Positions 1 to 64,000 of a stretch of 64,000 nt of DNA are shown piece after piece. Position numbers and translations under genes: made by a program. The DNA comes from Miniphocaeibacter massiliensis. Lineage in GTDB: Bacteria > Bacillota > Clostridia > Tissierellales > Peptoniphilaceae. How positions within the stretch are numbered: position 1 is the stretch's first letter; the number at the start of each line of letters is the position of its first letter. Below the pieces are notes generated by a model. The model ran no database searches, was not told where the DNA came from, and saw only the letters and a list, made by a program, of their open reading frames with translations. The stretch is taken from positions 248,001 to 312,000 of the forward strand of contig NZ_OCTQ01000003.1 in NCBI RefSeq assembly GCF_900232905.1, in the 5' to 3' direction.

Positions 1-1
1 A

Positions 2-2041
2 GCTAGGAAAAAAACCTCCCAAGATATTATAAACTATTCAGATTTAGTAGTAGATGATTTTGTTGTTCATGAAAATCATGGAGTTGGACAATATAAAGGT
101 ATAGAACAAATTGAAGTACAAGGTATAAAAAAAGATTATATAGTTATTCAATATAGAGGACAAGATAAGTTATTTATACCAACAGATCAAATGAATTTAG
201 TTCAAAAATATATTGGTGGAGAAGTTGCAAAGCCTAAAATAAATAAATTAAGTGGAACAGAGTGGCAAAAAACTAAGTATAGAGCAAAAAAAGCTATAGA
301 AGAAATAGCCGAAGATCTTGTAGAACTTTACGCAAAAAGGTTAGAAGTTAAAGGATATAAATTTTCAAAAGATACAGAATGGCAAAAAGAATTTGAAGAC
401 TCTTTTATATATGAAGAAACTCCTAGTCAACTAAGGAGCATAGATGAGATAAAACAAGATATGGAGTCTGAAAAACCAATGGATAGACTACTTTGTGGAG
501 ATGTTGGATATGGAAAAACAGAAGTAGCAATTAGAGCGGCATTTAAGGCAATTATGGATGGAAAACAAGTAGCTTTTTTAGTTCCAACAACAATTTTAGC
601 TCAGCAACATTACAATACAATAGTAGAAAGATTTAAAGAATATCCTATAAAAGTAGAGATGCTATCTAGATTTAGAACTGCAAAAGAGCAAAATAAAATT
701 TTAAAAGATACATCTAAAGGATTAATAGACATTGTTGTAGGAACCCATAAAATACTTTCCAATAAATTAGAATTTAAAGATTTAGGACTTTTAATAGTAG
801 ATGAAGAACAGAGGTTTGGAGTTAAACACAAAGAGACACTTAAAAAGCTAAGTGAAAATATAGATGTACTAACTTTATCAGCAACACCTATACCTAGAAC
901 ACTTCAAATGGGACTTGTAGGAATAAGAGACATGTCACTATTAGAGGATCCTCCAGAAGAAAGATTTCCAATTAATACTTATGTAATAGAATATAATGAA
1001 CAAATAATAAGAGATGCCATAGAAAAGGAAATATCTAGAGGTGGACAAATATACTTTGTATACAATAGAATCGAGGATATAGATGATAGAAGAGAGGAAT
1101 TATTAAACTTAGTTCCAGATGCTAAAATTGCAATTGCCCATGGTAGAATGACGGAAAAAGAGTTAGAAAGTGTAATGTTAGATTTTACAGATGGAGAATA
1201 TGACATACTATTGTGTACTACAATAATTGAAACAGGACTTGATATTGCCAATGTAAATACTATGATAGTATATGGTGCAGATAGAATGGGACTTTCACAA
1301 TTGTATCAATTGAAAGGAAGAATAGGCAGAGGAGATAGAACATCTTTTGCATATTTTACTTATCAAGAAAATAAATCACTATCAGAAATATCAGAAAAAA
1401 GATTAATGGCAATAAAGGATTTTACAGAATTTGGTTCAGGTTTTAAAATAGCAATGAGAGACTTAGAACTAAGAGGTGCAGGAAATATACTTGGTGAAAG
1501 CCAAAGTGGATATATATCCTCTATAGGTTATGATTTATATGTTAAACTATTAGAAGAGACTCTTGGAGAAATTAAAGGAGAAACAAAAATCGTAAGAGAA
1601 TCTGAGATAGAAATAGATATAAAGTTGGACGGATACATACCTTCAAGTTATATAGATGACTCAAATGAAAAAATAGATATGTATAAAAAAATTGCAACAA
1701 TATCATCTGAAGAAGATTATGATGAAATAGTAGAAGAGTTAATTGATAGATTTGGAGATGTTCCTAAGATGGTTCAAAATATAATGGATATATCATTAAT
1801 GAAGTCATATGCTGCTAAAGTTGGATTTTCTAGAATATATGAGAAGGCAAGCTTTATAAATTTAGTTTATAGTGAGAAAAAAGAAGTAAACTTCAAAGAA
1901 CTAGAATATATGAGTGAAAACTATAAAGGTAAAATGAGTTTTGATTTATCAGATATACCTGTTATATCTGTTGAAATAAAGGAAAAGAATATAAAACCAA
2001 TAATTGATTTATTAAAAGTTATAAATACTTTTAATAAATAG
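2..2041 (+). CDS. mfd: Transcription-repair coupling factor Mfd, C-terminal part (5' end outside window)
   Basis: The reading frame is open from base 2, so the gene begins before the window; 679 codons are visible and no start is present. The first ~65 visible residues form the CarD/RID RNA-polymerase-binding domain (DDFVVHENHGVGQYKGI). A RecG-like SF2 translocase follows: Walker A GDVGYGKTE, DEEQRFG as the DExx box, SATPIPRTL, TTIIETGLDI and the QLKGRIGRGD motif VI. The C-terminal TRCF/D7 domain ends the protein. Mfd removes RNA polymerase stalled at lesions and recruits UvrA. A foldase lipoprotein follows 24 nt downstream, probably cotranscribed. The identification is secure; the missing N-terminal UvrB-like part cannot be assessed. 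Confidence 0.97.
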   Translation, partial: ARKKTSQDIINYSDLVVDDFVVHENHGVGQYKGIEQIEVQGIKKDYIVIQYRGQDKLFIPTDQMNLVQKYIGGEVAKPKINKLSGTEWQKTKYRAKKAIEEIAEDLVELYAKRLEVKGYKFSKDTEWQKEFEDSFIYEETPSQLRSIDEIKQDMESEKPMDRLLCGDVGYGKTEVAIRAAFKAIMDGKQVAFLVPTTILAQQHYNTIVERFKEYPIKVEMLSRFRTAKEQNKILKDTSKGLIDIVVGTHKILSNKLEFKDLGLLIVDEEQRFGVKHKETLKKLSENIDVLTLSATPIPRTLQMGLVGIRDMSLLEDPPEERFPINTYVIEYNEQIIRDAIEKEISRGGQIYFVYNRIEDIDDRREELLNLVPDAKIAIAHGRMTEKELESVMLDFTDGEYDILLCTTIIETGLDIANVNTMIVYGADRMGLSQLYQLKGRIGRGDRTSFAYFTYQENKSLSEISEKRLMAIKDFTEFGSGFKIAMRDLELRGAGNILGESQSGYISSIGYDLYVKLLEETLGEIKGETKIVRESEIEIDIKLDGYIPSSYIDDSNEKIDMYKKIATISSEEDYDEIVEELIDRFGDVPKMVQNIMDISLMKSYAAKVGFSRIYEKASFINLVYSEKKEVNFKELEYMSENYKGKMSFDLSDIPVISVEIKEKNIKPIIDLLKVINTFNK

Positions 2042-2065
2042 AATTGGTAAAATTAGGAGGAAATT

Positions 2066-3328
2066 TTGAAGAAAAAAATATTGAGAATACTGTCATTGGG
2101 AATTATACTTTCGTTTACTTTAACATCTTGTGGAAAACCAGATAATGTTATAGCCAAAGTAGGAAAAGAATATATTACAGCAGATGAAGTTAATGAAGGA
2201 TACAAGCAGAATATGGCACAAAATGGTATGGAAGAATTTGATGAATCTACAGAAGAGGGGGAAAAATATGCAAGCGAAGTTAGAGCTAATGCCCTAGAAG
2301 GAATAATTTATCAAAAGATTTTAATTGCTTTGGCAGAAGAGAGGAACATAGAAGTAAAACAAGATGAAATAGATGAGGCTTATAATGTTTCTATAGAAAA
2401 TGCTGGTGGTGAAGAGGAATTAAAAAAATACTTAGAAAATACTGGTAAAGACAGAGAAGAATTTGAAAAAGAAGCAAGGTCTGATTTGAAAAATAGGATA
2501 TGTATAACAAAAGTATATGAAGATATAGAAAAAGAATTAAAACCATCTGATAAAGAAGTAGAAAAGGAATTAAAAAAAGAAATAGAAAAAAATAAAGAAA
2601 AATATCTTCCAGTTTATAATGCAGATCATATATTATATTCATTCCAAGATGAAACAGGTGGCATGATAGAGGATAGTGCAGTTAAAGCTAAAATAAAAGA
2701 AGAAGCACAAAAGGGATTAGATGAAATTAACTCAGGAAAGCTAGAATTCCAAGCTAAATTTGACCAAGTAAATTCAGAAGCTACCAAAACAGTAGGAGAT
2801 ACAGCGTTAATGGGGCAAGAGTTAAATTATTTTGTTTATGGAGATATGGTTGAACCATTTAGCAAGGCTGTTTCAGAAATGAAAGCAGGAGAAATAGGCA
2901 AAGAATTAGTAGAAACAGAGTATGGATACCATATTATTAGGTTAAATTCTAAAGCTGAGAATATCGATGAAATAGATAAAGATTATAAAAATGATATAAA
3001 AACTAAAATAGAATCAACAATTTTAGATGATAAAGTTTCAGATTTTATGGATAAAGCTATAAAAGACATTGGAGTTGAGTATATTGATTCAAAAGGTAAT
3101 AAAATTGAGGATTCTGATGTTGACACAGAAACAAGTTCATCTAATGAAGGTTCAGCAATGCAAACAAAGGAATTTAAGAAGGCGTTAAAAGCTGTAGAAT
3201 CTTTTGACTATAGTAAGATGGATAAGGAAAAGAATAAAAAAGACACTAAAAAAGAGACAGAAGCTAAAAAAGAAACAGAAGTTAATTCTTCTGAAACAAA
3301 CAGCAAAGAAACTAATAATGCTGAATAA
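2066..3328 (+). CDS. PrsA/SurA-type peptidyl-prolyl isomerase lipoprotein
   Basis: This is a 420-residue exported foldase. It starts with TTG behind AGGAGG at 2055-2060. A basic N-terminus, hydrophobic stretch and lipobox (TLTSC, Cys at residue 22) mark a lipoprotein anchored outside the membrane. A SurA-type N-terminal domain (about 30-160) precedes a parvulin domain (about 180-310) with NADHILYSF and the ending ETEYGYHIIRL. The tail (about 350-420) is very rich in K, E, T and S and is probably disordered. Family members assist folding of secreted proteins. The 24-nt gap after mfd suggests one transcript. The Lys/Glu-rich tail is longer than usual for PrsA. Confidence 0.88.
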   Translation: MKKKILRILSLGIILSFTLTSCGKPDNVIAKVGKEYITADEVNEGYKQNMAQNGMEEFDESTEEGEKYASEVRANALEGIIYQKILIALAEERNIEVKQDEIDEAYNVSIENAGGEEELKKYLENTGKDREEFEKEARSDLKNRICITKVYEDIEKELKPSDKEVEKELKKEIEKNKEKYLPVYNADHILYSFQDETGGMIEDSAVKAKIKEEAQKGLDEINSGKLEFQAKFDQVNSEATKTVGDTALMGQELNYFVYGDMVEPFSKAVSEMKAGEIGKELVETEYGYHIIRLNSKAENIDEIDKDYKNDIKTKIESTILDDKVSDFMDKAIKDIGVEYIDSKGNKIEDSDVDTETSSSNEGSAMQTKEFKKALKAVESFDYSKMDKEKNKKDTKKETEAKKETEVNSSETNSKETNNAE

Positions 3329-3392
3329 TAGTTACTTTAAAAGATAAATTTGAAAAAGAATAAGAAATAATTAACAATATTTGAATAAAACC

Positions 3393-3448
3393 TTGAAACT
3401 TTGAGGTAAGTTAGATATAATCAATATCATGAATATTAGTAATATTCA
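3393..3448 (+). promoter_or_regulatory. hup promoter with downstream 8-3-8 palindrome
   Basis: TTGAAA (3393-3398) and TATAAT (3416-3421) are 17 bp apart, a good sigma-A promoter for the HU gene. The perfect inverted repeat TGAATATT-AGT-AATATTCA (3430-3448) sits at about +2 to +20, where a bound protein would block transcription. The operator role is inferred. Confidence 0.65.
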
Positions 3449-3479
3449 CTTAAACTTTAAATAAGGAGGAATTAATACA

Positions 3480-3758
3480 ATGAATAAATCAGAATTACTT
3501 AGCAAAATCGCTGAAAAAAGTAACCTTACAAAAGTTGAATCAGAAAGAGCATTAAACGCTTTTATTGAAACAGTTACTGAAACATTAGCTTCAGGAGATA
3601 AGGTTCAATTAGTAGGATTTGGTACTTTTGAGTCAAGAGCTAGAAAAGCTAGAGAAGGAAGAAACCCAAGAAATCCAGAAGAAAAAATAAAAATACCTGC
3701 TTCAAATGCACCTGTATTCAAAGCTGGTAAATCATTAAAAGAAGCAGTTAATAAATAA
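3480..3758 (+). CDS. hup: HU family DNA-binding protein
   Basis: This 92-residue histone-like protein starts with ATG behind AAGGAGG at 3464-3470. It has the HU/IHF fold, with helices at 3-40 and the beta-arm signature VGFGTFESRARKAREGRNP at about 45-65, containing the RNP...PA segment at the arm tip. HU bends and compacts DNA and supports replication and recombination. The gene stands alone with its own promoter and a rho-independent terminator. The leader palindrome at 3430-3448 suggests regulation at the promoter. Confidence 0.97.
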   Translation: MNKSELLSKIAEKSNLTKVESERALNAFIETVTETLASGDKVQLVGFGTFESRARKAREGRNPRNPEEKIKIPASNAPVFKAGKSLKEAVNK

Positions 3759-3777
3759 TTTTAAATAATTAATTAAA

Positions 3778-3804
3778 ACAAGTCGAAAATTCGACTTGTT
3801 TTTT
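3778..3804 (+). terminator. Rho-independent terminator of hup
   Basis: ACAAGTCGAA (3778-3787) pairs with TTCGACTTGT (3790-3799), followed by a T run. Confidence 0.9.
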
Positions 3805-3842
3805 ATTTAGTAATATAATTATTGTATAAAAAGGAGGTAATT

Positions 3843-4373
3843 ATGGAGTATAGGATGAAGATAGATAAATATGTAAAAGACAGATTCAAAATATATAAAA
3901 AGGATTCAGAAGAAGTAGTATATTTAGGTGAAAAAACTGGAAATGTTGCTTCCTACTTTGATTCATTTATTGGAGAAACTTATTCAAAAGGTGCAGAATT
4001 CATTTTCTATAATGATAATAGAGAAAAGCAATTTACAATAGAGAGAAATTTTTATGATAAAGATAAAAATTATAAAATAATAGGTAAAGATAAACAAATA
4101 GGAGAAATTAATTCTAGAGTTAATGGAGATTATATAGAGATAGATATAAGCTATAATAATGAGAAGTTACATATATCTTTAAATAGAGAAGAATACAAAC
4201 TTATAATACCAAGATTAGGTAAAATAGAGTCAAAGAAACAAGGATTTAGAAATTATGAGGAGTTGGAAATAATAGTCAAAAATGAAAGAGATAATTTACT
4301 TTTAATAGCGGTAGCAGTATATATATGGGATGTTTTTATGAAGAATAAGTTAGCATTCGTATTTAAAAAGTAG
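3843..4373 (+). CDS. Hypothetical protein, possibly LURP-one/tubby-like fold
   Basis: I chose ATG at 3843 because AAGGAGG lies at 3831-3837; the in-frame TTG at 3822 lies upstream of that site. The 176-residue product has no signal peptide. Its middle is an alternation of short beta-like strands (QFTIERNF, YKIIGKDKQIGEI, DYIEIDISYNNEKLHISL) and the end is a hydrophobic helix (LLLIAVAVYIWDVF). The pattern resembles the LURP-one-related/tubby-like C-terminal fold of small Firmicute proteins, but this is a shape impression, not a firm assignment. It is monocistronic, convergent with the Crp/Fnr gene. Confidence 0.7.
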   Translation: MEYRMKIDKYVKDRFKIYKKDSEEVVYLGEKTGNVASYFDSFIGETYSKGAEFIFYNDNREKQFTIERNFYDKDKNYKIIGKDKQIGEINSRVNGDYIEIDISYNNEKLHISLNREEYKLIIPRLGKIESKKQGFRNYEELEIIVKNERDNLLLIAVAVYIWDVFMKNKLAFVFKK

Positions 4374-4380
4374 GTAAATT

Positions 4381-4413
4381 AAAATAGGACTAACTTTTAG
4401 TTAGTCCTATTTT
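4381..4413. terminator. Bidirectional terminator
   Basis: AAAATAGGACTAAC (4381-4394) pairs with GTTAGTCCTATTTT (4400-4413). It serves the hypothetical gene on the left and the Crp/Fnr gene on the right, whose stop codon lies inside it. Confidence 0.88.
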
Positions 4414-5051
4414 AATATTTCAAAATTGTTTTTACTAAACTTAATAAAACCTTCTTTTTGAAGTTTTGAAAGCTCACGTGATAGTGAAGCACGATCAACT
4501 AGTAAAAAATCGGCCATTTCATTTCTGTTAAGTGGTACATTAAACTTATTGCTGTTATTTTTCTTTCTTTGTCCGTCTAGGTAAGTTAATATTTTTTCTC
4601 GTAAAGTCCTTCTAGAAACAGTACGAAGTCTTTCATTTAGATAAAGATTTTTCTTAGAAAGCAATTGTAATAGATTAAATATAAATTTCTTATTATAATC
4701 TTTTTTTAATACATCAAAATTTAACCAAATTACAGTTGAATTTTCTACTATAAAAGTAGAAGCTGGAGCTTTGGTGTTTTTTACTATAGCAACTGATTCA
4801 CCCAAAATATCACCAGATTCTAAATTTGCAACAATACTCCTCTGACCAAAGTAGTCGTCTCTTATAACTTGTATTTTTCCATTTAGAATAATACCTATTT
4901 CATTCAATAAATCTCCCTCATAAAATATATATTGATTTTTAATATAGTTTTTTATACTGTAATTCATATATATTAATGTATCTCTTATTTCACTATCAGT
5001 CATATTATTGAAAAGAGGATTGGTTTTTAATTTTAAAATTACATTGTTCAT
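4407..5051 (-). CDS. Crp/Fnr family transcriptional regulator
   Basis: The ATG at 5051 is preferred: AGGTG lies 6 nt upstream, and the GTG at 5060 overlaps that same ribosome binding site. The 214-residue protein has a cNMP-binding-like beta-roll (about 10-120, with EGD, GKIQVI and LESGDILGES) and a C-terminal Crp-type winged helix (about 150-214) with recognition helix LLVDRASLSRELSKL. There is no cysteine at all, so an FNR-type iron-sulfur sensor is excluded. It is divergent from the DUF1307 lipoprotein array and 2.3 kb from hcp. Crp/Fnr proteins of the HcpR type often control hcp, so control of hcp is a reasonable but unproven guess. Confidence 0.9.
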   Translation of the reverse strand: MNNVILKLKTNPLFNNMTDSEIRDTLIYMNYSIKNYIKNQYIFYEGDLLNEIGIILNGKIQVIRDDYFGQRSIVANLESGDILGESVAIVKNTKAPASTFIVENSTVIWLNFDVLKKDYNKKFIFNLLQLLSKKNLYLNERLRTVSRRTLREKILTYLDGQRKKNNSNKFNVPLNRNEMADFLLVDRASLSRELSKLQKEGFIKFSKNNFEILK

Positions 5052-5126
5052 TATTATCACCTAAATTAAGTATATTTTAGAATACTAAATAAGTAAAATT
5101 TTAATATTTAAATGGTAGAATATTTA

Positions 5127-5155
5127 TTGTATGAATATAATAAATATGTTAAAAT
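5127..5155 (+). promoter_or_regulatory. Candidate promoter of the lipoprotein array
   Basis: TTGTAT (5127-5132) and TAAAAT (5150-5155) are 17 bp apart, in the intergenic space shared with the divergent Crp/Fnr gene and 28 nt before the first lipoprotein start. Confidence 0.5.
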
Positions 5156-5182
5156 GACTTAGGCGAACAATTAGGAGGAAAA

Positions 5183-5722
5183 ATGAAAAGATTAAAAAAA
5201 TATAGTTTGTTAATAGTAGCGATGTTAGGTATCTTAATGATGACAGCATGCTCTAATGATAAAAAAGATGAAAAGAAAGATGAAACAAAACCAACAACAG
5301 AAGCAACAACAGAAGCAGCTTCTGAGTCTAAAACAGAGGAAATAACAGAAAGTGGAGAACTAGTTTATGAACTTAATAGTCCAGGAGTTTCTGGAAAAAT
5401 AACTATAGAGCATGACGAAAATGGAGTAGCTAAAAAGAGTGTTTCAGAAACAGTAGTTAATTACAAAGAAGCTGGAAAAACAAAGGCTGATTTTGAATCT
5501 CAAATGAATACTCAAACTAAGACATATGAAGGAATGCAAGGTGCAGAACATAAAGTAGATTATACAGAAGAAGGTATAACAGAATCAGTTATATTAAACT
5601 ATGAAGAAATGACAGGAGAAGTAAAAACTGCTTTATTTGGACCTATAATGGATGAAAATGGAAATATATTAGCGAATAAATTAGGTGAACAATTTGCTAT
5701 AGTAGGATATGTGAAAAAATAA
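5183..5722 (+). CDS. DUF1307 (YehR-like) lipoprotein, copy 1
   Basis: This 179-residue lipoprotein starts with ATG behind TTAGGAGG. It has a signal peptide with lipobox LMMTAC (Cys 23) and a Thr/Glu/Ala-rich linker (about 35-60). The DUF1307 domain (about 60-179) has the family pattern: ITIEHDENGVAKK, ETVVNYKEAG, then YEGMQGAEHKVDYTEEGITES. YehR-like proteins are exported and of unknown function. It is the first of four tandem relatives (5183-7256) and the only one with the long T/E linker. The terminator after it resembles that of copy 2, so duplication units included terminators. Confidence 0.88.
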   Translation: MKRLKKYSLLIVAMLGILMMTACSNDKKDEKKDETKPTTEATTEAASESKTEEITESGELVYELNSPGVSGKITIEHDENGVAKKSVSETVVNYKEAGKTKADFESQMNTQTKTYEGMQGAEHKVDYTEEGITESVILNYEEMTGEVKTALFGPIMDENGNILANKLGEQFAIVGYVKK

Positions 5723-5728
5723 TAATTA

Positions 5729-5765
5729 ATAAAAGATATGGTATAATTATCATATCTTTTATTAT
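5729..5765 (+). terminator. Terminator after lipoprotein copy 1
   Basis: ATAAAAGATATG (5729-5740) pairs with CATATCTTTTAT (5751-5762). The same stem core recurs after copy 2. Confidence 0.8.
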
Positions 5766-5807
5766 AATAATAGAGAAATATATACTTAAATAAAAAGGGA
5801 GAAGAAT

Positions 5808-6257
5808 ATGAAAAAAATAAAAAAGATTAGTTTAATAATGGTTGTAATGATGAGTTTATTGCTTTTATCAGCTTGTGGAAATAAAACTGTAGTTTATGAA
5901 GGTGAAGAAATGGGATTTAAGACTAAAGTGACTATAGAGTATGATAAAGATAAAAATGTACAAAAGGTGGTAAGGGAAGCAAAAATAAATTTTAAAGAAT
6001 TACCTGTATCTGAAGAAGAAATCGAACAATTGGCAAAGGAAAGTGAAGAAAATATTAAAGATGTAAAAGGTATAAATTTTAAGTATAATATTAAAGATTC
6101 TGAATCAACTATGACAGCAACATATAATATTAAAGATATGTCTAAAGAAGATAAGGAGACAAATCTTAGGGTAAAAGTAGACGATAAGGGAAATGTTAAA
6201 TTAGATGAATTGGAATCAGCTCAGGAAGATGAAGGTTTGGAAAAAAAGGATAAATAA
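5808..6257 (+). CDS. DUF1307 (YehR-like) lipoprotein, copy 2
   Basis: This 149-residue lipoprotein has ATG at 5808 behind GGGAGAAG. The lipobox is LLLSAC (Cys 23), and there is no linker as in copy 1. The domain reads KVTIEYDKDKNVQKVVREAK, INFKEL, then VKGINFKYNIKDSE, the DUF1307 layout of two beta-hairpins around a helix. The signal peptide is almost identical to copy 3 (KKISLIM...MMS), so copies 2 and 3 are the most recent duplicates. The ATG is followed by an A7 tract, the spot where copy 4 lost its frame. Function unknown. Confidence 0.87.
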   Translation: MKKIKKISLIMVVMMSLLLLSACGNKTVVYEGEEMGFKTKVTIEYDKDKNVQKVVREAKINFKELPVSEEEIEQLAKESEENIKDVKGINFKYNIKDSESTMTATYNIKDMSKEDKETNLRVKVDDKGNVKLDELESAQEDEGLEKKDK

Positions 6258-6263
6258 GAATAT

Positions 6264-6308
6264 AATAAATAAAAGATATGATATTAAATATCATATCTTT
6301 TATTTATT
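6264..6308 (+). terminator. Terminator after lipoprotein copy 2 (perfect 21-bp stem)
   Basis: A perfect 21-bp stem (6264-6284 with 6288-6308, 3-nt loop) contains AAAAGATATG/CATATCTTTT, the core seen in the terminator of copy 1. Confidence 0.85.
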
Positions 6309-6348
6309 AGTGAATATATTTTTATATATTAATTACGGAGAAAAATTT

Positions 6349-6798
6349 ATGAAAATAAAAAAGATTAGTTTAATAATGACTTTAATGATGAGTATAATGT
6401 TTTTATCGTCTTGCTCAAAAACGGAAACAGTAATTTACGAATCAAATGAAGCTGGACAAAAAATTACGATAATCATAGAGTATGATAAAGATAAGAATAT
6501 TAAGAAGACAGTATCAGAAATGGAATTAAATTTCGAAGAATATGGAACAGATAAAGAAACTATGGTTGAAGCCGATAAAAAACAGACTAAAGTGTATAAA
6601 AATATGGATGGTGCAGAATATGAGTCTAAAGTGACAGATAAAAAAATGACACAGAAAATAACAATAATTATAGATGATTTATCAGAAGAAATGAAAGAGA
6701 AGCAATTTAAAGATATGATGGATGATAAAGAGAATGTTAAATTGGATAAGTTTACACCAACTTTAGAAATGATAGGAATGGAAAAGAAAGAAAAGTAA
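6349..6798 (+). CDS. DUF1307 (YehR-like) lipoprotein, copy 3
   Basis: The true start is ATG 6349 (CGGAG at 6336-6340). The longer open frame back to 6205 only reads through the preceding gene end and its terminator. The 149-residue product has lipobox FLSSC (Cys 22). Its DUF1307 domain has IIIEYDKDKNIKKTVSEMEL, then KVYKNMDGAEYESKVTDKK, which is close to copy 1 in the second half. A decayed fourth copy follows 19 nt downstream with no terminator between, so it may be on the same transcript. Confidence 0.87.
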   Translation: MKIKKISLIMTLMMSIMFLSSCSKTETVIYESNEAGQKITIIIEYDKDKNIKKTVSEMELNFEEYGTDKETMVEADKKQTKVYKNMDGAEYESKVTDKKMTQKITIIIDDLSEEMKEKQFKDMMDDKENVKLDKFTPTLEMIGMEKKEK

Positions 6799-6817
6799 TA
6801 TATTAGGTGTTAAAAAT

Positions 6818-7256
6818 ATGAAAAAATAAAAAAGACTAGTATTATTTTTGTAATTATTAACTTGCTATTTATATCTTCTTGTTCGAAAACTGAACAGCAG
6901 TTTTTTAATCTCAAGAAGGAGGTACTACAATAATAATTACAGCTCAATATGATAAAGAAGAAAATATTAAGAAAATAATATCTGAAGTAAAAGTAAACTT
7001 TAAAGATTTAGGAATTGACAAGGATACTGTAAAAGAGGAAGAAATAAGGCTAGAAGAAACATTTAAAAAAGATAAAAATGTTAATTATAAATCTAAAATT
7101 ACAAATACTGACATGATATATTCATTGACATATGATTTAGATAAAATGTCAAAAGAAGATATAGAAGAAAATTTTGGAAACTGGTTAGATGATAGTGGCA
7201 ATTGTAAGTTGGAAAATTTAGAAAAAGATATTCAATATTTTAAGAGAAAGAAATAA
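6818..7256 (+). pseudogene. Decayed DUF1307 lipoprotein, copy 4
   Basis: ATG at 6818 is followed by six A residues where copy 2 has seven, giving ATG-AAA-AAA-TAA. In the shifted frame the signal peptide and lipobox return (NLLFISSC, SKTE). A second frameshift lies near 6915-6935, where stops appear. From there the domain is recognisable to the end: ITAQYDKEENIKKIISEVKV, NFKDLGIDKD, then MSKEDIEENF, and stop TAA at 7254. Two lesions make a non-functional relic most likely. Slippage at the first A tract alone could not restore the whole frame. Confidence 0.85.
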
Positions 7257-7277
7257 GTTTAACTTATTTCTTTTTTT
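7247..7277 (+). terminator. Terminator of the lipoprotein array
   Basis: AAAGAAATAAG (7247-7257) pairs with CTTATTTCTTT, then a T run up to 7277. It abuts the hcp upstream palindrome. Confidence 0.85.
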
Positions 7278-7291
7278 GTTGCATATGCAAC
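7278..7291. promoter_or_regulatory. Perfect 14-bp palindrome upstream of hcp, candidate operator
   Basis: GTTGCATATGCAAC is perfectly palindromic and lies 60 nt before the hcp start. It has the size and form of a Crp/Fnr half-site pair, and a Crp/Fnr gene lies 2.3 kb upstream. Binding is inferred. Confidence 0.45.
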
Positions 7292-7351
7292 TGAAATTGT
7301 AGGATATATATATTAAAATTTAGTTACAGTAAAATTAATAGGGGGTACAAA

Positions 7352-8911
7352 ATGTTTTGTTTTCAATGTGAACAAACAGCAAAAGGAGAAGGCTGTACAA
7401 AAGTTGGAGTTTGTGGAAAAACAGGAGAAACAGCTGATTTACAAGATGTATTAACAGGAGAATTAATAGCTTTAGCTAAAGTGGTTAAAGTAAACGATAA
7501 TAGAGATGAAGAAACAGACAATGCAGTTATAGATGGACTTTTTGTGGCTATAACAAATGTAAATTTTGATGATGATTCAATAAAAAGATATATACAAAAA
7601 ACCAAATCTATTAAAAATAATCATGGAAACGGTAAATTATTTTCGGCATATAATTTAAATAATATTTGGAACCATAAAAATGAGGATATTAGAAGCTTAA
7701 AATCTTTGTTGTTATTTGGTTTAAGAGGAACTGGTGCATATGCACACCATGCTAAGGCTTTAGGATATGTAAAAGATGAAATTAACGAATTTTTCTATGA
7801 AAGTCTAGTTGCTCTTGAAGAAGAAGATTCAGCAGATAAATTATTGGAACTTGTAATGAAATGTGGAAAAATAAATTTAGATACAATGGAATTACTAGAT
7901 AAGGCAAATACTACAACTTATGGTACACCAGAACCAACAGAAGTTTCATTAAAAGTAGAAAAAGGACCTTTTATAGTAATTACAGGACATGATTTACATG
8001 ATATGAAATTGCTATTAGAGCAAACAAAAGACAAAGGTATAAATATATATACTCATGGTGAAATGCTACCAGGACTTGCATATCCAGAACTTAAAAAATA
8101 TTCTCATTTAAAAGGAAATTTTGGAACAGCTTGGCAAAATCAACAAGAAGAATTTAAAGATTTACCAGCACCAATTTTATTTACAACTAATTGTGTAATG
8201 CCTGTAAAAGACAGCTATAAAGATAGAGTATTTACAACTTCAGTTGTTGATTATCCAAACATGGTTCATATAGGAGAAGATAAAGATTTTACACCAGTAA
8301 TAGAGAAAGCTTTAGAATTAGGTGGATTTGAAGAAGACAAGCAGTTTACAGGAATAAATGGTGGAACAAATGTAATGACAGGGTTTGGACATGGAACAAT
8401 TTTATCTGTAGCTGATAAAGTAGTAGAGGCTGTAAAATCTGGAGAATTAAAACATTTCTTCTTAATAGGAGGATGTGATGGAGCCAGACCAGGAAGAAAT
8501 TACTATACTCATTTAGCAGAAAATACACCAGAAGATTCAATTATATTAACTTTAGCTTGTGGTAAATTTAGAATAAATGATTTAGATTTAGGTACCGTAG
8601 CTGGACTTCCAAGAATACTTGATATGGGGCAATGTAATGATGCTTATGGTGCTATAAAAGTAGCAACTACTCTTGCTGATGCTTTTGGATGTTCAGTTAA
8701 TGATTTGCCACTTTCAATAGTTTTATCTTGGTATGAACAAAAAGCAGTTTGTGTATTACTGACATTATTGTATTTAGGAATAAAGGATATATATTTAGGA
8801 CCTACATTACCAGCGTTTATTTCACCAAATGTATTAGACATTTTAGTAGATAAATTTGGAATATCACCAACAAGTGAATACCAAAAAGATTTAGAAAAAT
8901 TATTGGGATAA
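7352..8911 (+). CDS. hcp: Hybrid cluster protein (hydroxylamine reductase), class I
   Basis: The 519-residue protein starts at ATG 7352 behind AGGGGG. Its N-terminus carries Cys3, Cys6, Cys15 and Cys21, the class I spacing that binds a [4Fe-4S] cluster, as in strict anaerobes. Downstream cysteines and Glu residues for the hybrid Fe-S-O cluster are visible in FTTNCVMPV, IGGCDGARPGR, LACGKF and LSWYEQKAVCVLL. Hcp reduces hydroxylamine in vitro and acts as a nitric oxide reductase in vivo, in the cytoplasm. It is a single gene with its own terminator. The palindrome at 7278-7291 suggests nitrosative-stress control by a Crp/Fnr protein. Confidence 0.97.
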   Translation: MFCFQCEQTAKGEGCTKVGVCGKTGETADLQDVLTGELIALAKVVKVNDNRDEETDNAVIDGLFVAITNVNFDDDSIKRYIQKTKSIKNNHGNGKLFSAYNLNNIWNHKNEDIRSLKSLLLFGLRGTGAYAHHAKALGYVKDEINEFFYESLVALEEEDSADKLLELVMKCGKINLDTMELLDKANTTTYGTPEPTEVSLKVEKGPFIVITGHDLHDMKLLLEQTKDKGINIYTHGEMLPGLAYPELKKYSHLKGNFGTAWQNQQEEFKDLPAPILFTTNCVMPVKDSYKDRVFTTSVVDYPNMVHIGEDKDFTPVIEKALELGGFEEDKQFTGINGGTNVMTGFGHGTILSVADKVVEAVKSGELKHFFLIGGCDGARPGRNYYTHLAENTPEDSIILTLACGKFRINDLDLGTVAGLPRILDMGQCNDAYGAIKVATTLADAFGCSVNDLPLSIVLSWYEQKAVCVLLTLLYLGIKDIYLGPTLPAFISPNVLDILVDKFGISPTSEYQKDLEKLLG

Positions 8912-8924
8912 ATAAAAAATATAT

Positions 8925-8957
8925 AAAAGAAAGGGTTATTTGACCTTTTCTTTTTTT
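8925..8957 (+). terminator. Terminator of hcp
   Basis: AAAAGAAAGG (8925-8934) pairs imperfectly with CCTTTTCTTT (from 8944), followed by a long T run. Confidence 0.75.
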
Positions 8958-9039
8958 GTGTAAAATAAATAGTGATTAAAATGATAAAATATAAGTAAAG
9001 TCATAGAAAGGTATATTTTAAATTTATGGGTAGATGTAA

Positions 9040-9456
9040 ATGGAAGAAATAAAAGAATCAACTAAAAAAATGTTTTTAAATGGAATAATGTGCAGTCAAG
9101 TTATGGTTATACTAGGGCTTAAAGCTAAGGAAATTAAAAATGAAGAGCTAGTAAGAGCGATGTATTCTTTTGGTGGAGGATTTTTTGCGGGAAGGACTTG
9201 TGGAACTTTAGTAGGTGGAGCGGCTTTAATATCTATGTTTTTAGAAGATACAGAAAATGGAAACGAAAAGGCAAAAGAGTTAATTAACGAGTACGTAAAT
9301 TGGTTTGAAAAAGAAGGAAGTAGCATAAATTGCGTTGATATTAGAAAAGAAGATCAAATGGAAATGATAGAAGAATGTAGTGGATTAGTAGAAAAGAATT
9401 TTGAATATATAGTTAAATTATTAAATGATAATGGAGTAGATATTTACAGTGAGTAG
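9040..9456 (+). CDS. C_GCAxxG_C_C family (putative redox) protein
   Basis: This 138-residue protein matches the C_GCAxxG_C_C family layout: an early Cys in NGIMCSQ (18), a glycine-rich FGGGFFAGRTCGTLVGG core (about 45-60), then single cysteines in INCVDIR and EECSGL. Such proteins are small, helical, often found in anaerobes, and proposed to be redox-active, but no reaction is established. There is no signal peptide, so it is probably cytoplasmic. It sits 130 nt after hcp beyond a terminator, so it is probably separately transcribed. The ribosome binding site is weak. Confidence 0.8.
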   Translation: MEEIKESTKKMFLNGIMCSQVMVILGLKAKEIKNEELVRAMYSFGGGFFAGRTCGTLVGGAALISMFLEDTENGNEKAKELINEYVNWFEKEGSSINCVDIRKEDQMEMIEECSGLVEKNFEYIVKLLNDNGVDIYSE

Positions 9457-9469
9457 ATAAATTAATAAG

Positions 9470-9509
9470 AAGGTAATTATTTGTTAATATCAGACGATTA
9501 CCTTTTTTT
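9470..9509 (+). terminator. Terminator of the C_GCAxxG_C_C gene
   Basis: AAGGTAAT (9470-9477) pairs with ATTACCTT (9497-9504) followed by T residues. Confidence 0.7.
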
Positions 9510-9586
9510 ATGTTATACAGACTAACATTAAATGTTTTTTTAGTATGTAATATGTAATTATCATCATATTATGGAATTATAAAAAA

Positions 9587-9615
9587 TTGATTAAGTTAAA
9601 TTAATTTGATATACT
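9587..9615 (+). promoter_or_regulatory. Promoter of the ABC-F leader
   Basis: TTGATT (9587-9592) and TATACT (9610-9615) have exactly 17 bp between them. It lies 31 nt before a short ORF and 283 nt before the ABC-F gene, leaving a long leader. Confidence 0.7.
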
Positions 9616-9645
9616 TGGTACATTATTAGAAGAAAGGTTTTAAAT

Positions 9646-9756
9646 ATGAATGCTTTAGTAAGTTTAGAAACTAACAACTTATATAAATTGGTTAGAATGA
9701 CAGGATGTACAAAAATGAACCAAGGGATAGGTGTGTTTAAAATTAAATTTAGCTAA
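9646..9756 (+). CDS. 36-codon upstream ORF, candidate leader peptide of the ABC-F gene
   Basis: ATG 9646 follows AAAGG (9633-9637) at 8 nt and encodes 36 residues beginning MNALVSLETNNLYKLVR and ending VFKIKFS. No family is recognised. It sits between a good promoter and a terminator hairpin (9803-9834) that precedes the ABC-F ATPase. That is the layout of ribosome-mediated attenuation known for several antibiotic-resistance ABC-F genes, where a stalled ribosome on a leader ORF prevents terminator formation. It is longer than most such leaders and contains one Cys. It could instead be an independent small protein. Confidence 0.6.
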   Translation: MNALVSLETNNLYKLVRMTGCTKMNQGIGVFKIKFS

Positions 9757-9802
9757 CTAAAGTAAGTGATTATTTTGCAAACAATTTATTATATAAATTA
9801 GT

Positions 9803-9834
9803 AAACTTAGGTGATTACTTGCCTAGGTTTTTTT
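9803..9834 (+). terminator. Leader terminator/attenuator before ABC-F
   Basis: AAACTTAGG (9803-9811) pairs with CCTAGGTTT (9822-9830, one G-U), followed by seven T residues. It lies between the uORF and the ABC-F start with no other promoter obvious, so ABC-F expression probably needs readthrough. A partial direct repeat of the stem, TAAGTGATTA, lies at 9763-9772 and could take part in an alternative fold. Confidence 0.7.
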
Positions 9835-9897
9835 ATTGTTAAAAATTGTATTTGATTAATTTAACTTAGCAGTACATCTTAAAATAAGGAGAAAAAA

Positions 9898-11781
9898 GTG
9901 CTAGAAATATCATTAAATAATATAGAAAAAAATTATGGAATAAAAAATATATTAAAAAATTTAAATTTACAAATAAATAGAGGAGAGAAAATAGGTGTAG
10001 TAGGAAAAAATGGGTCTGGAAAAACTACATTATTTAAAATAATAGAAGGAACAGAATATGTTGATAAAGGAACTGTATTTATAAGTAAAAATAGCAATAT
10101 AGGTTATTTAGAACAAATACCAAATTATCCTTCTGAAAAGACAACAATAGATATATTAAACTTAGCTTTTAAAAGAGAAAATATAATGCTAAGAGAGCTA
10201 AATATACTAGAAAAGGAAATAAGTGATTTAAAGGGAGTAAAATTAGAGAAAGCTTTAGAAAAATATGGAGAGCTTCAAGAAAAATATGAATTGATAGGTG
10301 GATATGAAATCCAAGAAAAATTTAGTAAAGTTACAGTTGGGCTAGGTATAAGCGAAAAAATGCTTAGCTCAAAATTTAATACTTTAAGTGGTGGAGAAAA
10401 AACTACAGTATTATTAGGGAAAATTCTTTTGGAAAGTCCAGATATTTTACTTTTAGATGAACCAACAAATCATTTAGATATGGAATCTATAGATTGGTTG
10501 GAGAAATTTATTAGAGATTACAAAGGAACTGTAATTTCAATATCTCATGATAGATATTTTTTAGATAAGGTTGCGACAAAAATAATAGAAGTATCTAATG
10601 GAAAGGCTAAAGAATTTCTTGGAAATTATTCTTATTATCTAAAAGAAAAAGAAAGGTTATTTGAAGAAGAATTAAGAAAATTTAAAGAACAAGAAAAAGA
10701 AATAAAGTCTATGGAAGAAGCTATAAAAAGGTTAAAAGACTGGGCTAATAGAGGAGATAACGAAAAATTTTTCAAAAGAGCTTTTAATATGGAAAAAAGA
10801 TTAGAAAAAATAGAAAAGCTTGAGAAACCAACTACGGAAAGTAACATTAGCCTTAAATTTAATGTTAAAGATAGGGCAGGAAAAGAAGTTATAGATATTA
10901 AATCACTATCAAAAAAATTTGGAGAAAAAATATTATTTGAAAATATAGATTTAAATATAAAGTTTGGAGAAAAAGTTTGTATTATAGGAGGTAATGGAAC
11001 TGGTAAAACTACAATATTAAAGCTAATTTTAGAAGAGTTAAATCCAGATGAGGGAAATATAAAAATAGGATCAAACGTAAAAATAGGATACTTAGAACAA
11101 AATGTTTTATTTAAAGATGAAAATAAAAGTATATTAGATACTTTTAGATATGATCATATAAGGTCAGAACAAGAGGCAAGAAGTATATTAGCTAAATTTT
11201 TATTTTATGGAGAAGATGTTTTTAAGAAAGTAAAAGACCTTTCAGGTGGAGAAAGAGCGAGGCTTAGACTATGTCAGTTAATGTATAAGAATGTAAATGT
11301 TTTAATTTTAGATGAACCAACAAATCATTTAGACATTATGAGCAGAGAGATGTTGGAAGATACACTATTAGAATTTAAAGGAACTCTTCTATTTGTATCT
11401 CATGATAGATACTTTATAAATAAACTTGCAAATACAATATACGAACTTTCAAAAATAGGACTTGAAAAATATATAGGGAACTATGATTATTATATAGGGA
11501 AAAAGTTAGAAAAAAATATAGAATTAGAAAATATAAAAGAAAAAAGTAAGTCTATAAAAATAGAAAAAGATAATAAATCAAAGAAAAAAGTAAATCCTAT
11601 AAAATTGAAATTGCTTGAAGAAGAAATCAATGTTTTAGAAGAAAGAATTTCAATAATGGATAAAGAATTAGAAAAATATTCGTCAGATTTTGAAAAACTT
11701 AATAAAATTTTAGAGGAAAAAGAAAAATTAGAGAAGCGTTACGAAGAAATAATAGAAGAATGGTTAAATACAAATCAATAA
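9898..11781 (+). CDS. ABC-F family ATPase (ribosome-associated)
   Basis: The 627-residue soluble protein starts with GTG at 9898 behind AAGGAG. It has two ABC domains: Walker A GKNGSGKTT, signature LSGGEKT and Walker B LLLDEPTNHLD in the first; GGNGTGKTT, LSGGERAR and LILDEPTNHLD in the second. Between them is the charged linker (about 235-310) that reaches the ribosomal peptidyl-transferase centre in this family, and a coiled-coil C-terminal extension follows (about 545-627). No membrane segments, so it is not a transporter. ABC-F proteins relieve stalled or antibiotic-bound ribosomes. The leader uORF and attenuator point to translation-coupled induction. The exact subfamily is not determined. 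Confidence 0.92.
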   Translation: MLEISLNNIEKNYGIKNILKNLNLQINRGEKIGVVGKNGSGKTTLFKIIEGTEYVDKGTVFISKNSNIGYLEQIPNYPSEKTTIDILNLAFKRENIMLRELNILEKEISDLKGVKLEKALEKYGELQEKYELIGGYEIQEKFSKVTVGLGISEKMLSSKFNTLSGGEKTTVLLGKILLESPDILLLDEPTNHLDMESIDWLEKFIRDYKGTVISISHDRYFLDKVATKIIEVSNGKAKEFLGNYSYYLKEKERLFEEELRKFKEQEKEIKSMEEAIKRLKDWANRGDNEKFFKRAFNMEKRLEKIEKLEKPTTESNISLKFNVKDRAGKEVIDIKSLSKKFGEKILFENIDLNIKFGEKVCIIGGNGTGKTTILKLILEELNPDEGNIKIGSNVKIGYLEQNVLFKDENKSILDTFRYDHIRSEQEARSILAKFLFYGEDVFKKVKDLSGGERARLRLCQLMYKNVNVLILDEPTNHLDIMSREMLEDTLLEFKGTLLFVSHDRYFINKLANTIYELSKIGLEKYIGNYDYYIGKKLEKNIELENIKEKSKSIKIEKDNKSKKKVNPIKLKLLEEEINVLEERISIMDKELEKYSSDFEKLNKILEEKEKLEKRYEEIIEEWLNTNQ

Positions 11782-11985
11782 TAAATTTAACATTTACTAA
11801 GATAGTTTTATTACTTGAAATAGGGTAGTAATAAATTAAAGGAACTTTAAATATAATTTAGAACATATTAAAAAAGTTTAAGATACATTAATAATATTTT
11901 TAGTAAGTTGGAGTATAATAATATTAATTTAACATCTGTAAATTTTAAAATACAGTTATAAATATAAGAGAGGATAAAAGATTAA

Positions 11986-12501
11986 ATGATAGAAGAAGAG
12001 GTTTTGTATGTAAATGAATATGAAAATAATGAAGAAGATATAGAAAAATTCATAGGTTGTATAACACTAAAGCAGAGGTTATTATCTTTAGGTATGGGGA
12101 TACTTGCATTTGGTCTAGCAATATCAAAAATAATAGAAGATGACAAAGTATTTGCAACGGTTCTTCTTGTCATTGGTGTAATTGGGAGTTATATATTTTT
12201 TACGTTAAAGAATACAACATTAAAAGATGCATTGAAATCTATAAATTTAAATAAACATATGATACTAGAGTTTTATAAGGAACATTTTATTATAAAAGAT
12301 GGTGAACGAGAATCTATCATTAAGTATAAAGATTTAGAACAAGTAGTTGAAAAAGAAGATTATTTTTATTTAATGGTAGATAAAAATAGGGGGATAATTA
12401 TAAAAAAAGATTCTTTTAAAGATGATGATGAAAATGAATTTAGTAAATTTATAAATACAAAAGTTAAGTTTAATAAAAAACGTACTTCTGTGGGTGGATG
12501 A
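11986..12501 (+). CDS. YcxB-like membrane protein
   Basis: This 171-residue protein has an acidic N-terminus, two transmembrane helices (about 32-46 and 51-66) and a soluble C-terminal domain. That domain contains YKDLEQVVEKEDYFYLMVDK followed by GIIIKKDSF, the hallmark of YcxB-like proteins. The family has no known function. AGAGAGG upstream gives a modest ribosome binding site. It is monocistronic and convergent with the autolysin gene, sharing its terminator. Confidence 0.75.
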   Translation: MIEEEVLYVNEYENNEEDIEKFIGCITLKQRLLSLGMGILAFGLAISKIIEDDKVFATVLLVIGVIGSYIFFTLKNTTLKDALKSINLNKHMILEFYKEHFIIKDGERESIIKYKDLEQVVEKEDYFYLMVDKNRGIIIKKDSFKDDDENEFSKFINTKVKFNKKRTSVGG

Positions 12502-12529
12502 GGTGTTTAGATAAACAGTTGTTTAGACA

Positions 12530-12563
12530 AAAAAAGATATTGCAATATTGCAATATCTTTTTT
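12530..12563. terminator. Bidirectional terminator
   Basis: AAAAAAGATATTGCAA (12530-12545) pairs with TTGCAATATCTTTTTT (12548-12563). The stop codon of the minus-strand autolysin lies at its edge. Confidence 0.88.
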
Positions 12564-14205
12564 ATTTAAAATAATTTTTAATATCATTTTCTAATTTATT
12601 AGAAATAGCAGCATCCCCACCTAAGATATAAGCATTTATAGGATTTTTTTCTAAAATATAACTTTTTTGTTTATTTATATTACTACCATTTACTAGTAGT
12701 ATAGGTGAAGATAATTTATTTGCAAGTACTGTACCAGCTAAAGCATCTGGATAATTGAGTCCAGATGCAAATACAACTGAAGAAATACTAGAGTAATAAT
12801 CTTTAGCGATTCTTAAAGATGTACCATATCTATCAGCACCATATTTTTCTTGAACTTTTACGCCGTAATTTCTTATTTTGTTTTTTATATTTGAACTTAC
12901 AGCAGCATCTCCGCCAATAACTATTACATTAGATGCCTTTTTTAATAAACTTTCAACTGAAGGATCTAATGATGTGCCATTAGTTAATAATAATGGATAT
13001 CCTTTTTGTTGAGCAGCAGGAGCAGCACTAAGGGCGTCAGCAAAATCATTACCGTTAGCTAATATTATAGTTGACTTATTCTTCATATGAGAAGCCAAAA
13101 TAGCAGATGTTTGGTATCTGTTAGTGCCTGAAATAGTAGTTAATTTCACTCCTTTTGAAGCGAATCTATTTTTCGTATAGGAAGTTACAGAATTTCCACC
13201 AACTAAGTAAGCTTCTTTAATTTTGTTATTACTAATAGCAGTATCTAATTCAACTGTAATAGAATTAGGCTTATTTATATATAATGTTGCATTTTTTTCA
13301 ACAGCTAAAGTTGCAGCTATTAATGTATCAGGAAAACTAGTTCCAGACGAAATAACAGCAGTAGTTGAGCTATTTCCTATAATACTATTTATTTTTTTTG
13401 CAGTACCATATCTGTCAGCACCAAAATATCTAGTAACTGTTTTTTTTACGTTAGGATCTGTTGGAGTTACACCAGAAGGATATGAATAAAGTTCTTTCAT
13501 CATTTTAACTATATCATGCCCATAAGTTTCACTAGGAGCCCAGTTTTTACCTAAGGATTCAACAGTTGTAACTTTTTTATCCATAAGGTATGGAAAATGT
13601 CGTGGATCAGTTGTAGTTCCGTTTTTTTTATAATCTAAAAGAGCTTTAGCACCATAGCTATTATTAGTAGCTATATAGTGTTCATATACGTCTTGTGAAA
13701 ACTTAGGATACCCAGTATGCCCAGCGTATAAAGCTAAATGGTCAACTTGAGCTGTAATACCATCTTTCCAAGATTTGAATCTTTTATGTGCCTCGCCATC
13801 ATAGTCACCACCGCCAGCACTGTTCTTCATACCACAAGGATTGTAGTAAGAAGCATCTAAAACACCACCAAATTTCATATAGCCTGTTTCTTTAGCGGAT
13901 TGTGTGTAAACAACTGCTGGATCTATACCTCTTTCTACAGAAATATCGTAAAAAGTTTGAGCTAGGTTAATAAAAGTTTGATTTGCATTTTTACCTTTAG
14001 CCCATAATTTCATTTGAGCAACAGTTGTAGAGGGTTTTCCTACTATAGGTGTTTGACTTGTACTAGAAGCTGCAGATAAAGAATTAACTATAACTTCTTT
14101 ATTTAAACTATTCTTAATTTCTTTTGCAAAAACAGTATTTGTAGAAGAAATTAAAAAAGAAAATAAAATTAGAATGCTAATTTTAGAAATATATTTTTTG
14201 TTCAT
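12562..14205 (-). CDS. Secreted glucosaminidase-type autolysin with three CWB2 repeats
   Basis: The 547-residue protein has a Sec signal peptide (1-27). A glucosaminidase/lysozyme-like domain follows (about 65-245) with TQSAKETGYMKFGG, whose Glu is the likely catalytic acid, and YNPCGMKNS. Three type 2 cell-wall-binding (CWB2) repeats complete it, starting YFGADRYGT (about 262), ISGTNRYQT (about 356) and KYGADRYGT (about 452); the core triad is repeated as in clostridial S-layer-associated proteins. CWB2 domains bind anionic wall polysaccharide. The enzyme probably cleaves peptidoglycan glycan strands during growth. The upstream region is shared with the divergent arsR-type promoter. Confidence 0.92.
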   Translation of the reverse strand: MNKKYISKISILILFSFLISSTNTVFAKEIKNSLNKEVIVNSLSAASSTSQTPIVGKPSTTVAQMKLWAKGKNANQTFINLAQTFYDISVERGIDPAVVYTQSAKETGYMKFGGVLDASYYNPCGMKNSAGGGDYDGEAHKRFKSWKDGITAQVDHLALYAGHTGYPKFSQDVYEHYIATNNSYGAKALLDYKKNGTTTDPRHFPYLMDKKVTTVESLGKNWAPSETYGHDIVKMMKELYSYPSGVTPTDPNVKKTVTRYFGADRYGTAKKINSIIGNSSTTAVISSGTSFPDTLIAATLAVEKNATLYINKPNSITVELDTAISNNKIKEAYLVGGNSVTSYTKNRFASKGVKLTTISGTNRYQTSAILASHMKNKSTIILANGNDFADALSAAPAAQQKGYPLLLTNGTSLDPSVESLLKKASNVIVIGGDAAVSSNIKNKIRNYGVKVQEKYGADRYGTSLRIAKDYYSSISSVVFASGLNYPDALAGTVLANKLSSPILLVNGSNINKQKSYILEKNPINAYILGGDAAISNKLENDIKNYFK

Positions 14206-14272
14206 AAAATCCTCCCCTTGGTAAAACTATATTATAAAATAAGAAGATATGCAAAAAAATATTTCAAATATA

Positions 14273-14328
14273 TTGACAAAAAAACAAAAGTATTATAATA
14301 TTAAATTATCAAATGAACACTTATTCAT
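14273..14328 (+). promoter_or_regulatory. Promoter and ArsR/SmtB-type operator
   Basis: TTGACA (14273-14278) and TATAAT (14294-14299) are 15 bp apart. Just downstream is ATGAA-CACTTA-TTCAT (14313-14328), the imperfect palindrome form bound by SmtB/CzrA/CadC repressors. It precedes the regulator start by 20 nt, which suggests autorepression relieved by metal. Confidence 0.7.
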
Positions 14329-14347
14329 ATAAGCAAAGGAGGATAAT

Positions 14348-14698
14348 ATGGTTGAGGAAAAAGAACTAGAGGATTACATAGATAAAGAGCCGTCATTGAA
14401 GGTAACCGATAATTTGCCTATGGATGAAGATATTTACGATTTAGCAGATTTTTATAAATTGTTTTCAGATTCTACAAGATTGAAAATATTAATAGCGTTA
14501 GGTGTAAATGAATTATGTGTTACCGACTTAGCGAAGGTTTTAAAAATGGGACAATCTGCAATTTCACATCAATTAAGAATATTAAAGCAAGGTAGATTGG
14601 TTAGAAACAGAAGAGAAGGAAAAGTAATATATTATCAATTAGATGATGATCACATTAAAGAAATAATAAGTAGTGGTTTAGAACATATAGAAGAGTAG
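14348..14698 (+). CDS. ArsR/SmtB family metal-sensing repressor (zinc type)
   Basis: The 116-residue protein has ATG at 14348 behind AAAGGAGG. It has a winged helix with recognition helix MGQSAISHQLRILKQG (about 67-82). The last helix carries Asp100, His102, His113 and Glu116 with spacings 2, 11 and 3, which is exactly the alpha-5 zinc site of SmtB. The alpha-3 CxCxxC motif of CadC/ArsR is absent (ELCVTDL has one Cys). I therefore infer zinc or cobalt sensing rather than cadmium or arsenite. It is the first gene of an operon with a P1B ATPase 7 nt downstream. Confidence 0.92.
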   Translation: MVEEKELEDYIDKEPSLKVTDNLPMDEDIYDLADFYKLFSDSTRLKILIALGVNELCVTDLAKVLKMGQSAISHQLRILKQGRLVRNRREGKVIYYQLDDDHIKEIISSGLEHIEE

Positions 14699-14705
14699 GT
14701 GGAGC

Positions 14706-16790
14706 ATGGAAGTTTACTTAAGAGGATTATGTTGTGCAAATTGTGCAGCGAAAATAGAAAGAGAAGTACAAAACTTAGACAATGTAAAAAAAGCTAGTTT
14801 GAATTTTGTTAACAAAACATTGAGGTTAGAATCTGAGAATGGAAAATATGAAGAAATTTTAGAAAATTCAAAAAAAATAGTAAATAGAATTGAACCAGAT
14901 GTAGGATTTGAGGTATTATCTGACGATTTAGACTTAGATGAATTAGAAGAAGAAAAATCATCTAAGATTGAAGTTATAAAAATGGCTATATCTGCAATTT
15001 TATTAGTAGCCTCTATTTTTATAGAAAATAAAAATGAAACAATAGCTTTTGTATTAGGAATAATTTCGTATGTAATAGTTGGTTATGAAGTATTACTAAC
15101 AGCAGTTAAGAATATTTTAAAAGGTGAAGTTTTTGACGAAAACTTCCTAATGTCAGTAGCGAGTATTGGAGCAATTATCATAGGGGAAGTAACAGAGGGT
15201 ATAGCAGTAATGCTACTATATTCAGTAGGAGAGCATTTACAAGATTTAGCTGTTGACAACTCAACTAAGTCTATAAAGTCTTTAGTAAAGATGAAACCAA
15301 CTTATGGAAATCTTGTTATTGGAAACTCTATAAAAAAAGTAAACCCCAAAATATTAAATGTTGGAGATATTATTAAAATACTACCAGGTGAAAAAGTTCC
15401 TGTTGATTCAGTAGTTATAAGTGGTAATTCAACTTTAGATACTTCATCTATAACAGGAGAATCTGTTCCAGTATATGTTGAAAGTGGGAAAGAAGTAATT
15501 TCGGGTTCAATAAACAATGAAGGAGTAATAGAAGCTAAAGTTGAAAAAAGTTTCAAGGATTCAACAGTAAGTCAAATACTAGAAATGGTTCAAAATGCGA
15601 GTAATAGAAAGTCTAAGACAGAAAACTTTATTACAGTATTTGCAAGATATTATACTCCATTAGTTGTATTTTTAGCAGTTATAATAGCTATTTTGCCTCC
15701 TTTAGCAACCGGACAAAGCTTTGATAAATGGATATATACAGCTTTAACATTTTTAGTTATTTCTTGTCCTTGTGCAATGGTTATTTCTATACCATTAACT
15801 TACTTTGCAGCTATAGGTGTAGGTTCTAAGCATGGAATATTAATCAAAGGTTCAAACTATGTAGAAACAATGTCACAAGTAGATACCATAATTTTTGATA
15901 AAACTGGAACTTTAACAAGAGGGGAATTTAAAGTTATAAATGTTATAGGGATAGATAACGATAAGGATTATGTTGTAGAAATTGCAAAAAAATTAGAAGA
16001 AAACTCAAATCATCCCATAGCAACGTCTATAAAGGAATACCACAAAAAAGAAGTACAAATAGACGCTAAAAACATATCAGAGGTTCCAGGTAGAGGTATA
16101 AAAGGAGAAATAGAAGGAGAATTAGTTCTATTAGGCAATAAAAAACTATTAGAAGAAAATAATATTGAGGTTATAGGTTTAGAGTCTCATGGAACTGTAC
16201 TATATCTTTCTAAAGGCAAAAAACATATAGGAACTATCGAAATAAGTGATACTGTAAAAGATGATACAGTCAAATCTTTAAATAAATTAAAAAACTTAGG
16301 AATTAATAAACTTGTAATGTTAACGGGAGATAGAAAAGAATCATCAGAGCATTTGGCAAAAGAATTAAAAATAGATGAATATAAATCTGAATTGTTACCA
16401 CAAGATAAAGTATTAGAATTTGAAAAAATAAAAAATAATTCTCAAGGAAAAGTTGCTTTTGTAGGAGATGGAACAAATGATGCTCCAGTATTAAGACTTT
16501 CAGATGTAGGTATATCAATGGGGGAATATGGTTCAGATGCTGCAATAGAATCTAGTGATGTAACTATAATGGGAGAAGAAATGTATAAAATACCATTATT
16601 TTACAAGATAGCAAAAGTTACAAAGAAAATAGCAATTCAAAATATAGTTTTTGCTTTGGGAGTGAAGATAGCAATAATGTTACTTGGAGTATTAGGGTAT
16701 GCAAATATGTGGCTAGCTGTATTCGCAGATGTTGGTGTTGCATTACTTGCAGTACTGAATGCAATGAGAGTTATGTTAATAAAAGAATAA
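14706..16790 (+). CDS. Heavy-metal P1B-type ATPase, zinc/cadmium exporter
   Basis: The 694-residue membrane pump has an N-terminal HMA domain with CCANC (residues 9-13). Then come TM pairs, the phosphatase motif TGES, the transport motif SCPCA in a TM helix, the phosphorylation site DKTGT, the NSNHPIA His-Pro motif, and the GDGTNDAPVL hinge. CPC with His-Pro identifies the ZntA/CadA (IB-2) group, exporting Zn(II), Cd(II) or Pb(II). It is translated 7 nt after the ArsR-type repressor, so it is controlled by the operator at 14313. A terminator follows at once. Confidence 0.94.
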   Translation: MEVYLRGLCCANCAAKIEREVQNLDNVKKASLNFVNKTLRLESENGKYEEILENSKKIVNRIEPDVGFEVLSDDLDLDELEEEKSSKIEVIKMAISAILLVASIFIENKNETIAFVLGIISYVIVGYEVLLTAVKNILKGEVFDENFLMSVASIGAIIIGEVTEGIAVMLLYSVGEHLQDLAVDNSTKSIKSLVKMKPTYGNLVIGNSIKKVNPKILNVGDIIKILPGEKVPVDSVVISGNSTLDTSSITGESVPVYVESGKEVISGSINNEGVIEAKVEKSFKDSTVSQILEMVQNASNRKSKTENFITVFARYYTPLVVFLAVIIAILPPLATGQSFDKWIYTALTFLVISCPCAMVISIPLTYFAAIGVGSKHGILIKGSNYVETMSQVDTIIFDKTGTLTRGEFKVINVIGIDNDKDYVVEIAKKLEENSNHPIATSIKEYHKKEVQIDAKNISEVPGRGIKGEIEGELVLLGNKKLLEENNIEVIGLESHGTVLYLSKGKKHIGTIEISDTVKDDTVKSLNKLKNLGINKLVMLTGDRKESSEHLAKELKIDEYKSELLPQDKVLEFEKIKNNSQGKVAFVGDGTNDAPVLRLSDVGISMGEYGSDAAIESSDVTIMGEEMYKIPLFYKIAKVTKKIAIQNIVFALGVKIAIMLLGVLGYANMWLAVFADVGVALLAVLNAMRVMLIKE

Positions 16791-16792
16791 AT

Positions 16793-16820
16793 AAAAAACC
16801 TGATTATTATCAGGTTTTTT
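16793..16820. terminator. Bidirectional terminator
   Basis: AAAAAACCTGAT (16793-16804) pairs with ATCAGGTTTTTT (16809-16820). It separates the P-type ATPase from the convergent ABC operon. Confidence 0.9.
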
Positions 16821-16825
16821 TATTT

Positions 16826-18052
16826 CTATTTTTCTTTTTCAAATAATTTTTTTACAGTTTTGAAAAATCCCATTCTATTACCATAATTTAATGTTCCCAT
16901 TCTATATATCTTTATAGAAATAAATGCAAAAATTATAGTAGTTGCTATTAATAGTACAACGGATAATATGGTTTCATATATAGGTACATTAGTCATATTA
17001 TATCTTACAAAGAACGAAATAGGCGAAGTAAATGGTACGAGAGAAGCTATTTTAAGTTGGATACTGTCTGGTGTTTGCATAAACATTGCCGTTATAAAGA
17101 ATCCTCCTATAAAAATAAATTGTAATGGCATTGTAGCATTTCCTACTTCCTCAACCTTGCTGACCAAGGCACCAAAAGCAGCATATAAGAAAAAGTATAG
17201 CAAGCAACCTAAAACAGTAAACAATAAAAATATAGCTAAAGAATCTAAGCCAATTCCATCAGTAACAAGTTTTATTAAATCGGCTGGATAAAAAGATTTA
17301 TTAATTACAAATCCAACAACTCCAGCAGCTAAAATAGTAAATACTTGAATAAAGCTAATTAAAGTTGATGCCAAAACTTTTCCTATTATTAAATTTTTAG
17401 AACTAGTTGTAGTTATTAAAATTTCCATAGTTCTATCACTTTTTTCTCTGGCTACTAAAGTTGCAACAGAGTTTCCAAATAATAAAACTATCATGTAAAC
17501 TACAAACATTCCAACATAGGCAAAAATAAAACCAGAACTAGCATTTTTACCTAGACTTATAGATTCAAATGAAATTTCTTGATTTGAAGCTTCGTCAACA
17601 ATTTCTGGATTAATACCTTCTGAATTAAGCTTTTCATTACGCAAAATTTTAGATAAGTTTTCTTTTAAAATTAAATTATCTTGATTGTAAAGAGATGTGT
17701 TTTTTGTTATTTCTTTAAAACTAGCGGTAGAGATAAAAACATATCCAGAATTAACTTCATCATTTTCAATAGCATCTTTTAAAGAATTTTCGGAATCGTA
17801 TTTTACAGGCTCTCCAAAATTAATTAATTCATTTATAGATTGTTCTTTTAAAGAGTTATTTTCTATAAAATAGCCTATTTTTGGTAATTTTTTAGAAGTT
17901 GTATCATCTTCTTTTCCAAAAACATCAAAGAATCTAGGTATAAAAGTAACAGCTAATATTATTAAAGCTAATAAAATAGTGGTGAATTTTATTGATTTTT
18001 GTGAAATTCTATTAAGAAATTCAAATTTAAAAACTGAAAATAGTCCTTTCAT
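16826..18052 (-). CDS. ABC-2 type permease, NatB/YhaP-like
   Basis: The 408-residue protein has one TM helix near the N-terminus (about 22-42), a large extracytoplasmic loop (about 45-175), and five or six TM helices in the C-terminal half. It contains the ABC-2 signature region VATLVAREKSDRTMEILITT. It is the permease of an exporter of the NatAB/YhaQP type, known for Na+ or toxic-compound extrusion; the substrate here is unknown. Its ATG overlaps the stop of the ATPase by one base (TAATG), so translation is coupled. Confidence 0.88.
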   Translation of the reverse strand: MKGLFSVFKFEFLNRISQKSIKFTTILLALIILAVTFIPRFFDVFGKEDDTTSKKLPKIGYFIENNSLKEQSINELINFGEPVKYDSENSLKDAIENDEVNSGYVFISTASFKEITKNTSLYNQDNLILKENLSKILRNEKLNSEGINPEIVDEASNQEISFESISLGKNASSGFIFAYVGMFVVYMIVLLFGNSVATLVAREKSDRTMEILITTTSSKNLIIGKVLASTLISFIQVFTILAAGVVGFVINKSFYPADLIKLVTDGIGLDSLAIFLLFTVLGCLLYFFLYAAFGALVSKVEEVGNATMPLQFIFIGGFFITAMFMQTPDSIQLKIASLVPFTSPISFFVRYNMTNVPIYETILSVVLLIATTIIFAFISIKIYRMGTLNYGNRMGFFKTVKKLFEKEK

Positions 18053-18984
18053 TAGTTACCTCCTTTATTGTCTTCAAAATTAAATTCTTTATCCAATTGT
18101 ATAAAAATATCTTCTAAAGAAGGAGTATAACTAGTGAATAGCGATACTTCATAGTTATTGCTAATGATATTTTGTAAAAAATTCATAGGTTTTAAATCAC
18201 TGGAAAGTTCAATAATAGAAGATCTATCGTCAGAAGTGATTTTTATATTTTCAATATTTTCTAGTTTATATTTTAATTCATCCGAGTTAATGTTTTTTAG
18301 ATTCAATCTAATTTTATTATCACCTAATCTATTTTTTAATTGATTTAAATCACCAGTTTCAATAATTCTACCTGATTTAATGAAGGTAATATCATCACAA
18401 AATTCTTCAACATAACCCATTTGATGGCTAGAAAAAATTACAAGTTTGTTTTTAGCAATCAACTCTTTTATTAAATTTTTAAATATTTGTGAATTTACAG
18501 GATCTAGTCCACTAAATGGTTCGTCTAAAATAACAATATCAGGATCGTCAATTATAGCTTGAATTATTTGGATTTTTTGCTGATTACCTTTAGATAAAGT
18601 ATCTAAATTTTTATTTTCATAATCAGAAAGTCCCATATACTCAATCCAATACTTAGCCGATTTTTTAGCACTTTTTGAAGACATGTTTTTCAACTCGCCA
18701 AAATAAGCTAGTTGATCTAAAATTTTTACTTTTCCATAAAGTCCCCTTTCTTCAGGAAGATAACCAATCTTATAGTTTTCCCTAATAAATTTGTTTCCAT
18801 CAAGAGTGAAATTTCCAGAATCGGGGTTAAATACATTCATTAAAGTCCTAATGGTAGTAGTTTTTCCAGAACCATTTCTTCCAAGAAATCCCATAGCTCT
18901 TCCACTTTCAATTGAAAAACTTACGTCATGTAAAATATGTTTTCCAGAGAAAGATTTGTTGATATTAATTAATTCTAATTTCAT
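18052..18984 (-). CDS. ABC transporter ATPase, NatA/YhaQ-like
   Basis: The 310-residue ATPase has Walker A GRNGSGKTT (about 35), the Q-loop near GYLPEERGLYGK, signature LSKGNQQKIQI and Walker B IVILDEPFSGLDP, then the H-loop SSHQ. The LSKGNQQK signature and EERGLY segment are typical of the NatA/YhaQ exporter ATPases. The C-terminal ~85 residues are the DUF4162-type accessory region. AAGGAGA lies before the ATG. It is the first gene of a two-gene operon with the permease. Confidence 0.9.
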   Translation of the reverse strand: MKLELININKSFSGKHILHDVSFSIESGRAMGFLGRNGSGKTTTIRTLMNVFNPDSGNFTLDGNKFIRENYKIGYLPEERGLYGKVKILDQLAYFGELKNMSSKSAKKSAKYWIEYMGLSDYENKNLDTLSKGNQQKIQIIQAIIDDPDIVILDEPFSGLDPVNSQIFKNLIKELIAKNKLVIFSSHQMGYVEEFCDDITFIKSGRIIETGDLNQLKNRLGDNKIRLNLKNINSDELKYKLENIENIKITSDDRSSIIELSSDLKPMNFLQNIISNNYEVSLFTSYTPSLEDIFIQLDKEFNFEDNKGGN

Positions 18985-19122
18985 ATAATCTCCTTTATTT
19001 CTCTATGAATTATATAATACAGTAAAATGATATTATATACAAAACAAATTCTAATTATGTAAATTAGGATAAAAAGAAAAAATTTATTATAATAGTTAGG
19101 AGACTTTAAGGAGGTAGATAAA

Positions 19123-19971
19123 ATGTCATATGAAACACAAATATGGATAGCGGGTTCAAATGGAAGAATAGGTAGTGAACTTATAAAAATATTAAATCCA
19201 GAAGATTACGAGATATTAGCAACAGATATTGATGAAGTTGATATAACAGATTCGAAAATAGTTAATTTATATGTAGATATGCATAGACCAGAAATTATTA
19301 TAAATTGTGCAGGAATAACAGATTTAGATTATTGTGAAGAAAATTTAGAAGAGGCTTTTAGAGTAAATGCTATTGGTGCAAAAAATTTAGCGATAGCAGC
19401 TACTAGAATAAATGCCAAAATTATTCAACTATCTACAGACGATGTATTTAGTGGAGAAGGAAACAAACCATATAGGGAATATGATGAATTAGGAGCTAGA
19501 ACTGTATATGGTAAATCAAAAGTATTGGCAGAAGAATATATAAGAGAATTTTCTCAAAATTACTTTATATTAAGAAGTTCTTGGCTATATGGTGGTGGAA
19601 ATAAATATGTTGAAAATATAATTTCACAAGCCAAAGAAAATGGTGTGGTAAAAGTAGCGAATAAACAAATAGGAAGTCCAACGAGTTCAAAAGAATTAGC
19701 TAAATTTATACTAAGTATAATAGATTCTTACAATTATGGAACATATCATGTAGCTTGTATAGGACAATGTAGTAGGAAAGAATTTGCCCAAGAGATATTA
19801 GATATATTAAGTATAAAAGCAGAAGTTGAAGAAATAGAAGGTTTGTCTGGCTATTCAAATAGACCAGAATATTCTGCATTGGATAATTTTTTACTTAGAA
19901 TTTCAAATATGTATATATTCCCAGATTGGAAAACTGCATTAAAAGAATATATAAAAGAGGTGGAAAAATAA
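19123..19971 (+). CDS. RmlD-like NAD(P)-dependent sugar-nucleotide reductase
   Basis: The 282-residue short-chain dehydrogenase starts at ATG 19123 behind AAGGAGG. It has the GSNGRIGSE nucleotide-binding loop, the NCAGITDLDYCEE segment, the LSTDDVFSGEG strand and catalytic YGKSK (about 131). This is the layout of dTDP-4-dehydrorhamnose reductase. No other rhamnose or polysaccharide genes are nearby, so its substrate is uncertain and it may act on another nucleotide sugar. The next gene starts 2 nt later, so the two are probably cotranscribed. Confidence 0.85.
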   Translation: MSYETQIWIAGSNGRIGSELIKILNPEDYEILATDIDEVDITDSKIVNLYVDMHRPEIIINCAGITDLDYCEENLEEAFRVNAIGAKNLAIAATRINAKIIQLSTDDVFSGEGNKPYREYDELGARTVYGKSKVLAEEYIREFSQNYFILRSSWLYGGGNKYVENIISQAKENGVVKVANKQIGSPTSSKELAKFILSIIDSYNYGTYHVACIGQCSRKEFAQEILDILSIKAEVEEIEGLSGYSNRPEYSALDNFLLRISNMYIFPDWKTALKEYIKEVEK

Positions 19972-19973
19972 AT

Positions 19974-21233
19974 ATGACAGAACAAAAAAAGAAAAAAATG
20001 GGACTGACGAGTAAAATCTTTATAGGTTTATTAGTTGGTGCTATATTAGGATCGATAATAAACTGGAAATTTAATACTGATTTTATACAAAAATATATTG
20101 TTGAAGGTGTACTGTTTATAGTAGGACAAGGATTTATTAGGGCAATGCAAATGCTTGTAGTACCATTAGTATTTGCATCTTTAGTAACAGGTAGTATGAG
20201 TATGGGGGATACTACAAAACTTGGTAAAATTGGGATAAAATCTATGGCGTTTTATTTAACAACGACATCACTTGCAATAGCAATAGCTTTAGGAGTATCC
20301 AATATAATAAATCCAGGAACAAATTTAAAATTAACACTACCAACAGCAGCTGCAAAAGAAGTTGTCGAAAAAACTAGTATGGTAGATACGATATTAAATA
20401 TAATACCAACAAATCCTATTTCTTCTCTTGCCAATGGAGAAATGTTACAAATAATAGTTTTTGCACTAGTGATAGGAATTATTTTAGCTAAACTTGGAGA
20501 AAAGGCAAAAACTACAGCAAACTTTATGGTAGAACTTAACAATATAATGATGGAAATGACAATGATGGTAATGAAACTTGCGCCAATAGGTGTATTTGCC
20601 TTAATTACTAGAACATTCGCAGGACTTGGTCTAAGTGCTATGTTACCTATGTTTAAGTATATGTTTTCAGTAATAGCTGGTCTTGGAGCTCAACTATTTT
20701 TAGTGTATATGTTATTATTATTCGTTTTAGCAAAGGTGAATCCATTTAAATTTTTGAAGAAATTTTTTCCAGTTATGGGATTTGCATTTTCAACAGCAAG
20801 TTCAAACGCTACTATACCATTAAACATAAATAAATTAGCAGATATGGGAATATCCAAGAAGGTATCATCATTTACAATACCATTAGGTGCAACTATAAAT
20901 ATGGATGGAACTGCAATTATGCAAGGAGTTGCAGTCGTGTTCATATCGCAGGCCTATGGAATACCACTTACTTTAGCTGACTATGGAACTGTTATACTTG
21001 CAGCAACACTTGCATCTGTAGGAACTGCAGGAATACCATCTGTAGGGCTTGTAACATTAACCATGGTATTGAGTTCTGTAGGTTTACCAACAGAAGGAAT
21101 AGCTTTAATTATGGGAATAGATAGAATATTAGACATGAGTAGAACAGCTATTAATATTACAGGAGATGCAGTTTGTAGTACTATAATAGCAAAACAAGAA
21201 AATATGGTAGATTTAAAAAAATATAATTCTTAA
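19974..21233 (+). CDS. Dicarboxylate/amino acid:cation symporter (DAACS)
   Basis: ATG 19974 with GAGGTGG upstream is the start; the longer frame from 19926 only overlaps the previous gene. The 419-residue membrane protein has eight TM helices and two re-entrant loops. The family motifs are TASSNATIPLN (first hairpin, normally SSSATLP) and NMDGTAIMQGVAVVFI in TM7, which forms the Na+ and substrate site. DAACS carriers take up glutamate, aspartate, C4-dicarboxylates or Ser/Thr with Na+ or H+. The Asn in place of the second Ser does not decide the substrate. Confidence 0.92.
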   Translation: MTEQKKKKMGLTSKIFIGLLVGAILGSIINWKFNTDFIQKYIVEGVLFIVGQGFIRAMQMLVVPLVFASLVTGSMSMGDTTKLGKIGIKSMAFYLTTTSLAIAIALGVSNIINPGTNLKLTLPTAAAKEVVEKTSMVDTILNIIPTNPISSLANGEMLQIIVFALVIGIILAKLGEKAKTTANFMVELNNIMMEMTMMVMKLAPIGVFALITRTFAGLGLSAMLPMFKYMFSVIAGLGAQLFLVYMLLLFVLAKVNPFKFLKKFFPVMGFAFSTASSNATIPLNINKLADMGISKKVSSFTIPLGATINMDGTAIMQGVAVVFISQAYGIPLTLADYGTVILAATLASVGTAGIPSVGLVTLTMVLSSVGLPTEGIALIMGIDRILDMSRTAINITGDAVCSTIIAKQENMVDLKKYNS

Positions 21234-21236
21234 TAC

Positions 21237-21267
21237 AAAAAAACAGCTATTTTGAAGTAGCTGTTTT
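21237..21267. terminator. Bidirectional terminator
   Basis: AAAACAGCTA (about 21240-21249) pairs with TAGCTGTTTT (about 21258-21267). The stop codon of the minus-strand YqxD gene lies inside the stem. Confidence 0.82.
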
Positions 21268-21696
21268 TATTAATTTTATTAAATTGTTTTTGAAATTTAA
21301 ATTATCATTAGTTACCCTTTTTTTAAATTTACTACTATAAATATTATTTCTTCTATTAACTTTATTAATATGTCTTTCAAAAAGTAGTTGATCTATATTA
21401 AAATTATTTATTTCTTTACCATAAAAATTTAGGACATATGAATTCTTACTTAAAGCGATAGATGCAAGTCCCATATCATTAGTAATTAAAATATCATTTT
21501 TAGATAATTTGCTTAAAATATATAAATCAGCTGAATCATTTCCTTGTTCAATAGTAACTATGTCAACATTTTCTTCATTTATATTGAAAGTATGATTATA
21601 ATCCTTAACTAGAATGACTTTAAGTTTATAGTTTTTTGAAATTGAAATTATTTCTTTAATAACAGGACAACTATCAGCATCTACATATACTATCAT
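21247..21696 (-). CDS. YaiI/YqxD family protein (DUF188, PIN-like)
   Basis: The 149-residue protein begins MIVYVDADSCPV, the family signature with two Asp residues. Further conserved acidic sites are in EQGNDSADLYI and ILITNDMGLASIAL, which fit a PIN-like nuclease fold. The function of the family is unknown. Its ATG overlaps the murF stop (ATGA), so it is translationally coupled as the last gene of the ddl-murF operon. The C-terminal part is Lys/Asn-rich. Confidence 0.88.
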   Translation of the reverse strand: MIVYVDADSCPVIKEIISISKNYKLKVILVKDYNHTFNINEENVDIVTIEQGNDSADLYILSKLSKNDILITNDMGLASIALSKNSYVLNFYGKEINNFNIDQLLFERHINKVNRRNNIYSSKFKKRVTNDNLNFKNNLIKLIKTATSK

Positions 21697-23072
21697 ACTC
21701 TAGAATATTCTTTTAATGCATCTACTATGTATTCAAGGTGCATAGCTCTGGAAGCTTTTATCATTATTAGAGTATTTGGTACAATACATTTAGCTACACT
21801 TCTAATAAGTTCGTCTCTACTTGAGAAATGAAATGCATGATCTTGAGGAAAGTTATCTTTAGCAGAATCATAGATGTTGCTAGCTAAATCCCCAATGGTA
21901 AAAAGATAATCTATTTTATCGGGGTTTAAATTTTTCCCAACATTTTCATGTATTGAAATTTCGTTGTCACCAAGTTCTAGCATATCTCCTATAATAGTGA
22001 TTTTTCTATCATAATCTTCTAAAGTGTATATTGTTTCTAGACATGAGTCTAAACTTTGAGGATTTGATTTATAGCTATCATTTAAAATATCAAAATCTTT
22101 TAATTGAATTAATTCATTTCTCATTCCAGTTAAATCAATAGACTTTAAACCTTTAGCTATTGTTGAATAATCAAGTCCAAAAAATTCTGCAATTATAATG
22201 GAAACAGCACCATTATAAATTTGATGATTTCCTAAAAGAGGTATAGTGTAGATGTGATCTTCTAAATTAAAAGTAACACCTGAACCATCATAACTCAAAG
22301 GTTCTATTATAAAATCATTATTTTCGTTTACACCATAAGTAAAAGTTCTTTCAGGCAACTCGAATTCTTTAGATATGTTTCTTAAATTAAGATCATCACC
22401 ATTGTAGAAATATATTCCATTTTTAGGTAAACCTTCAAGTATTTCTAGTTTTGCTCTAGCTATATTTGCTCTGGTTTTTAAAGTTAATAAATGAGCATCT
22501 CCTATATTAGTGATTAATGCCATGTCAGGTTTAGCTAAATTAGTTAAAAAAGATATTTCCCCGAAATTTTCAGTTCCCATTTCAAGCACTGCTACTTCAC
22601 AATCACTATCTAGAGATAATAGTGTCATAGGAAGACCTATTTCATTATTAAAATTTTTTTGAGTTTTTTGTACTTTGAATTTTTCTTTTAAAATACTTGC
22701 AAGAATATCTTTAGTTGTTGTTTTTCCATTAGAACCTGTTATAGCAATAATTTTACAGTCTAAAGAATTTCTGTAATTTTTTGCTAGAGTAATAAAGGCT
22801 TTATAAGTATCCTCAACTAAAATAACAGGTAAGTCATTACGAGGTAAAAATCTTTTTTTCTCCCATAGAATTGCAGAGGCACCATCTTCCAAAGCTTTAA
22901 AAGCATATTCATGACCATCAAAATTAGGTCCTATTAATGGTATAAATAAATTATTTTTCTCTATGGTTCTTGAGTCAGTAGATACTCCGCTTACAAAAAT
23001 ATTAGAATCCGATATATTAAATAGCTCTCCATCACATAAATGGGCTATTTCACTTAAACTTTTTTCAATCAT
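21693..23072 (-). CDS. murF: UDP-MurNAc-tripeptide:D-Ala-D-Ala ligase MurF
   Basis: The 459-residue Mur ligase has an N-terminal UDP-binding domain (about 1-90), the P-loop ITGSNGKTTTKDI (about 108), a central ATPase domain with VLEMGTENFGEI and TNIGDAHL, and the C-terminal domain with DSYKSNPQS, which is MurF-typical (NDxYNANPxS). It adds D-Ala-D-Ala to the muramyl tripeptide in the cytoplasm. It follows ddl by 2 nt, so the enzyme making the dipeptide and the one using it are coexpressed. Confidence 0.96.
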   Translation of the reverse strand: MIEKSLSEIAHLCDGELFNISDSNIFVSGVSTDSRTIEKNNLFIPLIGPNFDGHEYAFKALEDGASAILWEKKRFLPRNDLPVILVEDTYKAFITLAKNYRNSLDCKIIAITGSNGKTTTKDILASILKEKFKVQKTQKNFNNEIGLPMTLLSLDSDCEVAVLEMGTENFGEISFLTNLAKPDMALITNIGDAHLLTLKTRANIARAKLEILEGLPKNGIYFYNGDDLNLRNISKEFELPERTFTYGVNENNDFIIEPLSYDGSGVTFNLEDHIYTIPLLGNHQIYNGAVSIIIAEFFGLDYSTIAKGLKSIDLTGMRNELIQLKDFDILNDSYKSNPQSLDSCLETIYTLEDYDRKITIIGDMLELGDNEISIHENVGKNLNPDKIDYLFTIGDLASNIYDSAKDNFPQDHAFHFSSRDELIRSVAKCIVPNTLIMIKASRAMHLEYIVDALKEYSRV

Positions 23073-23074
23073 AT

Positions 23075-24157
23075 TTAAATTTCCTTAATTAATGTTTTCT
23101 TTTTATTATATTTATCAATAGCATAGTCAACTAATCTATCCAATAACTCAGGGAAAGATACATTATCTGTTACTTTCCATAACATAGTGGTCATAGAATG
23201 ATTAGTCATACCAGGAGAGGTATTTATCTCGTTTACTAGCATTTCTCTATCTCTGTCTCTTAAGAAAATATCTACTCTAGCAAGCCCAGAACAGTTACAG
23301 GTAGTATATACTTTTTTAGCTAAATTTTGAACTTTTTCAGTTTCTCCTTCTTTTAATTCAAAAGGAACTATATGAACTGTATTGTCATCAAAATATTTAC
23401 CTTCATAATTATAAAATTCTTGTTGAACTCTTGAAATTCCTGGTAGAGATGCTATAGGATTTTCGTTACCTATAACAGAAACTTGTAATTCGTCACCAAC
23501 AATAGCTTCTTCAAGTAAAATTTTTGAATCATATTTGAAAGCTAAGTCGATAGCATCAAAAATATCTTCTTCATTTTTAACGCATGTAACACCTATAGAA
23601 GAACCTGCATTACATGGCTTTACATATATAGGAAGACCTAAATAACTTATAATATTTAAAATATTATTCTTGTCATTTATGTCATAATATTCTTTTAATA
23701 AAATTTTATATTTTGCTTGAGGAATATTATTTTCTTCAAATAGTTGATTGGTTATAGCCTTATCCATACAAAGAGCAGAAGATAAAACTCCATTTCCAAC
23801 ATAAGGTATATCCAAAATTTCAAGTAATCCCTGTAAAACTCCATCTTCACCATAAGTTCCATGTATTATAGGGAAAAATATATTATTATCAGAATCAACA
23901 TAGTAGTTGGATAAGAAATTACTTAAAGATTTAGCAATACTTTCATTTTCTATAGGATGTATTACTAAATCTTTATAATTTTTTATTTTATTATCACATT
24001 TTCCAAAAGGAATCCAAGTTCCACTTTTAGTAACGTATACAGGGAAAACATTATATTTTTTTCTATCTAAGCTATTAATAACATTGGTAGCACTTAGAAG
24101 TGAAATTTCATGTTCAACACTAACACCACCATAAATTACATATATATTTTTAAGCAT
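23075..24157 (-). CDS. ddl: D-alanine:D-alanine ligase
   Basis: The 360-residue ATP-grasp ligase begins YVIYGGVSVEHEISLLSATN, the Ddl signature. It has HGTYGEDGVLQG, KPCNAGSSIGV and the C-terminal NEINTSPGMTNHSM metal site. At 360 residues it is in the larger Ddl/Van class rather than the ~300-residue DdlB class. It makes the D-Ala-D-Ala used by MurF directly downstream. I see no vanH or vanX neighbour, so a D-Ala-D-Lac role is unlikely. Confidence 0.95.
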   Translation of the reverse strand: MLKNIYVIYGGVSVEHEISLLSATNVINSLDRKKYNVFPVYVTKSGTWIPFGKCDNKIKNYKDLVIHPIENESIAKSLSNFLSNYYVDSDNNIFFPIIHGTYGEDGVLQGLLEILDIPYVGNGVLSSALCMDKAITNQLFEENNIPQAKYKILLKEYYDINDKNNILNIISYLGLPIYVKPCNAGSSIGVTCVKNEEDIFDAIDLAFKYDSKILLEEAIVGDELQVSVIGNENPIASLPGISRVQQEFYNYEGKYFDDNTVHIVPFELKEGETEKVQNLAKKVYTTCNCSGLARVDIFLRDRDREMLVNEINTSPGMTNHSMTTMLWKVTDNVSFPELLDRLVDYAIDKYNKKKTLIKEI

Positions 24158-24264
24158 TTAACAATCTCCAATTCATGTTTAGAATATTTTAATAATACTA
24201 TATCGTAAGGATATTTACAAATTAAGTATAAAGAATTGTATTGTAAAATTAAAATACAAAAATA

Positions 24265-25029
24265 TTATTTTCTATATTTGTTTATTATATTTTTTAGTAT
24301 TTCAAAAGATTCATTGGGGTTTAATGATTTTATATTAGGGAAAGCTTTAATAAATCTTCTATGAATAAAATTAATAGTAACCTTTCCTTTCTCTTTTTTA
24401 TCTTTTAATTCAAACTTTATCTTTTCAGCTTTGCTTTCTATATCTTGAAGAATATTATCAGTAATTCTACTTCTAGCTAAACTAAGTTCATTTAAATTAA
24501 AAGTTTTATTGGCTAAATTTGTAATGTCAAAAACAGCAATAGATGTAAATATAATATCTGCAATAAAAAGTAATGAAGTCAACACAAATATAATAATAAA
24601 TATATAGTAAGGAATATTAGAATATAATTTTTCAAAAAAGGGATGTACAAGTTCTACAAGAAAAACAGATAAAAATCCAAACATTAATAGATTTTTTAGG
24701 CATATTCTTCCTTTTATGTTTAATTTTTCTTTACTATAGTCCCATAATGATAGTTTAAAAACTTTTTCCAGAATAATACTCGTAATATATTCTAAAAAAC
24801 CACATAATAGTGTACTAAGAAAAAATAAAATTAAAATTTTATTTTTGAAATCTGATAATGCAATTATTATTAATATTGCTGCGGCACCATATATAGGACA
24901 GTAAGGACCAATTAAAAACCCCCTGTTTACAACCTTTTTTTCATATAGTGAACAGTAAATACTTTCAACGATCCAACCTAAGATACTATACGTTATAAAT
25001 AGTAAAAACAAAAAAGAAAAACCAGCCAT
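24265..25029 (-). CDS. CmpB-family (PF06541-like) membrane protein
   Basis: The start is ATG 25029 with GAGGAG at 7 nt; the extra 17 codons upstream precede that site. The 254-residue protein has five or six TM helices (about 3-165). It carries the family signature LGWIVESIY followed by VVNRGFLIGPYCPIYG, then a basic cytoplasmic tail. Databases call these putative ABC transporter permeases, but there is no ATPase partner here and no proven function. It is monocistronic. Confidence 0.78.
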   Translation of the reverse strand: MAGFSFLFLLFITYSILGWIVESIYCSLYEKKVVNRGFLIGPYCPIYGAAAILIIIALSDFKNKILILFFLSTLLCGFLEYITSIILEKVFKLSLWDYSKEKLNIKGRICLKNLLMFGFLSVFLVELVHPFFEKLYSNIPYYIFIIIFVLTSLLFIADIIFTSIAVFDITNLANKTFNLNELSLARSRITDNILQDIESKAEKIKFELKDKKEKGKVTINFIHRRFIKAFPNIKSLNPNESFEILKNIINKYRK

Positions 25030-25180
25030 TAAAATCTCCTCAACAGTATAGAAAGTGATTATTTTTTTATAACAATACAAAATTCAATTAAATAATATCA
25101 AAATCTATTATACTATATTATAGTAAGGTATTAATTAAAATTGCTTAATATTTTAGAAATTATATGAAAGAGTAGGAAAA

Positions 25181-26161
25181 ATGAGAAATAAACAGATAAA
25201 AGTTACATATTTTAACAATGAAAAGTATGAAACTATAGAAATGTTAAATATTGACAATATAGAGGAAAGAAAATATTTTAATTGTTGGATAGACATAAAA
25301 GATAATTCTTTTAAAGATTATGCAAAAGATTTGGAAGACAAATTCAAGGTTCATCCTTTAGCAATTGAAGATATAGTAGATGGTTCAAAAAGAACAAAAC
25401 TAGAAAGATTTGATAACTTTGAATTTATAATTTTGCATCCTATTAAACTTGAAGATTCGGTAAAAAAATTAATACATTATGATGATATTTATGTAATATT
25501 AAAGGATAAATTAATAATAACTCTTAGTAATAGCGAGGTAGATATATTTTATGATTTAATAAATAATTTGTATATTAATAAGGTAAATATAGATAATACA
25601 ACAAATAAATTAAATTTTGCAATTATGGAAAAATTGGTAGATAATTACTATGATAATTTTGGAGTTTTGGAAGAAGAAGTTGATAAACTTGATATTCGAC
25701 TTATTAAGGATTATAAATATGATATAATTGATGAACTATACCTTCTACGAAGAAATATGATTTATATGAATAAATATATTACACCTATTAAGAGCATTAT
25801 AAAATATATTTATGAAGCAGGAGAAAATAACAGGAGAGAAGAAGGTAAGTACTATTATAGAGATTTAAATGATGATATCGAAACTATTACAGAAAATATA
25901 GAAGTTTATAAGGATTTAACAACTACTATAATAGATACCATAAATAATAGAGTGGGAGAAAAGACTAATCAAATAACAACAGTTCTAACTGTATGGTCTA
26001 CGATATTTTTGCCTATTACATTTATAACAGGCGTATTTGGTATGAATTTTAAACATATGGATAGCCTAACATGGAAATATGCTTATCCAATATTTTGGTT
26101 AATATCGATAATTATAGTTTTAATTATGGTTTTGTTTTTTAGGAGAAAGAAATGGTTGTAA
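25181..26161 (+). CDS. corA: CorA-type magnesium/divalent cation channel
   Basis: The 326-residue protein has the N-terminal alpha/beta cytoplasmic domain (KFKVHPLAIEDIV at about 50), long helices (about 145-260) and two C-terminal TM helices. The loop between them carries FGMNF (about 286), the universal GMN pore motif. CorA forms pentameric Mg2+ channels. Upstream there is a weak ribosome binding site and no recognisable magnesium riboswitch. The protein ends with a short basic tail as usual. Confidence 0.95.
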   Translation: MRNKQIKVTYFNNEKYETIEMLNIDNIEERKYFNCWIDIKDNSFKDYAKDLEDKFKVHPLAIEDIVDGSKRTKLERFDNFEFIILHPIKLEDSVKKLIHYDDIYVILKDKLIITLSNSEVDIFYDLINNLYINKVNIDNTTNKLNFAIMEKLVDNYYDNFGVLEEEVDKLDIRLIKDYKYDIIDELYLLRRNMIYMNKYITPIKSIIKYIYEAGENNRREEGKYYYRDLNDDIETITENIEVYKDLTTTIIDTINNRVGEKTNQITTVLTVWSTIFLPITFITGVFGMNFKHMDSLTWKYAYPIFWLISIIIVLIMVLFFRRKKWL

Positions 26162-26219
26162 AGCTTGTGTTTATAATGTAAAGCATATATAATATTATGG
26201 GTTTTATTGGAGGGGGATT

Positions 26220-27602
26220 ATGAATAAAGATTATGACATTATTATAGTTGGAGCAGGAGCTAGTGGGGTATTTGCTTCTTATGAATTTACGAAATTAAAT
26301 ATTGATGCAAAAATATTAATGATAGATTCAGGAAATCCTATTGAAAAGAGAATATGCCCTATAAAGACAGGGAAAGTACCAAATTGCATTAGTTGTGTGC
26401 CATGTAATATAATGAATGGATTTGGTGGTGCAGGTACATTATCGGATGGAAAATATAATATAACAAATAATTTTGGAGGGGATTTACACAATTTTGTTGG
26501 TAATGAAGAAGCTATAGAGTTAATGGAATATGTAGATTCTGTTTTATGCGACTTTGATGGACAAGAGTCTAAACTTTATTCAACAGCTTCAACTAACCTA
26601 AAAACTGTTGCTTTACAAAATAATTTACATTTATTAGATGCAAAAGTTAGACATTTTGGAACAGATAGAAACATAGAAATTCTTAAAAAAATGTGTAGTT
26701 ATATAGAAGATAAAGTTGAGATGATTTGGAGAACAACAGTGGATACTGTTGAAAAGAAAGATGATATATTCACTATTACAACAGATAAAGGTGAAAGTTA
26801 CACTTGTAAAGATTTAATTCTTTCAGCAGGAAGATCGGGTTCTAAGTGGATATCGAAAATATGTGAACAAGAAAATGTAAATTTACAAAGTAACAAGGTT
26901 GATATAGGAGTTAGAGTAGAGGTACCAGCAGAAGTATTTAAACATATTACAGATGAAGTATATGAAAGTAAGATAGTATATCAAACACAACAATACAATG
27001 ATTTAGTGAGAACTTTTTGTATGAACCCTTATGGAGAAGTTGTAGCAGAAAATACTAATGGAATAATAACAGTTAATGGTCATGCATATGCAGACCCAGA
27101 ACTTCAATCTGAAAATACTAACTTTGCACTTCTTGTATCAAATACTTTTACAGAGCCATTTAGAGATTCAAATGAATATGGAGAATCCATAGCTAAATTA
27201 TCTAATATGCTTGGTGGAGGAGTTCTTTTACAAAGATTTGGAGATTTAATAAAAGGAAGAAGATCTAGCGAAAGAAGAATGAAAAAATGCTTTACTAGAC
27301 CAACATTAAAAGCGACAGCTGGAGATTTATCTTTAGTAATTCCAAAAAGACAGTTAGACGATATTATTGAGATGATTTATGCTTTAGATAAAATTGCACC
27401 AGGAATGGCTAATGAAGATACATTACTTTATGGTGTAGAGGTTAAATTCTACAATTCTAGGGTAGAAGTAAGCGAGAATTTAGAAACTAGTGTAAAAGGA
27501 ATGTATTGCGTAGGAGATGGCTCAGGTGTAACACATTCACTATCACAAGCCTCAGCAAGTGGTATTCATATAGCTAGAATTTTAAATAGGAAATACAAAT
27601 AG
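26220..27602 (+). CDS. COG2509-type FAD-dependent dehydrogenase
   Basis: The 460-residue protein begins with a Rossmann fold IIIVGAGASGVFAS. It has the family segment KRICPIKTG...NCISCVPCNIMNGFGGAGTLSD (about 43-80) with four cysteines, and a C-terminal FAD-binding GMYCVGDGSGVTHSLSQA. The cysteine-rich segment and GGAGTLSDGK identify the uncharacterised COG2509 dehydrogenases. Substrate and electron partner are unknown; the protein is cytoplasmic. It probably forms an operon with the next two genes, the gap being 18 nt. Confidence 0.85.
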   Translation: MNKDYDIIIVGAGASGVFASYEFTKLNIDAKILMIDSGNPIEKRICPIKTGKVPNCISCVPCNIMNGFGGAGTLSDGKYNITNNFGGDLHNFVGNEEAIELMEYVDSVLCDFDGQESKLYSTASTNLKTVALQNNLHLLDAKVRHFGTDRNIEILKKMCSYIEDKVEMIWRTTVDTVEKKDDIFTITTDKGESYTCKDLILSAGRSGSKWISKICEQENVNLQSNKVDIGVRVEVPAEVFKHITDEVYESKIVYQTQQYNDLVRTFCMNPYGEVVAENTNGIITVNGHAYADPELQSENTNFALLVSNTFTEPFRDSNEYGESIAKLSNMLGGGVLLQRFGDLIKGRRSSERRMKKCFTRPTLKATAGDLSLVIPKRQLDDIIEMIYALDKIAPGMANEDTLLYGVEVKFYNSRVEVSENLETSVKGMYCVGDGSGVTHSLSQASASGIHIARILNRKYK

Positions 27603-27620
27603 ATAGAGGTAAGATATAGA

Positions 27621-28184
27621 ATGGTTACAAGTATTTTTGTAAGAAGGGAAGAAGAAAAAGTACAAATTGAAGCATTGAAGAAGTCCATTAGGATATATTT
27701 CGAGGGTGATGTAGACTATAACCAAAGATTGGATTTTATTGAATATGACATTTCAAAAGATGAAGATTTACTAAAAATATTGGAAGTTTTTGATAATAGA
27801 TATTCAATAGACGAACTAAAAAATCTAAAAAAAGATATAATGATTACAGCTTTCAACAAAGATAGTAAAATAATATTTGTATATGACGGAAGAGGGAAAT
27901 TTACTGATTCAAGAAAGAAAACATTAGAAAATTATCCTGAAAATATAAAACTTGGATATCCATTAGAATATTGGATAGAAAAATGTGGAGAAATAAAAGA
28001 AACTTCTACTGTAGAGCTTCCAACAGCTTTGAAAGATAGTTTAACAGATATTATTTGTGCTAAAAATGGATACACTGTTATAAGAATAATGGATGAAGAG
28101 TTTGACTGGCGTGAAGAAGGAGCTATGGAAAGACTTACAAAAATAATAGATAACTCTAAAAAAGGAACATTTGATTTACAATGA
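27621..28184 (+). CDS. Hypothetical protein upstream of DHFR
   Basis: I do not recognise this 187-residue protein. It has no signal peptide or membrane helix, mixed alpha/beta composition and is acidic. Notable segments are KIIFVYDGRGKFTDSRK (about 92) and a C-terminal DEEFDWREEGAMERL. It lies 18 nt after the COG2509 gene and its stop overlaps the DHFR start by 4 nt (ATGA), so it is translationally coupled to DHFR. The context suggests a cytoplasmic enzyme or accessory protein, but nothing more specific can be said. Confidence 0.75.
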   Translation: MVTSIFVRREEEKVQIEALKKSIRIYFEGDVDYNQRLDFIEYDISKDEDLLKILEVFDNRYSIDELKNLKKDIMITAFNKDSKIIFVYDGRGKFTDSRKKTLENYPENIKLGYPLEYWIEKCGEIKETSTVELPTALKDSLTDIICAKNGYTVIRIMDEEFDWREEGAMERLTKIIDNSKKGTFDLQ

Positions 28185-28705
28185 AATTGACACTTATAGT
28201 AGCTGCAGATAAAAATTTTGGGATTGGAATAAATGGAGATATGCTCTTTTATATAAGTGATGATTTAAATAGATTTAAGGAATTAACCACTAATAATATT
28301 ATAATAATGGGGAGAGGAACTTTTGAAGCACTGCCTAATTCTAAGGAATTACCAGAAAGAATAAATATAATATTATCTAGCAAAAATATAGAAACAAGTA
28401 CTGGAATAGTAGTAGATTCAATTGGAAATCTTCAAAGAAAACTTCAAGAAATAAATCCTAAAAATGAAAAAGAAGAATTTCTAATTGGTGGTGGTAATTT
28501 AATAAAAAATTTATGGTCAAGTATAGATAGAGCATTAATTACAATTGTTGATAAAGCATATACAAATGTGGACACATATATACCTAATATTTTTGAAGAT
28601 AAAGACTTTGAAATAGTTAAAATATCTAAAGAAAGATATGATGAAAAAAATAGATTTTATTACAAATACTATGAGTTTAAAAGAATAAAAGATGTATCAC
28701 TATGA
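28181..28705 (+). CDS. Dihydrofolate reductase, divergent paralogue
   Basis: The 174-residue protein has the DHFR core: VAADKNFGIGINGDMLF at the Met20 loop, ISDDLNRFKEL with the catalytic Asp, IIMGRGTFEAL, NIILSSKN, and FLIGGGNLIKNLW. Trp22 of E. coli DHFR is replaced by Phe (MLFYI). It reduces dihydrofolate with NADPH if active. It is clearly different from the two tandem DHFR genes at 59.9-61.0 kb, so the window encodes three. It overlaps the upstream unknown gene by 4 nt. Confidence 0.85.
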   Translation: MKLTLIVAADKNFGIGINGDMLFYISDDLNRFKELTTNNIIIMGRGTFEALPNSKELPERINIILSSKNIETSTGIVVDSIGNLQRKLQEINPKNEKEEFLIGGGNLIKNLWSSIDRALITIVDKAYTNVDTYIPNIFEDKDFEIVKISKERYDEKNRFYYKYYEFKRIKDVSL

Positions 28706-28723
28706 CTTTAGTGGTACATTTTT
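28692..28723 (+). terminator. Terminator overlapping the DHFR stop codon
   Basis: ATGTATCACT (28692-28701) pairs with AGTGGTACAT (28710-28719), then T residues. The stop codon (28703-28705) is in the loop. Confidence 0.8.
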
Positions 28724-28799
28724 TATTGTTACAAAAAATCTAACTTCAGGGATATATTAAAATGCTATGATATAATATATTTCATAAGGGAGTGATATA

Positions 28800-29861
28800 A
28801 TGTTTTGCCCAAATTGTGGAAAAAAGATACCAGAAAAATCTAAATTTTGTCCCATGTGTGGATTTAATATAAAAGAGTTCTTTGATAATTCGTTTAAAGA
28901 TGAGCCCAAAGAAGAAATGGAAGATTTAGAATTTGAAGAAAAAATAAAAGAAAATAAATTAGAAGATTTATTTGTAGGAAATGATAATTACAAGAAAAAT
29001 ATAGGTGATTCTCCAGTAGAAAATATAAAAAACGAAGAAGTTGTTTATGATAAAGATGGTGTAAATTTTGAAGATATAAAATCTACCATAAAAAATAGTC
29101 AAGATATTGAAGAAATAGAAGATTTAGAATTTGAAGAAAAAATAAATTATTTTGAAGGAGAAAATAAAGATAATAATTATGATGACAAAAAAACTATAAC
29201 TAGAAAAGAATATATAAAGAATATATCTCAATTTAAAAATAAGGTAATTTTAAAAATTAAGTCAAGTCAGAATATAATTCACGCTAAGATAAGGAAATTT
29301 CTTCAAGATTTAATTTTAGAAAAAAATAAATACAAAGACTACTTAATAATATTTACAGCATTAACTATTTTCATACCGTTGATTATTAGATTGAGTGCAA
29401 ATTTTCAAGATGGAAAAATAGGAACAAATATTTTAAAATTTGCTTTTATATTATTAGTTACTATTGTGAATTTATTAGTTACAGCATTGGGACCATACCT
29501 GTCTTTAAAAATATTAAATTTTAATTATATAAAAAATTTAGATAAGAGTACAATAAAATCTGTTGTATTATTGTCTACTGTGATAATATCTGCTGTTAAT
29601 TTAATTATATTTGTAATTTTTGGGCATATAGCAAGTATGGATATGATACTTTCAAATAAATTCACGATAAAAGGCGGAGTTGTAACATTTATTTCTATAA
29701 TATTAAAAACTTATATTATAGAAACTATGATAATAGATAGAATAAAAGAGGAAAAGTACTCTAAGGTTACAATGTCTATACTATTAGGTGTTATATTAGC
29801 TGAAATAGCTTCATTTTTAATAGCTGCACCAATTATATCATTGTTACAAGGTGTAATGTAA
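28800..29861 (+). CDS. Zinc-ribbon multi-pass membrane protein
   Basis: The 353-residue protein begins with a zinc ribbon (CPNCGKK...CPMCG, residues 3-21). An acidic linker follows with a 10-residue direct repeat, EDLEFEEKIK and EDLEFEEKIN (about 41 and 107), which may be a partner-binding motif. The C-terminal half has five or six TM helices (about 180-350). Function unknown. It is related in architecture to the protein at 37680: zinc ribbon, acidic linker, C-terminal membrane part. It lies 11 nt before the PfkB kinase gene and is probably cotranscribed with it. Confidence 0.8.
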   Translation: MFCPNCGKKIPEKSKFCPMCGFNIKEFFDNSFKDEPKEEMEDLEFEEKIKENKLEDLFVGNDNYKKNIGDSPVENIKNEEVVYDKDGVNFEDIKSTIKNSQDIEEIEDLEFEEKINYFEGENKDNNYDDKKTITRKEYIKNISQFKNKVILKIKSSQNIIHAKIRKFLQDLILEKNKYKDYLIIFTALTIFIPLIIRLSANFQDGKIGTNILKFAFILLVTIVNLLVTALGPYLSLKILNFNYIKNLDKSTIKSVVLLSTVIISAVNLIIFVIFGHIASMDMILSNKFTIKGGVVTFISIILKTYIIETMIIDRIKEEKYSKVTMSILLGVILAEIASFLIAAPIISLLQGVM

Positions 29862-29871
29862 AGGAGCGGAT

Positions 29872-30783
29872 ATGATTTATACTGTTACAATAAATCCTTC
29901 TATGGATTTGCTAGTAGAAGTAAATAATTTGGAAAAAAATAAAACAAATAGAATGAATAATGATTTAAGAGTTCCAGGAGGAAAGGCTATAAATGTTGCA
30001 AGAGTACTTAGAAGACTTGGAATGCCATCAGTTGCGACGGGGTTTATAGGGGGATACACAGGAGAATTTATAAAAGAATGGCTAGAGATGGAAGATATAA
30101 AAACATCTTTTATAGAGATTGATGACGAAACAAGAATAAATATAAAGCTGCTTAATCAGGGAATTATTATAAATGGTCGAGGACCAAATGTATCTATAAA
30201 TGAAGTAACAGAATTTCTGTATTTCATGTCAAGAGTTGAGGAAGGCGATACTGTTATAATTACAGGCTCTTTGCCACCATCAGTAGATGATGAATTGATA
30301 GATAGACTTATCCATATATGTAAAGCAAATAAATCAGAATTTGTAATAGATGCAGAACCAGAAAAATTAAAAGAATTTTTAAAGTATAAACCATTATTAA
30401 TAAAACCAAATATTTCGGATGTAGAAAAAATGTTTAAAGTAGAAATAAATTCACAAGATTTAATATTGAAATATGGGTTTAAGATAATAGAAATGGGAGC
30501 TAAACATGCCATAATATCTGTTGGAGAAAATGGAGCTTATCTATTTAGTGGTGAACATGCATTTAGAGGAGAAGGTATAGAAGGAACAGAGGTTAGAACC
30601 GAAGGTGTAAGAGATTCTATGATAGCTGGATTTATATCTACATATATAAGGACAGCAAATTTAGAAGAATCGTTTAAAGTTGCAATGGCAGCTGCTACAG
30701 CTACAGCATTTTCTAAAGATTTGGCCAAGAGAAATAAAATTGAAGAATTGTTTAATAAGGTAATGGTACAAAAGATATTCTAA
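29872..30783 (+). CDS. PfkB family sugar kinase, 1-phosphofructokinase-like, altered GAGD motif
   Basis: The 303-residue protein has the FruK/LacC layout: VTINPSMDLLVEV at the start, VPGGKAINVARVLRRLG (about 37), ITGSLPPSV and the C-terminal PfkB region. The anion-hole motif that normally reads VGAGDS is EGVRDS here (about 243-248). The catalytic Asp is kept, but Ala and Gly are replaced by Val and Arg. Gly at that site lines the phosphate-binding turn, so activity may be changed or lost. There is no PTS gene near. It is 11 nt after the zinc-ribbon membrane gene. Confidence 0.85.
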   Translation: MIYTVTINPSMDLLVEVNNLEKNKTNRMNNDLRVPGGKAINVARVLRRLGMPSVATGFIGGYTGEFIKEWLEMEDIKTSFIEIDDETRINIKLLNQGIIINGRGPNVSINEVTEFLYFMSRVEEGDTVIITGSLPPSVDDELIDRLIHICKANKSEFVIDAEPEKLKEFLKYKPLLIKPNISDVEKMFKVEINSQDLILKYGFKIIEMGAKHAIISVGENGAYLFSGEHAFRGEGIEGTEVRTEGVRDSMIAGFISTYIRTANLEESFKVAMAAATATAFSKDLAKRNKIEELFNKVMVQKIF

Positions 30784-30872
30784 GTGAGAGAAGATATTGT
30801 TATTTACAATAATCAATAATTTGTAGTATATTATACTTATGTTAAAAGAATATACTTTACGGAAGGTGTAAT

Positions 30873-31682
30873 ATGTTGAGTAATAATTTAAATAGAATGA
30901 TTATTGCCATTGGCGCTATAGTATTGGCAATTATGATTGCTCTTGTATTGTCATTTGCCATTAATAAATCTACAGTTAGTAATTTGGAAAAAGAGGCAAA
31001 TGAATATATGCAAGAAGAAGATTATAACTCTGCAAGCACAATTTATTCTAAATTAGTGTCAAAAACTGGAGAAAAAAAGTATAAGAAAAAACAAGAAGAA
31101 GTGGAATTAATTATTAAAGGTTCAAGACAATATGAATTAGGAATGTCAAAAATTGAAAAAAAAGAGTATATAAGTGCTATTAAATATTTCAAAAAAGTAG
31201 ATGAGAAGGATAAGGTTTTTTATGAGAAGGCTCAAAAACAACTAGAAATTGTAGAAAATAAAATTTTATTAGAGGTAGAAGAGGCAATACAAGACGATAA
31301 TACCTATTTAGCTTCTTCAATCTTGAACGATTATATAAGTATAGTTGAAAATAGTCAAAAGGCTCAAGAATTATTGGACTCTTTAAATGGAACGGCAGTT
31401 GAAGAAGATGATGATAAAGAAGAATATGATGAACTAGTATCTGAATTACCTGAAAATCCTAAAGATTGGGTAGGTAAAACTTTTGAGATAAAAACTGGAA
31501 AGGCAAATATTAGGGAAGAGGCTAAGCTAGATAGTGAAGTTATTACTACAATTGCAAAAGGCGGAACTATAGTGGTGGAAAAGATAAAATACGATGGTGA
31601 TAGAATCTGGTGCTATGGAACTATTAAAAGTGCCAAAACAGGAGAAACTTTTAAGGCTTGGTTATCAAGTAAAAATTTATAA
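30873..31682 (+). CDS. Membrane-anchored TPR-like and SH3b domain protein
   Basis: The 269-residue protein has an N-terminal TM anchor (about 9-30). A helical region with TPR-like pairs follows (about 38-165, YMQEEDYNSASTIYSKL and EKKEYISAIKYFKKV). An acidic linker (about 172-188) leads to a C-terminal bacterial SH3 domain (about 200-269, GKANIREEAKLDSEVITTI). SH3b domains commonly bind peptidoglycan. It is probably an extracytoplasmic wall-associated scaffold; no enzyme domain is seen. It is monocistronic, just upstream of the pst operon. Confidence 0.78.
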   Translation: MLSNNLNRMIIAIGAIVLAIMIALVLSFAINKSTVSNLEKEANEYMQEEDYNSASTIYSKLVSKTGEKKYKKKQEEVELIIKGSRQYELGMSKIEKKEYISAIKYFKKVDEKDKVFYEKAQKQLEIVENKILLEVEEAIQDDNTYLASSILNDYISIVENSQKAQELLDSLNGTAVEEDDDKEEYDELVSELPENPKDWVGKTFEIKTGKANIREEAKLDSEVITTIAKGGTIVVEKIKYDGDRIWCYGTIKSAKTGETFKAWLSSKNL

Positions 31683-31735
31683 ATAGGTTATTAGAGAATA
31701 ATAGTATTACTATTATTCTTTTTTTATTAATTAAT

Positions 31736-31784
31736 TTAACATAAATTTTACATATATAATCTTTTTATTTAACAAAGTTATAAT
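31736..31784 (+). promoter_or_regulatory. Pho boxes and promoter of the pst-pho operon
   Basis: TTAACA (31736), TTTACA (31747) and TTAACA (31769) are hexamers on an 11-bp repeat, with the fourth position (31758) degenerate. They match the TT(A/T)ACA direct repeats bound by PhoP in Bacillus. TATAAT (31779-31784) lies 4 nt after the last hexamer and there is no good -35, as expected for a PhoP-activated promoter. Confidence 0.72.
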
Positions 31785-31819
31785 ACTATGTAAGTGAAAT
31801 TAAAATACAGGAGGAAATT

Positions 31820-32659
31820 ATGAAAAAAATTATAAAAAAATTAACAATTAGTTTGGGATTACTTACATTATTAACAGCTTGTGGAAGTTCAGAAAAAGAG
31901 ATGACAGTTATTTCAAGAGAAGAAGGCTCTGGTACAAGATCAGCTTTTGTAGAATTGGTAGGAATAGTTGATAAGGATAAAAATGATATTACAACTAAAG
32001 AAGCAGTAATACAAAATAATACAGAAGCAGTAATGACGGCAATAGAAAAAGACGAAAATTCAATAGGATACATTTCTTTAGGTTCATTAGGGGATAAAGT
32101 TAAAGCTCTAAAAGTTGAAGGCGTGGAAGCTAATGGTGAGAATGTATCAAATGGTAGTTATAAGATTTCAAGACCATTCAATATAGTTACAGATGAAAAA
32201 GTTGAACCAGCTACACAAGATTTTATAAACTTTATATTAAGTACTGAAGGTCAAAAAATTGTAGAAGATTCAGGATATATAAAATCTGTAGAAGATGCTA
32301 AAGAATTTAAGTCAGATAATTCAGAAGGAAACATTGCTATTGCAGGTTCATCATCTGTTACACCAGTAATGGAAAAATTAGTTGAAGGATATAAAAAGGT
32401 CAATCCTAAGGTTAAAATTCAAGTTAACTTGTCAGATTCAACATCTGGAATACAATCTGTAAATGATGGTATAGCTCAAATAGGAATGGTTTCAAGAGAA
32501 TTAAAAGATAGCGAAAAGGGCTTAAAAGATACAGTGATAGCACTAGATGGAATTGCCGTTATAGCCAATAAATCAAATGAAGCAAATGATTTAAAATTAG
32601 AAGACATTAAAAAAATATATTCAGGTGAAGTAACTAGTTGGGAAGAAATATCTAAATAG
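31820..32659 (+). CDS. pstS: Phosphate-binding lipoprotein PstS
   Basis: The 279-residue lipoprotein has lipobox LLTAC (Cys 18). It has phosphate-binding signatures in both lobes: SREEGSGTRSAF (about 32) and AGSSSVTPVMEKLVEGY (about 175), plus NLSDSTSGIQSV. PstS captures inorganic phosphate outside the membrane for PstCAB. The two lobes are in permuted order compared with E. coli PstS, as is common for short Firmicute PstS. It has ATG behind AGGAGG and is the first gene of the pstSCAB-phoU-phoPR operon. Confidence 0.93.
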   Translation: MKKIIKKLTISLGLLTLLTACGSSEKEMTVISREEGSGTRSAFVELVGIVDKDKNDITTKEAVIQNNTEAVMTAIEKDENSIGYISLGSLGDKVKALKVEGVEANGENVSNGSYKISRPFNIVTDEKVEPATQDFINFILSTEGQKIVEDSGYIKSVEDAKEFKSDNSEGNIAIAGSSSVTPVMEKLVEGYKKVNPKVKIQVNLSDSTSGIQSVNDGIAQIGMVSRELKDSEKGLKDTVIALDGIAVIANKSNEANDLKLEDIKKIYSGEVTSWEEISK

Positions 32660-32672
32660 TAGGTGAGAATAA

Positions 32673-33560
32673 TTGGAAACAGAAAAAAGTAAAAAAATAT
32701 TTTACTTCAAAGAAAAATCTTTTAAAAGCATAGCTTTAATATCTACATTTGCATCTATAGCAGCAGTAATAGTTATATGCTTATTCATTTTTCTTAATGG
32801 AGTACCAGCAATAAAAGAAATTGGAGTAAAGGAGTTCCTTTTAGGAACTACCTGGTCTCCAACATCAAATCCTGCAAAATTTGGGATTTTACCAATGATA
32901 CTATCTAGTGTATATGTAACACTAGGAGCTATAATAATAGGAGTGCCAATAGGAATATTTACAGCTGTATTTATGGCTAAATATTGTCCAAAGAAAATAT
33001 ATTCATTTTTATCAGCTGGAGTAAATTTAATGGCTGGAATACCATCTATTATTTATGGTTTTTTTGGGTTAATAGTAATAGTTCCAATAGTAGGTTCCGT
33101 TATAGGAAAAACAGGACTTACTATGTTATCGGCAATAATAATACTTGGAATAATGATACTTCCAACAATAATATCCCTTTCAGAAGCTGCAATAAGAGCG
33201 GTGCCAAAAAGTTTTTATGAAGGTGCAGTAGCTCTAGGAGCAACAAAAGAGAGGGCTATTTTTACTGTTGTTTTACCAGCGGCAAAGTCAGGGATAATTT
33301 CATCAGTAATACTTGGAATAGGAAGAGCAATAGGAGAAACTATGGCAGTTATACTTGTTGCTGGAGGACAAGCTAGACTTCCAAGAGGCTTATTTAGAGG
33401 TGTAAGAACTATGACTATGAACATAGTACTAGAAATGGGTTATGCCGCCGATTTACACAGAGAGGCACTAATTGCAACAGGAGCTGTGCTTTTTGTGTTT
33501 ATATTGTTGATAAATATAGCTTTTGTAATAAGTAAAAGGAGAAAATCAAATGAAAACTAG
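32673..33560 (+). CDS. pstC: Phosphate ABC transporter permease PstC
   Basis: The 295-residue permease starts with TTG at 32673 behind AGGTGAG. It has six TM helices. The ABC permease EAA loop reads YEGAVALGATKERAIFTVVLPAA (first part at about 183), and the PstC-typical LGIGRAIGETMAV follows. The gap after pstS is 13 nt, and its end overlaps pstA by 11 nt, so translation is coupled. Confidence 0.93.
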   Translation: METEKSKKIFYFKEKSFKSIALISTFASIAAVIVICLFIFLNGVPAIKEIGVKEFLLGTTWSPTSNPAKFGILPMILSSVYVTLGAIIIGVPIGIFTAVFMAKYCPKKIYSFLSAGVNLMAGIPSIIYGFFGLIVIVPIVGSVIGKTGLTMLSAIIILGIMILPTIISLSEAAIRAVPKSFYEGAVALGATKERAIFTVVLPAAKSGIISSVILGIGRAIGETMAVILVAGGQARLPRGLFRGVRTMTMNIVLEMGYAADLHREALIATGAVLFVFILLINIAFVISKRRKSNEN

Positions 33561-34386
33561 TAGTAAAATTTTAAAAGGTTTGATATTTTTCTTTGCAGGA
33601 CTAACATTTTTATCATTGTTTTTTATAATTTTTTTCATACTAATAAAGGGTGTTCCACATTTAGCGCCGTCTTTATTTAGCTTTAAATATACAAGTGAAA
33701 ATTTATCTATGATGCCAGCAATTATAAATACACTAATAATGGTTTTATTGGCTTTACTAGCAGCGGTTCCATTAGGTATTTTAACTGCTATTTACTTGGT
33801 AGAATATGCAAATCAAAAAAGTAAAATAGTAAATATGGTTAGAATTACAGCAGATACTTTGTCAGGAATACCATCAATTGTATATGGACTTTTTGGTATG
33901 TTGTTTTTTGTAATTTACTTAAAATGGAATATGAGTATACTAGCTGGAGCAATGACAGTTTCTATAATGATACTCCCACTTATAATGAGAAGTACAGAGG
34001 AAGCATTGATTGCTATACCACAATCTTTGAGAGATGCAAGCTATGGTCTTGGTGCTGGAAAAGTTAGAACTATTTTAAAAATAGTTATTCCATCTGCAAT
34101 GCCTGGTATTTTAGCAGGAGTTATTTTGGGGATTGGTAGAATTATTGGAGAAACGGCTGCTCTTATATATACTTCAGGAACAGTAGCCGAAGTTCCTTCG
34201 AAATTAATAGGAGAAGCAAGTGGTGGAAGAACTTTGGCATTGCATATGTATGCACTATCTAGTGAAGGTATAAATGTAGATCAAGCTTATGCAACTGGAG
34301 TTATACTACTTGTAGTAGTACTTATAATTAACTTTTTATCAACAAAGTTAGCTAAAAAATTGGGGAAGGATAATATAGATGAGTAA
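33550..34386 (+). CDS. pstA: Phosphate ABC transporter permease PstA
   Basis: The 278-residue permease has six TM helices, the segment [15 protein letters not shown] (about 98), EAA loop residues [19 protein letters not shown] and [13 protein letters not shown]. It pairs with PstC to form the phosphate channel. It overlaps pstC by 11 nt and pstB by 8 nt. Confidence 0.93.
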
Positions 34387-35128
34387 AATAGAAATAAAAA
34401 ATTTTAACTCTTATTATGGAGAATTTCATGCCATAAAAGATATAAATATGAATATAGAAAAAAATGAAGTAACAGCCTTTATAGGGCCATCAGGTTGTGG
34501 TAAGTCCACATTACTAAAAAGTTTAAATAGAATGAATGATTTAGTTTTATCTTTTAAGAAAGATGGTAATATATACTTAGATGGAAAAGAGATTTTTGAT
34601 GAAACAGATGTATATGATTTAAGGAAGAAAGTAGGTATGGTTTTTCAAAAACCAAATCCATTCCCAATGTCTATTTATGATAATATAGCTTATGGACCAA
34701 GGACTCATGGTATAAAAGACAAGAGGACTTTAGATGAAATAGTAGAGAAATCATTAAAGCAAGGTGCTATTTGGAATGAAGTTAAGGATAATTTAAAAAA
34801 ATCGGCATTAGCTTTATCTGGGGGACAGCAACAAAGAATTTGCATAGCAAGAGCTATGGCTGTAGAGCCAGAGGTAATACTATTGGATGAACCAACTTCA
34901 GCATTAGATCCTATTTCGACAGCAAAGATAGAAGATTTACTAGAGATTATAAAAAAAGAATATACCATAGTTATGGTAACTCATAATATGCAACAAGCCA
35001 CAAGAGTTTCAGATAAAACAGGGTTTTTTCTATTAGGGGAATTAGTAGAGTTTGATACTACAGAAAAGTTATTTTCATTTCCTACAGATAAAAGAACAGA
35101 AGATTATATAACAGGACGTTTTGGTTAG
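34379..35128 (+). CDS. pstB: Phosphate ABC transporter ATPase PstB
   Basis: The 249-residue ATPase has Walker [10 protein letters not shown], PstB-typical SLNRMNDL and [16 protein letters not shown], signature LSGGQQQR, Walker [13 protein letters not shown] and H-loop VTHN. It drives phosphate import by PstCA. It overlaps pstA by 8 nt, and phoU starts 8 nt later. Confidence 0.96.
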
Positions 35129-35136
35129 GAGGAAAA

Positions 35137-35784
35137 ATGAGAAATAAATTTGATAAAGAATTAGATAAATTAAATGATGAACTTACAGAAATGGGAGAAC
35201 TAGTATCTGATAAGATTGTTCAGTCTATAAGTGCATTTAAGCATAGAGATAAAGAAAAGGCAAAAGTTATTTTAGATAGTGATAATGAAGTTGATGAAAT
35301 GGAAAAAACTATAGAAAAAAGAGCTTTAAAATTATTGCTACAACAACAACCCGTAGCAAGTGATTTGAGGCTAATATCTTCAGCTTTAAAAATGATAACA
35401 GATATGGAAAGAATAGGTGATCAGGCAGCTGATATAGCAGAAATAACAATGAGTATGCCAAAGTTCACTAAAGATGAAACATTTGACAAACTTATGAAGA
35501 TGGCATCTTTATCAATAGAAATGGTTAAGGAAAGCATTAAGAGTTTCGTAACTGGAGATTTGTCATTAGTAGATAATATAAGTGAACATGATGACAAAGT
35601 AGATGAGTATTTTAACAATATTCGCGATAATATTGTGGAAGAACTAAGAAGTTCAGAGACTAATCCAGAATACGCAACAGATGTTTTAATGATAGCAAAA
35701 TATTTAGAAAGAATAGGCGACCATGCCGAAAATATCTCTGAATGGGTTGAGTTTTCAATAACAGGTGAACATAAAGACAACTAG
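35137..35784 (+). CDS. phoU: Phosphate signalling protein PhoU
   Basis: The 215-residue protein has two PhoU three-helix repeats, each with the acidic metal motif: KMITDMERIGDQAADIAE (about 86) and AKYLERIGDHAENISEW (about 187). PhoU links Pst transport state to the PhoR kinase and limits Pho signalling. It starts behind TTAGGAGG. Its position between pstB and the two-component genes is standard. Confidence 0.95.
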   Translation: MRNKFDKELDKLNDELTEMGELVSDKIVQSISAFKHRDKEKAKVILDSDNEVDEMEKTIEKRALKLLLQQQPVASDLRLISSALKMITDMERIGDQAADIAEITMSMPKFTKDETFDKLMKMASLSIEMVKESIKSFVTGDLSLVDNISEHDDKVDEYFNNIRDNIVEELRSSETNPEYATDVLMIAKYLERIGDHAENISEWVEFSITGEHKDN

Positions 35785-35791
35785 GTGTACT

Positions 35792-36472
35792 ATGAAAAAA
35801 ATATATATAGTAGAAGATGAAGACAATATAAGGGATTTAGTAGTTTATGCAGTAAATAATAGTGGATTTCAAGGTATTGGATTAACTAATTATGAGGAAT
35901 TAAAAAAAGAAATATTAAAAGCGCATCCAGATTTAATATTATTGGATATTATGTTAGAAGATGAAGATGGATATGATATTTTAAATAAGTTAAAGGATAG
36001 TATTGAAACAAAAGAAATTCCAATTATTATGTTAACAGCAAAAACTGAAGAAATAGATAAAGTAAGAGGCTTAGACATGGGAGCGGATGACTATGTTACT
36101 AAGCCTTTTGGAGTAATGGAACTTATATCTAGAATAAAAGCTGTTTTGAGAAGAACTGTCAAAAAAAATGATATAGAAAAAAAAGAAATTTCTTTTAGAG
36201 ATATAAAGGTAAATATAGATCAAAGAATAGTAACATTAGATAATAAAAAATTAGATTTAACTTATAAGGAATTTGAACTACTACTATATTTAATTGAAAA
36301 TAAAAATATAGTCTTAACTAGACAAAAATTGACTGAGAAAATTTGGGGATTTGATTATGAAGGAGAGTCTAGAACAGTAGATGTTCACATTAGAACTTTA
36401 AGACAAAAATTAGAATATGCTAGTGATTATATAGTAACAGTTAGAAATGTCGGATATAAAATAGTGGGATAA
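35792..36472 (+). CDS. phoP: PhoP/PhoB-type response regulator
   Basis: ATG 35792 (AGGTG at 35783-35787) is the start; the GTG at 35765 lies inside phoU. The 226-residue regulator has a receiver domain with phospho-acceptor Asp in LILLDIMLEDEDG (about 52), KPFG at the end, and an OmpR-type winged helix (about 130-226, SRTVDVHIRTLRQKLE). It should bind the Pho boxes at 31736-31774. It lies 7 nt after phoU and 2 nt before the kinase. Confidence 0.93.
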   Translation: MKKIYIVEDEDNIRDLVVYAVNNSGFQGIGLTNYEELKKEILKAHPDLILLDIMLEDEDGYDILNKLKDSIETKEIPIIMLTAKTEEIDKVRGLDMGADDYVTKPFGVMELISRIKAVLRRTVKKNDIEKKEISFRDIKVNIDQRIVTLDNKKLDLTYKEFELLLYLIENKNIVLTRQKLTEKIWGFDYEGESRTVDVHIRTLRQKLEYASDYIVTVRNVGYKIVG

Positions 36473-36474
36473 AT

Positions 36475-37515
36475 ATGAAACAAAATAATAAAAAAATACT
36501 ACAAAAATTAATAATAAATTATACTATAACTTTAATAATTGTATTTTCACCGATATTAATTATTGGTGGAGAAATAGTAGAGGAATTTGTGTATAAGTAT
36601 ATTTTTTTAATTTTGCTATGTGTATTAGTTTCATTTTTAATTAACTATTTAATATTGAGAAAGACAGATAAAAAAATAGATGTAGATGATATCACTAATA
36701 TAATAATTTCTGAAGTTTTTAACGAAGATAATTTAAATATAGAATATGATACTAGAATAAAAAATATGCTTAAAAAATTAAAAGAAGAAAAAGAACTTAG
36801 CATATATTCAATGGAAAAATATAAAGAATCTGAAAAAATAAGGACAGAATTTACTGCAAATGTAACTCATGAATTAAAAACACCACTAACATCAATAATA
36901 GGATATGCAGAGTTATTAGAGATGGGCGTAGGAGATGAAGATGATGTAAAAAAATTCGCCAAAACTATAGGAGAAGATTCTAGAAAGCTTTTATTAATAA
37001 TAGACGATATTATAACACTTTCACGTTATGATGACCCAACTTTAGTAAAGGTGGAATTTGAATATTTTAATATAGGAGAATTTGTAAGAGATTTAGTAAA
37101 TAATATAGAAAATGTAGCCTCAACTAAAAATATAAGGATTTATAAAGACATAGAAGATGTATATGTATATGCAGATAAAAGTAAAATAAGAGATTTAGTA
37201 AACAACTTAATTTCAAATTCAATAAAGTACAACAAAGAAAATGGAATAGTTGGAATAAAATTATACTCAAAGAACAGAAATTGCATAATAGAAATAGAAG
37301 ATACAGGAATAGGAATATCTGAGAGCGACAAAAATAGAATATTTGAAAGATTTTTTGTAGTAGATAAAGCAAGAGGGAAAAAATCAGGTACTGGACTAGG
37401 ACTTGCTATAGTTAAGCATGTTGCATTAATACACAATGGAAAAATAGAGTTGGAAAGTAAAATGGGAATAGGTAGTAAGTTTACTTTTGAATTTCCAATA
37501 GAAAACTTTAAATAA
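36475..37515 (+). CDS. phoR: PhoR-type sensor histidine kinase, short form
   Basis: The 346-residue kinase has two TM helices (about 14-34 and 40-60) with only a few residues between them. The H-box reads TANVTHELKTPLTSIIGY (His about 133), N-box NNLISNSIKYN, G1 DTGIGIS and G2 GTGLGLAIVKH. It lacks the large extracellular and PAS domains of B. subtilis PhoR, so the phosphate signal probably comes through PhoU and the transporter. Last gene of the operon, with a strong terminator. Confidence 0.93.
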   Translation: MKQNNKKILQKLIINYTITLIIVFSPILIIGGEIVEEFVYKYIFLILLCVLVSFLINYLILRKTDKKIDVDDITNIIISEVFNEDNLNIEYDTRIKNMLKKLKEEKELSIYSMEKYKESEKIRTEFTANVTHELKTPLTSIIGYAELLEMGVGDEDDVKKFAKTIGEDSRKLLLIIDDIITLSRYDDPTLVKVEFEYFNIGEFVRDLVNNIENVASTKNIRIYKDIEDVYVYADKSKIRDLVNNLISNSIKYNKENGIVGIKLYSKNRNCIIEIEDTGIGISESDKNRIFERFFVVDKARGKKSGTGLGLAIVKHVALIHNGKIELESKMGIGSKFTFEFPIENFK

Positions 37516-37518
37516 TTT

Positions 37519-37562
37519 AAGAAATAAAACAAGCATTATAAAAATTGTTTTATTTCTTTTTT
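37519..37562 (+). terminator. Terminator of the pst-pho operon
   Basis: AAGAAATAAAACAA (37519-37532) pairs with TTGTTTTATTTCTT (37545-37558), then T residues. Confidence 0.9.
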
Positions 37563-37679
37563 GTTAAGAGTAATTTATAAAAAATATTATAGTATTTAGT
37601 AGATTCGTAGATATAATGTATTAATTGAAGAAGTCTCTTTATGATATAATAACTCATATATTTTAGAAAAGGTGATAAT

Positions 37680-38540
37680 ATGCGTTGCAAATACTGTGGC
37701 GAAGAAATAAAAGAAGAATATCTTTATTGCATATCTTGTGGAAAACCAACTAGTGATAGTATTAAAGAATATAAAAAAGAACAAGAAAATATAAAAAAAC
37801 AAGAAACTAATTCAATTGAGTATTTTGAAATAGAACAACAAGAAGCGGAAAAAGAGCATAACTATGATTTTAGTGAATTTCTGTATGATAGTGATGAAGA
37901 TTTAGAAGAAGAGGAAGAAGTAGATTTTAGTCCTAAATTTAATAAAGCAGAAGATACTATAAGTAATACAGACAGACATCAATTTGATATAGATGATGAT
38001 TTAGATCAGACTAAAGAACGTAAATTTAGACGCTCGGATTTTAAAATATACGATGAGATTAGGAAGAATAAATCAAAAGAAAAACAAAAGAAAACTTCTC
38101 AAAGAAGAATGGAAACAGAAGGAAGAAAAGAGAAGAATTATAGACAAGAAGTATCATATGATGATTATATTAATGGAAATGATATAAAATTAGAAAAGAT
38201 AAAGAAAAAAAGAAAAACTTGGAAGAAAATAAGAAATTTTTTATACAATATTATAGCAGCGATAGGAATATGGATTTTATATACAGAATTAAGGTATCCA
38301 GTTATTGAATTTGTAGCAAATAACATAACAGAAGAAATTTATACGTTAGATGCTAAATTTGTAGAGCTTGTAATATTAGTAATTTTAATATTTTTGTTTA
38401 CACCATTTTTGGTATGTAAGGGAAATGCTAAAGTGCCATTATTCTTTTTTAGTATATTACTAAGTTGGACAATAATTGGATGGATTATTTTAATGGTTGT
38501 AGCTATAAGTAGTAATATAAAATTTAAAAGGATATACTAA
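37680..38540 (+). CDS. Zinc-ribbon membrane protein
   Basis: The 286-residue protein begins with a zinc ribbon (CKYCGEE...CISCGKP, residues 3-22). A long acidic then strongly basic linker follows (about 60-185, including EEEEEVDF and KKKRKTWKK). Three TM helices end it (about 190-207, 230-250 and 255-280). AAAGGTG precedes ATG 37680. Its layout mirrors the protein at 28800, but the middle sequences differ. Function unknown; the basic segment next to the membrane could bind nucleic acid or lipid. Confidence 0.75.
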   Translation: MRCKYCGEEIKEEYLYCISCGKPTSDSIKEYKKEQENIKKQETNSIEYFEIEQQEAEKEHNYDFSEFLYDSDEDLEEEEEVDFSPKFNKAEDTISNTDRHQFDIDDDLDQTKERKFRRSDFKIYDEIRKNKSKEKQKKTSQRRMETEGRKEKNYRQEVSYDDYINGNDIKLEKIKKKRKTWKKIRNFLYNIIAAIGIWILYTELRYPVIEFVANNITEEIYTLDAKFVELVILVILIFLFTPFLVCKGNAKVPLFFFSILLSWTIIGWIILMVVAISSNIKFKRIY

Positions 38541-38613
38541 GTTTACAAAAATATTTAGCTGTGATAAAATCAATTTATTCTATTGAAAAGAAATAGTAAT
38601 TAATTGATATTTT

Positions 38614-38781
38614 TTAGAGAGAAAGTGTTTGGTGAAAACTTTTAAATTAGATTAATGAACCTATCTTGGAAGATGTATGAAAACATACAGGGTTGTGCCC
38701 TATAGCTTTAGAGATAATCTAATGATTAATTGAAGTGGTACCGCGTAGTCTTTCGCCTTCTGGTGATAGACTACTTTTTTT
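38614..38781 (+). ncRNA. T-box riboswitch of proS (proline tRNA)
   Basis: A stem I start (AGAGAGAAAGTGTTTGGTG) and the T-box AAGTGGTACCGCG (38733-38745) are present. The terminator is 38745-38757 with 38762-38774, followed by T residues. The likely specifier is CCT (Pro) at 38660-38662 in GAACCTATC. The variable T-box base in TGGNACC is T, which pairs with the A discriminator of tRNA-Pro. Uncharged tRNA-Pro should stabilise the antiterminator and raise proS expression. Confidence 0.93.
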
Positions 38782-38783
38782 AT

Positions 38784-38870
38784 GACCTAACCCAAAACTT
38801 GTTTTTATGGTAGGTCAAATGCAAAGATTTCCAAAGAACGTAAGTAATTTGTAGAAATTGACTGCATTTA
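38784..38870 (+). other. Post-T-box element shared with the cysS leader
   Basis: Downstream of the T-box terminator, GTAGGTCAAAT (38810-38820) plus GCA can pair through AAATGCA (38817-38823) with TGCATTT (38863-38869). AGGTCA (38812-38817) can also pair with TGACCT (38783-38788). The same 11-mer and a matching partner occur in the cysS leader. TTGACT (38858-38863) with TTTATA (38881-38886) at 17 bp could also be an internal promoter here. Role unknown. Confidence 0.5.
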
Positions 38871-38958
38871 TTCACGATGCTTTATAAATGAATTAATAGA
38901 GTATTAAAATAAATTTAATTAAATTATAATAACAAAAGCATACAAGGAGGAAAATATT

Positions 38959-40701
38959 ATGAAAATGTCGAAATATTATATGCCAACGTTAAGAGAAGAC
39001 CCAGCAGATGCAGAAATAGCTAGTCATAAGTTACTATTAAGATCGGGAATGATTAGAAAATCAGCAGCAGGAATTTATTCTTACTTACCACTTGGATATA
39101 GAGTAGTAAGAAAAATTGAAAATATTGTAAGAGAAGAAATGGATAATTTTGGCGCTCAAGAGATTTTAATGTCTGCATTACAACCAAGAGAGATTTGGGA
39201 AGAGTCAGGAAGATGGGCAACATTTGGACCTGAGATGTTTAAATTAAAAGATAGAAATTCTAGAGAATTTTGTTTAGGTCCAACAGCAGAAGAGTATTTT
39301 ACAACTTTACTAAAGGGAGAAATAAAAAGTTACAAACAACTGCCATTAAATATATACCAAATACAAACAAAGTATAGAGATGAAAAAAGACCGAGATTTG
39401 GTATAAATAGAGCTAGAGAATTTTTGATGAAAGATGCATATTCATTTGACACAAATGAAGAAACTATGAAAGATGCATACATGAATATGTGGAGAGCATA
39501 TGAATCAGTTTTTGATAGGCTAAAATTAAACTACAAAATAGTAGCAGGTGATGCTGGAGCAATGGGAGGTAATAGCTCTCATGAATTTATAGCACTTTCT
39601 GATGTTGGAGAAGGAGTAATATTTTATAGTGAAGATAGTGACTTTGCAGCAACAGATGAAAAAGCTAAAGTTTACTATCCAATAGATGAAAGTAATATAG
39701 AAGAATTAAATATAGAAAAAGTTTTAACGCCTAACTGTAAAACTATAGAAGAAGTTTCAAACTATTTAAAAGTTGAAGCAAGCCATTGTGCTAAAGCCAT
39801 TGATCTTAAAGTTGAAGGAAAGCCAGTTCTTGTAATAATTCCAGGAGATAGAGAATTAAATATGGCAAAACTTATAGGTTATTTAGGAGCACCAGAACAT
39901 GAAGTAGAAATGATGAATGATGAAGAAATAATTTCAACGCTAAACTCAGCACCAGGTTTTACAGGACCTACATCAAATATACCAGAAGATGTTAGAGTGA
40001 TTATAGATTCAAGAGTTACAAAGATGAAAAATGTTGTAATAGGTGCAAATGAAGAAAACACACATTATAAAAATGCAAATTACGGAAAAGATTTTACAGG
40101 TGAGATAGTAGAAGATATTTTAATGATAGAAGATGGCGACATTGATCCTAACACTGGCTCTATATTAAAATCAGCTAGAGGAATAGAAGTAGGAAATATA
40201 TTCCAATTGGGAACTAAATATTCAGAAAGCTTAGATGCAAAATATTTAGACGAAAATGGAAAAGAACAATATTTTTACATGGGTTCATATGGAATAGGAG
40301 TAACTAGATCAGTAACAGCAGTAGTAGAACAAAATCATGATGAAAAAGGAATTATTTGGCCTTTAATTGTAGCTCCATATCATGTGATAGTTACAGTTGT
40401 TAATATTAAAGATGAAGCACAAATTGAGCTTGGGGAAAAATTATATGAAACTCTAAGACTTAAAGGGATAGAAGTATTATTAGATGATAGAAAAGAAAGA
40501 GCAGGGGTTAAATTTAACGATAGAGATTTAATAGGAATACCATTGAGAATTACTGTTGGAAAAGGTGCAATAGATAATATTGTAGAATATTCAACAAGAA
40601 AAGATATGGAAAACAGCAATATAAGTTCAGAAGAAGCTATAGAAAATGTACTGAATGCAGTTTCAGCAGAGTTGAAATGTTTAGATAGTTTCTATAGATA
40701 A
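38959..40701 (+). CDS. proS: Prolyl-tRNA synthetase, bacterial type with editing insertion
   Basis: The 580-residue enzyme starts at ATG 38959 behind AAGGAGG. It has class II motifs 1-3 (motif 2 RDEKRPRFGINRAREFLMKD), the ~180-residue INS editing domain (about 220-400) that hydrolyses Ala-tRNA-Pro, and a C-terminal anticodon-binding domain (IIWPLIVAPYHV, then KFNDRDLIGIPLRI). It charges tRNA-Pro in the cytoplasm. It is controlled by the T-box leader and ends at a strong terminator. Confidence 0.97.
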   Translation: MKMSKYYMPTLREDPADAEIASHKLLLRSGMIRKSAAGIYSYLPLGYRVVRKIENIVREEMDNFGAQEILMSALQPREIWEESGRWATFGPEMFKLKDRNSREFCLGPTAEEYFTTLLKGEIKSYKQLPLNIYQIQTKYRDEKRPRFGINRAREFLMKDAYSFDTNEETMKDAYMNMWRAYESVFDRLKLNYKIVAGDAGAMGGNSSHEFIALSDVGEGVIFYSEDSDFAATDEKAKVYYPIDESNIEELNIEKVLTPNCKTIEEVSNYLKVEASHCAKAIDLKVEGKPVLVIIPGDRELNMAKLIGYLGAPEHEVEMMNDEEIISTLNSAPGFTGPTSNIPEDVRVIIDSRVTKMKNVVIGANEENTHYKNANYGKDFTGEIVEDILMIEDGDIDPNTGSILKSARGIEVGNIFQLGTKYSESLDAKYLDENGKEQYFYMGSYGIGVTRSVTAVVEQNHDEKGIIWPLIVAPYHVIVTVVNIKDEAQIELGEKLYETLRLKGIEVLLDDRKERAGVKFNDRDLIGIPLRITVGKGAIDNIVEYSTRKDMENSNISSEEAIENVLNAVSAELKCLDSFYR

Positions 40702-40725
40702 TAAATTGCTAAATATATATTTAAT

Positions 40726-40770
40726 AAAAAACTAACAACTGTAGTATTTGAGGCAGTTGCTAGTTTTTTT
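40726..40770 (+). terminator. Terminator of proS
   Basis: AAAAACTAACAACTG (about 40727-40741) pairs with CAGTTGCTAGTTTTT (40754-40768, one mismatch) and runs into T residues. Confidence 0.88.
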
Positions 40771-40920
40771 ATTTAGACTTTGAAATACAATAAACATAAA
40801 ATATTGAATATAAAAACTAGATAAATAAAAACAAGTATGATAAAATCGTTATTTGGAAAGAAACATATCTATAAAAACGAATGTTAAATTTTTTTCAAAA
40901 ATAACACTTAGGAGGAAGTA

Positions 40921-41466
40921 AATAGAAAACTTAAAACAAAAGATTTAGTAATTATTGCAATGATGAGTGGAGTTATAGGAGTGGTTTTTACATTTTTAGA
41001 CAGTATGTATAATCCACTATCAAATTTATTGGGACCGATATTAATTTCATCAACTTTTGGTATTTATGCACTATCTGCAATTTTGCCAGGGGTATTGTTT
41101 AATAAACCAATGGTATCTTTAATAGGAGCAATTTTTGCTGCAGGAATTAATATTTTAACTGGTAATCCCTATGGTATACATATAATGGTAGCAGGAATTT
41201 GTCAAGGTTTAGGAATGGAAGTTGCTCTATACTTGAATAAGTACAAAAAGATTAATATTTGGACATATTTAATAGCTAGTATTTTGATAGTTTTATTTGT
41301 TACAACAAGAGATTATTTTGTTTTTTCTTTTGGTGCATTAACATTAAACATTAAAATAATTACAGTTATTATAAGATTTCTAAGTACATTTATATTAGGG
41401 ATTATCTTTTCTAAATTAATAAGAGTAGCACTATCAAAAGTAGGATTGCTATCATATGGAAAATAA
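40921..41466 (+). pseudogene. YkoE-like ECF transporter S component, start codon lost
   Basis: The frame reads NRKLKTKDLVIIAMMSGVIG before six TM helices. The YkoE-type segment GNPYGIHIMVAGICQGLGME is at about 80 from the first internal Met. A strong ribosome binding site (AGGAGG, 40910-40915) is followed by AAATAGAAAAC where ATGAGAAAAC is expected, so loss of one G seems to have destroyed the start. The next ATG (40960) has no ribosome binding site and would cut into TM1. YkoE is the hydroxymethylpyrimidine/thiamine-binding subunit. The adjacent ATPase and T subunit genes are also broken. Confidence 0.75.
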
Positions 41467-43151
41467 GGACAATAAATTTCTTATTGATGATTTATCTTTT
41501 AGATATGAAAACTCTGTGGAAAAAACTTTAAAGAACTTAAAAATTAGTTTAAAGAAGGGAGAAGTACATCTTTTATTAGGTGACTCTGGAAGTGGAAAAT
41601 CTACATTCATAAATATACTTTCAGGAATAATACCAAACGATATATTGGGAGAAGTAGAAGGGGAGCTTATATATAAAAATGTAGATATATTAAAAAATGA
41701 TATACAGAAAAGAGCAAAAGATATAGGCATAGTTTTTCAAAATCTTGATTCTTCATTTTGAACATATACAGTTGAAGATGAATTAGTATTTCCAATGGAG
41801 AATTTAGGAATAGAAAGAGATAAAATGGAAAAAAGGCTTAAAGAACTTTTAGATATGTTTAATATTAAGGAACTGAGAACTAGAGAATTAAATAAATTAT
41901 CTGGGGGAGAAAAACAGAAAGTTGCCATGGCAAGTGCCATTGCCTTGAATCCAGAAATGATAATATTTGATGAACCAACAGCAAATATGGATCCACAATC
42001 AACAGTAGATACTTTTTCAATTGTAAATAAACTAAAAGAAGATTATAAAACAATTATTATTGTAGAACATAAAGTAGATGAAGTTTTACCGATTGTTGAT
42101 TTTATTCATATTTTGTCAAATGATGGAAATTGTATTTTTTCAGGAACTAAAAAAGAAGGATTAAAATTTTTGATTAATACAGATAATAATCTACAAATAA
42201 ATATGTCAGAAAGTATAAACTATTCAAAAGGATTAAAAGAAGAAGTTTTTTTATACAATAGAGAAGAAGTTCTAGAACATATTATTGAAAAATTACCATT
42301 AAATGGAAATAGTAATAATCTAAAAAATACAAACTGCAATACTAATCTTATTGTAGAAGCCAAAAACATAGGTTTTTCATATAATAAACATAAAATATTC
42401 AATAATTTGAATTTGGAAATAAGAGAAGGAGATAGTTTAGCTATTATTGGACATAACGGTGCAGGAAAGAGCACACTTTTTAATACTTTATTAGGACTAA
42501 ATAAGAGATATGAAGGCAAAATCAATTTTTTAGGAAAAGACATAAAAAAGATTAAAAAAGGAAAATTTTGGGAGCGAGTTGGGATATCTTTTCAAAATCC
42601 TGAACTACAATTTATTACTTTAACAGTTTATGATGAAATAGGATTAGGATTAAAAAAAATACAATTATTCAAAAAAGGAAAAAGAGAAAATAATCTTAGA
42701 ATATTTAGATATTTTTGATCTAACAGAGGTAAAGGATTTAAATCCTTTTTTAATTAGTCAAGGTGAAAAAAGAAGACTCTCTGTAGTTTCAGTATTAGTA
42801 TCAGGTCAAAAACTATTATATTTAGATGAACCAACATATGGGCAAGATAAAAGAAATACTAATAAAATGATGTAGCAGATAAAAAAGCTTCAAGAACAAG
42901 GAATGACAATAGTCCTTTCAACACATGATATGGGACTTGTATGGGAATTTTGTAATAGAACAGTTGTACTAAAAGAAGGAGAAATTATATTTGATGGTAC
43001 TCCAGAAGAATTATTTAGTAATGAATATATTATTTCTAAATCTAAATTAAATATACCTTATTGGTTTGAAATATCTAAAGATATTAGTAAAATACTAGAA
43101 AAAGAGATGATTGTTCGTAATAAGGAGGATGTATATGAACTTATTTCTTGA
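41456..43151 (+). pseudogene. YkoD-like double ECF ATPase, multiple lesions
   Basis: Two ABC domains are recognisable: GDSGSGKST, LSGGEKQK and IIFDEPTANMDP in the first; GHNGAGKST, QGEKRRLSVV and LYLDEPTYGQD in the second. In-frame TGA at 41759-41761 interrupts the Q-loop region (NLDSSF*TYTVEDE). A frameshift lies near 42685-42700, where the conserved EYLDIFDLTE moves to another frame. An in-frame TAG is at 42873-42875. Three independent lesions exclude a working protein. The start overlaps the S-component end by 11 nt, as in intact ECF operons. Confidence 0.9.
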
Positions 43152-43929
43152 TAAGTTAAACCCAACAACAAAGATTTGGATAATGATTATGTTATTTATA
43201 CCAATAACATTTAGCTATGATCTAGTATTTACACCTATAAATTTTGTTTTACTAACCATAGTAATAATTTTACTAGAGAGAAATTTATCAGTACCTAACT
43301 TATTTTTTAGGTTAAAGGGAATAATCTTATCATCTATATTACTAGTTATTTTTCTGTTGATAACAAGAGGATTTGGAAAAGAAGGCGAGTATCAAATTTT
43401 TAATATTGGAATTTCTAAAATGGACATAGAACTTGTATTTTCATTAGGGTTTAGAATGATAACTTTTGCTTATATAACTTTAATATTTATTGTAACAACT
43501 GATTCTGTAGATTTAGTTTTGAGGTTAATCCATCAGTGGCACTTTCCATATAAGGTTATGCTATGCTTTTCTAGCGGCGTACAGATTTGTTCCAACATTT
43601 GGAGAGGAATTAGAAAAAATTAGAATAGCTCATGAATCAAGAGGACTTGGAAGTAGTAATAATGTTTTTCTAAATATTATATATACACCAAGATATCTTA
43701 TACCACTTTGAGTTTCCGCGATGAGAAAAGAGAAAGAGTGGCAATAGCAATGGATACAAGAGCTTTTTCAAGTGGAAATAATAGAACATATTACAAGATA
43801 ACAAGTTGGAAAAAAAGAGATACAATAGTATTATTAGTTAGCCTTATAGCTATTATAATTTTGCTATACATAACAATACATTTTGGATTGTTTAAATTTT
43901 CTTTATCAATGAATAAAAGGGGGATATAA
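43135..43929 (+). pseudogene. YkoC-like ECF T component, multiple lesions
   Basis: ATG 43135 behind AAGGAGG opens a multi-TM protein (MNLFLDKLNPTTKIWIM). Near 43565-43575 the frame shifts: the conserved AAYRFVPTFGEELEKIR and the AHESRGLG coupling motif are in another frame. That frame meets TGA at about 43711 in RYLIPL*VSAMRK. A further shift near 43728 restores ERVAIAMDTRAF and the last TM helices. This is the energy-coupling membrane subunit of the same dead operon. Confidence 0.88.
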
Positions 43930-44766
43930 ATGCCATATATTTATAAGAAAAAAAATGTTGATAGTCCTGGAATACCTTATGATTTTAACTTAATTAAAGA
44001 TTATAATGATATTGCAGAAGTGATTTTAGAATTAAAGAGAAAAATCATAGGTGTTAAAATTGTATATGATAAAGAATCCTATGACAGTTACAAAATTGAT
44101 GAACCAGAAAGAAAGCAATCTTACTGTCAAATTATAAGAGATGCTGGTAATGGAAGTATAAAAAAATCTAAGTTAGAACATCATATGTGTGATGGAGGAA
44201 CTACTGCTTTAGCATTAGAACCTAGTAATGCACATATAGAAAATGGCACAGAATACTTTTCTTATAATCTTTATGCTACAGCACCTTCAGCAAAACGCAT
44301 GAGAAAAAGTATAAAAAGTTTACATGACGATATGGGAACTACTTATGGTGTAGTTACTGGTCCATTAACAGAATTTAAGGATATAGTGCCTGATGTTGTT
44401 ATGATAATAGATAGACCATATGTAATTATGAGATTAACTCAAGGCTATGTTTACCACAAGGGTATTAAGCCAGAAATAGATTATGGAGCTATGCAAGCAA
44501 TTTGCTCTGAATTAACAGTAACACCTTATTTAACAGGTTCAATGAATATATCTGCACTTTGTCCTAGTACAAGAATGCTATCTTCTTGGGAAGAAGACGA
44601 TATGGGATTGAGCTTACCTTATGAAGAATTTACAAATACTATCTATGGGGTTATTGCAACATCAAAGGCTACAGATTCTGTACCTAAGAGAAGAAAAATC
44701 ATTGAAAATTTAAAAAAAATTAATATAGAGTCATCAGAATTAAAGTATTTGGAATCATACCTATAG
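43930..44766 (+). CDS. DUF169 family protein
   Basis: The 278-residue cytoplasmic protein matches DUF169: KIIGVKIVYDKESYDSY near the start, HHMCDGGTTALALEP (about 84), APSAKRMRKS, VVMIIDRPYVIMRLTQGYVY and CPSTRMLSSWEEDDMG. Conserved cysteines (in HHMCDGG and ALCPST) suggest metal or redox chemistry, but no reaction is known. ATG 43930 directly follows the dead T-component stop. It is intact although the upstream transporter is not, so it may be read from the old operon transcript. The nitroreductase gene starts 3 nt later. Confidence 0.82.
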   Translation: MPYIYKKKNVDSPGIPYDFNLIKDYNDIAEVILELKRKIIGVKIVYDKESYDSYKIDEPERKQSYCQIIRDAGNGSIKKSKLEHHMCDGGTTALALEPSNAHIENGTEYFSYNLYATAPSAKRMRKSIKSLHDDMGTTYGVVTGPLTEFKDIVPDVVMIIDRPYVIMRLTQGYVYHKGIKPEIDYGAMQAICSELTVTPYLTGSMNISALCPSTRMLSSWEEDDMGLSLPYEEFTNTIYGVIATSKATDSVPKRRKIIENLKKINIESSELKYLESYL

Positions 44767-44769
44767 AAA

Positions 44770-45507
44770 ATGAATGAAATAATAAGTCAGATAAATAATA
44801 GGAAATCGGTAAGAAAATATTTAGAAAAAAATATATCAGATAATATAAAGCGTGTGATTTTGGAATCTGCTATTCAAGCACCATCAGCAGGAAATCAACA
44901 AATATATACTATTATAGATGTTGAAAATAAAAAGATTAAAGAAAAATTGTCTGTTCTTTGTGATAATCAACCATTTATAAAAGAGGCTGCTATGGTTCTT
45001 GTATTTTGTTCAGACTATAAGAAATGGTACGATTTATACAAACATGGTAAATGCGATCCAAGAAGCTTAGGAGTAGGAGATTTTTTATTATCGGTTTCAG
45101 ACACAGTAATAGCAGCTCAAAACACAGTAGTTGCAGCAGAGAGTTTTGGAATAGGATCTTGTTACATTGGAGATATTTTAGAAAATTATGAAGATGTAAA
45201 AGAGCTTTTAAATATACCTAGGCATGTAGTACCAGTAACGATGATAGTTTATGGATATCCAACTGAAAATCAAAAAAATAGAAGTAAGCCAAAAAGACCT
45301 AGCTTAGACTTAATAGTTCATAAAGATAAGTATAATGAATTGAAAAATGAAAAACTAGAAGAACTAGTAAAACATAATTTAAAGACAGTTGGGTTTGAAA
45401 AATGGATAAAAGCATTTTGTAAAAGAAAATATAATTCTGAATTTTCAAAAGAAATGAATAGATCTGTAGAAAAATATTTGGGAGAATTTTATGATAAATC
45501 ATATTGA
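44770..45507 (+). CDS. Nitroreductase family flavoprotein
   Basis: The 245-residue protein begins INNRKSVRKYLEK and has QAPSAGNQQ (about 37-45) for FMN binding. It also has AAESFGIGSCYIGDI (about 121), PVTMIVYGYPTE and a C-terminal helical tail. This is the NfsA/FRP-like group using FMN and NAD(P)H. The substrate is unknown. It is 3 nt after the DUF169 gene and overlaps the VOC gene by 17 nt, so the three form one translation-coupled set. Confidence 0.88.
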   Translation: MNEIISQINNRKSVRKYLEKNISDNIKRVILESAIQAPSAGNQQIYTIIDVENKKIKEKLSVLCDNQPFIKEAAMVLVFCSDYKKWYDLYKHGKCDPRSLGVGDFLLSVSDTVIAAQNTVVAAESFGIGSCYIGDILENYEDVKELLNIPRHVVPVTMIVYGYPTENQKNRSKPKRPSLDLIVHKDKYNELKNEKLEELVKHNLKTVGFEKWIKAFCKRKYNSEFSKEMNRSVEKYLGEFYDKSY

Positions 45508-45856
45508 TATTAGAGTTATTGATTTAGAGAAAACTAAGAAGTTTTATAGTAGTATTTTAAAACCTTTGGGATATAAAATAAAATTTGAAAATGAATATAT
45601 TGTTAGTTTTTCAGATAATATTAGTAGTGCTCCAGGTGGAGATATTTATTTTAGTATTGGCAAACCTACTAAATATCATTTTGCATTTCAGGCAAGGAAT
45701 CATAAGCAAGTAAAAGAATTTTATGAAATAGGTATGAAAATGGGGGCAAAAGATGATGGAGAACCAGGGTATAGACCTTATTACCATGAAAACTATTATG
45801 CTTGCTATTTGATAGATTTAGAAGGATATCCAATAGAATGTGTATGTCATAACTAA
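45491..45856 (+). CDS. VOC family (glyoxalase-like) protein
   Basis: The 121-residue protein has the paired beta-alpha-beta-beta-beta modules of the vicinal oxygen chelate fold: HIDIRVIDLEKTKKFYSSIL at the start and YYACYLIDLEGYPIECVCH at the end. Likely metal ligands are His4, His in KYHFAFQAR and Glu in PIECV. Function is unassigned (lactoylglutathione lyase-like or resistance-type). Its start lies within the nitroreductase gene with GGGAG upstream. A decayed copy of its C-terminus lies at 47062-47176. Confidence 0.82.
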   Translation: MINHIDIRVIDLEKTKKFYSSILKPLGYKIKFENEYIVSFSDNISSAPGGDIYFSIGKPTKYHFAFQARNHKQVKEFYEIGMKMGAKDDGEPGYRPYYHENYYACYLIDLEGYPIECVCHN

Positions 45857-46112
45857 AGAAGATAGTATTTCAATAAAAATTAAAAACAAGGTTACTATTT
45901 CGGTGCGACGTAGGAAAATAAAGAAAAATACAGTAAAATTAATGTTTTCATTTTGGAAGGGAATAATAGAAGGGACTAAGAACTAAATATTTAAACAAAG
46001 GGGATGTAAAATACCAATATCCTTTTTGTTATTGATTATGCCATGGACTTGTTATGAAATCTATGGTGTTGTTTATATTTACATGAGATTTTTTAATATA
46101 CAACAAATTAAC
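45857..46112. other. Intergenic stretch without recognised gene
   Basis: No credible gene is seen. It holds a weak terminator-like hairpin at 45997-46027 and a short open frame near 46040-46140 (MPWTCYEIYGVVYIYMRF) with no ribosome binding site that I cannot assign. Confidence 0.5.
45997..46027 (+). terminator. Weak terminator-like hairpin
   Basis: AAAGGGGAT (45997-46005) pairs with ATCCTTTTT (46019-46027) using two G-U pairs, with T residues in the 3' arm. Confidence 0.4.
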
Positions 46113-46173
46113 TTGACAAAACTATATAATAAAATATAATATGTATACAAATAATAAGTATACATATTATATT
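46113..46173 (+). promoter_or_regulatory. marR promoter spanned by a perfect inverted repeat with 16-bp arms
   Basis: TTGACA (46113-46118) and TATAAT (46135-46140) are 16 bp apart. AATATAATATGTATAC (46133-46148) and its exact reverse complement (46158-46173) flank a 9-nt spacer and cover the -10 box and transcription start. This is a convincing operator for the MarR protein encoded next, implying autorepression. Confidence 0.8.
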
Positions 46174-46188
46174 CTCGGGAGGATTTTA

Positions 46189-46620
46189 ATGGATATTCAA
46201 CAGTCTTTAGGTTATCTTTTAAATACGTGTGCAAGATGTATAAAAAGAAAACTTGATATTGAAATTAAACATTATAATATCACTACATCACAATGGGCAG
46301 TCTTAAAGCTATTATTTAAAGAAAATAGATTATCACAAGCTGAAATAGCTGAAAAAACAAACATGGATAGAGCCACTTGTGGAACTATTATTGACAAGTT
46401 AATATCAAAAGAATTAGTACAAAAGGAACTATGTGAAAATGACCGTAGAAGTTACATTGTAAAAATATTACCAGGTACATTTGAAATTATTAATGAAGTA
46501 TCTATACTAGCAGAAGATGTTAATCAAGTTGCATTAGATGGGTTGTCAGATTCTGATATTGATAATCTTCATAATTATTTAATTACAATTATAAATAATT
46601 TGGACAGAAAGGATATGTAA
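46189..46620 (+). CDS. MarR family transcriptional regulator
   Basis: The start is ATG 46189 behind GGGAGG; the frame from 46141 lies inside the operator. The 143-residue protein has a MarR winged helix: TTSQWAVLKLLFKENRLSQAEIAEKT, recognition helix NMDRATCGTIIDKLISK, and wing ENDRRSYIVK with the conserved DxR (NDRRS). MarR proteins are ligand-released repressors of efflux or detoxification genes. A small membrane protein starts 2 nt after its stop, so that gene is the probable target. Confidence 0.9.
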   Translation: MDIQQSLGYLLNTCARCIKRKLDIEIKHYNITTSQWAVLKLLFKENRLSQAEIAEKTNMDRATCGTIIDKLISKELVQKELCENDRRSYIVKILPGTFEIINEVSILAEDVNQVALDGLSDSDIDNLHNYLITIINNLDRKDM

Positions 46621-46621
46621 A

Positions 46622-47002
46622 ATGAAAATAACAATGGTAGTTATGTTAATTGTTGGCTTAGTAGAAGTTGGAGCAAATTCATTCTTTATTATTAGATTGA
46701 TGAGCGGTAAAGGTTTGAGGGCAGCCAAGAAGTTTCATGGTGATTTTCCAGCATTTGCTAGTGACAAAGCGTGGATAAATAAAATTTTGGTATCTATTGT
46801 TTTGGGATTTCTTGCACTTCTTGCAGCATTTACAATTTATAAAAACTATTCTACTAAAATCATATTTTCGGGACTATTTGCTGGGGGTATGTTAGTTTTG
46901 TGTATTGTGCAAGCGGTGTTATATGGAAAAAAACACTTACCCGCGAGAATTAGCATATTGATAGGTGTAGTCCTAATCGCGTTGGTTGCTTTTCGTCTTT
47001 AG
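46622..47002 (+). CDS. Small four-TM membrane protein in a marR operon
   Basis: The 126-residue protein has four TM helices (about 4-24, 54-74, 83-103 and 108-126) and a basic loop after TM1 (SGKGLRAAKKFHGDF). I do not recognise a family. It is one base from the MarR stop, which makes it the regulated gene of this two-gene operon. Codon use is slightly richer in G and C (CCC-GCG, ATC-GCG near the end) than its neighbours, which may mean recent acquisition. It might move or sense a toxic small molecule; this is only contextual. Confidence 0.75.
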   Translation: MKITMVVMLIVGLVEVGANSFFIIRLMSGKGLRAAKKFHGDFPAFASDKAWINKILVSIVLGFLALLAAFTIYKNYSTKIIFSGLFAGGMLVLCIVQAVLYGKKHLPARISILIGVVLIALVAFRL

Positions 47003-47061
47003 GAAGAAATCCTTAACTAACATTTATGACTATTAAGCAATCTAATAGTAGTAAAAATAGA

Positions 47062-47176
47062 GCTAAAGATCATGGAATATGATAATATATATCTAATTAT
47101 CATGAAAATTACTACGCTTGTTATTTGATAGACTTATATGGTTATCTTTATAGAATATGTTTGCCATAAGAAATAA
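47062..47176 (+). pseudogene. Remnant of a VOC family gene (C-terminal end)
   Basis: The bases encode AKDHGI, two stops, then NYHENYYACYLIDLYGY, a frameshift, and EYVCHKK-stop. This matches the end of the intact VOC protein at 45491 (AKDDGEPG, YYHENYYACYLIDLEGYP, IECVCHN). The rest of the gene is absent. It marks a duplication of the VOC gene across the marR pair, or a second ancestral copy, followed by decay. Confidence 0.82.
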
Positions 47177-47211
47177 AAAAACCACTCGTAAGAGAGGTTT
47201 TTTTATTTTAA
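47173..47211. terminator. Terminator hairpin after the VOC remnant
   Basis: ATAAAAAAACCACTC pairs with GAGAGGTTTTTTTAT around a GTAA loop (one A-A mismatch). Confidence 0.8.
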
Positions 47212-47657
47212 TTTTGTCTTACTGTAATTGTAAGGGATACTTGTTACAATAACGACATCTTCTATTTTTTCTAAAATCAACCAGTCATCCATATTATTTT
47301 GATGATTAAAATCTAATGGAGATATATTTTCAACGTTATTAAAACCTACTAAACAAAGATATTTTTTATGCCATCTTTTTTTCTTTGTATCGGACAGATT
47401 AAGTCTGGATTGGTTTTCTTCTATTATTTCATTAATCTCTATATCTGAAAGTTTTACATAATTTTGTATGCTATCTACAATTGTTTTTGCAGTTATTTTT
47501 TAGAACCCTTTTCCATAAAGTATAGTATTTCTTTTTCAAAAACTCTACTGTGGAAATTTTTTTAGCTACAGCTCCTCTAATTACCGTAGTTTTATCACCA
47601 CTTAAAATTTTTTTCTAATACTTTTTCTTTATTGTCACAATATACTAAATGGACCAT
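47203..47657 (-). pseudogene. Broken ASCH/PUA-like domain protein
   Basis: From ATG 47657 (GGAGG upstream) the frame reads MVHLVYCDNKEKVLEK, then shifts at an A7 tract near 47605-47615. ILSGDKTTVIRGAVAKKI continues in the next frame. Further shifts occur near 47560 and at another A tract near 47500. The last part is intact: VKLSDIEINEIIEENQSRL to NNMDDWLILEKIEDVV and IPYNYSKTKLK. The RGA...KKI core and the layout resemble ASCH/PUA-like RNA-binding proteins, at moderate certainty. At least three frameshifts make it a relic. Confidence 0.78.
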
Positions 47658-47799
47658 GAAATCCTCCTATTTTTAATTATTATATATAAATAATATCATA
47701 TAATTAAATTATAAGTTTTTATTAAATTGCCATAAAAAGAGATATAAGATATTATTTGTATATAACATAACTTTAAATTATTTATGGAGCATGATATAA

Positions 47800-48315
47800 A
47801 TGTATAGATCAATAATAATATTGCCAAAATTCAAGAATATAAATAGCATTGAAAATATAAGAAAAGAGTATGATCCGCTATTTGGATTAATAAATCCTCA
47901 TATAACATTAATGTTTCCTTTTGAAAGTAATCTAACTAAAGAAGAGATTGTAGATATAATAGATGAAACAATTAAGAATGAAAAAACTTTATTAATAAAA
48001 CTTAGAGGAGTTAGTAAATCAATCAATAAATATGGGAATTATTTGTTTTTGAACTAGATATTAGGAAAAGATAAATTAATTAAAATACATAATAATTTAT
48101 ACAATCACAAAAAAACAAAAAGTTTTAAAAGCGTAGAAGATTACAATACTCATTTAACTATGGGGAAGTTTGAAACGGAAGATGAATTAGAAATTGTTTA
48201 TAAAAAACTCGAGAATTTTAATTATGAATTTGAGACGTTAGTAGATAGAATATATGTTGAAAAAATAGAGGTAAACAAAGAATCAGTAATAGAATATGAA
48301 TATTTATTAAAATAA
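47800..48315 (+). pseudogene. 2'-5' RNA ligase-type phosphoesterase, one in-frame stop
   Basis: The frame from ATG 47800 runs to 48315 with one interruption, TAG at 48055-48057 (YLFLN*ILGKDKL). Both catalytic HxT motifs of the 2H phosphoesterase superfamily are present, NPHITLMFPF before and NTHLTMGKF after the stop. Without the stop the protein would be 171 residues, the normal size. Only the single nonsense codon is seen, so it is a recent loss, or a sequencing error. The 85-residue product that could be made lacks half the active site. Confidence 0.85.
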
Positions 48316-48464
48316 TGAGCAAGAGAATTTCTATGGTTATAGAATAAAATTATTTAAAAGTTTTTTAACTGTTATGTTAAAATTGTAAAAATATTGTATG
48401 GAGTTTTGTTAGTGGTATTTCTAGTTTAAATTTATAAGTACAAATTAAGCTGTTGTATATAGCA

Positions 48465-48496
48465 AAAAAGCTTAGGCAGAATAGTCTAAGCTTTTT
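48465..48496. terminator. Terminator of the LiaF-like gene
   Basis: AAAAAGCTTAG (48465-48475) pairs with CTAAGCTTTTT (48486-48496). On the minus strand the stem ends in a T6 run. Confidence 0.85.
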
Positions 48497-48510
48497 AATT
48501 TAAATTAAGT

Positions 48511-49377
48511 TTATTGATTTATTATTATTTCACCAAGTATATTTTTGTAAAAAATTCTAACAGTACATTCTGCATCTTCAACAGTGTGTATATCAGTAGT
48601 TTTTCCGATAATTTCATAATTCCAATTATAAGGTAATAATAATTCTAAATTACTAACATAGACGTTACAGTAAATCTCTATAATTTTTGAAGCAGGATAA
48701 ACTCTTCTCAAGTCTAATATAGTTTGACCAAATGTAGTAGAAATATCTCCGCCAGAAAAAGAAGAACTTCTAATTTTTATTTTATTATTACTGAATATAT
48801 ATGATAAGTCTATTAAATTACTTCCTATTTCAGTAAAAATATCATCTTGAGTATTGTTGAAATTTGGTTCATAAGCAGTTTTTTCAGATGTTGTATTATA
48901 GTAAGAATTATTAGTAGAGTTCATATTTGAAAAATCATATTTTTTTTGCTTATTATTTACATCATAATCATCATTAACTTCGTCATAGTAATTTTCTTTG
49001 TTATGGTGGTTTTTGTTTGAATTGTTTTCTTTGTTAAAGTTGGTTGTATTATTTTTTTTCATTTCTTGAAACTTCTTTTTAGCTTTGTCGGGAATTATTA
49101 ATATAATTCCAATAATTATAAGAGTAGAAGCCCAAATTATAGTAGATAATTTCGGTGTTAGTAGTCCTAGTTTATCTAGTTGGAATATAATTCCAATAGC
49201 AATTATTAAAAACGAACTTACTTTTGCTTTTCTATGTTTAATTAATTTGTAAATACCATAAACAATTAAAAGTAATGGCCAAAAATCAGTGAATTGAAAC
49301 CATAAATTTATATTTGTAAAAACTTCAATTATAGAAAAAAGACCTATAATAATTAGCATTAAACCTAAAAATGTCAT
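48511..49377 (-). CDS. LiaF-like membrane protein
   Basis: The 288-residue protein has four TM helices in its first 105 residues (MTFLGLMLIIIGLFSIIEV, then LLLIVYGIYKLI and others). An Asn/Lys/Tyr-rich linker follows (about 105-165), then the LiaF C-terminal beta domain (about 175-288) with IKIRSSSFSGGDISTTFGQT and VSNLELLLPYNWNYEI. LiaF and relatives restrain the LiaRS cell-envelope stress system; no liaRS genes lie nearby. The gene starts behind TTAGGAGG and is monocistronic. Confidence 0.85.
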   Translation of the reverse strand: MTFLGLMLIIIGLFSIIEVFTNINLWFQFTDFWPLLLIVYGIYKLIKHRKAKVSSFLIIAIGIIFQLDKLGLLTPKLSTIIWASTLIIIGIILIIPDKAKKKFQEMKKNNTTNFNKENNSNKNHHNKENYYDEVNDDYDVNNKQKKYDFSNMNSTNNSYYNTTSEKTAYEPNFNNTQDDIFTEIGSNLIDLSYIFSNNKIKIRSSSFSGGDISTTFGQTILDLRRVYPASKIIEIYCNVYVSNLELLLPYNWNYEIIGKTTDIHTVEDAECTVRIFYKNILGEIIINQ

Positions 49378-49536
49378 ATTAACCTCCTAATAAGTAAATT
49401 TTATCATATAATAAAGCCTTTAATTATTACAAAAAAGCTAAAGTTTTAGTGCAGATTAATTGCAAAAATAGCCATTAATGATAAACTATTACTATATGAT
49501 TATTTTCAGATTATAAGAAACGAAAAGGAGAATTTA

Positions 49537-51012
49537 ATGGGAGAAAATAGACTGCGTTTTGCACCAAGTCCAACGGGATATTTGCATATAGGAGGATTAA
49601 GAACAGCTTTATATAACTATCTTTATGCAAGACAAACAGGTGGAAAATTTTTATTGAGAATAGAAGATACAGACAGAACAAGATATGTTGAAGGTGCCAT
49701 AGAAAATTTATTAAAAGAATTAGAGTGGGCAGGTATAGTAGTAGATGAAGGTGTTGTTCTAAATGAAGAAGAAACTCCAGTAAATAAAGGAGAATGTACA
49801 CCTTATATTCAGTCTGAAAGAGTAGAAAAAGGAATTTATAATAAATATATAGATAAATTATTAGAAGAAGACAAAGCATATTATTGTTTTTGTTCACAAG
49901 AAAGACTAGACAATTTAAGGGAACAACAAAAAGCAGATGGAATGGTACCTAAGTATGATGGACTATGCAGAGGTATTTCACTAGAAGAAGCTAAAAAAAG
50001 AGTGGCAGCAGGAGAAAAATATGTAGTAAGAATGAAACTGCCTGCTAATAAAGATATAACGTTTCACGATGCAATAAAAGGCAATGTAACAATAAACACT
50101 AATGATATGGATGATCAAGTTTTAATTAAAAGTGATGGTTTTCCGACATATCATTTTGCAGTAGTAGTAGATGACCATGAAATGGGAATAACTCATGTAG
50201 TAAGAGGAGATGAGTGGTTACCTTCAACTCCAAAACACGTTTATTTATATGAAGCTTTTGGCTGGAATGCTCCAGAGTATGTTCATTTACCAACGGTATT
50301 AAATAAGTCAGGTAAAAAACTTTCAAAAAGAAATGATGATGTTTCAGTAGCTGATTTTAGAAAAATGGGATATTTACCAGAAGGTTTAATAAACTATTTG
50401 GCATTAGTAGGTTGGTCACCAGAAAGCAACGAAGAAATTTTAAGTATGGATGAGTTAATAAAACAATTTACTTTTGATAGAGTTTCAAAATCAGGTGGAG
50501 TTTTTGACAAAGAAAAATTAGACTGGGTAAATGGACACTATATAAGAGCATTAGAATTACCCAAGCTTGCAGAAATGGTAAAACCATATTTATTGGAAGT
50601 TGGTTTTATAAATGATGATATTCAAGAAGAAAGATTGGAGCTAATAACTTCAACTTTCCAAGAGTCAATTTCAAAATTATCTGATATAGTAGAACAATCA
50701 GAATTTTTATTTGTAGATAAAGTAGAAATTATTGAAGAAGATGCAAAAGAAATGGCTAGTGGAGAACAAGTTCCATCTTTAATAGAAGCATTTAAAAATG
50801 AACTAGAACAAGTTGAAGAAGTAGATGAAGAGTTTTCAAAAACTATAATGAAAAAGATTCAAAAAGCTACTGGAGTAAAAGGTAAAAACTTATTTATGCC
50901 AGTAAGGGCAATATTAACAGGAAATGTTCATGGACCAGAACTAGTAAATGTAATTCAAATATTAGGGAAAGAAGGTCTATTAAAAAGATTAAACGACTTT
51001 AAAATAGCGTAA
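49537..51012 (+). CDS. gltX: Glutamyl-tRNA synthetase
   Basis: The 491-residue class I synthetase has the HIGH-type motif APSPTGYLHIGGLRTALYNYL at residue 8, cut here for length to its core YLHIGG. It has the KMSKR equivalent KLSKRNDD (about 262) and a C-terminal helical anticodon-binding domain. It charges tRNA-Glu and is of the bacterial single-GluRS size. It has ATG behind AAAGGAG. Unlike proS and cysS it has no T-box. The cysS leader follows 34 nt downstream without an intervening terminator, so part of cysS transcription may come from here. Confidence 0.96.
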   Translation: MGENRLRFAPSPTGYLHIGGLRTALYNYLYARQTGGKFLLRIEDTDRTRYVEGAIENLLKELEWAGIVVDEGVVLNEEETPVNKGECTPYIQSERVEKGIYNKYIDKLLEEDKAYYCFCSQERLDNLREQQKADGMVPKYDGLCRGISLEEAKKRVAAGEKYVVRMKLPANKDITFHDAIKGNVTINTNDMDDQVLIKSDGFPTYHFAVVVDDHEMGITHVVRGDEWLPSTPKHVYLYEAFGWNAPEYVHLPTVLNKSGKKLSKRNDDVSVADFRKMGYLPEGLINYLALVGWSPESNEEILSMDELIKQFTFDRVSKSGGVFDKEKLDWVNGHYIRALELPKLAEMVKPYLLEVGFINDDIQEERLELITSTFQESISKLSDIVEQSEFLFVDKVEIIEEDAKEMASGEQVPSLIEAFKNELEQVEEVDEEFSKTIMKKIQKATGVKGKNLFMPVRAILTGNVHGPELVNVIQILGKEGLLKRLNDFKIA

Positions 51013-51046
51013 TAAATATACTGGGAAAAAACTAAGAAATACATTT

Positions 51047-51223
51047 AGAGAGGGATTGGTTGGTGAAAAATCCATGTAATATTAGCTTGTGCGCCAAGTA
51101 TTAATGATTTAATAAATCACGGCAGAACCGTTAAAACTATTAAGTGGATATTTAATTATATCAATTAGAGTGGAACCACGGATATTAATTCGTCTCTTGT
51201 ATAAGCGAGAGGCGAATTTTTTA
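51047..51223 (+). ncRNA. T-box riboswitch of cysS (cysteine tRNA)
   Basis: Stem I begins AGAGAGGGATTGGTTGGTG (51047). The T-box is AGAGTGGAACCACG (51167-51180). A terminator at 51187-51217 (AATTCGTCTC with GAGAGGCGAATT) ends in T residues. The likely specifier is TGC (Cys) at 51090-51092. The variable base in TGGNACC is A, pairing with the U discriminator typical of tRNA-Cys. Cysteine limitation should permit readthrough into cysS. Confidence 0.92.
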
Positions 51224-51251
51224 TTGAAATAACAGGAACTTTAGCTCCGTT

Positions 51252-51359
51252 GTAGGTCAAATACAGTGAAGTTCGAATCTATGATTTGGCTAATGACCTT
51301 CTATTACAATTTTATAATATAAAGGTATTAAGTAGTTTTGAAAGAATTAACTGTATTTG
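51252..51359 (+). other. Post-T-box element shared with the proS leader
   Basis: GTAGGTCAAAT (51252-51262) is identical to the proS leader. CAAATACAGT (51258-51267) pairs perfectly with ACTGTATTTG (51350-51359), a 10-bp helix with one compensatory change from proS. AGGTCA (51254-51259) can alternatively pair with TGACCT (51294-51299). The two helices share CA and exclude each other. Function unknown. Confidence 0.55.
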
Positions 51360-51432
51360 GATATTGAGAAAGAAAATATATTATTAAGATATGGACAAGG
51401 AAAAGATTAAATTTAATATAAGGAGGAAAATA

Positions 51433-52839
51433 GTGAAAATATATAATACATTAACAAGACAAAAAGAAGAGTTTAAACCAATAGAAGAAGGTAAAGTTGG
51501 TATTTATGTATGTGGGCCAACGGTATATAATTTTATACATGTTGGAAATGCAAGACCGATGGTAGTGTTTGATACACTTAGAAGATATTTTGTATATAAA
51601 GGATATGATGTAAAATACGTTAGCAATTTTACAGATATTGACGATAAAATAATAAATAAAGCAAAAGAAGAAGGGGTAGAATTTACTGAAATAACTAAAA
51701 AATATATAAATGCATATTTAGATAATTCAAGAGAATTAAATTTTTTAGAAGATTCTACAATTCATCCAAAGGCAACAGAATACATTATTCCTATGATAGA
51801 CTTTGTATCAGGACTTGAAAAAAAAGGTGCAGCTTATAATGTAGATGGCGATGTTTATTTTGATGTTTCAAAAGCTAAAGATTATGGGAAGTTATCTAAA
51901 AAGAATATAGAAGAACTTCAAGCAGGAGCTAGAATTTCTGTTACAGAAGAGAAAAAGAATCCAATGGATTTTGCCCTTTGGAAAAAAAGAAAAGAAGAAA
52001 CTGAACCAGCATGGGAATCACCATGGGGAATGGGACGACCAGGTTGGCACTTGGAGTGTTCAGTAATGGCACAGTCTATACTTGGAGATACAATAGACAT
52101 TCATGCAGGGGGAGAAGATTTACAGTTTCCACATCATGAAAATGAAATAGCTCAATCAGAAACTTTACATGATGAAAAATTTGCAAATTATTGGATGCAC
52201 AACTCAATGATTACAGTAGATAATGAAAAAATGAGCAAATCAAAAGGAAATTTCTTTTTATTAAATGACATAAAAAAATTGTTTGATTTAGAAGTAGTTA
52301 GATTTTGGTTGCTTTCAGTTCACTACAGAAAGCCCATAAATTTTAGTGAAGAAGTTATGGAACAAACTAAAAATGGTTTAGAAAGACTTTATAATGGAAA
52401 GAAAAATTTAGGAAAATTATTAAATAAAGCAACAGGTAAATTAAAAGAAGAAGAAAAAGAAAAAGTTTTTAAAATAGAAGAAATAGTAAAAAGTTTTGAA
52501 ACGGCAATGGATGATGATTTAAATACAGCCGATGCAATATCTTCTATATATGAACTAGTTAAATTTTCAAATAGTAATGTAGATGAGAACTCATCAAAAG
52601 AATTAGCAGAAATTGCATATAACGCATTGATTAAACTTGCAAATGTAATAGGAATACTTTATAAAGAAAATAAAGAAGAAAGTTTAGATGAGCAAGTTGA
52701 AAAACTTATTAAAGAAAGACAGCAAGTTAGAAAAGACAAAAACTTTCAAAGAGCAGACGAAATAAGAGATGAACTAAAAGCTATGGGGATAACTTTGAAA
52801 GACACTAGGGATGGTGTTGAATGGAGTATAGATAAATAG
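51433..52839 (+). CDS. cysS: Cysteinyl-tRNA synthetase
   Basis: The start is GTG 51433: AAGGAGG lies 6 nt before it and the product then begins MKIYNTLTRQ as in other CysRS. The ATG at 51391 would add 14 residues across the ribosome binding site. The 468-residue class I enzyme has the zinc/HIGH region VCGPTVYNFIHVGNARP, zinc ligands in WHLECS and HHENE, and KMSKSKGN (about 266). It charges tRNA-Cys. Expression is T-box controlled, and a perfect terminator follows. Confidence 0.95.
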   Translation: MKIYNTLTRQKEEFKPIEEGKVGIYVCGPTVYNFIHVGNARPMVVFDTLRRYFVYKGYDVKYVSNFTDIDDKIINKAKEEGVEFTEITKKYINAYLDNSRELNFLEDSTIHPKATEYIIPMIDFVSGLEKKGAAYNVDGDVYFDVSKAKDYGKLSKKNIEELQAGARISVTEEKKNPMDFALWKKRKEETEPAWESPWGMGRPGWHLECSVMAQSILGDTIDIHAGGEDLQFPHHENEIAQSETLHDEKFANYWMHNSMITVDNEKMSKSKGNFFLLNDIKKLFDLEVVRFWLLSVHYRKPINFSEEVMEQTKNGLERLYNGKKNLGKLLNKATGKLKEEEKEKVFKIEEIVKSFETAMDDDLNTADAISSIYELVKFSNSNVDENSSKELAEIAYNALIKLANVIGILYKENKEESLDEQVEKLIKERQQVRKDKNFQRADEIRDELKAMGITLKDTRDGVEWSIDK

Positions 52840-52845
52840 ATATAT

Positions 52846-52886
52846 AATAAGAAAGTAACTATAAATAGAATAGTTACTTTCTTATT
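52846..52886 (+). terminator. Terminator of cysS
   Basis: AATAAGAAAGTAACTA (52846-52861) pairs perfectly with TAGTTACTTTCTTATT (52871-52886). Confidence 0.85.
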
Positions 52887-52983
52887 ATATAAAATTAACT
52901 AATAGGAAGTTGAATAAAAAATGTATTAAAAAGAGGTATAATAGACAGTAGAGTAAAAAAATAAGATAATGATAAGGTAAAAA

Positions 52984-53172
52984 ATGCGTAAAAAAAGAAA
53001 AATAGTATCTTTTATACCAATAATAGCAGTAATTGTCATGACAATAGAACTAGGTATTATGTATTTGTTGGTAAATTATACTAATTTGAATATTGTAAAT
53101 ATGGTTTGTATATTAATGGGTACAAATTTAATAATTTCTGCTTTTAGTGGAATGTCTTATTTTTTATTATAA
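52984..53172 (+). CDS. Small two-TM membrane protein
   Basis: The 62-residue protein has a basic start (MRKKRKIVSF) and two TM helices (about 8-29 and 35-60). AAGG lies 6 nt before ATG 52984. No family is recognised. It lies alone between cysS and thyA. The size, charge and clean hydrophobic pattern support a real small membrane protein, but no homologue is known to me. Confidence 0.55.
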   Translation: MRKKRKIVSFIPIIAVIVMTIELGIMYLLVNYTNLNIVNMVCILMGTNLIISAFSGMSYFLL

Positions 53173-53273
53173 AAAGAAAAAAATAACAGACAGTTGTAGT
53201 GGCAAGCTTAATGGTACAATAGATTAAATAAGGTAAAATATATAACATATTTATATAAATAGAAGGAGGAAAA

Positions 53274-54104
53274 ATGAGTAAAGCAGATAAAATTTTTGTA
53301 GAAATGTGCAATGATATTATAGAAAATGGATATTCTTCAGAAGGGCAGAAAGTAAGACCGGTATGGGAAGATGGGACACCAGCTCATACTATTAAAAAGT
53401 TTGGAGTTGTAAATAGATATGTTTTGTCAAAGGAATTTCCCATTCTAACATTGAGAAGAACGGCATTCAAGTCTGCAATAGATGAAATTTTATGGATTTG
53501 GCAAAAAAAATCAAATAAAGTTGAAGACTTAAATAGTAGAATATGGGATAGTTGGACAGATGAAAATGGGACTATAGGTAAAGCTTATGGATATCAACTT
53601 GGTGTAAAACATAAATATGCTGAGGGCGAGTTTGATCAAGTAGATAGAGTTTTATATGATTTAAAAAATAATCCATATAGTCGTAGAATAATGACTAATA
53701 TTTATACTTTTGAAGATTTACATGAAATGGAACTTTACCCTTGTGCATATTCAATGACGTTTAATGTAACTGGAAATAAATTAAATGGAATATTAAATCA
53801 ACGTTCACAAGATATTTTAGCGGCAAATAATTGGAATGTAGTTCAATATGCAGTACTTTTGCACATGTTTGCTCAAGTATCAGGGTTAGAAGTAGGTGAG
53901 TTAGTTCATGTAATAGCAGATGCACATATTTACGATAGACATATTCCATTAATAAAAGAACTAATAACTAGAAAACAATATGAAGCTCCTAGATTTAGAA
54001 TTAATAAAGATATAAAGAATTTTTACGATTTTACAGTATATGATTTTGAACTAGAAAATTACAAACATGGTGAACAAATAAAAGGAATACCTGTAGCTGT
54101 GTAG
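53274..54104 (+). CDS. thyA: Thymidylate synthase ThyA
   Basis: The 276-residue enzyme resembles the B. subtilis ThyA type: WEDGTPAHTIKKFG, LWIWQKKSNKVEDLN, GTIGKAYGYQLG, catalytic Cys in ELYPCAYSMTF (about 151), and C-terminal DAHIYDRHIPLI and NYKHGEQI. The residue after the catalytic Cys-Pro site is Ala rather than the His of E. coli (PCH), as in other members of this subgroup (PCV/PCA). It makes dTMP using methylene-tetrahydrofolate and releases dihydrofolate, so it creates the need for the DHFR enzymes found elsewhere in the window. Confidence 0.94.
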   Translation: MSKADKIFVEMCNDIIENGYSSEGQKVRPVWEDGTPAHTIKKFGVVNRYVLSKEFPILTLRRTAFKSAIDEILWIWQKKSNKVEDLNSRIWDSWTDENGTIGKAYGYQLGVKHKYAEGEFDQVDRVLYDLKNNPYSRRIMTNIYTFEDLHEMELYPCAYSMTFNVTGNKLNGILNQRSQDILAANNWNVVQYAVLLHMFAQVSGLEVGELVHVIADAHIYDRHIPLIKELITRKQYEAPRFRINKDIKNFYDFTVYDFELENYKHGEQIKGIPVAV

Positions 54105-54109
54105 AAAAT

Positions 54110-54144
54110 AAAAAATAGGGACTACTAAATAGTCCCTATTTTTT
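54110..54144. terminator. Bidirectional terminator
   Basis: AAAAAATAGGGACTA (54110-54124) pairs with TAGTCCCTATTTTTT (54130-54144) between thyA and the convergent aldolase gene. Confidence 0.9.
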
Positions 54145-54916
54145 ATTTTATTTTATTAAATTCATTAACTAGTCTTTTACAACTATCTACGAAGATACCA
54201 ACATCTACAGAATAGGCAAGATATTTGATACCTAAATTTTTCCAAAAGTGTAGTGAATCTAAAGAATCTATAAAGGTTCCAACAACAGCGCCTTTATTAT
54301 TTGCTTTATCCACAATATATTTTATAGTATCTAAGACTTTAGGATTGGAAATTTCTCCAGGAACACCTAAACTTTGTGATAAGTCGTAAGGGCCTATAAA
54401 GTAAATATCAATACCAGAAACATCTAAAATTTCTTCTAAATTGTTCAAAGCTTCAACACCTTCAAGTTGTACTATAATGAGATTTTCACTAGAATCTTTA
54501 AAATATGTACTTTGATTTTTTGAAGAGTACTCAGCTGCACGGACAAATCTGCATATTCCTCTATGTCCACTTGGATAAAATCTAGAAAATTCTATTATTT
54601 TCTTTATTGAATTTGCATTATTTACATGTGGAATTTGTATTCCAGCAGCACCAATATCTAGAACTTGCCCAATGGTGTGTTCATCCAAAGAACCTACTCT
54701 TATAATTGGCAAGGTATTACTAACTTGAGCAGCCCTTATATTATTTTGCATTTTTTGTATATTTACAGGTCCATGTTCCATATCCAAAATTAGATAGTCT
54801 AAGCCACTATAACCAGCTGCTTCAATAAAAGCTGGATCACTAGATTTCATAAACATTCCTAAAACAGGTTCTTTAGAAATTTTTTCTTTAAAAATTTTTA
54901 ATAACTTTTCATTCAT
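54143..54916 (-). CDS. HpcH/HpaI family aldolase
   Basis: The 257-residue TIM-barrel protein has the HpcH/HpaI features: YLILDMEHGPVNI (about 34, acidic residues and catalytic His), IIRVGSLDEHTIGQVLDIGAAGIQIPHV, the metal Glu in IVQLEGVEALNNL, and the Asp in YFIGPYDLSQSLG. Members cleave 2-keto-3-deoxy-hydroxy acids to pyruvate and an aldehyde with a divalent metal. The substrate here is unknown. AAGGAGGAG precedes ATG 54916. It is the third gene after the M20 peptidase and AbgT genes. Confidence 0.88.
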   Translation of the reverse strand: MNEKLLKIFKEKISKEPVLGMFMKSSDPAFIEAAGYSGLDYLILDMEHGPVNIQKMQNNIRAAQVSNTLPIIRVGSLDEHTIGQVLDIGAAGIQIPHVNNANSIKKIIEFSRFYPSGHRGICRFVRAAEYSSKNQSTYFKDSSENLIIVQLEGVEALNNLEEILDVSGIDIYFIGPYDLSQSLGVPGEISNPKVLDTIKYIVDKANNKGAVVGTFIDSLDSLHFWKNLGIKYLAYSVDVGIFVDSCKRLVNEFNKIK

Positions 54917-54969
54917 AAAACTCCTCCTTGAGTTTGTTAATAAAAAAATAGATTATATGTTTATTTAAG

Positions 54970-56498
54970 TTACATCCAAATAGGACCACCAGGTCCTAGT
55001 GGAATATTTAAAAGAGTCCAACCTATAAGCATAACTAACCATGTTATAAGGAAAGTTATAGAATAAGGAAGCATAATAGATATAGCTGTTCCCATACCTG
55101 CATTTTTATCATACTTTTTAAGATAACCAACTAGTAATGGGAAGAAAGTAAACAATGGACTAATTGGATTAGCGACAGAATCTCCAATACGATAAAGTAT
55201 TTGAGTGTATGCTGGGTGGAAATCAACAAGCATTAACATAGGTACAAAGATTGTTGAAACTAAAGCCCATTTAGCAGTTTGACTCCCCATGAACACATCT
55301 AGTATCATACATAGAATTACAATTCCTATAGCTAGTGGAATACCAGTTAACCCAGCACTTTGAAGCCACTCAGCTCCACCAATAGATATAATAGTTCCTA
55401 AATTACTCCAACCAAACCAAGCGATAAATTGAGAGGCTACAAAAGCAAGAACTATAAATCCAGAAACTGAACTTATTCCATCAGCAGCAAGACGTACAAC
55501 ATCAACATCTCTTTTAATACTTCCGACAGTCTTACCATATACAATTCCAGGAATCAGAAAAATGATAGTCATGAAAAATACCATTCCTGTAATTAAAGGA
55601 GATGTAATTATTCCACCAGTTTCAGGATCACGTAGTACACCATTTTTTGGAACTATTCCTATTAATATTATTGCAATTACTACTACTGTAGCAATTCCAG
55701 CATTACGCAGTCCTTTATGTTCTTTTTCAGTTAATTCATTTATTTGTTCTTTATGAACTTCTATACCATCTAAATTAGGAAAACGAGGTTCTATAAACTT
55801 TTTAGTAACCCACGCACCCATTAATGTAAGAGGTATAACAGAAGCAGCCATGAAGTAATAATTAACCGCAGGGTTTATTGTAATATTAGGTTCTATAATT
55901 TTAGCAGCGCTTTCAGTCATTCCTGCCAAAATAACATCACCTGTACATAAAAACAAGTTTGCATTAAATCCTGCTGCTACGCTTGCAAATACTGCAGCAA
56001 TTCCAATGTAAGGATGTTTGCCTCTAGATAAGAATATCATAGCAGCAATAGGTGGAAGTACAACAAAGCCTGAATCAGAAGCTAAGTTTGAGTTAATAGC
56101 TATGAATATAAGTACGATAACAACTAAATTTTTAGGCAATTTTGAAGTTGTTTTATGTAATACAGCTGTAAGTAATCCACTACCTTCAGCAACACCTATC
56201 CCCATCATTATGCATATAACAGATGGAAGTGGTGCAAAACCTGCAAAATTATTTAGTATATTAGTAACGATTTGTCTAATACCATCTCCGTTTAAAAGAC
56301 TTACTGCTTTTACGGTTTCACCAGATACAGGATTAACTACAGATAATCCCATATTCCCTGCTATTGCAGATATAATAAGTATAATTATACCGAATACAAT
56401 AAACAACAGTGCTGGATCTGGCATTTTATTACCAAAACGTTCTAAACCAGAAAGAGCTTTTACTAGTCTTGACTTTTTTTGTTATTATTATTATTCAT
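54970..56498 (-). pseudogene. AbgT family transporter, frameshifted in an A7 tract near the start
   Basis: GTAGGAGG precedes ATG 56498, followed by four AAT codons, AAC, A7 (56474-56480) and a stop: MNNNNNKKSQD*. One extra A would give NKKKSRLVKALSGLERFGNK running into the conserved frame MPDPALLFIVFG, and a total near 508 residues, the normal AbgT size. The rest is intact, with about 12 TM helices and AbgT segments AVFASVAAGFNANLFLCTGD and RIGDSVANPISPLFTFFPLL. AbgT carriers move p-aminobenzoyl-glutamate or related compounds. Translation from the internal ATG 56424 lacks a ribosome binding site. Slippage or a recent mutation are both possible. Confidence 0.82.
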
Positions 56499-56526
56499 TA
56501 TAAACCTCCTACAATATAAAGTTTAG

Positions 56527-57681
56527 TTAGCTAAGTACATCTTTGGCTAATTGTTTGAAAAAAAGAGTAGCTTTTTCTAAATCATTTAAAGGTACATATT
56601 CATTAACTGTATGTGCTATATCAAGACTACCAGGACCAAATACAACAGTTGGAACACCTGCATCAATAAAGAAGTTTTGATCATTACATCCACTAAAGTC
56701 TTTTATAATAACATCTTTTCTAAAAGTTTTATAAAAAGTATTTGAAAAAATATTAACAATTTCACTATTTTTAGCTACATAACCAGGATTTACATGAACA
56801 TATGGTTTAATTTCATATTCAAATTCTTTATTTTTGTTTTTTATATTTTCCATAATTTCTACAATTTGGGATTGGCAAAAATCAATAGTTTCACCAGGCA
56901 GAGTTCTTCGGTCTATTTGGATATCTATTTTTCCAGGAACAATATTATCTTTTTCGCCACCGTGTATAGTAGTTGGAGTAAGAGTTGAAGGAGGGAGTAC
57001 TTCGTGAGTTTGTTTTGAAATTTTTTCCATAAGTGGCTTTAAAGTTTCTATAGCAAGGCTTGCATTTGATATAGCATTAATTCCTTTATGTGGAACGCCA
57101 GCATGACAGCTCTTGCCAAATATGGACAATATGTATCTTACAACTCCACGATGAGCAATACATAAATCTAAATTAGAAGGTTCACTAATAACAGCAAAAT
57201 CTGCTTTTACAAAATCAGGAGATGCTATGTATTGTTTAACTCCTAAATCGTGAAGTTCTTCATCATAGACAAATAAAAGAATTAGTTGACCATTTTTAAA
57301 ATCAAAGTCAGACTCTATTAATTCAATTGCAGCTTCAATCATGGTTGCTATTCCACCCTTCATATCACATGCACCACGAGCGTAAAGGTTTTCACCACGT
57401 ATATCAGCTTTAAAAGGATTACTAATCCAATCTTGAGAGACAGGGACAACATCTAAATGACCATTATAAATTAATGTTTTTCCATTTTCATTACCAATAG
57501 AAGCAATTAGATTTGCTCTACTAGGGTTGTTGGGATTAACTTGTAATTTTGTTTTAAAATTATATTTATTAAGATATTCTTCTAAAAATTCAGCACAAAT
57601 AGTTTCATTTCCGGGAGGATTAGAAGTATCAAAGCTTAAAAGACTTGATACTAATTCAAAAAGCCTTTCTTTATTAATCAT
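56527..57681 (-). CDS. M20 family peptidase/deacylase (ArgE/DapE/AbgB-like)
   Basis: The start is ATG 57681 with AAGGTG at 6 nt; the frame upstream lies in the promoter. The 384-residue protein has the M20 di-metal site: NGHLDVVP (about 72), GACDMKGG, YDEELHDLG with the catalytic Glu pair, and SEPSNLDLC. A dimerisation domain follows with CHAGVPHKG. Such enzymes hydrolyse N-acyl amino acids or small peptides. As first gene of an operon with AbgT, it may cleave p-aminobenzoyl-glutamate or another imported amide. Confidence 0.9.
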   Translation of the reverse strand: MINKERLFELVSSLLSFDTSNPPGNETICAEFLEEYLNKYNFKTKLQVNPNNPSRANLIASIGNENGKTLIYNGHLDVVPVSQDWISNPFKADIRGENLYARGACDMKGGIATMIEAAIELIESDFDFKNGQLILLFVYDEELHDLGVKQYIASPDFVKADFAVISEPSNLDLCIAHRGVVRYILSIFGKSCHAGVPHKGINAISNASLAIETLKPLMEKISKQTHEVLPPSTLTPTTIHGGEKDNIVPGKIDIQIDRRTLPGETIDFCQSQIVEIMENIKNKNKEFEYEIKPYVHVNPGYVAKNSEIVNIFSNTFYKTFRKDVIIKDFSGCNDQNFFIDAGVPTVVFGPGSLDIAHTVNEYVPLNDLEKATLFFKQLAKDVLS

Positions 57682-57732
57682 ACTAAGCACCTTCTTATTT
57701 TCATATAGAGTTGTCTTTACTACTATAATTGG

Positions 57733-57761
57733 ATTATACAAAAAGACTTTTTGTTTGTCAA
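57733..57761 (-). promoter_or_regulatory. Promoter of the M20-abgT operon with a palindrome in the spacer
   Basis: On the minus strand TTGACA (57761-57756) and TATAAT (57738-57733) are a perfect consensus with 17-bp spacing. The spacer holds CAAAAAGACTTTTTG (57739-57753), a perfect 7-1-7 palindrome. A protein bound there would block RNA polymerase. The divergent YheO-like regulator is the obvious candidate. Confidence 0.78.
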
Positions 57762-57940
57762 TATAAAAAAAAGTTTTTATGATATTTTAATTTAAATTGA
57801 TATTATGATAATTTAAACTATAATATAAAGTATTGAATGCTTATATAAGAATAAACATATTGGGTAGTTTATTTTTGGTAGATAAAAAATTATAGTTTAT
57901 GCATTATAATGTTTATAGTGAAATTTCAGAGGTGGAAAGA

Positions 57941-58600
57941 ATGAAAAATGTAAATAGTGAATTTAATAATTTAAATCGTATTGTAAAGATGATATCAGAA
58001 CAATTTGGATCGAAATGTGAAGTAATCTTACATGACTTGACAAAAGATTATAATCATACAATTATATCAATAGAAAATGGGCATATAACAAATAGAGAAG
58101 TAGGAGGATCAGGTAGTAATTTAGGCTTACAAGTTTTGTCAGGTAAAAAAAAAGATGGTGACGAATTTAGCTACATAACACAAACAAAAGATGGGAAATT
58201 ACTTCGTTCTTCTACAGTTTTCTTGAGAGACGAAAAAGATAAGGTTATAGGGGCATTATGTGTTAATTATGATATTAGTGATTTGATGATGGCTAAAAAT
58301 ATTATAGATGATGCTATGATGTTTAATAATGTTAAATCAAAAGATGAGCCAGAATTTTTTGCAAATAACGTTGGTGAGATAATAGATCACTTGATACAGC
58401 AGTGTCAAAACTATATAGGAAAACCAGGAAGCTTAATGACTAAAGAAGAAAAAATAAGGGCTTTAAAATTCTTCGATGATAGAGGAGCATTTTTAATAAC
58501 AAAATCTGGAGATCAAATTAGAGAATATTTGGGTATATCTAAGTATACTTTGTATAATTATTTGGATATTGCAAGAAAAGTAGACGATGAAGAACATTAA
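57941..58600 (+). CDS. YheO-like PAS/HTH transcriptional regulator
   Basis: ATG 57941 has AGGTGG at 57930-57935; the frame from 57899 has no ribosome binding site. The 219-residue protein has a YheO-type PAS-like domain (about 5-115, FGSKCEVILHDL and VIGALCVNYDIS). A C-terminal HTH_22-type DNA-binding region follows (about 165-219, LKFFDDRGAFLITKSGD and YLGISKYTLYNYLD). DauR-like members control amino-acid catabolism. It is divergent from the M20-AbgT-aldolase operon and probably regulates it. Confidence 0.88.
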   Translation: MKNVNSEFNNLNRIVKMISEQFGSKCEVILHDLTKDYNHTIISIENGHITNREVGGSGSNLGLQVLSGKKKDGDEFSYITQTKDGKLLRSSTVFLRDEKDKVIGALCVNYDISDLMMAKNIIDDAMMFNNVKSKDEPEFFANNVGEIIDHLIQQCQNYIGKPGSLMTKEEKIRALKFFDDRGAFLITKSGDQIREYLGISKYTLYNYLDIARKVDDEEH

Positions 58601-58823
58601 TAAGATAACTACATTAATTAACATTAGTTATTTTTAGTGACAATAGATATACATAATAAAAGTAATTAAACTCTATATTAAATAATAAAATTAAATAGTA
58701 AGCTAATAATATATCTTTATCAAAGATATTAAGGTTAAGAAGAATAATTTTTTATTTATTTTATTTCGAATTTTTTTCTTTAGGTATAAATGTTGTGTAT
58801 AAAAAAGTAGAGGAGGAAATATT

Positions 58824-59291
58824 GTGATAGTAGTAAATAAATATGATGATGAATTAGAGAATGAATTTAGAAATTTAAAAGATAATTATAAAAATATTTT
58901 AGATATTTTAGAAGATAAAACAGAATATATTGAAATTGCTAATTTTAAATATAAAGGACAAGAAAGTGAGTATGATACAGAATTTTACAATATTATAAAA
59001 GATAGTATTATTGATCAATATCCTGTAAGGAGATGGGCAGGGACACAAGATGGTGGAGATATTTCTGAAATGATAAAGTTAAAATCAACTAAAGAAATAT
59101 TTTCTTTTCTGAGAAATCAAAAATTCTTTTTCAGAACTAAAAAAGGTGGTTTTTTATTTGACAACCTAGTTAGTCGAGGAGATATAGCTTTTTATAACAA
59201 TGAAAGAATTTGTTTACTTTATACGACAACTGAAGAAGCTATAGTTGGAACATATGATTCAGACATAGAAAATATTATAAAAGGCAAATAA
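58824..59291 (+). CDS. Hypothetical protein, 155 residues
   Basis: I do not recognise this protein. It starts with GTG at 58824, 7 nt after AGGAGG. It has no signal peptide or TM helix. A helical N-terminal half is followed by a compact half with DQYPVRRWAGTQDGGD (about 67), FFFRTKKGGFLFDNL and RICLLYTTTEEAIVG. The stop codon lies inside a perfect inverted repeat (59280-59325). It precedes the 2-TM protein and DHFR pair but is separated by that hairpin. Confidence 0.65.
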   Translation: MIVVNKYDDELENEFRNLKDNYKNILDILEDKTEYIEIANFKYKGQESEYDTEFYNIIKDSIIDQYPVRRWAGTQDGGDISEMIKLKSTKEIFSFLRNQKFFFRTKKGGFLFDNLVSRGDIAFYNNERICLLYTTTEEAIVGTYDSDIENIIKGK

Positions 59292-59325
59292 AGACTAGGT
59301 ATAAACTTAGTCTTTATTTGCCTTT
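59280..59325. repeat. Perfect 18-bp inverted repeat overlapping a stop codon
   Basis: 59280-59297 is the exact reverse complement of 59308-59325 with a 10-nt loop. There is no T run after it on the plus strand, so it may act as an mRNA-stabilising or processing hairpin rather than a classical terminator. Confidence 0.75.
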
Positions 59326-59367
59326 AAAATATTGTAATATTTAGTAAACTTATTATTAGAGGTGACT

Positions 59368-59919
59368 ATGAAAAATTTACAGATAAAACAACACAATGAA
59401 GTTAAAAAATTGATAGAAAAATTATCATTAAGTTATAAAGTCCAAGAAGTGCAAAGTGATTTGTATATTCGAAAAATAAAAGCTATAAAAGTATGCAAAA
59501 TTATTTTTACAACTTTTGTAATTATAGGAGTGACATTATCTATTTTTATAAATTCAGAAATTTTGAAGATTTTAACAGCAATTACTTCAGCTATTCCCTT
59601 AGTATTAGCGTGTATGGATAATTCAGCAGACAACTACAAATTAAATACCATTACAAGTAATGATGCAGAAAGTATAAATGAACTGAAAGAGAGAGCAATT
59701 TCTATATTGTATGAGATTACATATAATTTAAATTCTGCTGTTAATATTCAAAAGGAAGTAGATAAGCTACAGATAAGAAAGAAAAAACTGTATGGTACTT
59801 TAATAATACCTTCAAAGAGAGCAGAAAAAATAGCTGAAAAATTAATAATTCAAAATATAGAAAATGAAGAAGAGTTTTTGATAACTAAAGAGTTGAGAGA
59901 AATAAAAGAAGAGGTTTAG
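59368..59919 (+). CDS. Two-TM protein, weakly SLATT-like
   Basis: ATG 59368 is preferred, with GAGGTG just upstream; the GTG 6 nt earlier is part of that site. The 183-residue protein has a helical start, two adjacent TM helices (about 42-60 and 67-83, VCKIIFTTFVIIGVTLSIF and ILTAITSAIPLVLACM) and a long helical tail. Two TM helices followed by a helical bundle recall SLATT domains, pore-like effectors found beside defence nucleotidyltransferases. None is present here, so this is only a possibility. It lies 12 nt before the first tandem DHFR. Confidence 0.6.
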   Translation: MKNLQIKQHNEVKKLIEKLSLSYKVQEVQSDLYIRKIKAIKVCKIIFTTFVIIGVTLSIFINSEILKILTAITSAIPLVLACMDNSADNYKLNTITSNDAESINELKERAISILYEITYNLNSAVNIQKEVDKLQIRKKKLYGTLIIPSKRAEKIAEKLIIQNIENEEEFLITKELREIKEEV

Positions 59920-59931
59920 TTTGGAGGAGTA

Positions 59932-60420
59932 ATGAAGTCTATAGTAGCAGTTGACATAAATTGGGGAATAGGAAAAAACAATGATTTATTAATTTCTATA
60001 CCAGATGATATGAAACATTTTATTAAACAAACAAAAAATAAAGTTGTTGTTATGGGGAAAAATACCCTAGATTCTTTTCCAGGAGGGAATCCATTAAAAG
60101 GAAGAACTAATATTGTAATTAGTAGTAAAAATGAGATAGATAAAGATGTTATATTAGTTTCTTCAATAGAGGAGCTACTAAAAGAATTAAAAAAATATAA
60201 TCCAGATGACGTGCTAGTAGTTGGAGGAGCATCTGTGTATAAACAACTTTTAAACTACTGCTCAGAATGTATTGTAACAGAAATTGATGAATCTTTTGAA
60301 GCTGATACTTACTATCCTAATTTAGATAAATTAGATAATTGGGAAATAGCTGAAGAGTCTGAAGAATACGAATATAATGGCATAAAATACAAGTATTTAA
60401 TATATAAAAAATTAAATTAA
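59932..60420 (+). CDS. Dihydrofolate reductase, tandem copy A
   Basis: The 162-residue enzyme starts at ATG 59932 behind GGAGG. It has IVAVDINWGIGKNNDLL (Met20 loop), IPDDMKHF with the catalytic Asp (position 27 in E. coli numbering), VVMGKNTLDSFPGG, RTNIVISSKN and VLVVGGASVYKQLL. The Pro-Trp pair before the active site (E. coli 21-22) is replaced by Leu-Ile. It is close to copy B, sharing YYPNLDKLDNWE exactly. It is probably cotranscribed with the 2-TM gene before it. Confidence 0.93.
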   Translation: MKSIVAVDINWGIGKNNDLLISIPDDMKHFIKQTKNKVVVMGKNTLDSFPGGNPLKGRTNIVISSKNEIDKDVILVSSIEELLKELKKYNPDDVLVVGGASVYKQLLNYCSECIVTEIDESFEADTYYPNLDKLDNWEIAEESEEYEYNGIKYKYLIYKKLN

Positions 60421-60498
60421 AAATTAATTATAATTTAAAAAGGGTATATTTTAATAAAGGAAACCAATAGGCTATAAATAGAAAGGTACAGGTGCAGT

Positions 60499-60996
60499 AT
60501 GAAAGATTTAGTAGCTGTAGATAAGAATTGGGGAATAGGAAAGAATAATGATCTTTTAATTAGAATACCAGAAGATGTTAAGTTTTTTAAGGAAGAAACT
60601 ACTGGAAATATTGTGTTTATGGGCAAAAATACATTAGACTCTCTACCAGGAGGAAGACCTTTAAAAAACAGGCTAAATATAGTATTAACAAGTAAAGATA
60701 TTAAAGATGAAAATATTGTAGTTGTTCATTCAGTTCAAGAAGCATTAAAAGAAATAGGAAAGTATAATCCAGATAGAGTTTACAATATTGGTGGAGCTCA
60801 AATTTTCAGAGAAATGTTAGATTATGTTGAATATAGTTTAATAACTAAAATTGAAGCAGAGTTTGATGCTGACGTATATTATCCTAATTTAGATAAATTG
60901 GATAATTGGGAAGTAATTGAAGAATCTGAAGAACGTGAATATGAAGGAATAAAATATAAATTTCTAATATATAGAAATAAAAACTTTAAAAGATAG
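60499..60996 (+). CDS. Dihydrofolate reductase, tandem copy B
   Basis: The 165-residue enzyme starts at ATG 60499. It reads LVAVDKNWGIGKNNDLLIRI, IPEDVKFF with the catalytic Asp, IVFMGKNTLDSLPGGRPLK, LNIVLTSKD and VYNIGGAQIFREML. GGRPLKNR fits the family norm better than copy A (GGNPLKGR), so B may be the ancestral gene. The 78-nt gap to copy A has no clear terminator. Two near copies suggest gene dosage or different inhibitor sensitivity. Confidence 0.93.
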   Translation: MKDLVAVDKNWGIGKNNDLLIRIPEDVKFFKEETTGNIVFMGKNTLDSLPGGRPLKNRLNIVLTSKDIKDENIVVVHSVQEALKEIGKYNPDRVYNIGGAQIFREMLDYVEYSLITKIEAEFDADVYYPNLDKLDNWEVIEESEEREYEGIKYKFLIYRNKNFKR

Positions 60997-61141
60997 AATA
61001 AGAGCTTAATATGAGAGTAAATAACAAAGATAGCAAGTTTTAAATTTTATTAAAAGTTACTATAATAGTAATTGCAAAGCTATGTTTTATAAACATAGCT
61101 TTTGTTGTATAATGAAGCAAATAATCAAGTAGGAGATAGAT

Positions 61142-62650
61142 ATGGTTAGATATCCAGTTAATTTAAAAACATTTGGATTAATTTCACAAATTAATAGTTC
61201 AAAAAACATTTTAGATTTGGCTAAGGTTAATTATGGTATTTCAATAAAAAATGAAGAAATAAAATCTATTAACGCTTTAATGAAAAATTTAAAATTATCC
61301 TCAAGATACTATGATAGTTTTTATATTGGGTATACTATTCCTCAAATTTCTAAGGAATTTGACTTGATTAGAATAGAAGAAAATAGAGTCATCAATATTG
61401 AATTAAAATCGATAGCAACGGAAGATAGAATAAAAAAACAGTTAATTCAAAATGCATACTATTTGAGTTTCTTAAATAAAAACATGGAGATATTCTCATT
61501 TATTGAGGAAACTAATACTTTATATAAACTAGAAAATTTTAAAATTAAACGAATTGAATTTCCTGAATTAAAAAAAATATTAACAGAAAACTTATCACAA
61601 GTATTGAGTCTAGATATTAATAAATTGTTTAATCCATCAAACTACTTAGTTTCTCCTTTTAATTCGACAGAAAAGTTTTTGGAAGACAATTATTTTTTAA
61701 CAGATCACCAAAATTATATAAAGAATCAGATACTAAGGGATTATTATAAGAATAAATTTAATTACTATAATATTGAAGGTGGTTCAGGAACAGGGAAATC
61801 CCTAATGGTATATGACATAGCCAAAACCTTGATGTTAAAAAACAAAAAAGTTGGAATTATACATGTGGGGAAATTAAATGAAGGTCATAAAAAGCTTATA
61901 GAGAAAAATTGGTACATAAGAAAGATTACTGAATTAGAAAAAGTATTTAGTGACGATATAGATATTTTAATTTTTGACGAATCACAAAGACTAGAAAGAG
62001 AACAAGTAGATAGAATATTTGATTATACAAGAACAAATAGGAAAACTTGCATTTTTTCTTTAGATCCTAGACAGACAATGGGAAGAAATAATACTACAGA
62101 AGAAGATATGTCAGAGTATATTTTAAGTAACATAAAAAAAATAACAGAGAATTATATTTCCAGTGTATTGACAACAAATATAAGAAGTAATATGGAAATA
62201 GAAGAATTTATAAAGGTATTATTTAGTATAAGAAAGTATAAAAAAGAATATATTGAATTTAATAATATAATAGTCAATTATTTTAAAGAGATAGAAGATA
62301 TGATAGATTATTCTATGTATTTAAATGAAACGAAGAATTGTGAACTAATTAATTATACTATTTATGCTGAAAAAGATCCTCTATCAAAGTTAAATGTACA
62401 AACAGAAAAATCAGCACATAGTATAATAGGACAGGAATTTGAGAATGTATTTTTAAACTTAGATAACAATTTTATATATGACTATACAGGTAAGTTAAAG
62501 TACAAGGTTGAAGGAAAACAGCCATATTACGATCCTATTCAAATGGCATATCAAATAGGAACAAGAGCAAAGAACAAATTATATATAAATATTTTAAATA
62601 ATCCTAAACTTTATTATAGATGTATGAAAATATTAAATAAATTTAATTAA
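61142..62650 (+). CDS. PD-(D/E)xK nuclease-SF1 helicase fusion, candidate defence protein
   Basis: The 502-residue protein starts at ATG 61142 behind AGGAG. The N-terminal domain (about 50-120) has EFDLIRIEENRVINIELKS: an Asp and an ExK after a beta-hairpin, as in PD-(D/E)xK nucleases. An SF1 helicase follows: Walker A IEGGSGTGKS (about 216), Walker B ILIFDESQRL, motif III SLDPRQTM, TTNIRSN, motif V-like SIIGQEFENVFL and motif VI QIGTRAKNKLYI. Related DUF2075/Schlafen-type helicases and the single-protein nuclease-helicase Nhi act in phage defence. It is next to SRP RNA and tRNA-Ser, with no methylase partner. Confidence 0.75.
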   Translation: MVRYPVNLKTFGLISQINSSKNILDLAKVNYGISIKNEEIKSINALMKNLKLSSRYYDSFYIGYTIPQISKEFDLIRIEENRVINIELKSIATEDRIKKQLIQNAYYLSFLNKNMEIFSFIEETNTLYKLENFKIKRIEFPELKKILTENLSQVLSLDINKLFNPSNYLVSPFNSTEKFLEDNYFLTDHQNYIKNQILRDYYKNKFNYYNIEGGSGTGKSLMVYDIAKTLMLKNKKVGIIHVGKLNEGHKKLIEKNWYIRKITELEKVFSDDIDILIFDESQRLEREQVDRIFDYTRTNRKTCIFSLDPRQTMGRNNTTEEDMSEYILSNIKKITENYISSVLTTNIRSNMEIEEFIKVLFSIRKYKKEYIEFNNIIVNYFKEIEDMIDYSMYLNETKNCELINYTIYAEKDPLSKLNVQTEKSAHSIIGQEFENVFLNLDNNFIYDYTGKLKYKVEGKQPYYDPIQMAYQIGTRAKNKLYINILNNPKLYYRCMKILNKFN

Positions 62651-62684
62651 AAAATACCATCGGAATTTTCTCGATGGTATTTTT
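62650..62684. terminator. Bidirectional terminator
   Basis: AAAAATACCATCG (62650-62662) pairs with CGATGGTATTTTT (62672-62684). It ends both the helicase gene and the minus-strand SRP RNA. Confidence 0.9.
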
Positions 62685-62691
62685 ATATGTA

Positions 62692-62955
62692 AGCACACCC
62701 AGCTTTGACATAGTAAACTATAGCGTTACCTAGCTAGTTAGCTCGAAACAGGCTTCCTTACGGCACACAAGAGTGTCTACTTATGGCTGCTTCATTCCTG
62801 ATCTGACCAGATTCATAGATTCCTGTTGCGTAAGACCCATTTGTCAACACCACTTTTCTAGGGCGGACCTAAAACTTACTAGGCCGAGGCTGGGAATTCA
62901 ACCCTGCTGTAGCGATTGCAGGTTACAGGGCATCGCTAGTTCCCCGTCTAGTGCA
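62692..62955 (-). ncRNA. ffs: Signal recognition particle RNA, large Bacillus type
   Basis: Read on the minus strand, the sequence matches B. subtilis scRNA along its length. It has the Alu domain (GCCCTGTAACCTGCAATCGC, then GTGGTGTTGACAAATGGGTC), and helix 8 with GGTCAGATCAGGAATGAAGC, the Ffh-binding motif. GAGCTAACTAGCTAGGTAACGC is also conserved (split here at the core TAACTAGCTAGGTAACGC). It is about 264 nt. The ends are approximate, set by pairing of the 5' GCAC with the 3' GTGC. A terminator follows at 62684-62650. It begins within a few bases of the tRNA-Ser 3' end. Confidence 0.93.
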
Positions 62956-62956
62956 T

Positions 62957-63048
62957 GGCGGAGAATAAGGGATTTGAACCCTTGAGACGCTCATCACGCC
63001 TACACGATTTCCAATCGTGCTCCTTCAGCCAGCTCGGACAATTCTCCA
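62957..63048 (-). tRNA. tRNA-Ser (anticodon GGA)
   Basis: The acceptor stem GGAGAAT (63048-63042) pairs with ATTCTCC (62967-62961), followed by discriminator G and encoded CCA (62959-62957). The anticodon stem-loop CACGATTGGAAATCGTG gives anticodon GGA. The long variable arm is typical of tRNA-Ser, and the T-loop GGTTCAAATCC is normal. It is cotranscribed with SRP RNA, an arrangement also found in Bacillus. Confidence 0.95.
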
Positions 63049-63059
63049 TGCAAGTCTAT

Positions 63060-63088
63060 ATTATAATTTAGATTTTAAATTTAGTCAA
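63060..63088 (-). promoter_or_regulatory. Promoter of tRNA-Ser and SRP RNA
   Basis: On the minus strand TTGACT (63088-63083) and TATAAT (about 63065-63060) are 17 bp apart, 11 nt before the tRNA. No other promoter is seen before the SRP RNA. Confidence 0.75.
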
Positions 63089-63138
63089 GGAAGTAAAGAT
63101 AAAGCTTTTAATTTCAACCTAAAGTAAATTATAGTGAA

Positions 63139-63177
63139 AGAAAAAAATAAAGAGGATTTTTCTCTTTATTTTTTTCT
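63139..63177 (-). terminator. Terminator of the DUF4349 gene
   Basis: AGAAAAAAATAAAGAG (63139-63154) pairs with CTCTTTATTTTTTTCT (63162-63177). The stop codon lies inside the 5' arm of the transcript. Confidence 0.82.
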
Positions 63178-64000
63178 TTTTTTAAGTTTTATTAATATAA
63201 CTATAGATATTACAATAGCAATAATTAAAAATGGGAAAATATTTATTAAAGTTATAATTATATTTTGAATAAACATAATAAAAGTTGAAAAAGAATTTTC
63301 AAAAGCTTCTTTTATTCTAACTCCAAAACCATTAGTTGAATTTTTTGCATTATTTTTTTCTATTTCACTTAAATTTATTTTTACAGTACTGTATTTAATA
63401 TCTTTATTTAAGTTACTTAATTTTAGCTCTAACTCTTTTTTTTCTGAAATTACTTCTTGAATTTTATTTTCTAATTCAATAATATCAGATAGAGAAGTAG
63501 CTTTGGAAAGAATACTTTTTAAACTGTCTATTTTTGAATTAACAAGATCTAAATCTTTTTCTAAATTGCTATAGTCATTAGTAATATTAGTAAGGGTTTT
63601 ATTACTATTTAAAACATTAATATCTAATTTTTTGAGTTCATCAGTAAATTTAGTAGTTTTATCAATAGGAATTCGATAAATATAATAAGCAGTTCTGCCA
63701 AATGAGCTAGAGCTTTTTTTATTATCTATATCTTGAGATTCTACAAATCCGCCACTATTTTTCATTATCTCTTCAAGTTTAGCCACTGTTTCATCAAAAT
63801 GCAAAGTTTCAATAGACATATCGATATTTTCTATAAATTTTTGTTCAAGTACACCTGTGTTAGTATTTCTAATTAGATCATCTTCTGGATTAATAGGTTT
63901 TTCTGGAGATGATTGCTCAGAATTAGGCAAAATTTCTTTTGACATAGGTTTATTAGATTGATCCTCACTATAGAAACTATCATTATTTCTTATTAAACCT
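63166..64000 (-). CDS. DUF4349 domain protein, 5' end outside window
   Basis: The frame stays open to the window edge (GLIRNNDSFYSEDQSNKP before the first internal Met). That Met (63945) has no ribosome binding site, so the gene is partial. The visible ~278 residues contain the DUF4349 domain: NIDMSIETLHFDETVAKLEE, YRIPIDKTTKFTDELKKL, a coiled coil (about 125-205) and a TM helix near the end (PFLIIAIVISIVILIKL) with a basic tail. Family members are surface-exposed membrane proteins or lipoproteins of unknown function. Confidence 0.85.
   Translation of the reverse strand, partial: GLIRNNDSFYSEDQSNKPMSKEILPNSEQSSPEKPINPEDDLIRNTNTGVLEQKFIENIDMSIETLHFDETVAKLEEIMKNSGGFVESQDIDNKKSSSSFGRTAYYIYRIPIDKTTKFTDELKKLDINVLNSNKTLTNITNDYSNLEKDLDLVNSKIDSLKSILSKATSLSDIIELENKIQEVISEKKELELKLSNLNKDIKYSTVKINLSEIEKNNAKNSTNGFGVRIKEAFENSFSTFIMFIQNIIITLINIFPFLIIAIVISIVILIKLKKRKK

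Follow-up and report, generated by a model that had tools for sequence, protein, structure and literature searches.

A conserved leader RNA with features of a ribosome-mediated transcription attenuator upstream of an ABC-F gene

Organization of the leader and the ABC-F gene

The window, meaning the whole 64,000-nt stretch of DNA analysed, encodes an ABC-F ATPase of 627 aa on the plus strand (9898-11781, GTG start) with two ABC domains, a short interdomain linker and a C-terminal domain. The region ahead of it (9587-9897) carries a set of leader elements on the same strand. The promoter (9587-9615) consists of TTGATT, a 17-nt spacer and TATACT and includes an extended -10 element, TGATATACT, at 9607-9615, from which we infer a transcript start near 9622. 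The Shine-Dalgarno sequence AAAGG (9633-9637) is located 8 nt upstream of the ATG (9646) of a 36-codon upstream open reading frame (uORF, 9646-9756) that encodes MNALVSLETNNLYKLVRMTGCTKMNQGIGVFKIKFS before its stop codon. Downstream are an intrinsic terminator, T1 (9803-9834), with a stem formed by 9803-9814 and 9819-9830 and a tract of seven T residues at 9828-9834, and the ABC-F Shine-Dalgarno sequence AAGGAG (9886-9891). Between these, alignment to relatives located what is probably the decayed remnant of a second terminator, T2 (9846-9872), intact copies of which were present in both congeners (L006, L007) and in most homologues.

The promoter, the uORF with its ribosome binding site, the T7 terminator and the ABC-F start reported in the first-pass annotation were all found in place. 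The promoter that it had termed consensus is present as given, although the hexamer match alone was no better than chance, with 20 matches against 23.3 expected; one terminator was found in the stretch searched against 0.2 expected from shuffled sequence. The element set stands above chance because it is conserved in relatives and not because of the hexamer match. In AT-rich sequence, the -35 region and approximately 9853-9868 were seen by eye to form an inverted repeat, which the congeners lacked and which was taken as chance. Elsewhere in the window are a T-box leader (38574-38763, plus strand, 107.8 bits) and a large bacterial SRP RNA (62691-63047, minus strand) adjoining a tRNA gene.

Conservation and distribution of the leader

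The same order of promoter, uORF and terminator was found in two congeners (G001 and G002) behind a different upstream gene, with a homologous uORF (E 1.4e-5 in G002), two tandem terminators and an orthologous ABC-F at 69-73% identity. Both congeners carried the TGATATACT element unchanged, and in 28 of 38 homologues an extended -10 was located just upstream of the uORF Shine-Dalgarno sequence, which in most homologues was of the AGGAGG type. A terminator was present in all of the first homologues (33/33), the first terminator of L006, L089 and L099 having been missed or mis-bounded by the automatic finder and set by eye. In the first search 16 orthologues reached 46% identity or more; the leader was recognisable or degenerate in 15 of them, the exception being L020.

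The leader is ancient: besides the two congeners, about 30 further loci, spread over many families in the phylum, carry it ahead of an orthologous ABC-F. Searches with a covariance model (R1) and a profile built from 30 sequences (R2) gave leader matches in 22-26 of the 249 genomes of the order, some of the weak ones spurious, and 10 of 391 genomes of a class sample matched, other families included. A phylum sample yielded five genomes besides the window's own, one of them clearly GC-rich, and the same ABC-F was downstream in each of the five. Weak model matches at L137 and L138 were rejected as spurious.

Ten loci (L091, L092, L094-L097, L105, L134-L136) carried the leader before an MFS transporter of about 400 aa, with the ABC-F absent from that place. 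The three MFS proteins scanned matched Pfam MFS_1 (E 1e-28 to 4e-35), and the closest named families were drug-efflux types, all scores being far below the cut-offs; these proteins are described here as putative drug-efflux pumps. Several genomes (G043, G052, G059, G072, G220 and G248) had one leader copy before each of the two genes.

The ABC-F gene under an intact leader was broken by an internal deletion in L089 (G216) and had an early C-terminal break in L007 (G002), while L104 (G268) was a decayed orphan leader with neither ABC-F nor MFS gene behind it. In L101, an Rfam Clostridiales-2 RNA (664-744) that scored just below the gathering score (57.9/58.6) separates the leader from the ABC-F gene.

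None of the Rfam 15 covariance models matched over the leader, the literature searched contained no match to it or to its peptide string SKIKYY, and the leader model found no match among the known resistance-gene loci and own paralogue loci examined. We conclude that this is a new leader-RNA family representing a kind of regulation that is already known.

Competing RNA structures and their co-evolution

Sequence comparison showed three RNA structures that compete with one another: a long hairpin, P1, an antiterminator and the terminator. P1 (9651-9764), delimited by folding and co-variation, is the candidate anti-antiterminator and encloses the uORF, which was folded whole into the hairpin; in the window, folding paired outer arms 9651-9667 with 9743-9764 and inner arms 9673-9682 with 9727-9737. 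The 5' strand of the antiterminator, Y (9762-9775), is directly 3' of the uORF stop codon, and its sequence complements the T1 loop and the proximal part of the T1 3' arm. In the window it pairs over 14 bp with 9809-9822, a segment of T1 that doubles as the antiterminator 3' strand. Y:T1 and T1 are mutually exclusive because they have these bases in common, and among the homologues Y either overlaps P1 or sits inside it. A different antiterminator, in which element X (ATCTTTACC) pairs with the T1 5' arm, was rejected as it was absent in L016 and L017 and the pairing of Y with the T1 3' arm was stronger.

Changes on both sides were seen in 17 of 29 P1 pairs on alignment A3, counted on the structure taken from L012, which somewhat favours that structure, and the P1 covariation score was 0.229 compared with 0.080-0.097 for slid structures. 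RNAalifold recovered only 3 pairs on the same alignment, a shortfall due to misplacement by MAFFT of the 5' arm in MFS-type leaders. In a species-swap test, in which the arm of one species was paired with the other arm from another species and the energies were compared, P1 pairing was weaker in the swapped combinations, and z was -9.9 for the middle helix (P1b), -5.6 for the base (P1a, with the uORF Shine-Dalgarno sequence and start) and -3.8 for the inner helix (P1c). The antiterminator had energies of -11.1 kcal/mol when matched versus -8.2 when mismatched (z -7.3; 31 sequences, five later finds included). The test corrects for relatedness only partly, and the modest z of the antiterminator control segments (-1.2, -2.0 and -2.3) gives the size of the relatedness effect; an antisense-strand control was symmetric and uninformative. 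Co-evolution of Y with T1 held even in L090, where the terminator sequence was wholly changed. The co-evolving anti-antiterminator and antiterminator, structures absent from the first-pass annotation, strongly support the ribosome-mediated attenuation that it had proposed.

A conserved stretch that is independent of reading frame

The most conserved part of the leader, with consensus AAGGGNNNAGTNYGTCYAAAATYAAATATTATGTNAACT, spans 9722-9759 and corresponds to the 3' arm of P1. It read as ..SKIKYYVN in most homologues, yet in L018, L088, L090, L093, L094 and L098 the nucleotides were unchanged and another frame was used (..VCPKLNIM and similar), and in L101 a stop codon interrupted the stretch. 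A conserved stalling peptide of the macrolide +X+/RLR type was therefore not found, as the frame over the motif varies among the homologues. Codons 2-5 of the uORF likewise had no conserved residues and no shared amino-acid codon among the homologues. A nested in-frame start within the uORF (V/MSKIKYYVN) was considered and rejected, its codon being GCG or CTG in several homologues. P1 pairing accounts for part of the conservation of 9722-9759; the sequence AAAATYAAATATTATG in the P1 3' arm is mostly unpaired yet conserved and could possibly be a polymerase pause or factor site.

These observations bear on a rival account of the locus, a conventional small gene that carries a terminator of its own and is followed by an independent ABC-F gene. 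The uORF has the proper ribosome binding site and terminator of such a gene, but no plus-strand promoter match was found between T1 and the ABC-F start, the interval (9834 to 9898) in which the first-pass annotation had held that a promoter would contradict attenuation. Together with the co-evolution of the antiterminator, the frame changes and the linkage to two unrelated genes, this leaves the account scarcely credible.

Predicted response to a ribosome on the leader

Each leader was folded as an RNA truncated six bases into the 3' arm of T1, with a ribosome footprint of -13 to +15 placed at each codon. The median number of antiterminator pairs was 0.1 without a ribosome, 11.3 with a ribosome at codon 1, 10.3 at codon 5 and 3.4 at codon 7, then 0.1-0.2 from codon 13 to approximately codon 30 and 2.2 at the stop codon. 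When the first 66 nt were shuffled, the ribosome-free RNA formed the antiterminator (median 10.6) and Y was freed in 30 of 31 leaders; it is thus the native 5' arm that withholds the antiterminator. The sensor is predicted by this folding to respond to ribosomes held at approximately codons 1-5. Complete T1 was more stable than the antiterminator in most homologues whatever the ribosome position, and the equilibrium probabilities of the two showed no switch in most homologues, a switch being seen only with T1 incomplete. The model therefore needs kinetic trapping during transcription.

We consider it probable that the leader is a ribosome-mediated transcription attenuator of the ABC-F gene, triggered by ribosomes held in the first codons of the uORF. 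With no ribosome on the leader, the uORF region would fold as P1 and make Y unavailable; a ribosome that runs to the uORF stop would cover the stretch just behind it with the same result. In either case T1 would form and the ABC-F gene would remain untranscribed. A ribosome held in approximately the first five codons would cover the P1 5' arm and free Y, which would pair with the emerging T1 loop and 3' arm, so that RNA polymerase would continue into the ABC-F gene. By inference the trigger would be an inhibitor that acts on ribosomes in early elongation; the ABC-F, like the MFS transporter elsewhere, would relieve the inhibition. Drug induction of the ABC-F is accordingly a prediction of the model.

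Macrolides had been listed in the first-pass annotation among the likely inducers. In a macrolide-type leader, the KIK (+X+) near the uORF end would stall drug-bound ribosomes late and so give readthrough, as in the RLR leaders ErmD, MsrA and rli80/hflXr. KIK or KIR occurs in many homologues, and the RLR motif marks macrolide-inducible leaders (PMC6310831). Against this, the six leaders with the motif in the other frame have not kept the peptide, and folding gave no antiterminator for most stalls past codon 13 and termination with the ribosome at the stop, making late stalling quite improbable as the mechanism and disfavouring macrolides. Pleuromutilins, lincosamides and streptogramin A inhibit translation soon after initiation and depend little on sequence context (general background and PMC10201436). 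This agrees with the absence of conserved residues from codons 2-5 of the uORF, and under the early-stall model these drugs would fit better than macrolides as inducers.

The copy in the window differed in degree. Its antiterminator has only three bases in common with P1, and in the window and the two congeners folding formed the antiterminator in ribosome-free RNA before T1 was complete, which indicates a weak anti-antiterminator in these three; withholding without a stalled ribosome was clear in most other homologues. At equilibrium with complete T1, the probability of T1 in the window was 0.90-0.93 in ribosome-free RNA and fell to 0.41-0.75 once a ribosome occupied codons 1-3, figures that shift with the assumed transcript start. 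The window copy is thereby predicted to be a softer switch than in its relatives, and its basal readthrough may be above theirs.

The ABC-F protein and its MFS counterpart

The resistance-type assignment of the ABC-F in the first-pass annotation is unproven. The curated cut-offs of the named resistance families (Vga, Msr, Lsa, Sal, CplR, OptrA, TlrC/CarA and VgaF) were not reached, with bits score/cut-off of 363/725 for Vga, 334/680 for Msr, 246/750 for Lsa, 317/725 for Sal, 313/780 for CplR and 332/1450 for OptrA. NF000355 (ribosomal protection-like ABC-F) was above its cut-off (492/380), which the paralogues L001 and L002 of the same genome also passed, so this model cannot separate resistance from housekeeping proteins. 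The window ABC-F lacks the long interdomain antibiotic-resistance domain of the Vga/Lsa/Msr type, its linker being 141 residues compared with 165-168 in LsaE and MsrA, 137-138 in the housekeeping paralogue and 135 in OptrA. OptrA is a resistance protein with a short linker, and by analogy a role of the window ABC-F in drug resistance is possible.

A quick tree with long branches and modest support placed the leader-bearing ABC-F proteins in one group with L020, L037 and L039 and separated this group from OptrA, MsrA, Vga, TlrC and the housekeeping-like paralogue. Near the base of the leader clade, LsaE and a chromosomal-type S. aureus ABC-F attached on long branches, a placement that is unreliable. 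The more distant relatives L037, L038, L039 and L040 (49-53% identity) have a different putative leader, in which a strong inverted repeat (AACTATTACAACGAGATA...) comes after a small ORF (MMNKRKDLESRLKIRSYACKTITTR, then stop); this leader may be a further attenuator.

In an alternative reading the ABC-F is housekeeping-like and its leader a general sensor of translation trouble, in which shortage of the protein itself, amino-acid starvation or cold would slow early uORF translation and raise expression without any drug. The position of the protein outside every resistance family and its short linker, like those of OptrA and the housekeeping paralogue, agree with this. The distribution is patchy, however, as a convincing match in the window's own family was restricted to one genus (g1) in the order-wide search, in contrast to the paralogue found in nearly every relative; codons 2-5 without a shared amino-acid codon argue against amino-acid attenuation; and the same leader also drives an MFS transporter. 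We consider such a sensor unlikely. The occurrence of one leader before two unrelated genes points most readily to a signal common to both, for which drug stress would be natural in such a pair, and this association with an MFS gene raises the likelihood that the ABC-F is of the resistance type.

A wider reading joins these points into a single phylum-wide leader-RNA family, common to a new clade of ribosome-protecting, short-linker ABC-F proteins and an unrelated MFS pump, that would sense inhibitors of the first elongation steps and whose frame-independent RNA motif would have a second job, for example in timing RNA polymerase or binding a factor. We offer this only tentatively, as a possible but doubtful extension of the early-stall attenuator.

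Comparison with known attenuators

The vmlR leader of Bacillus subtilis has an anti-antiterminator, an antiterminator and a terminator, with a 3-codon uORF (MIN) in the first hairpin, the base of which is opened by stalling at the start (PMC9226507). The leader described here resembles it in its probable transcription attenuation before an ABC-F gene, in the order of structures and in a uORF inside the first hairpin. It differs in having 35-50 codons folded whole into the hairpin, a conserved RNA motif and often two terminators, and no sequence kinship between the two was found. The cplR leader of Clostridioides difficile, with the uORF MR[I/M], acts by premature termination and is induced by retapamulin and lincomycin (PMC10201436). 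It is likewise a clostridial ABC-F leader with a uORF and terminator upstream, but its terminator also sequesters the cplR Shine-Dalgarno sequence and the protein is ARE1 CplR, the NCBIfam model of which the window ABC-F missed by a wide margin (313/780 bits). The window uORF of 36 codons is not of the 3-4 codon vmlR/cplR/lsaA type (MIN, MR[I/M], MAGN). Attenuation that works through a stalled leader ribosome also governs a ribosome-acting resistance gene in the msrD leader MsrDL (PMC10314930) and in rli80/hflXr of Listeria (PMC6310831); those leaders have macrolide-specific peptides, whereas here the peptide lacks conservation and stalling late in the uORF is predicted not to induce.

Implications

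If the attenuator operates as proposed, the long uORF would owe its retention to the RNA fold that it forms and not to the peptide that it encodes. A leader recognisable from sequence would then single out two families of genes, among them an ABC-F clade that belongs to none of the named resistance families, as probable inducible genes of the drug response in a large, little-studied group of anaerobes and also outside it. The leader would also offer a ready test of the drugs to which these ABC-F and MFS genes answer.
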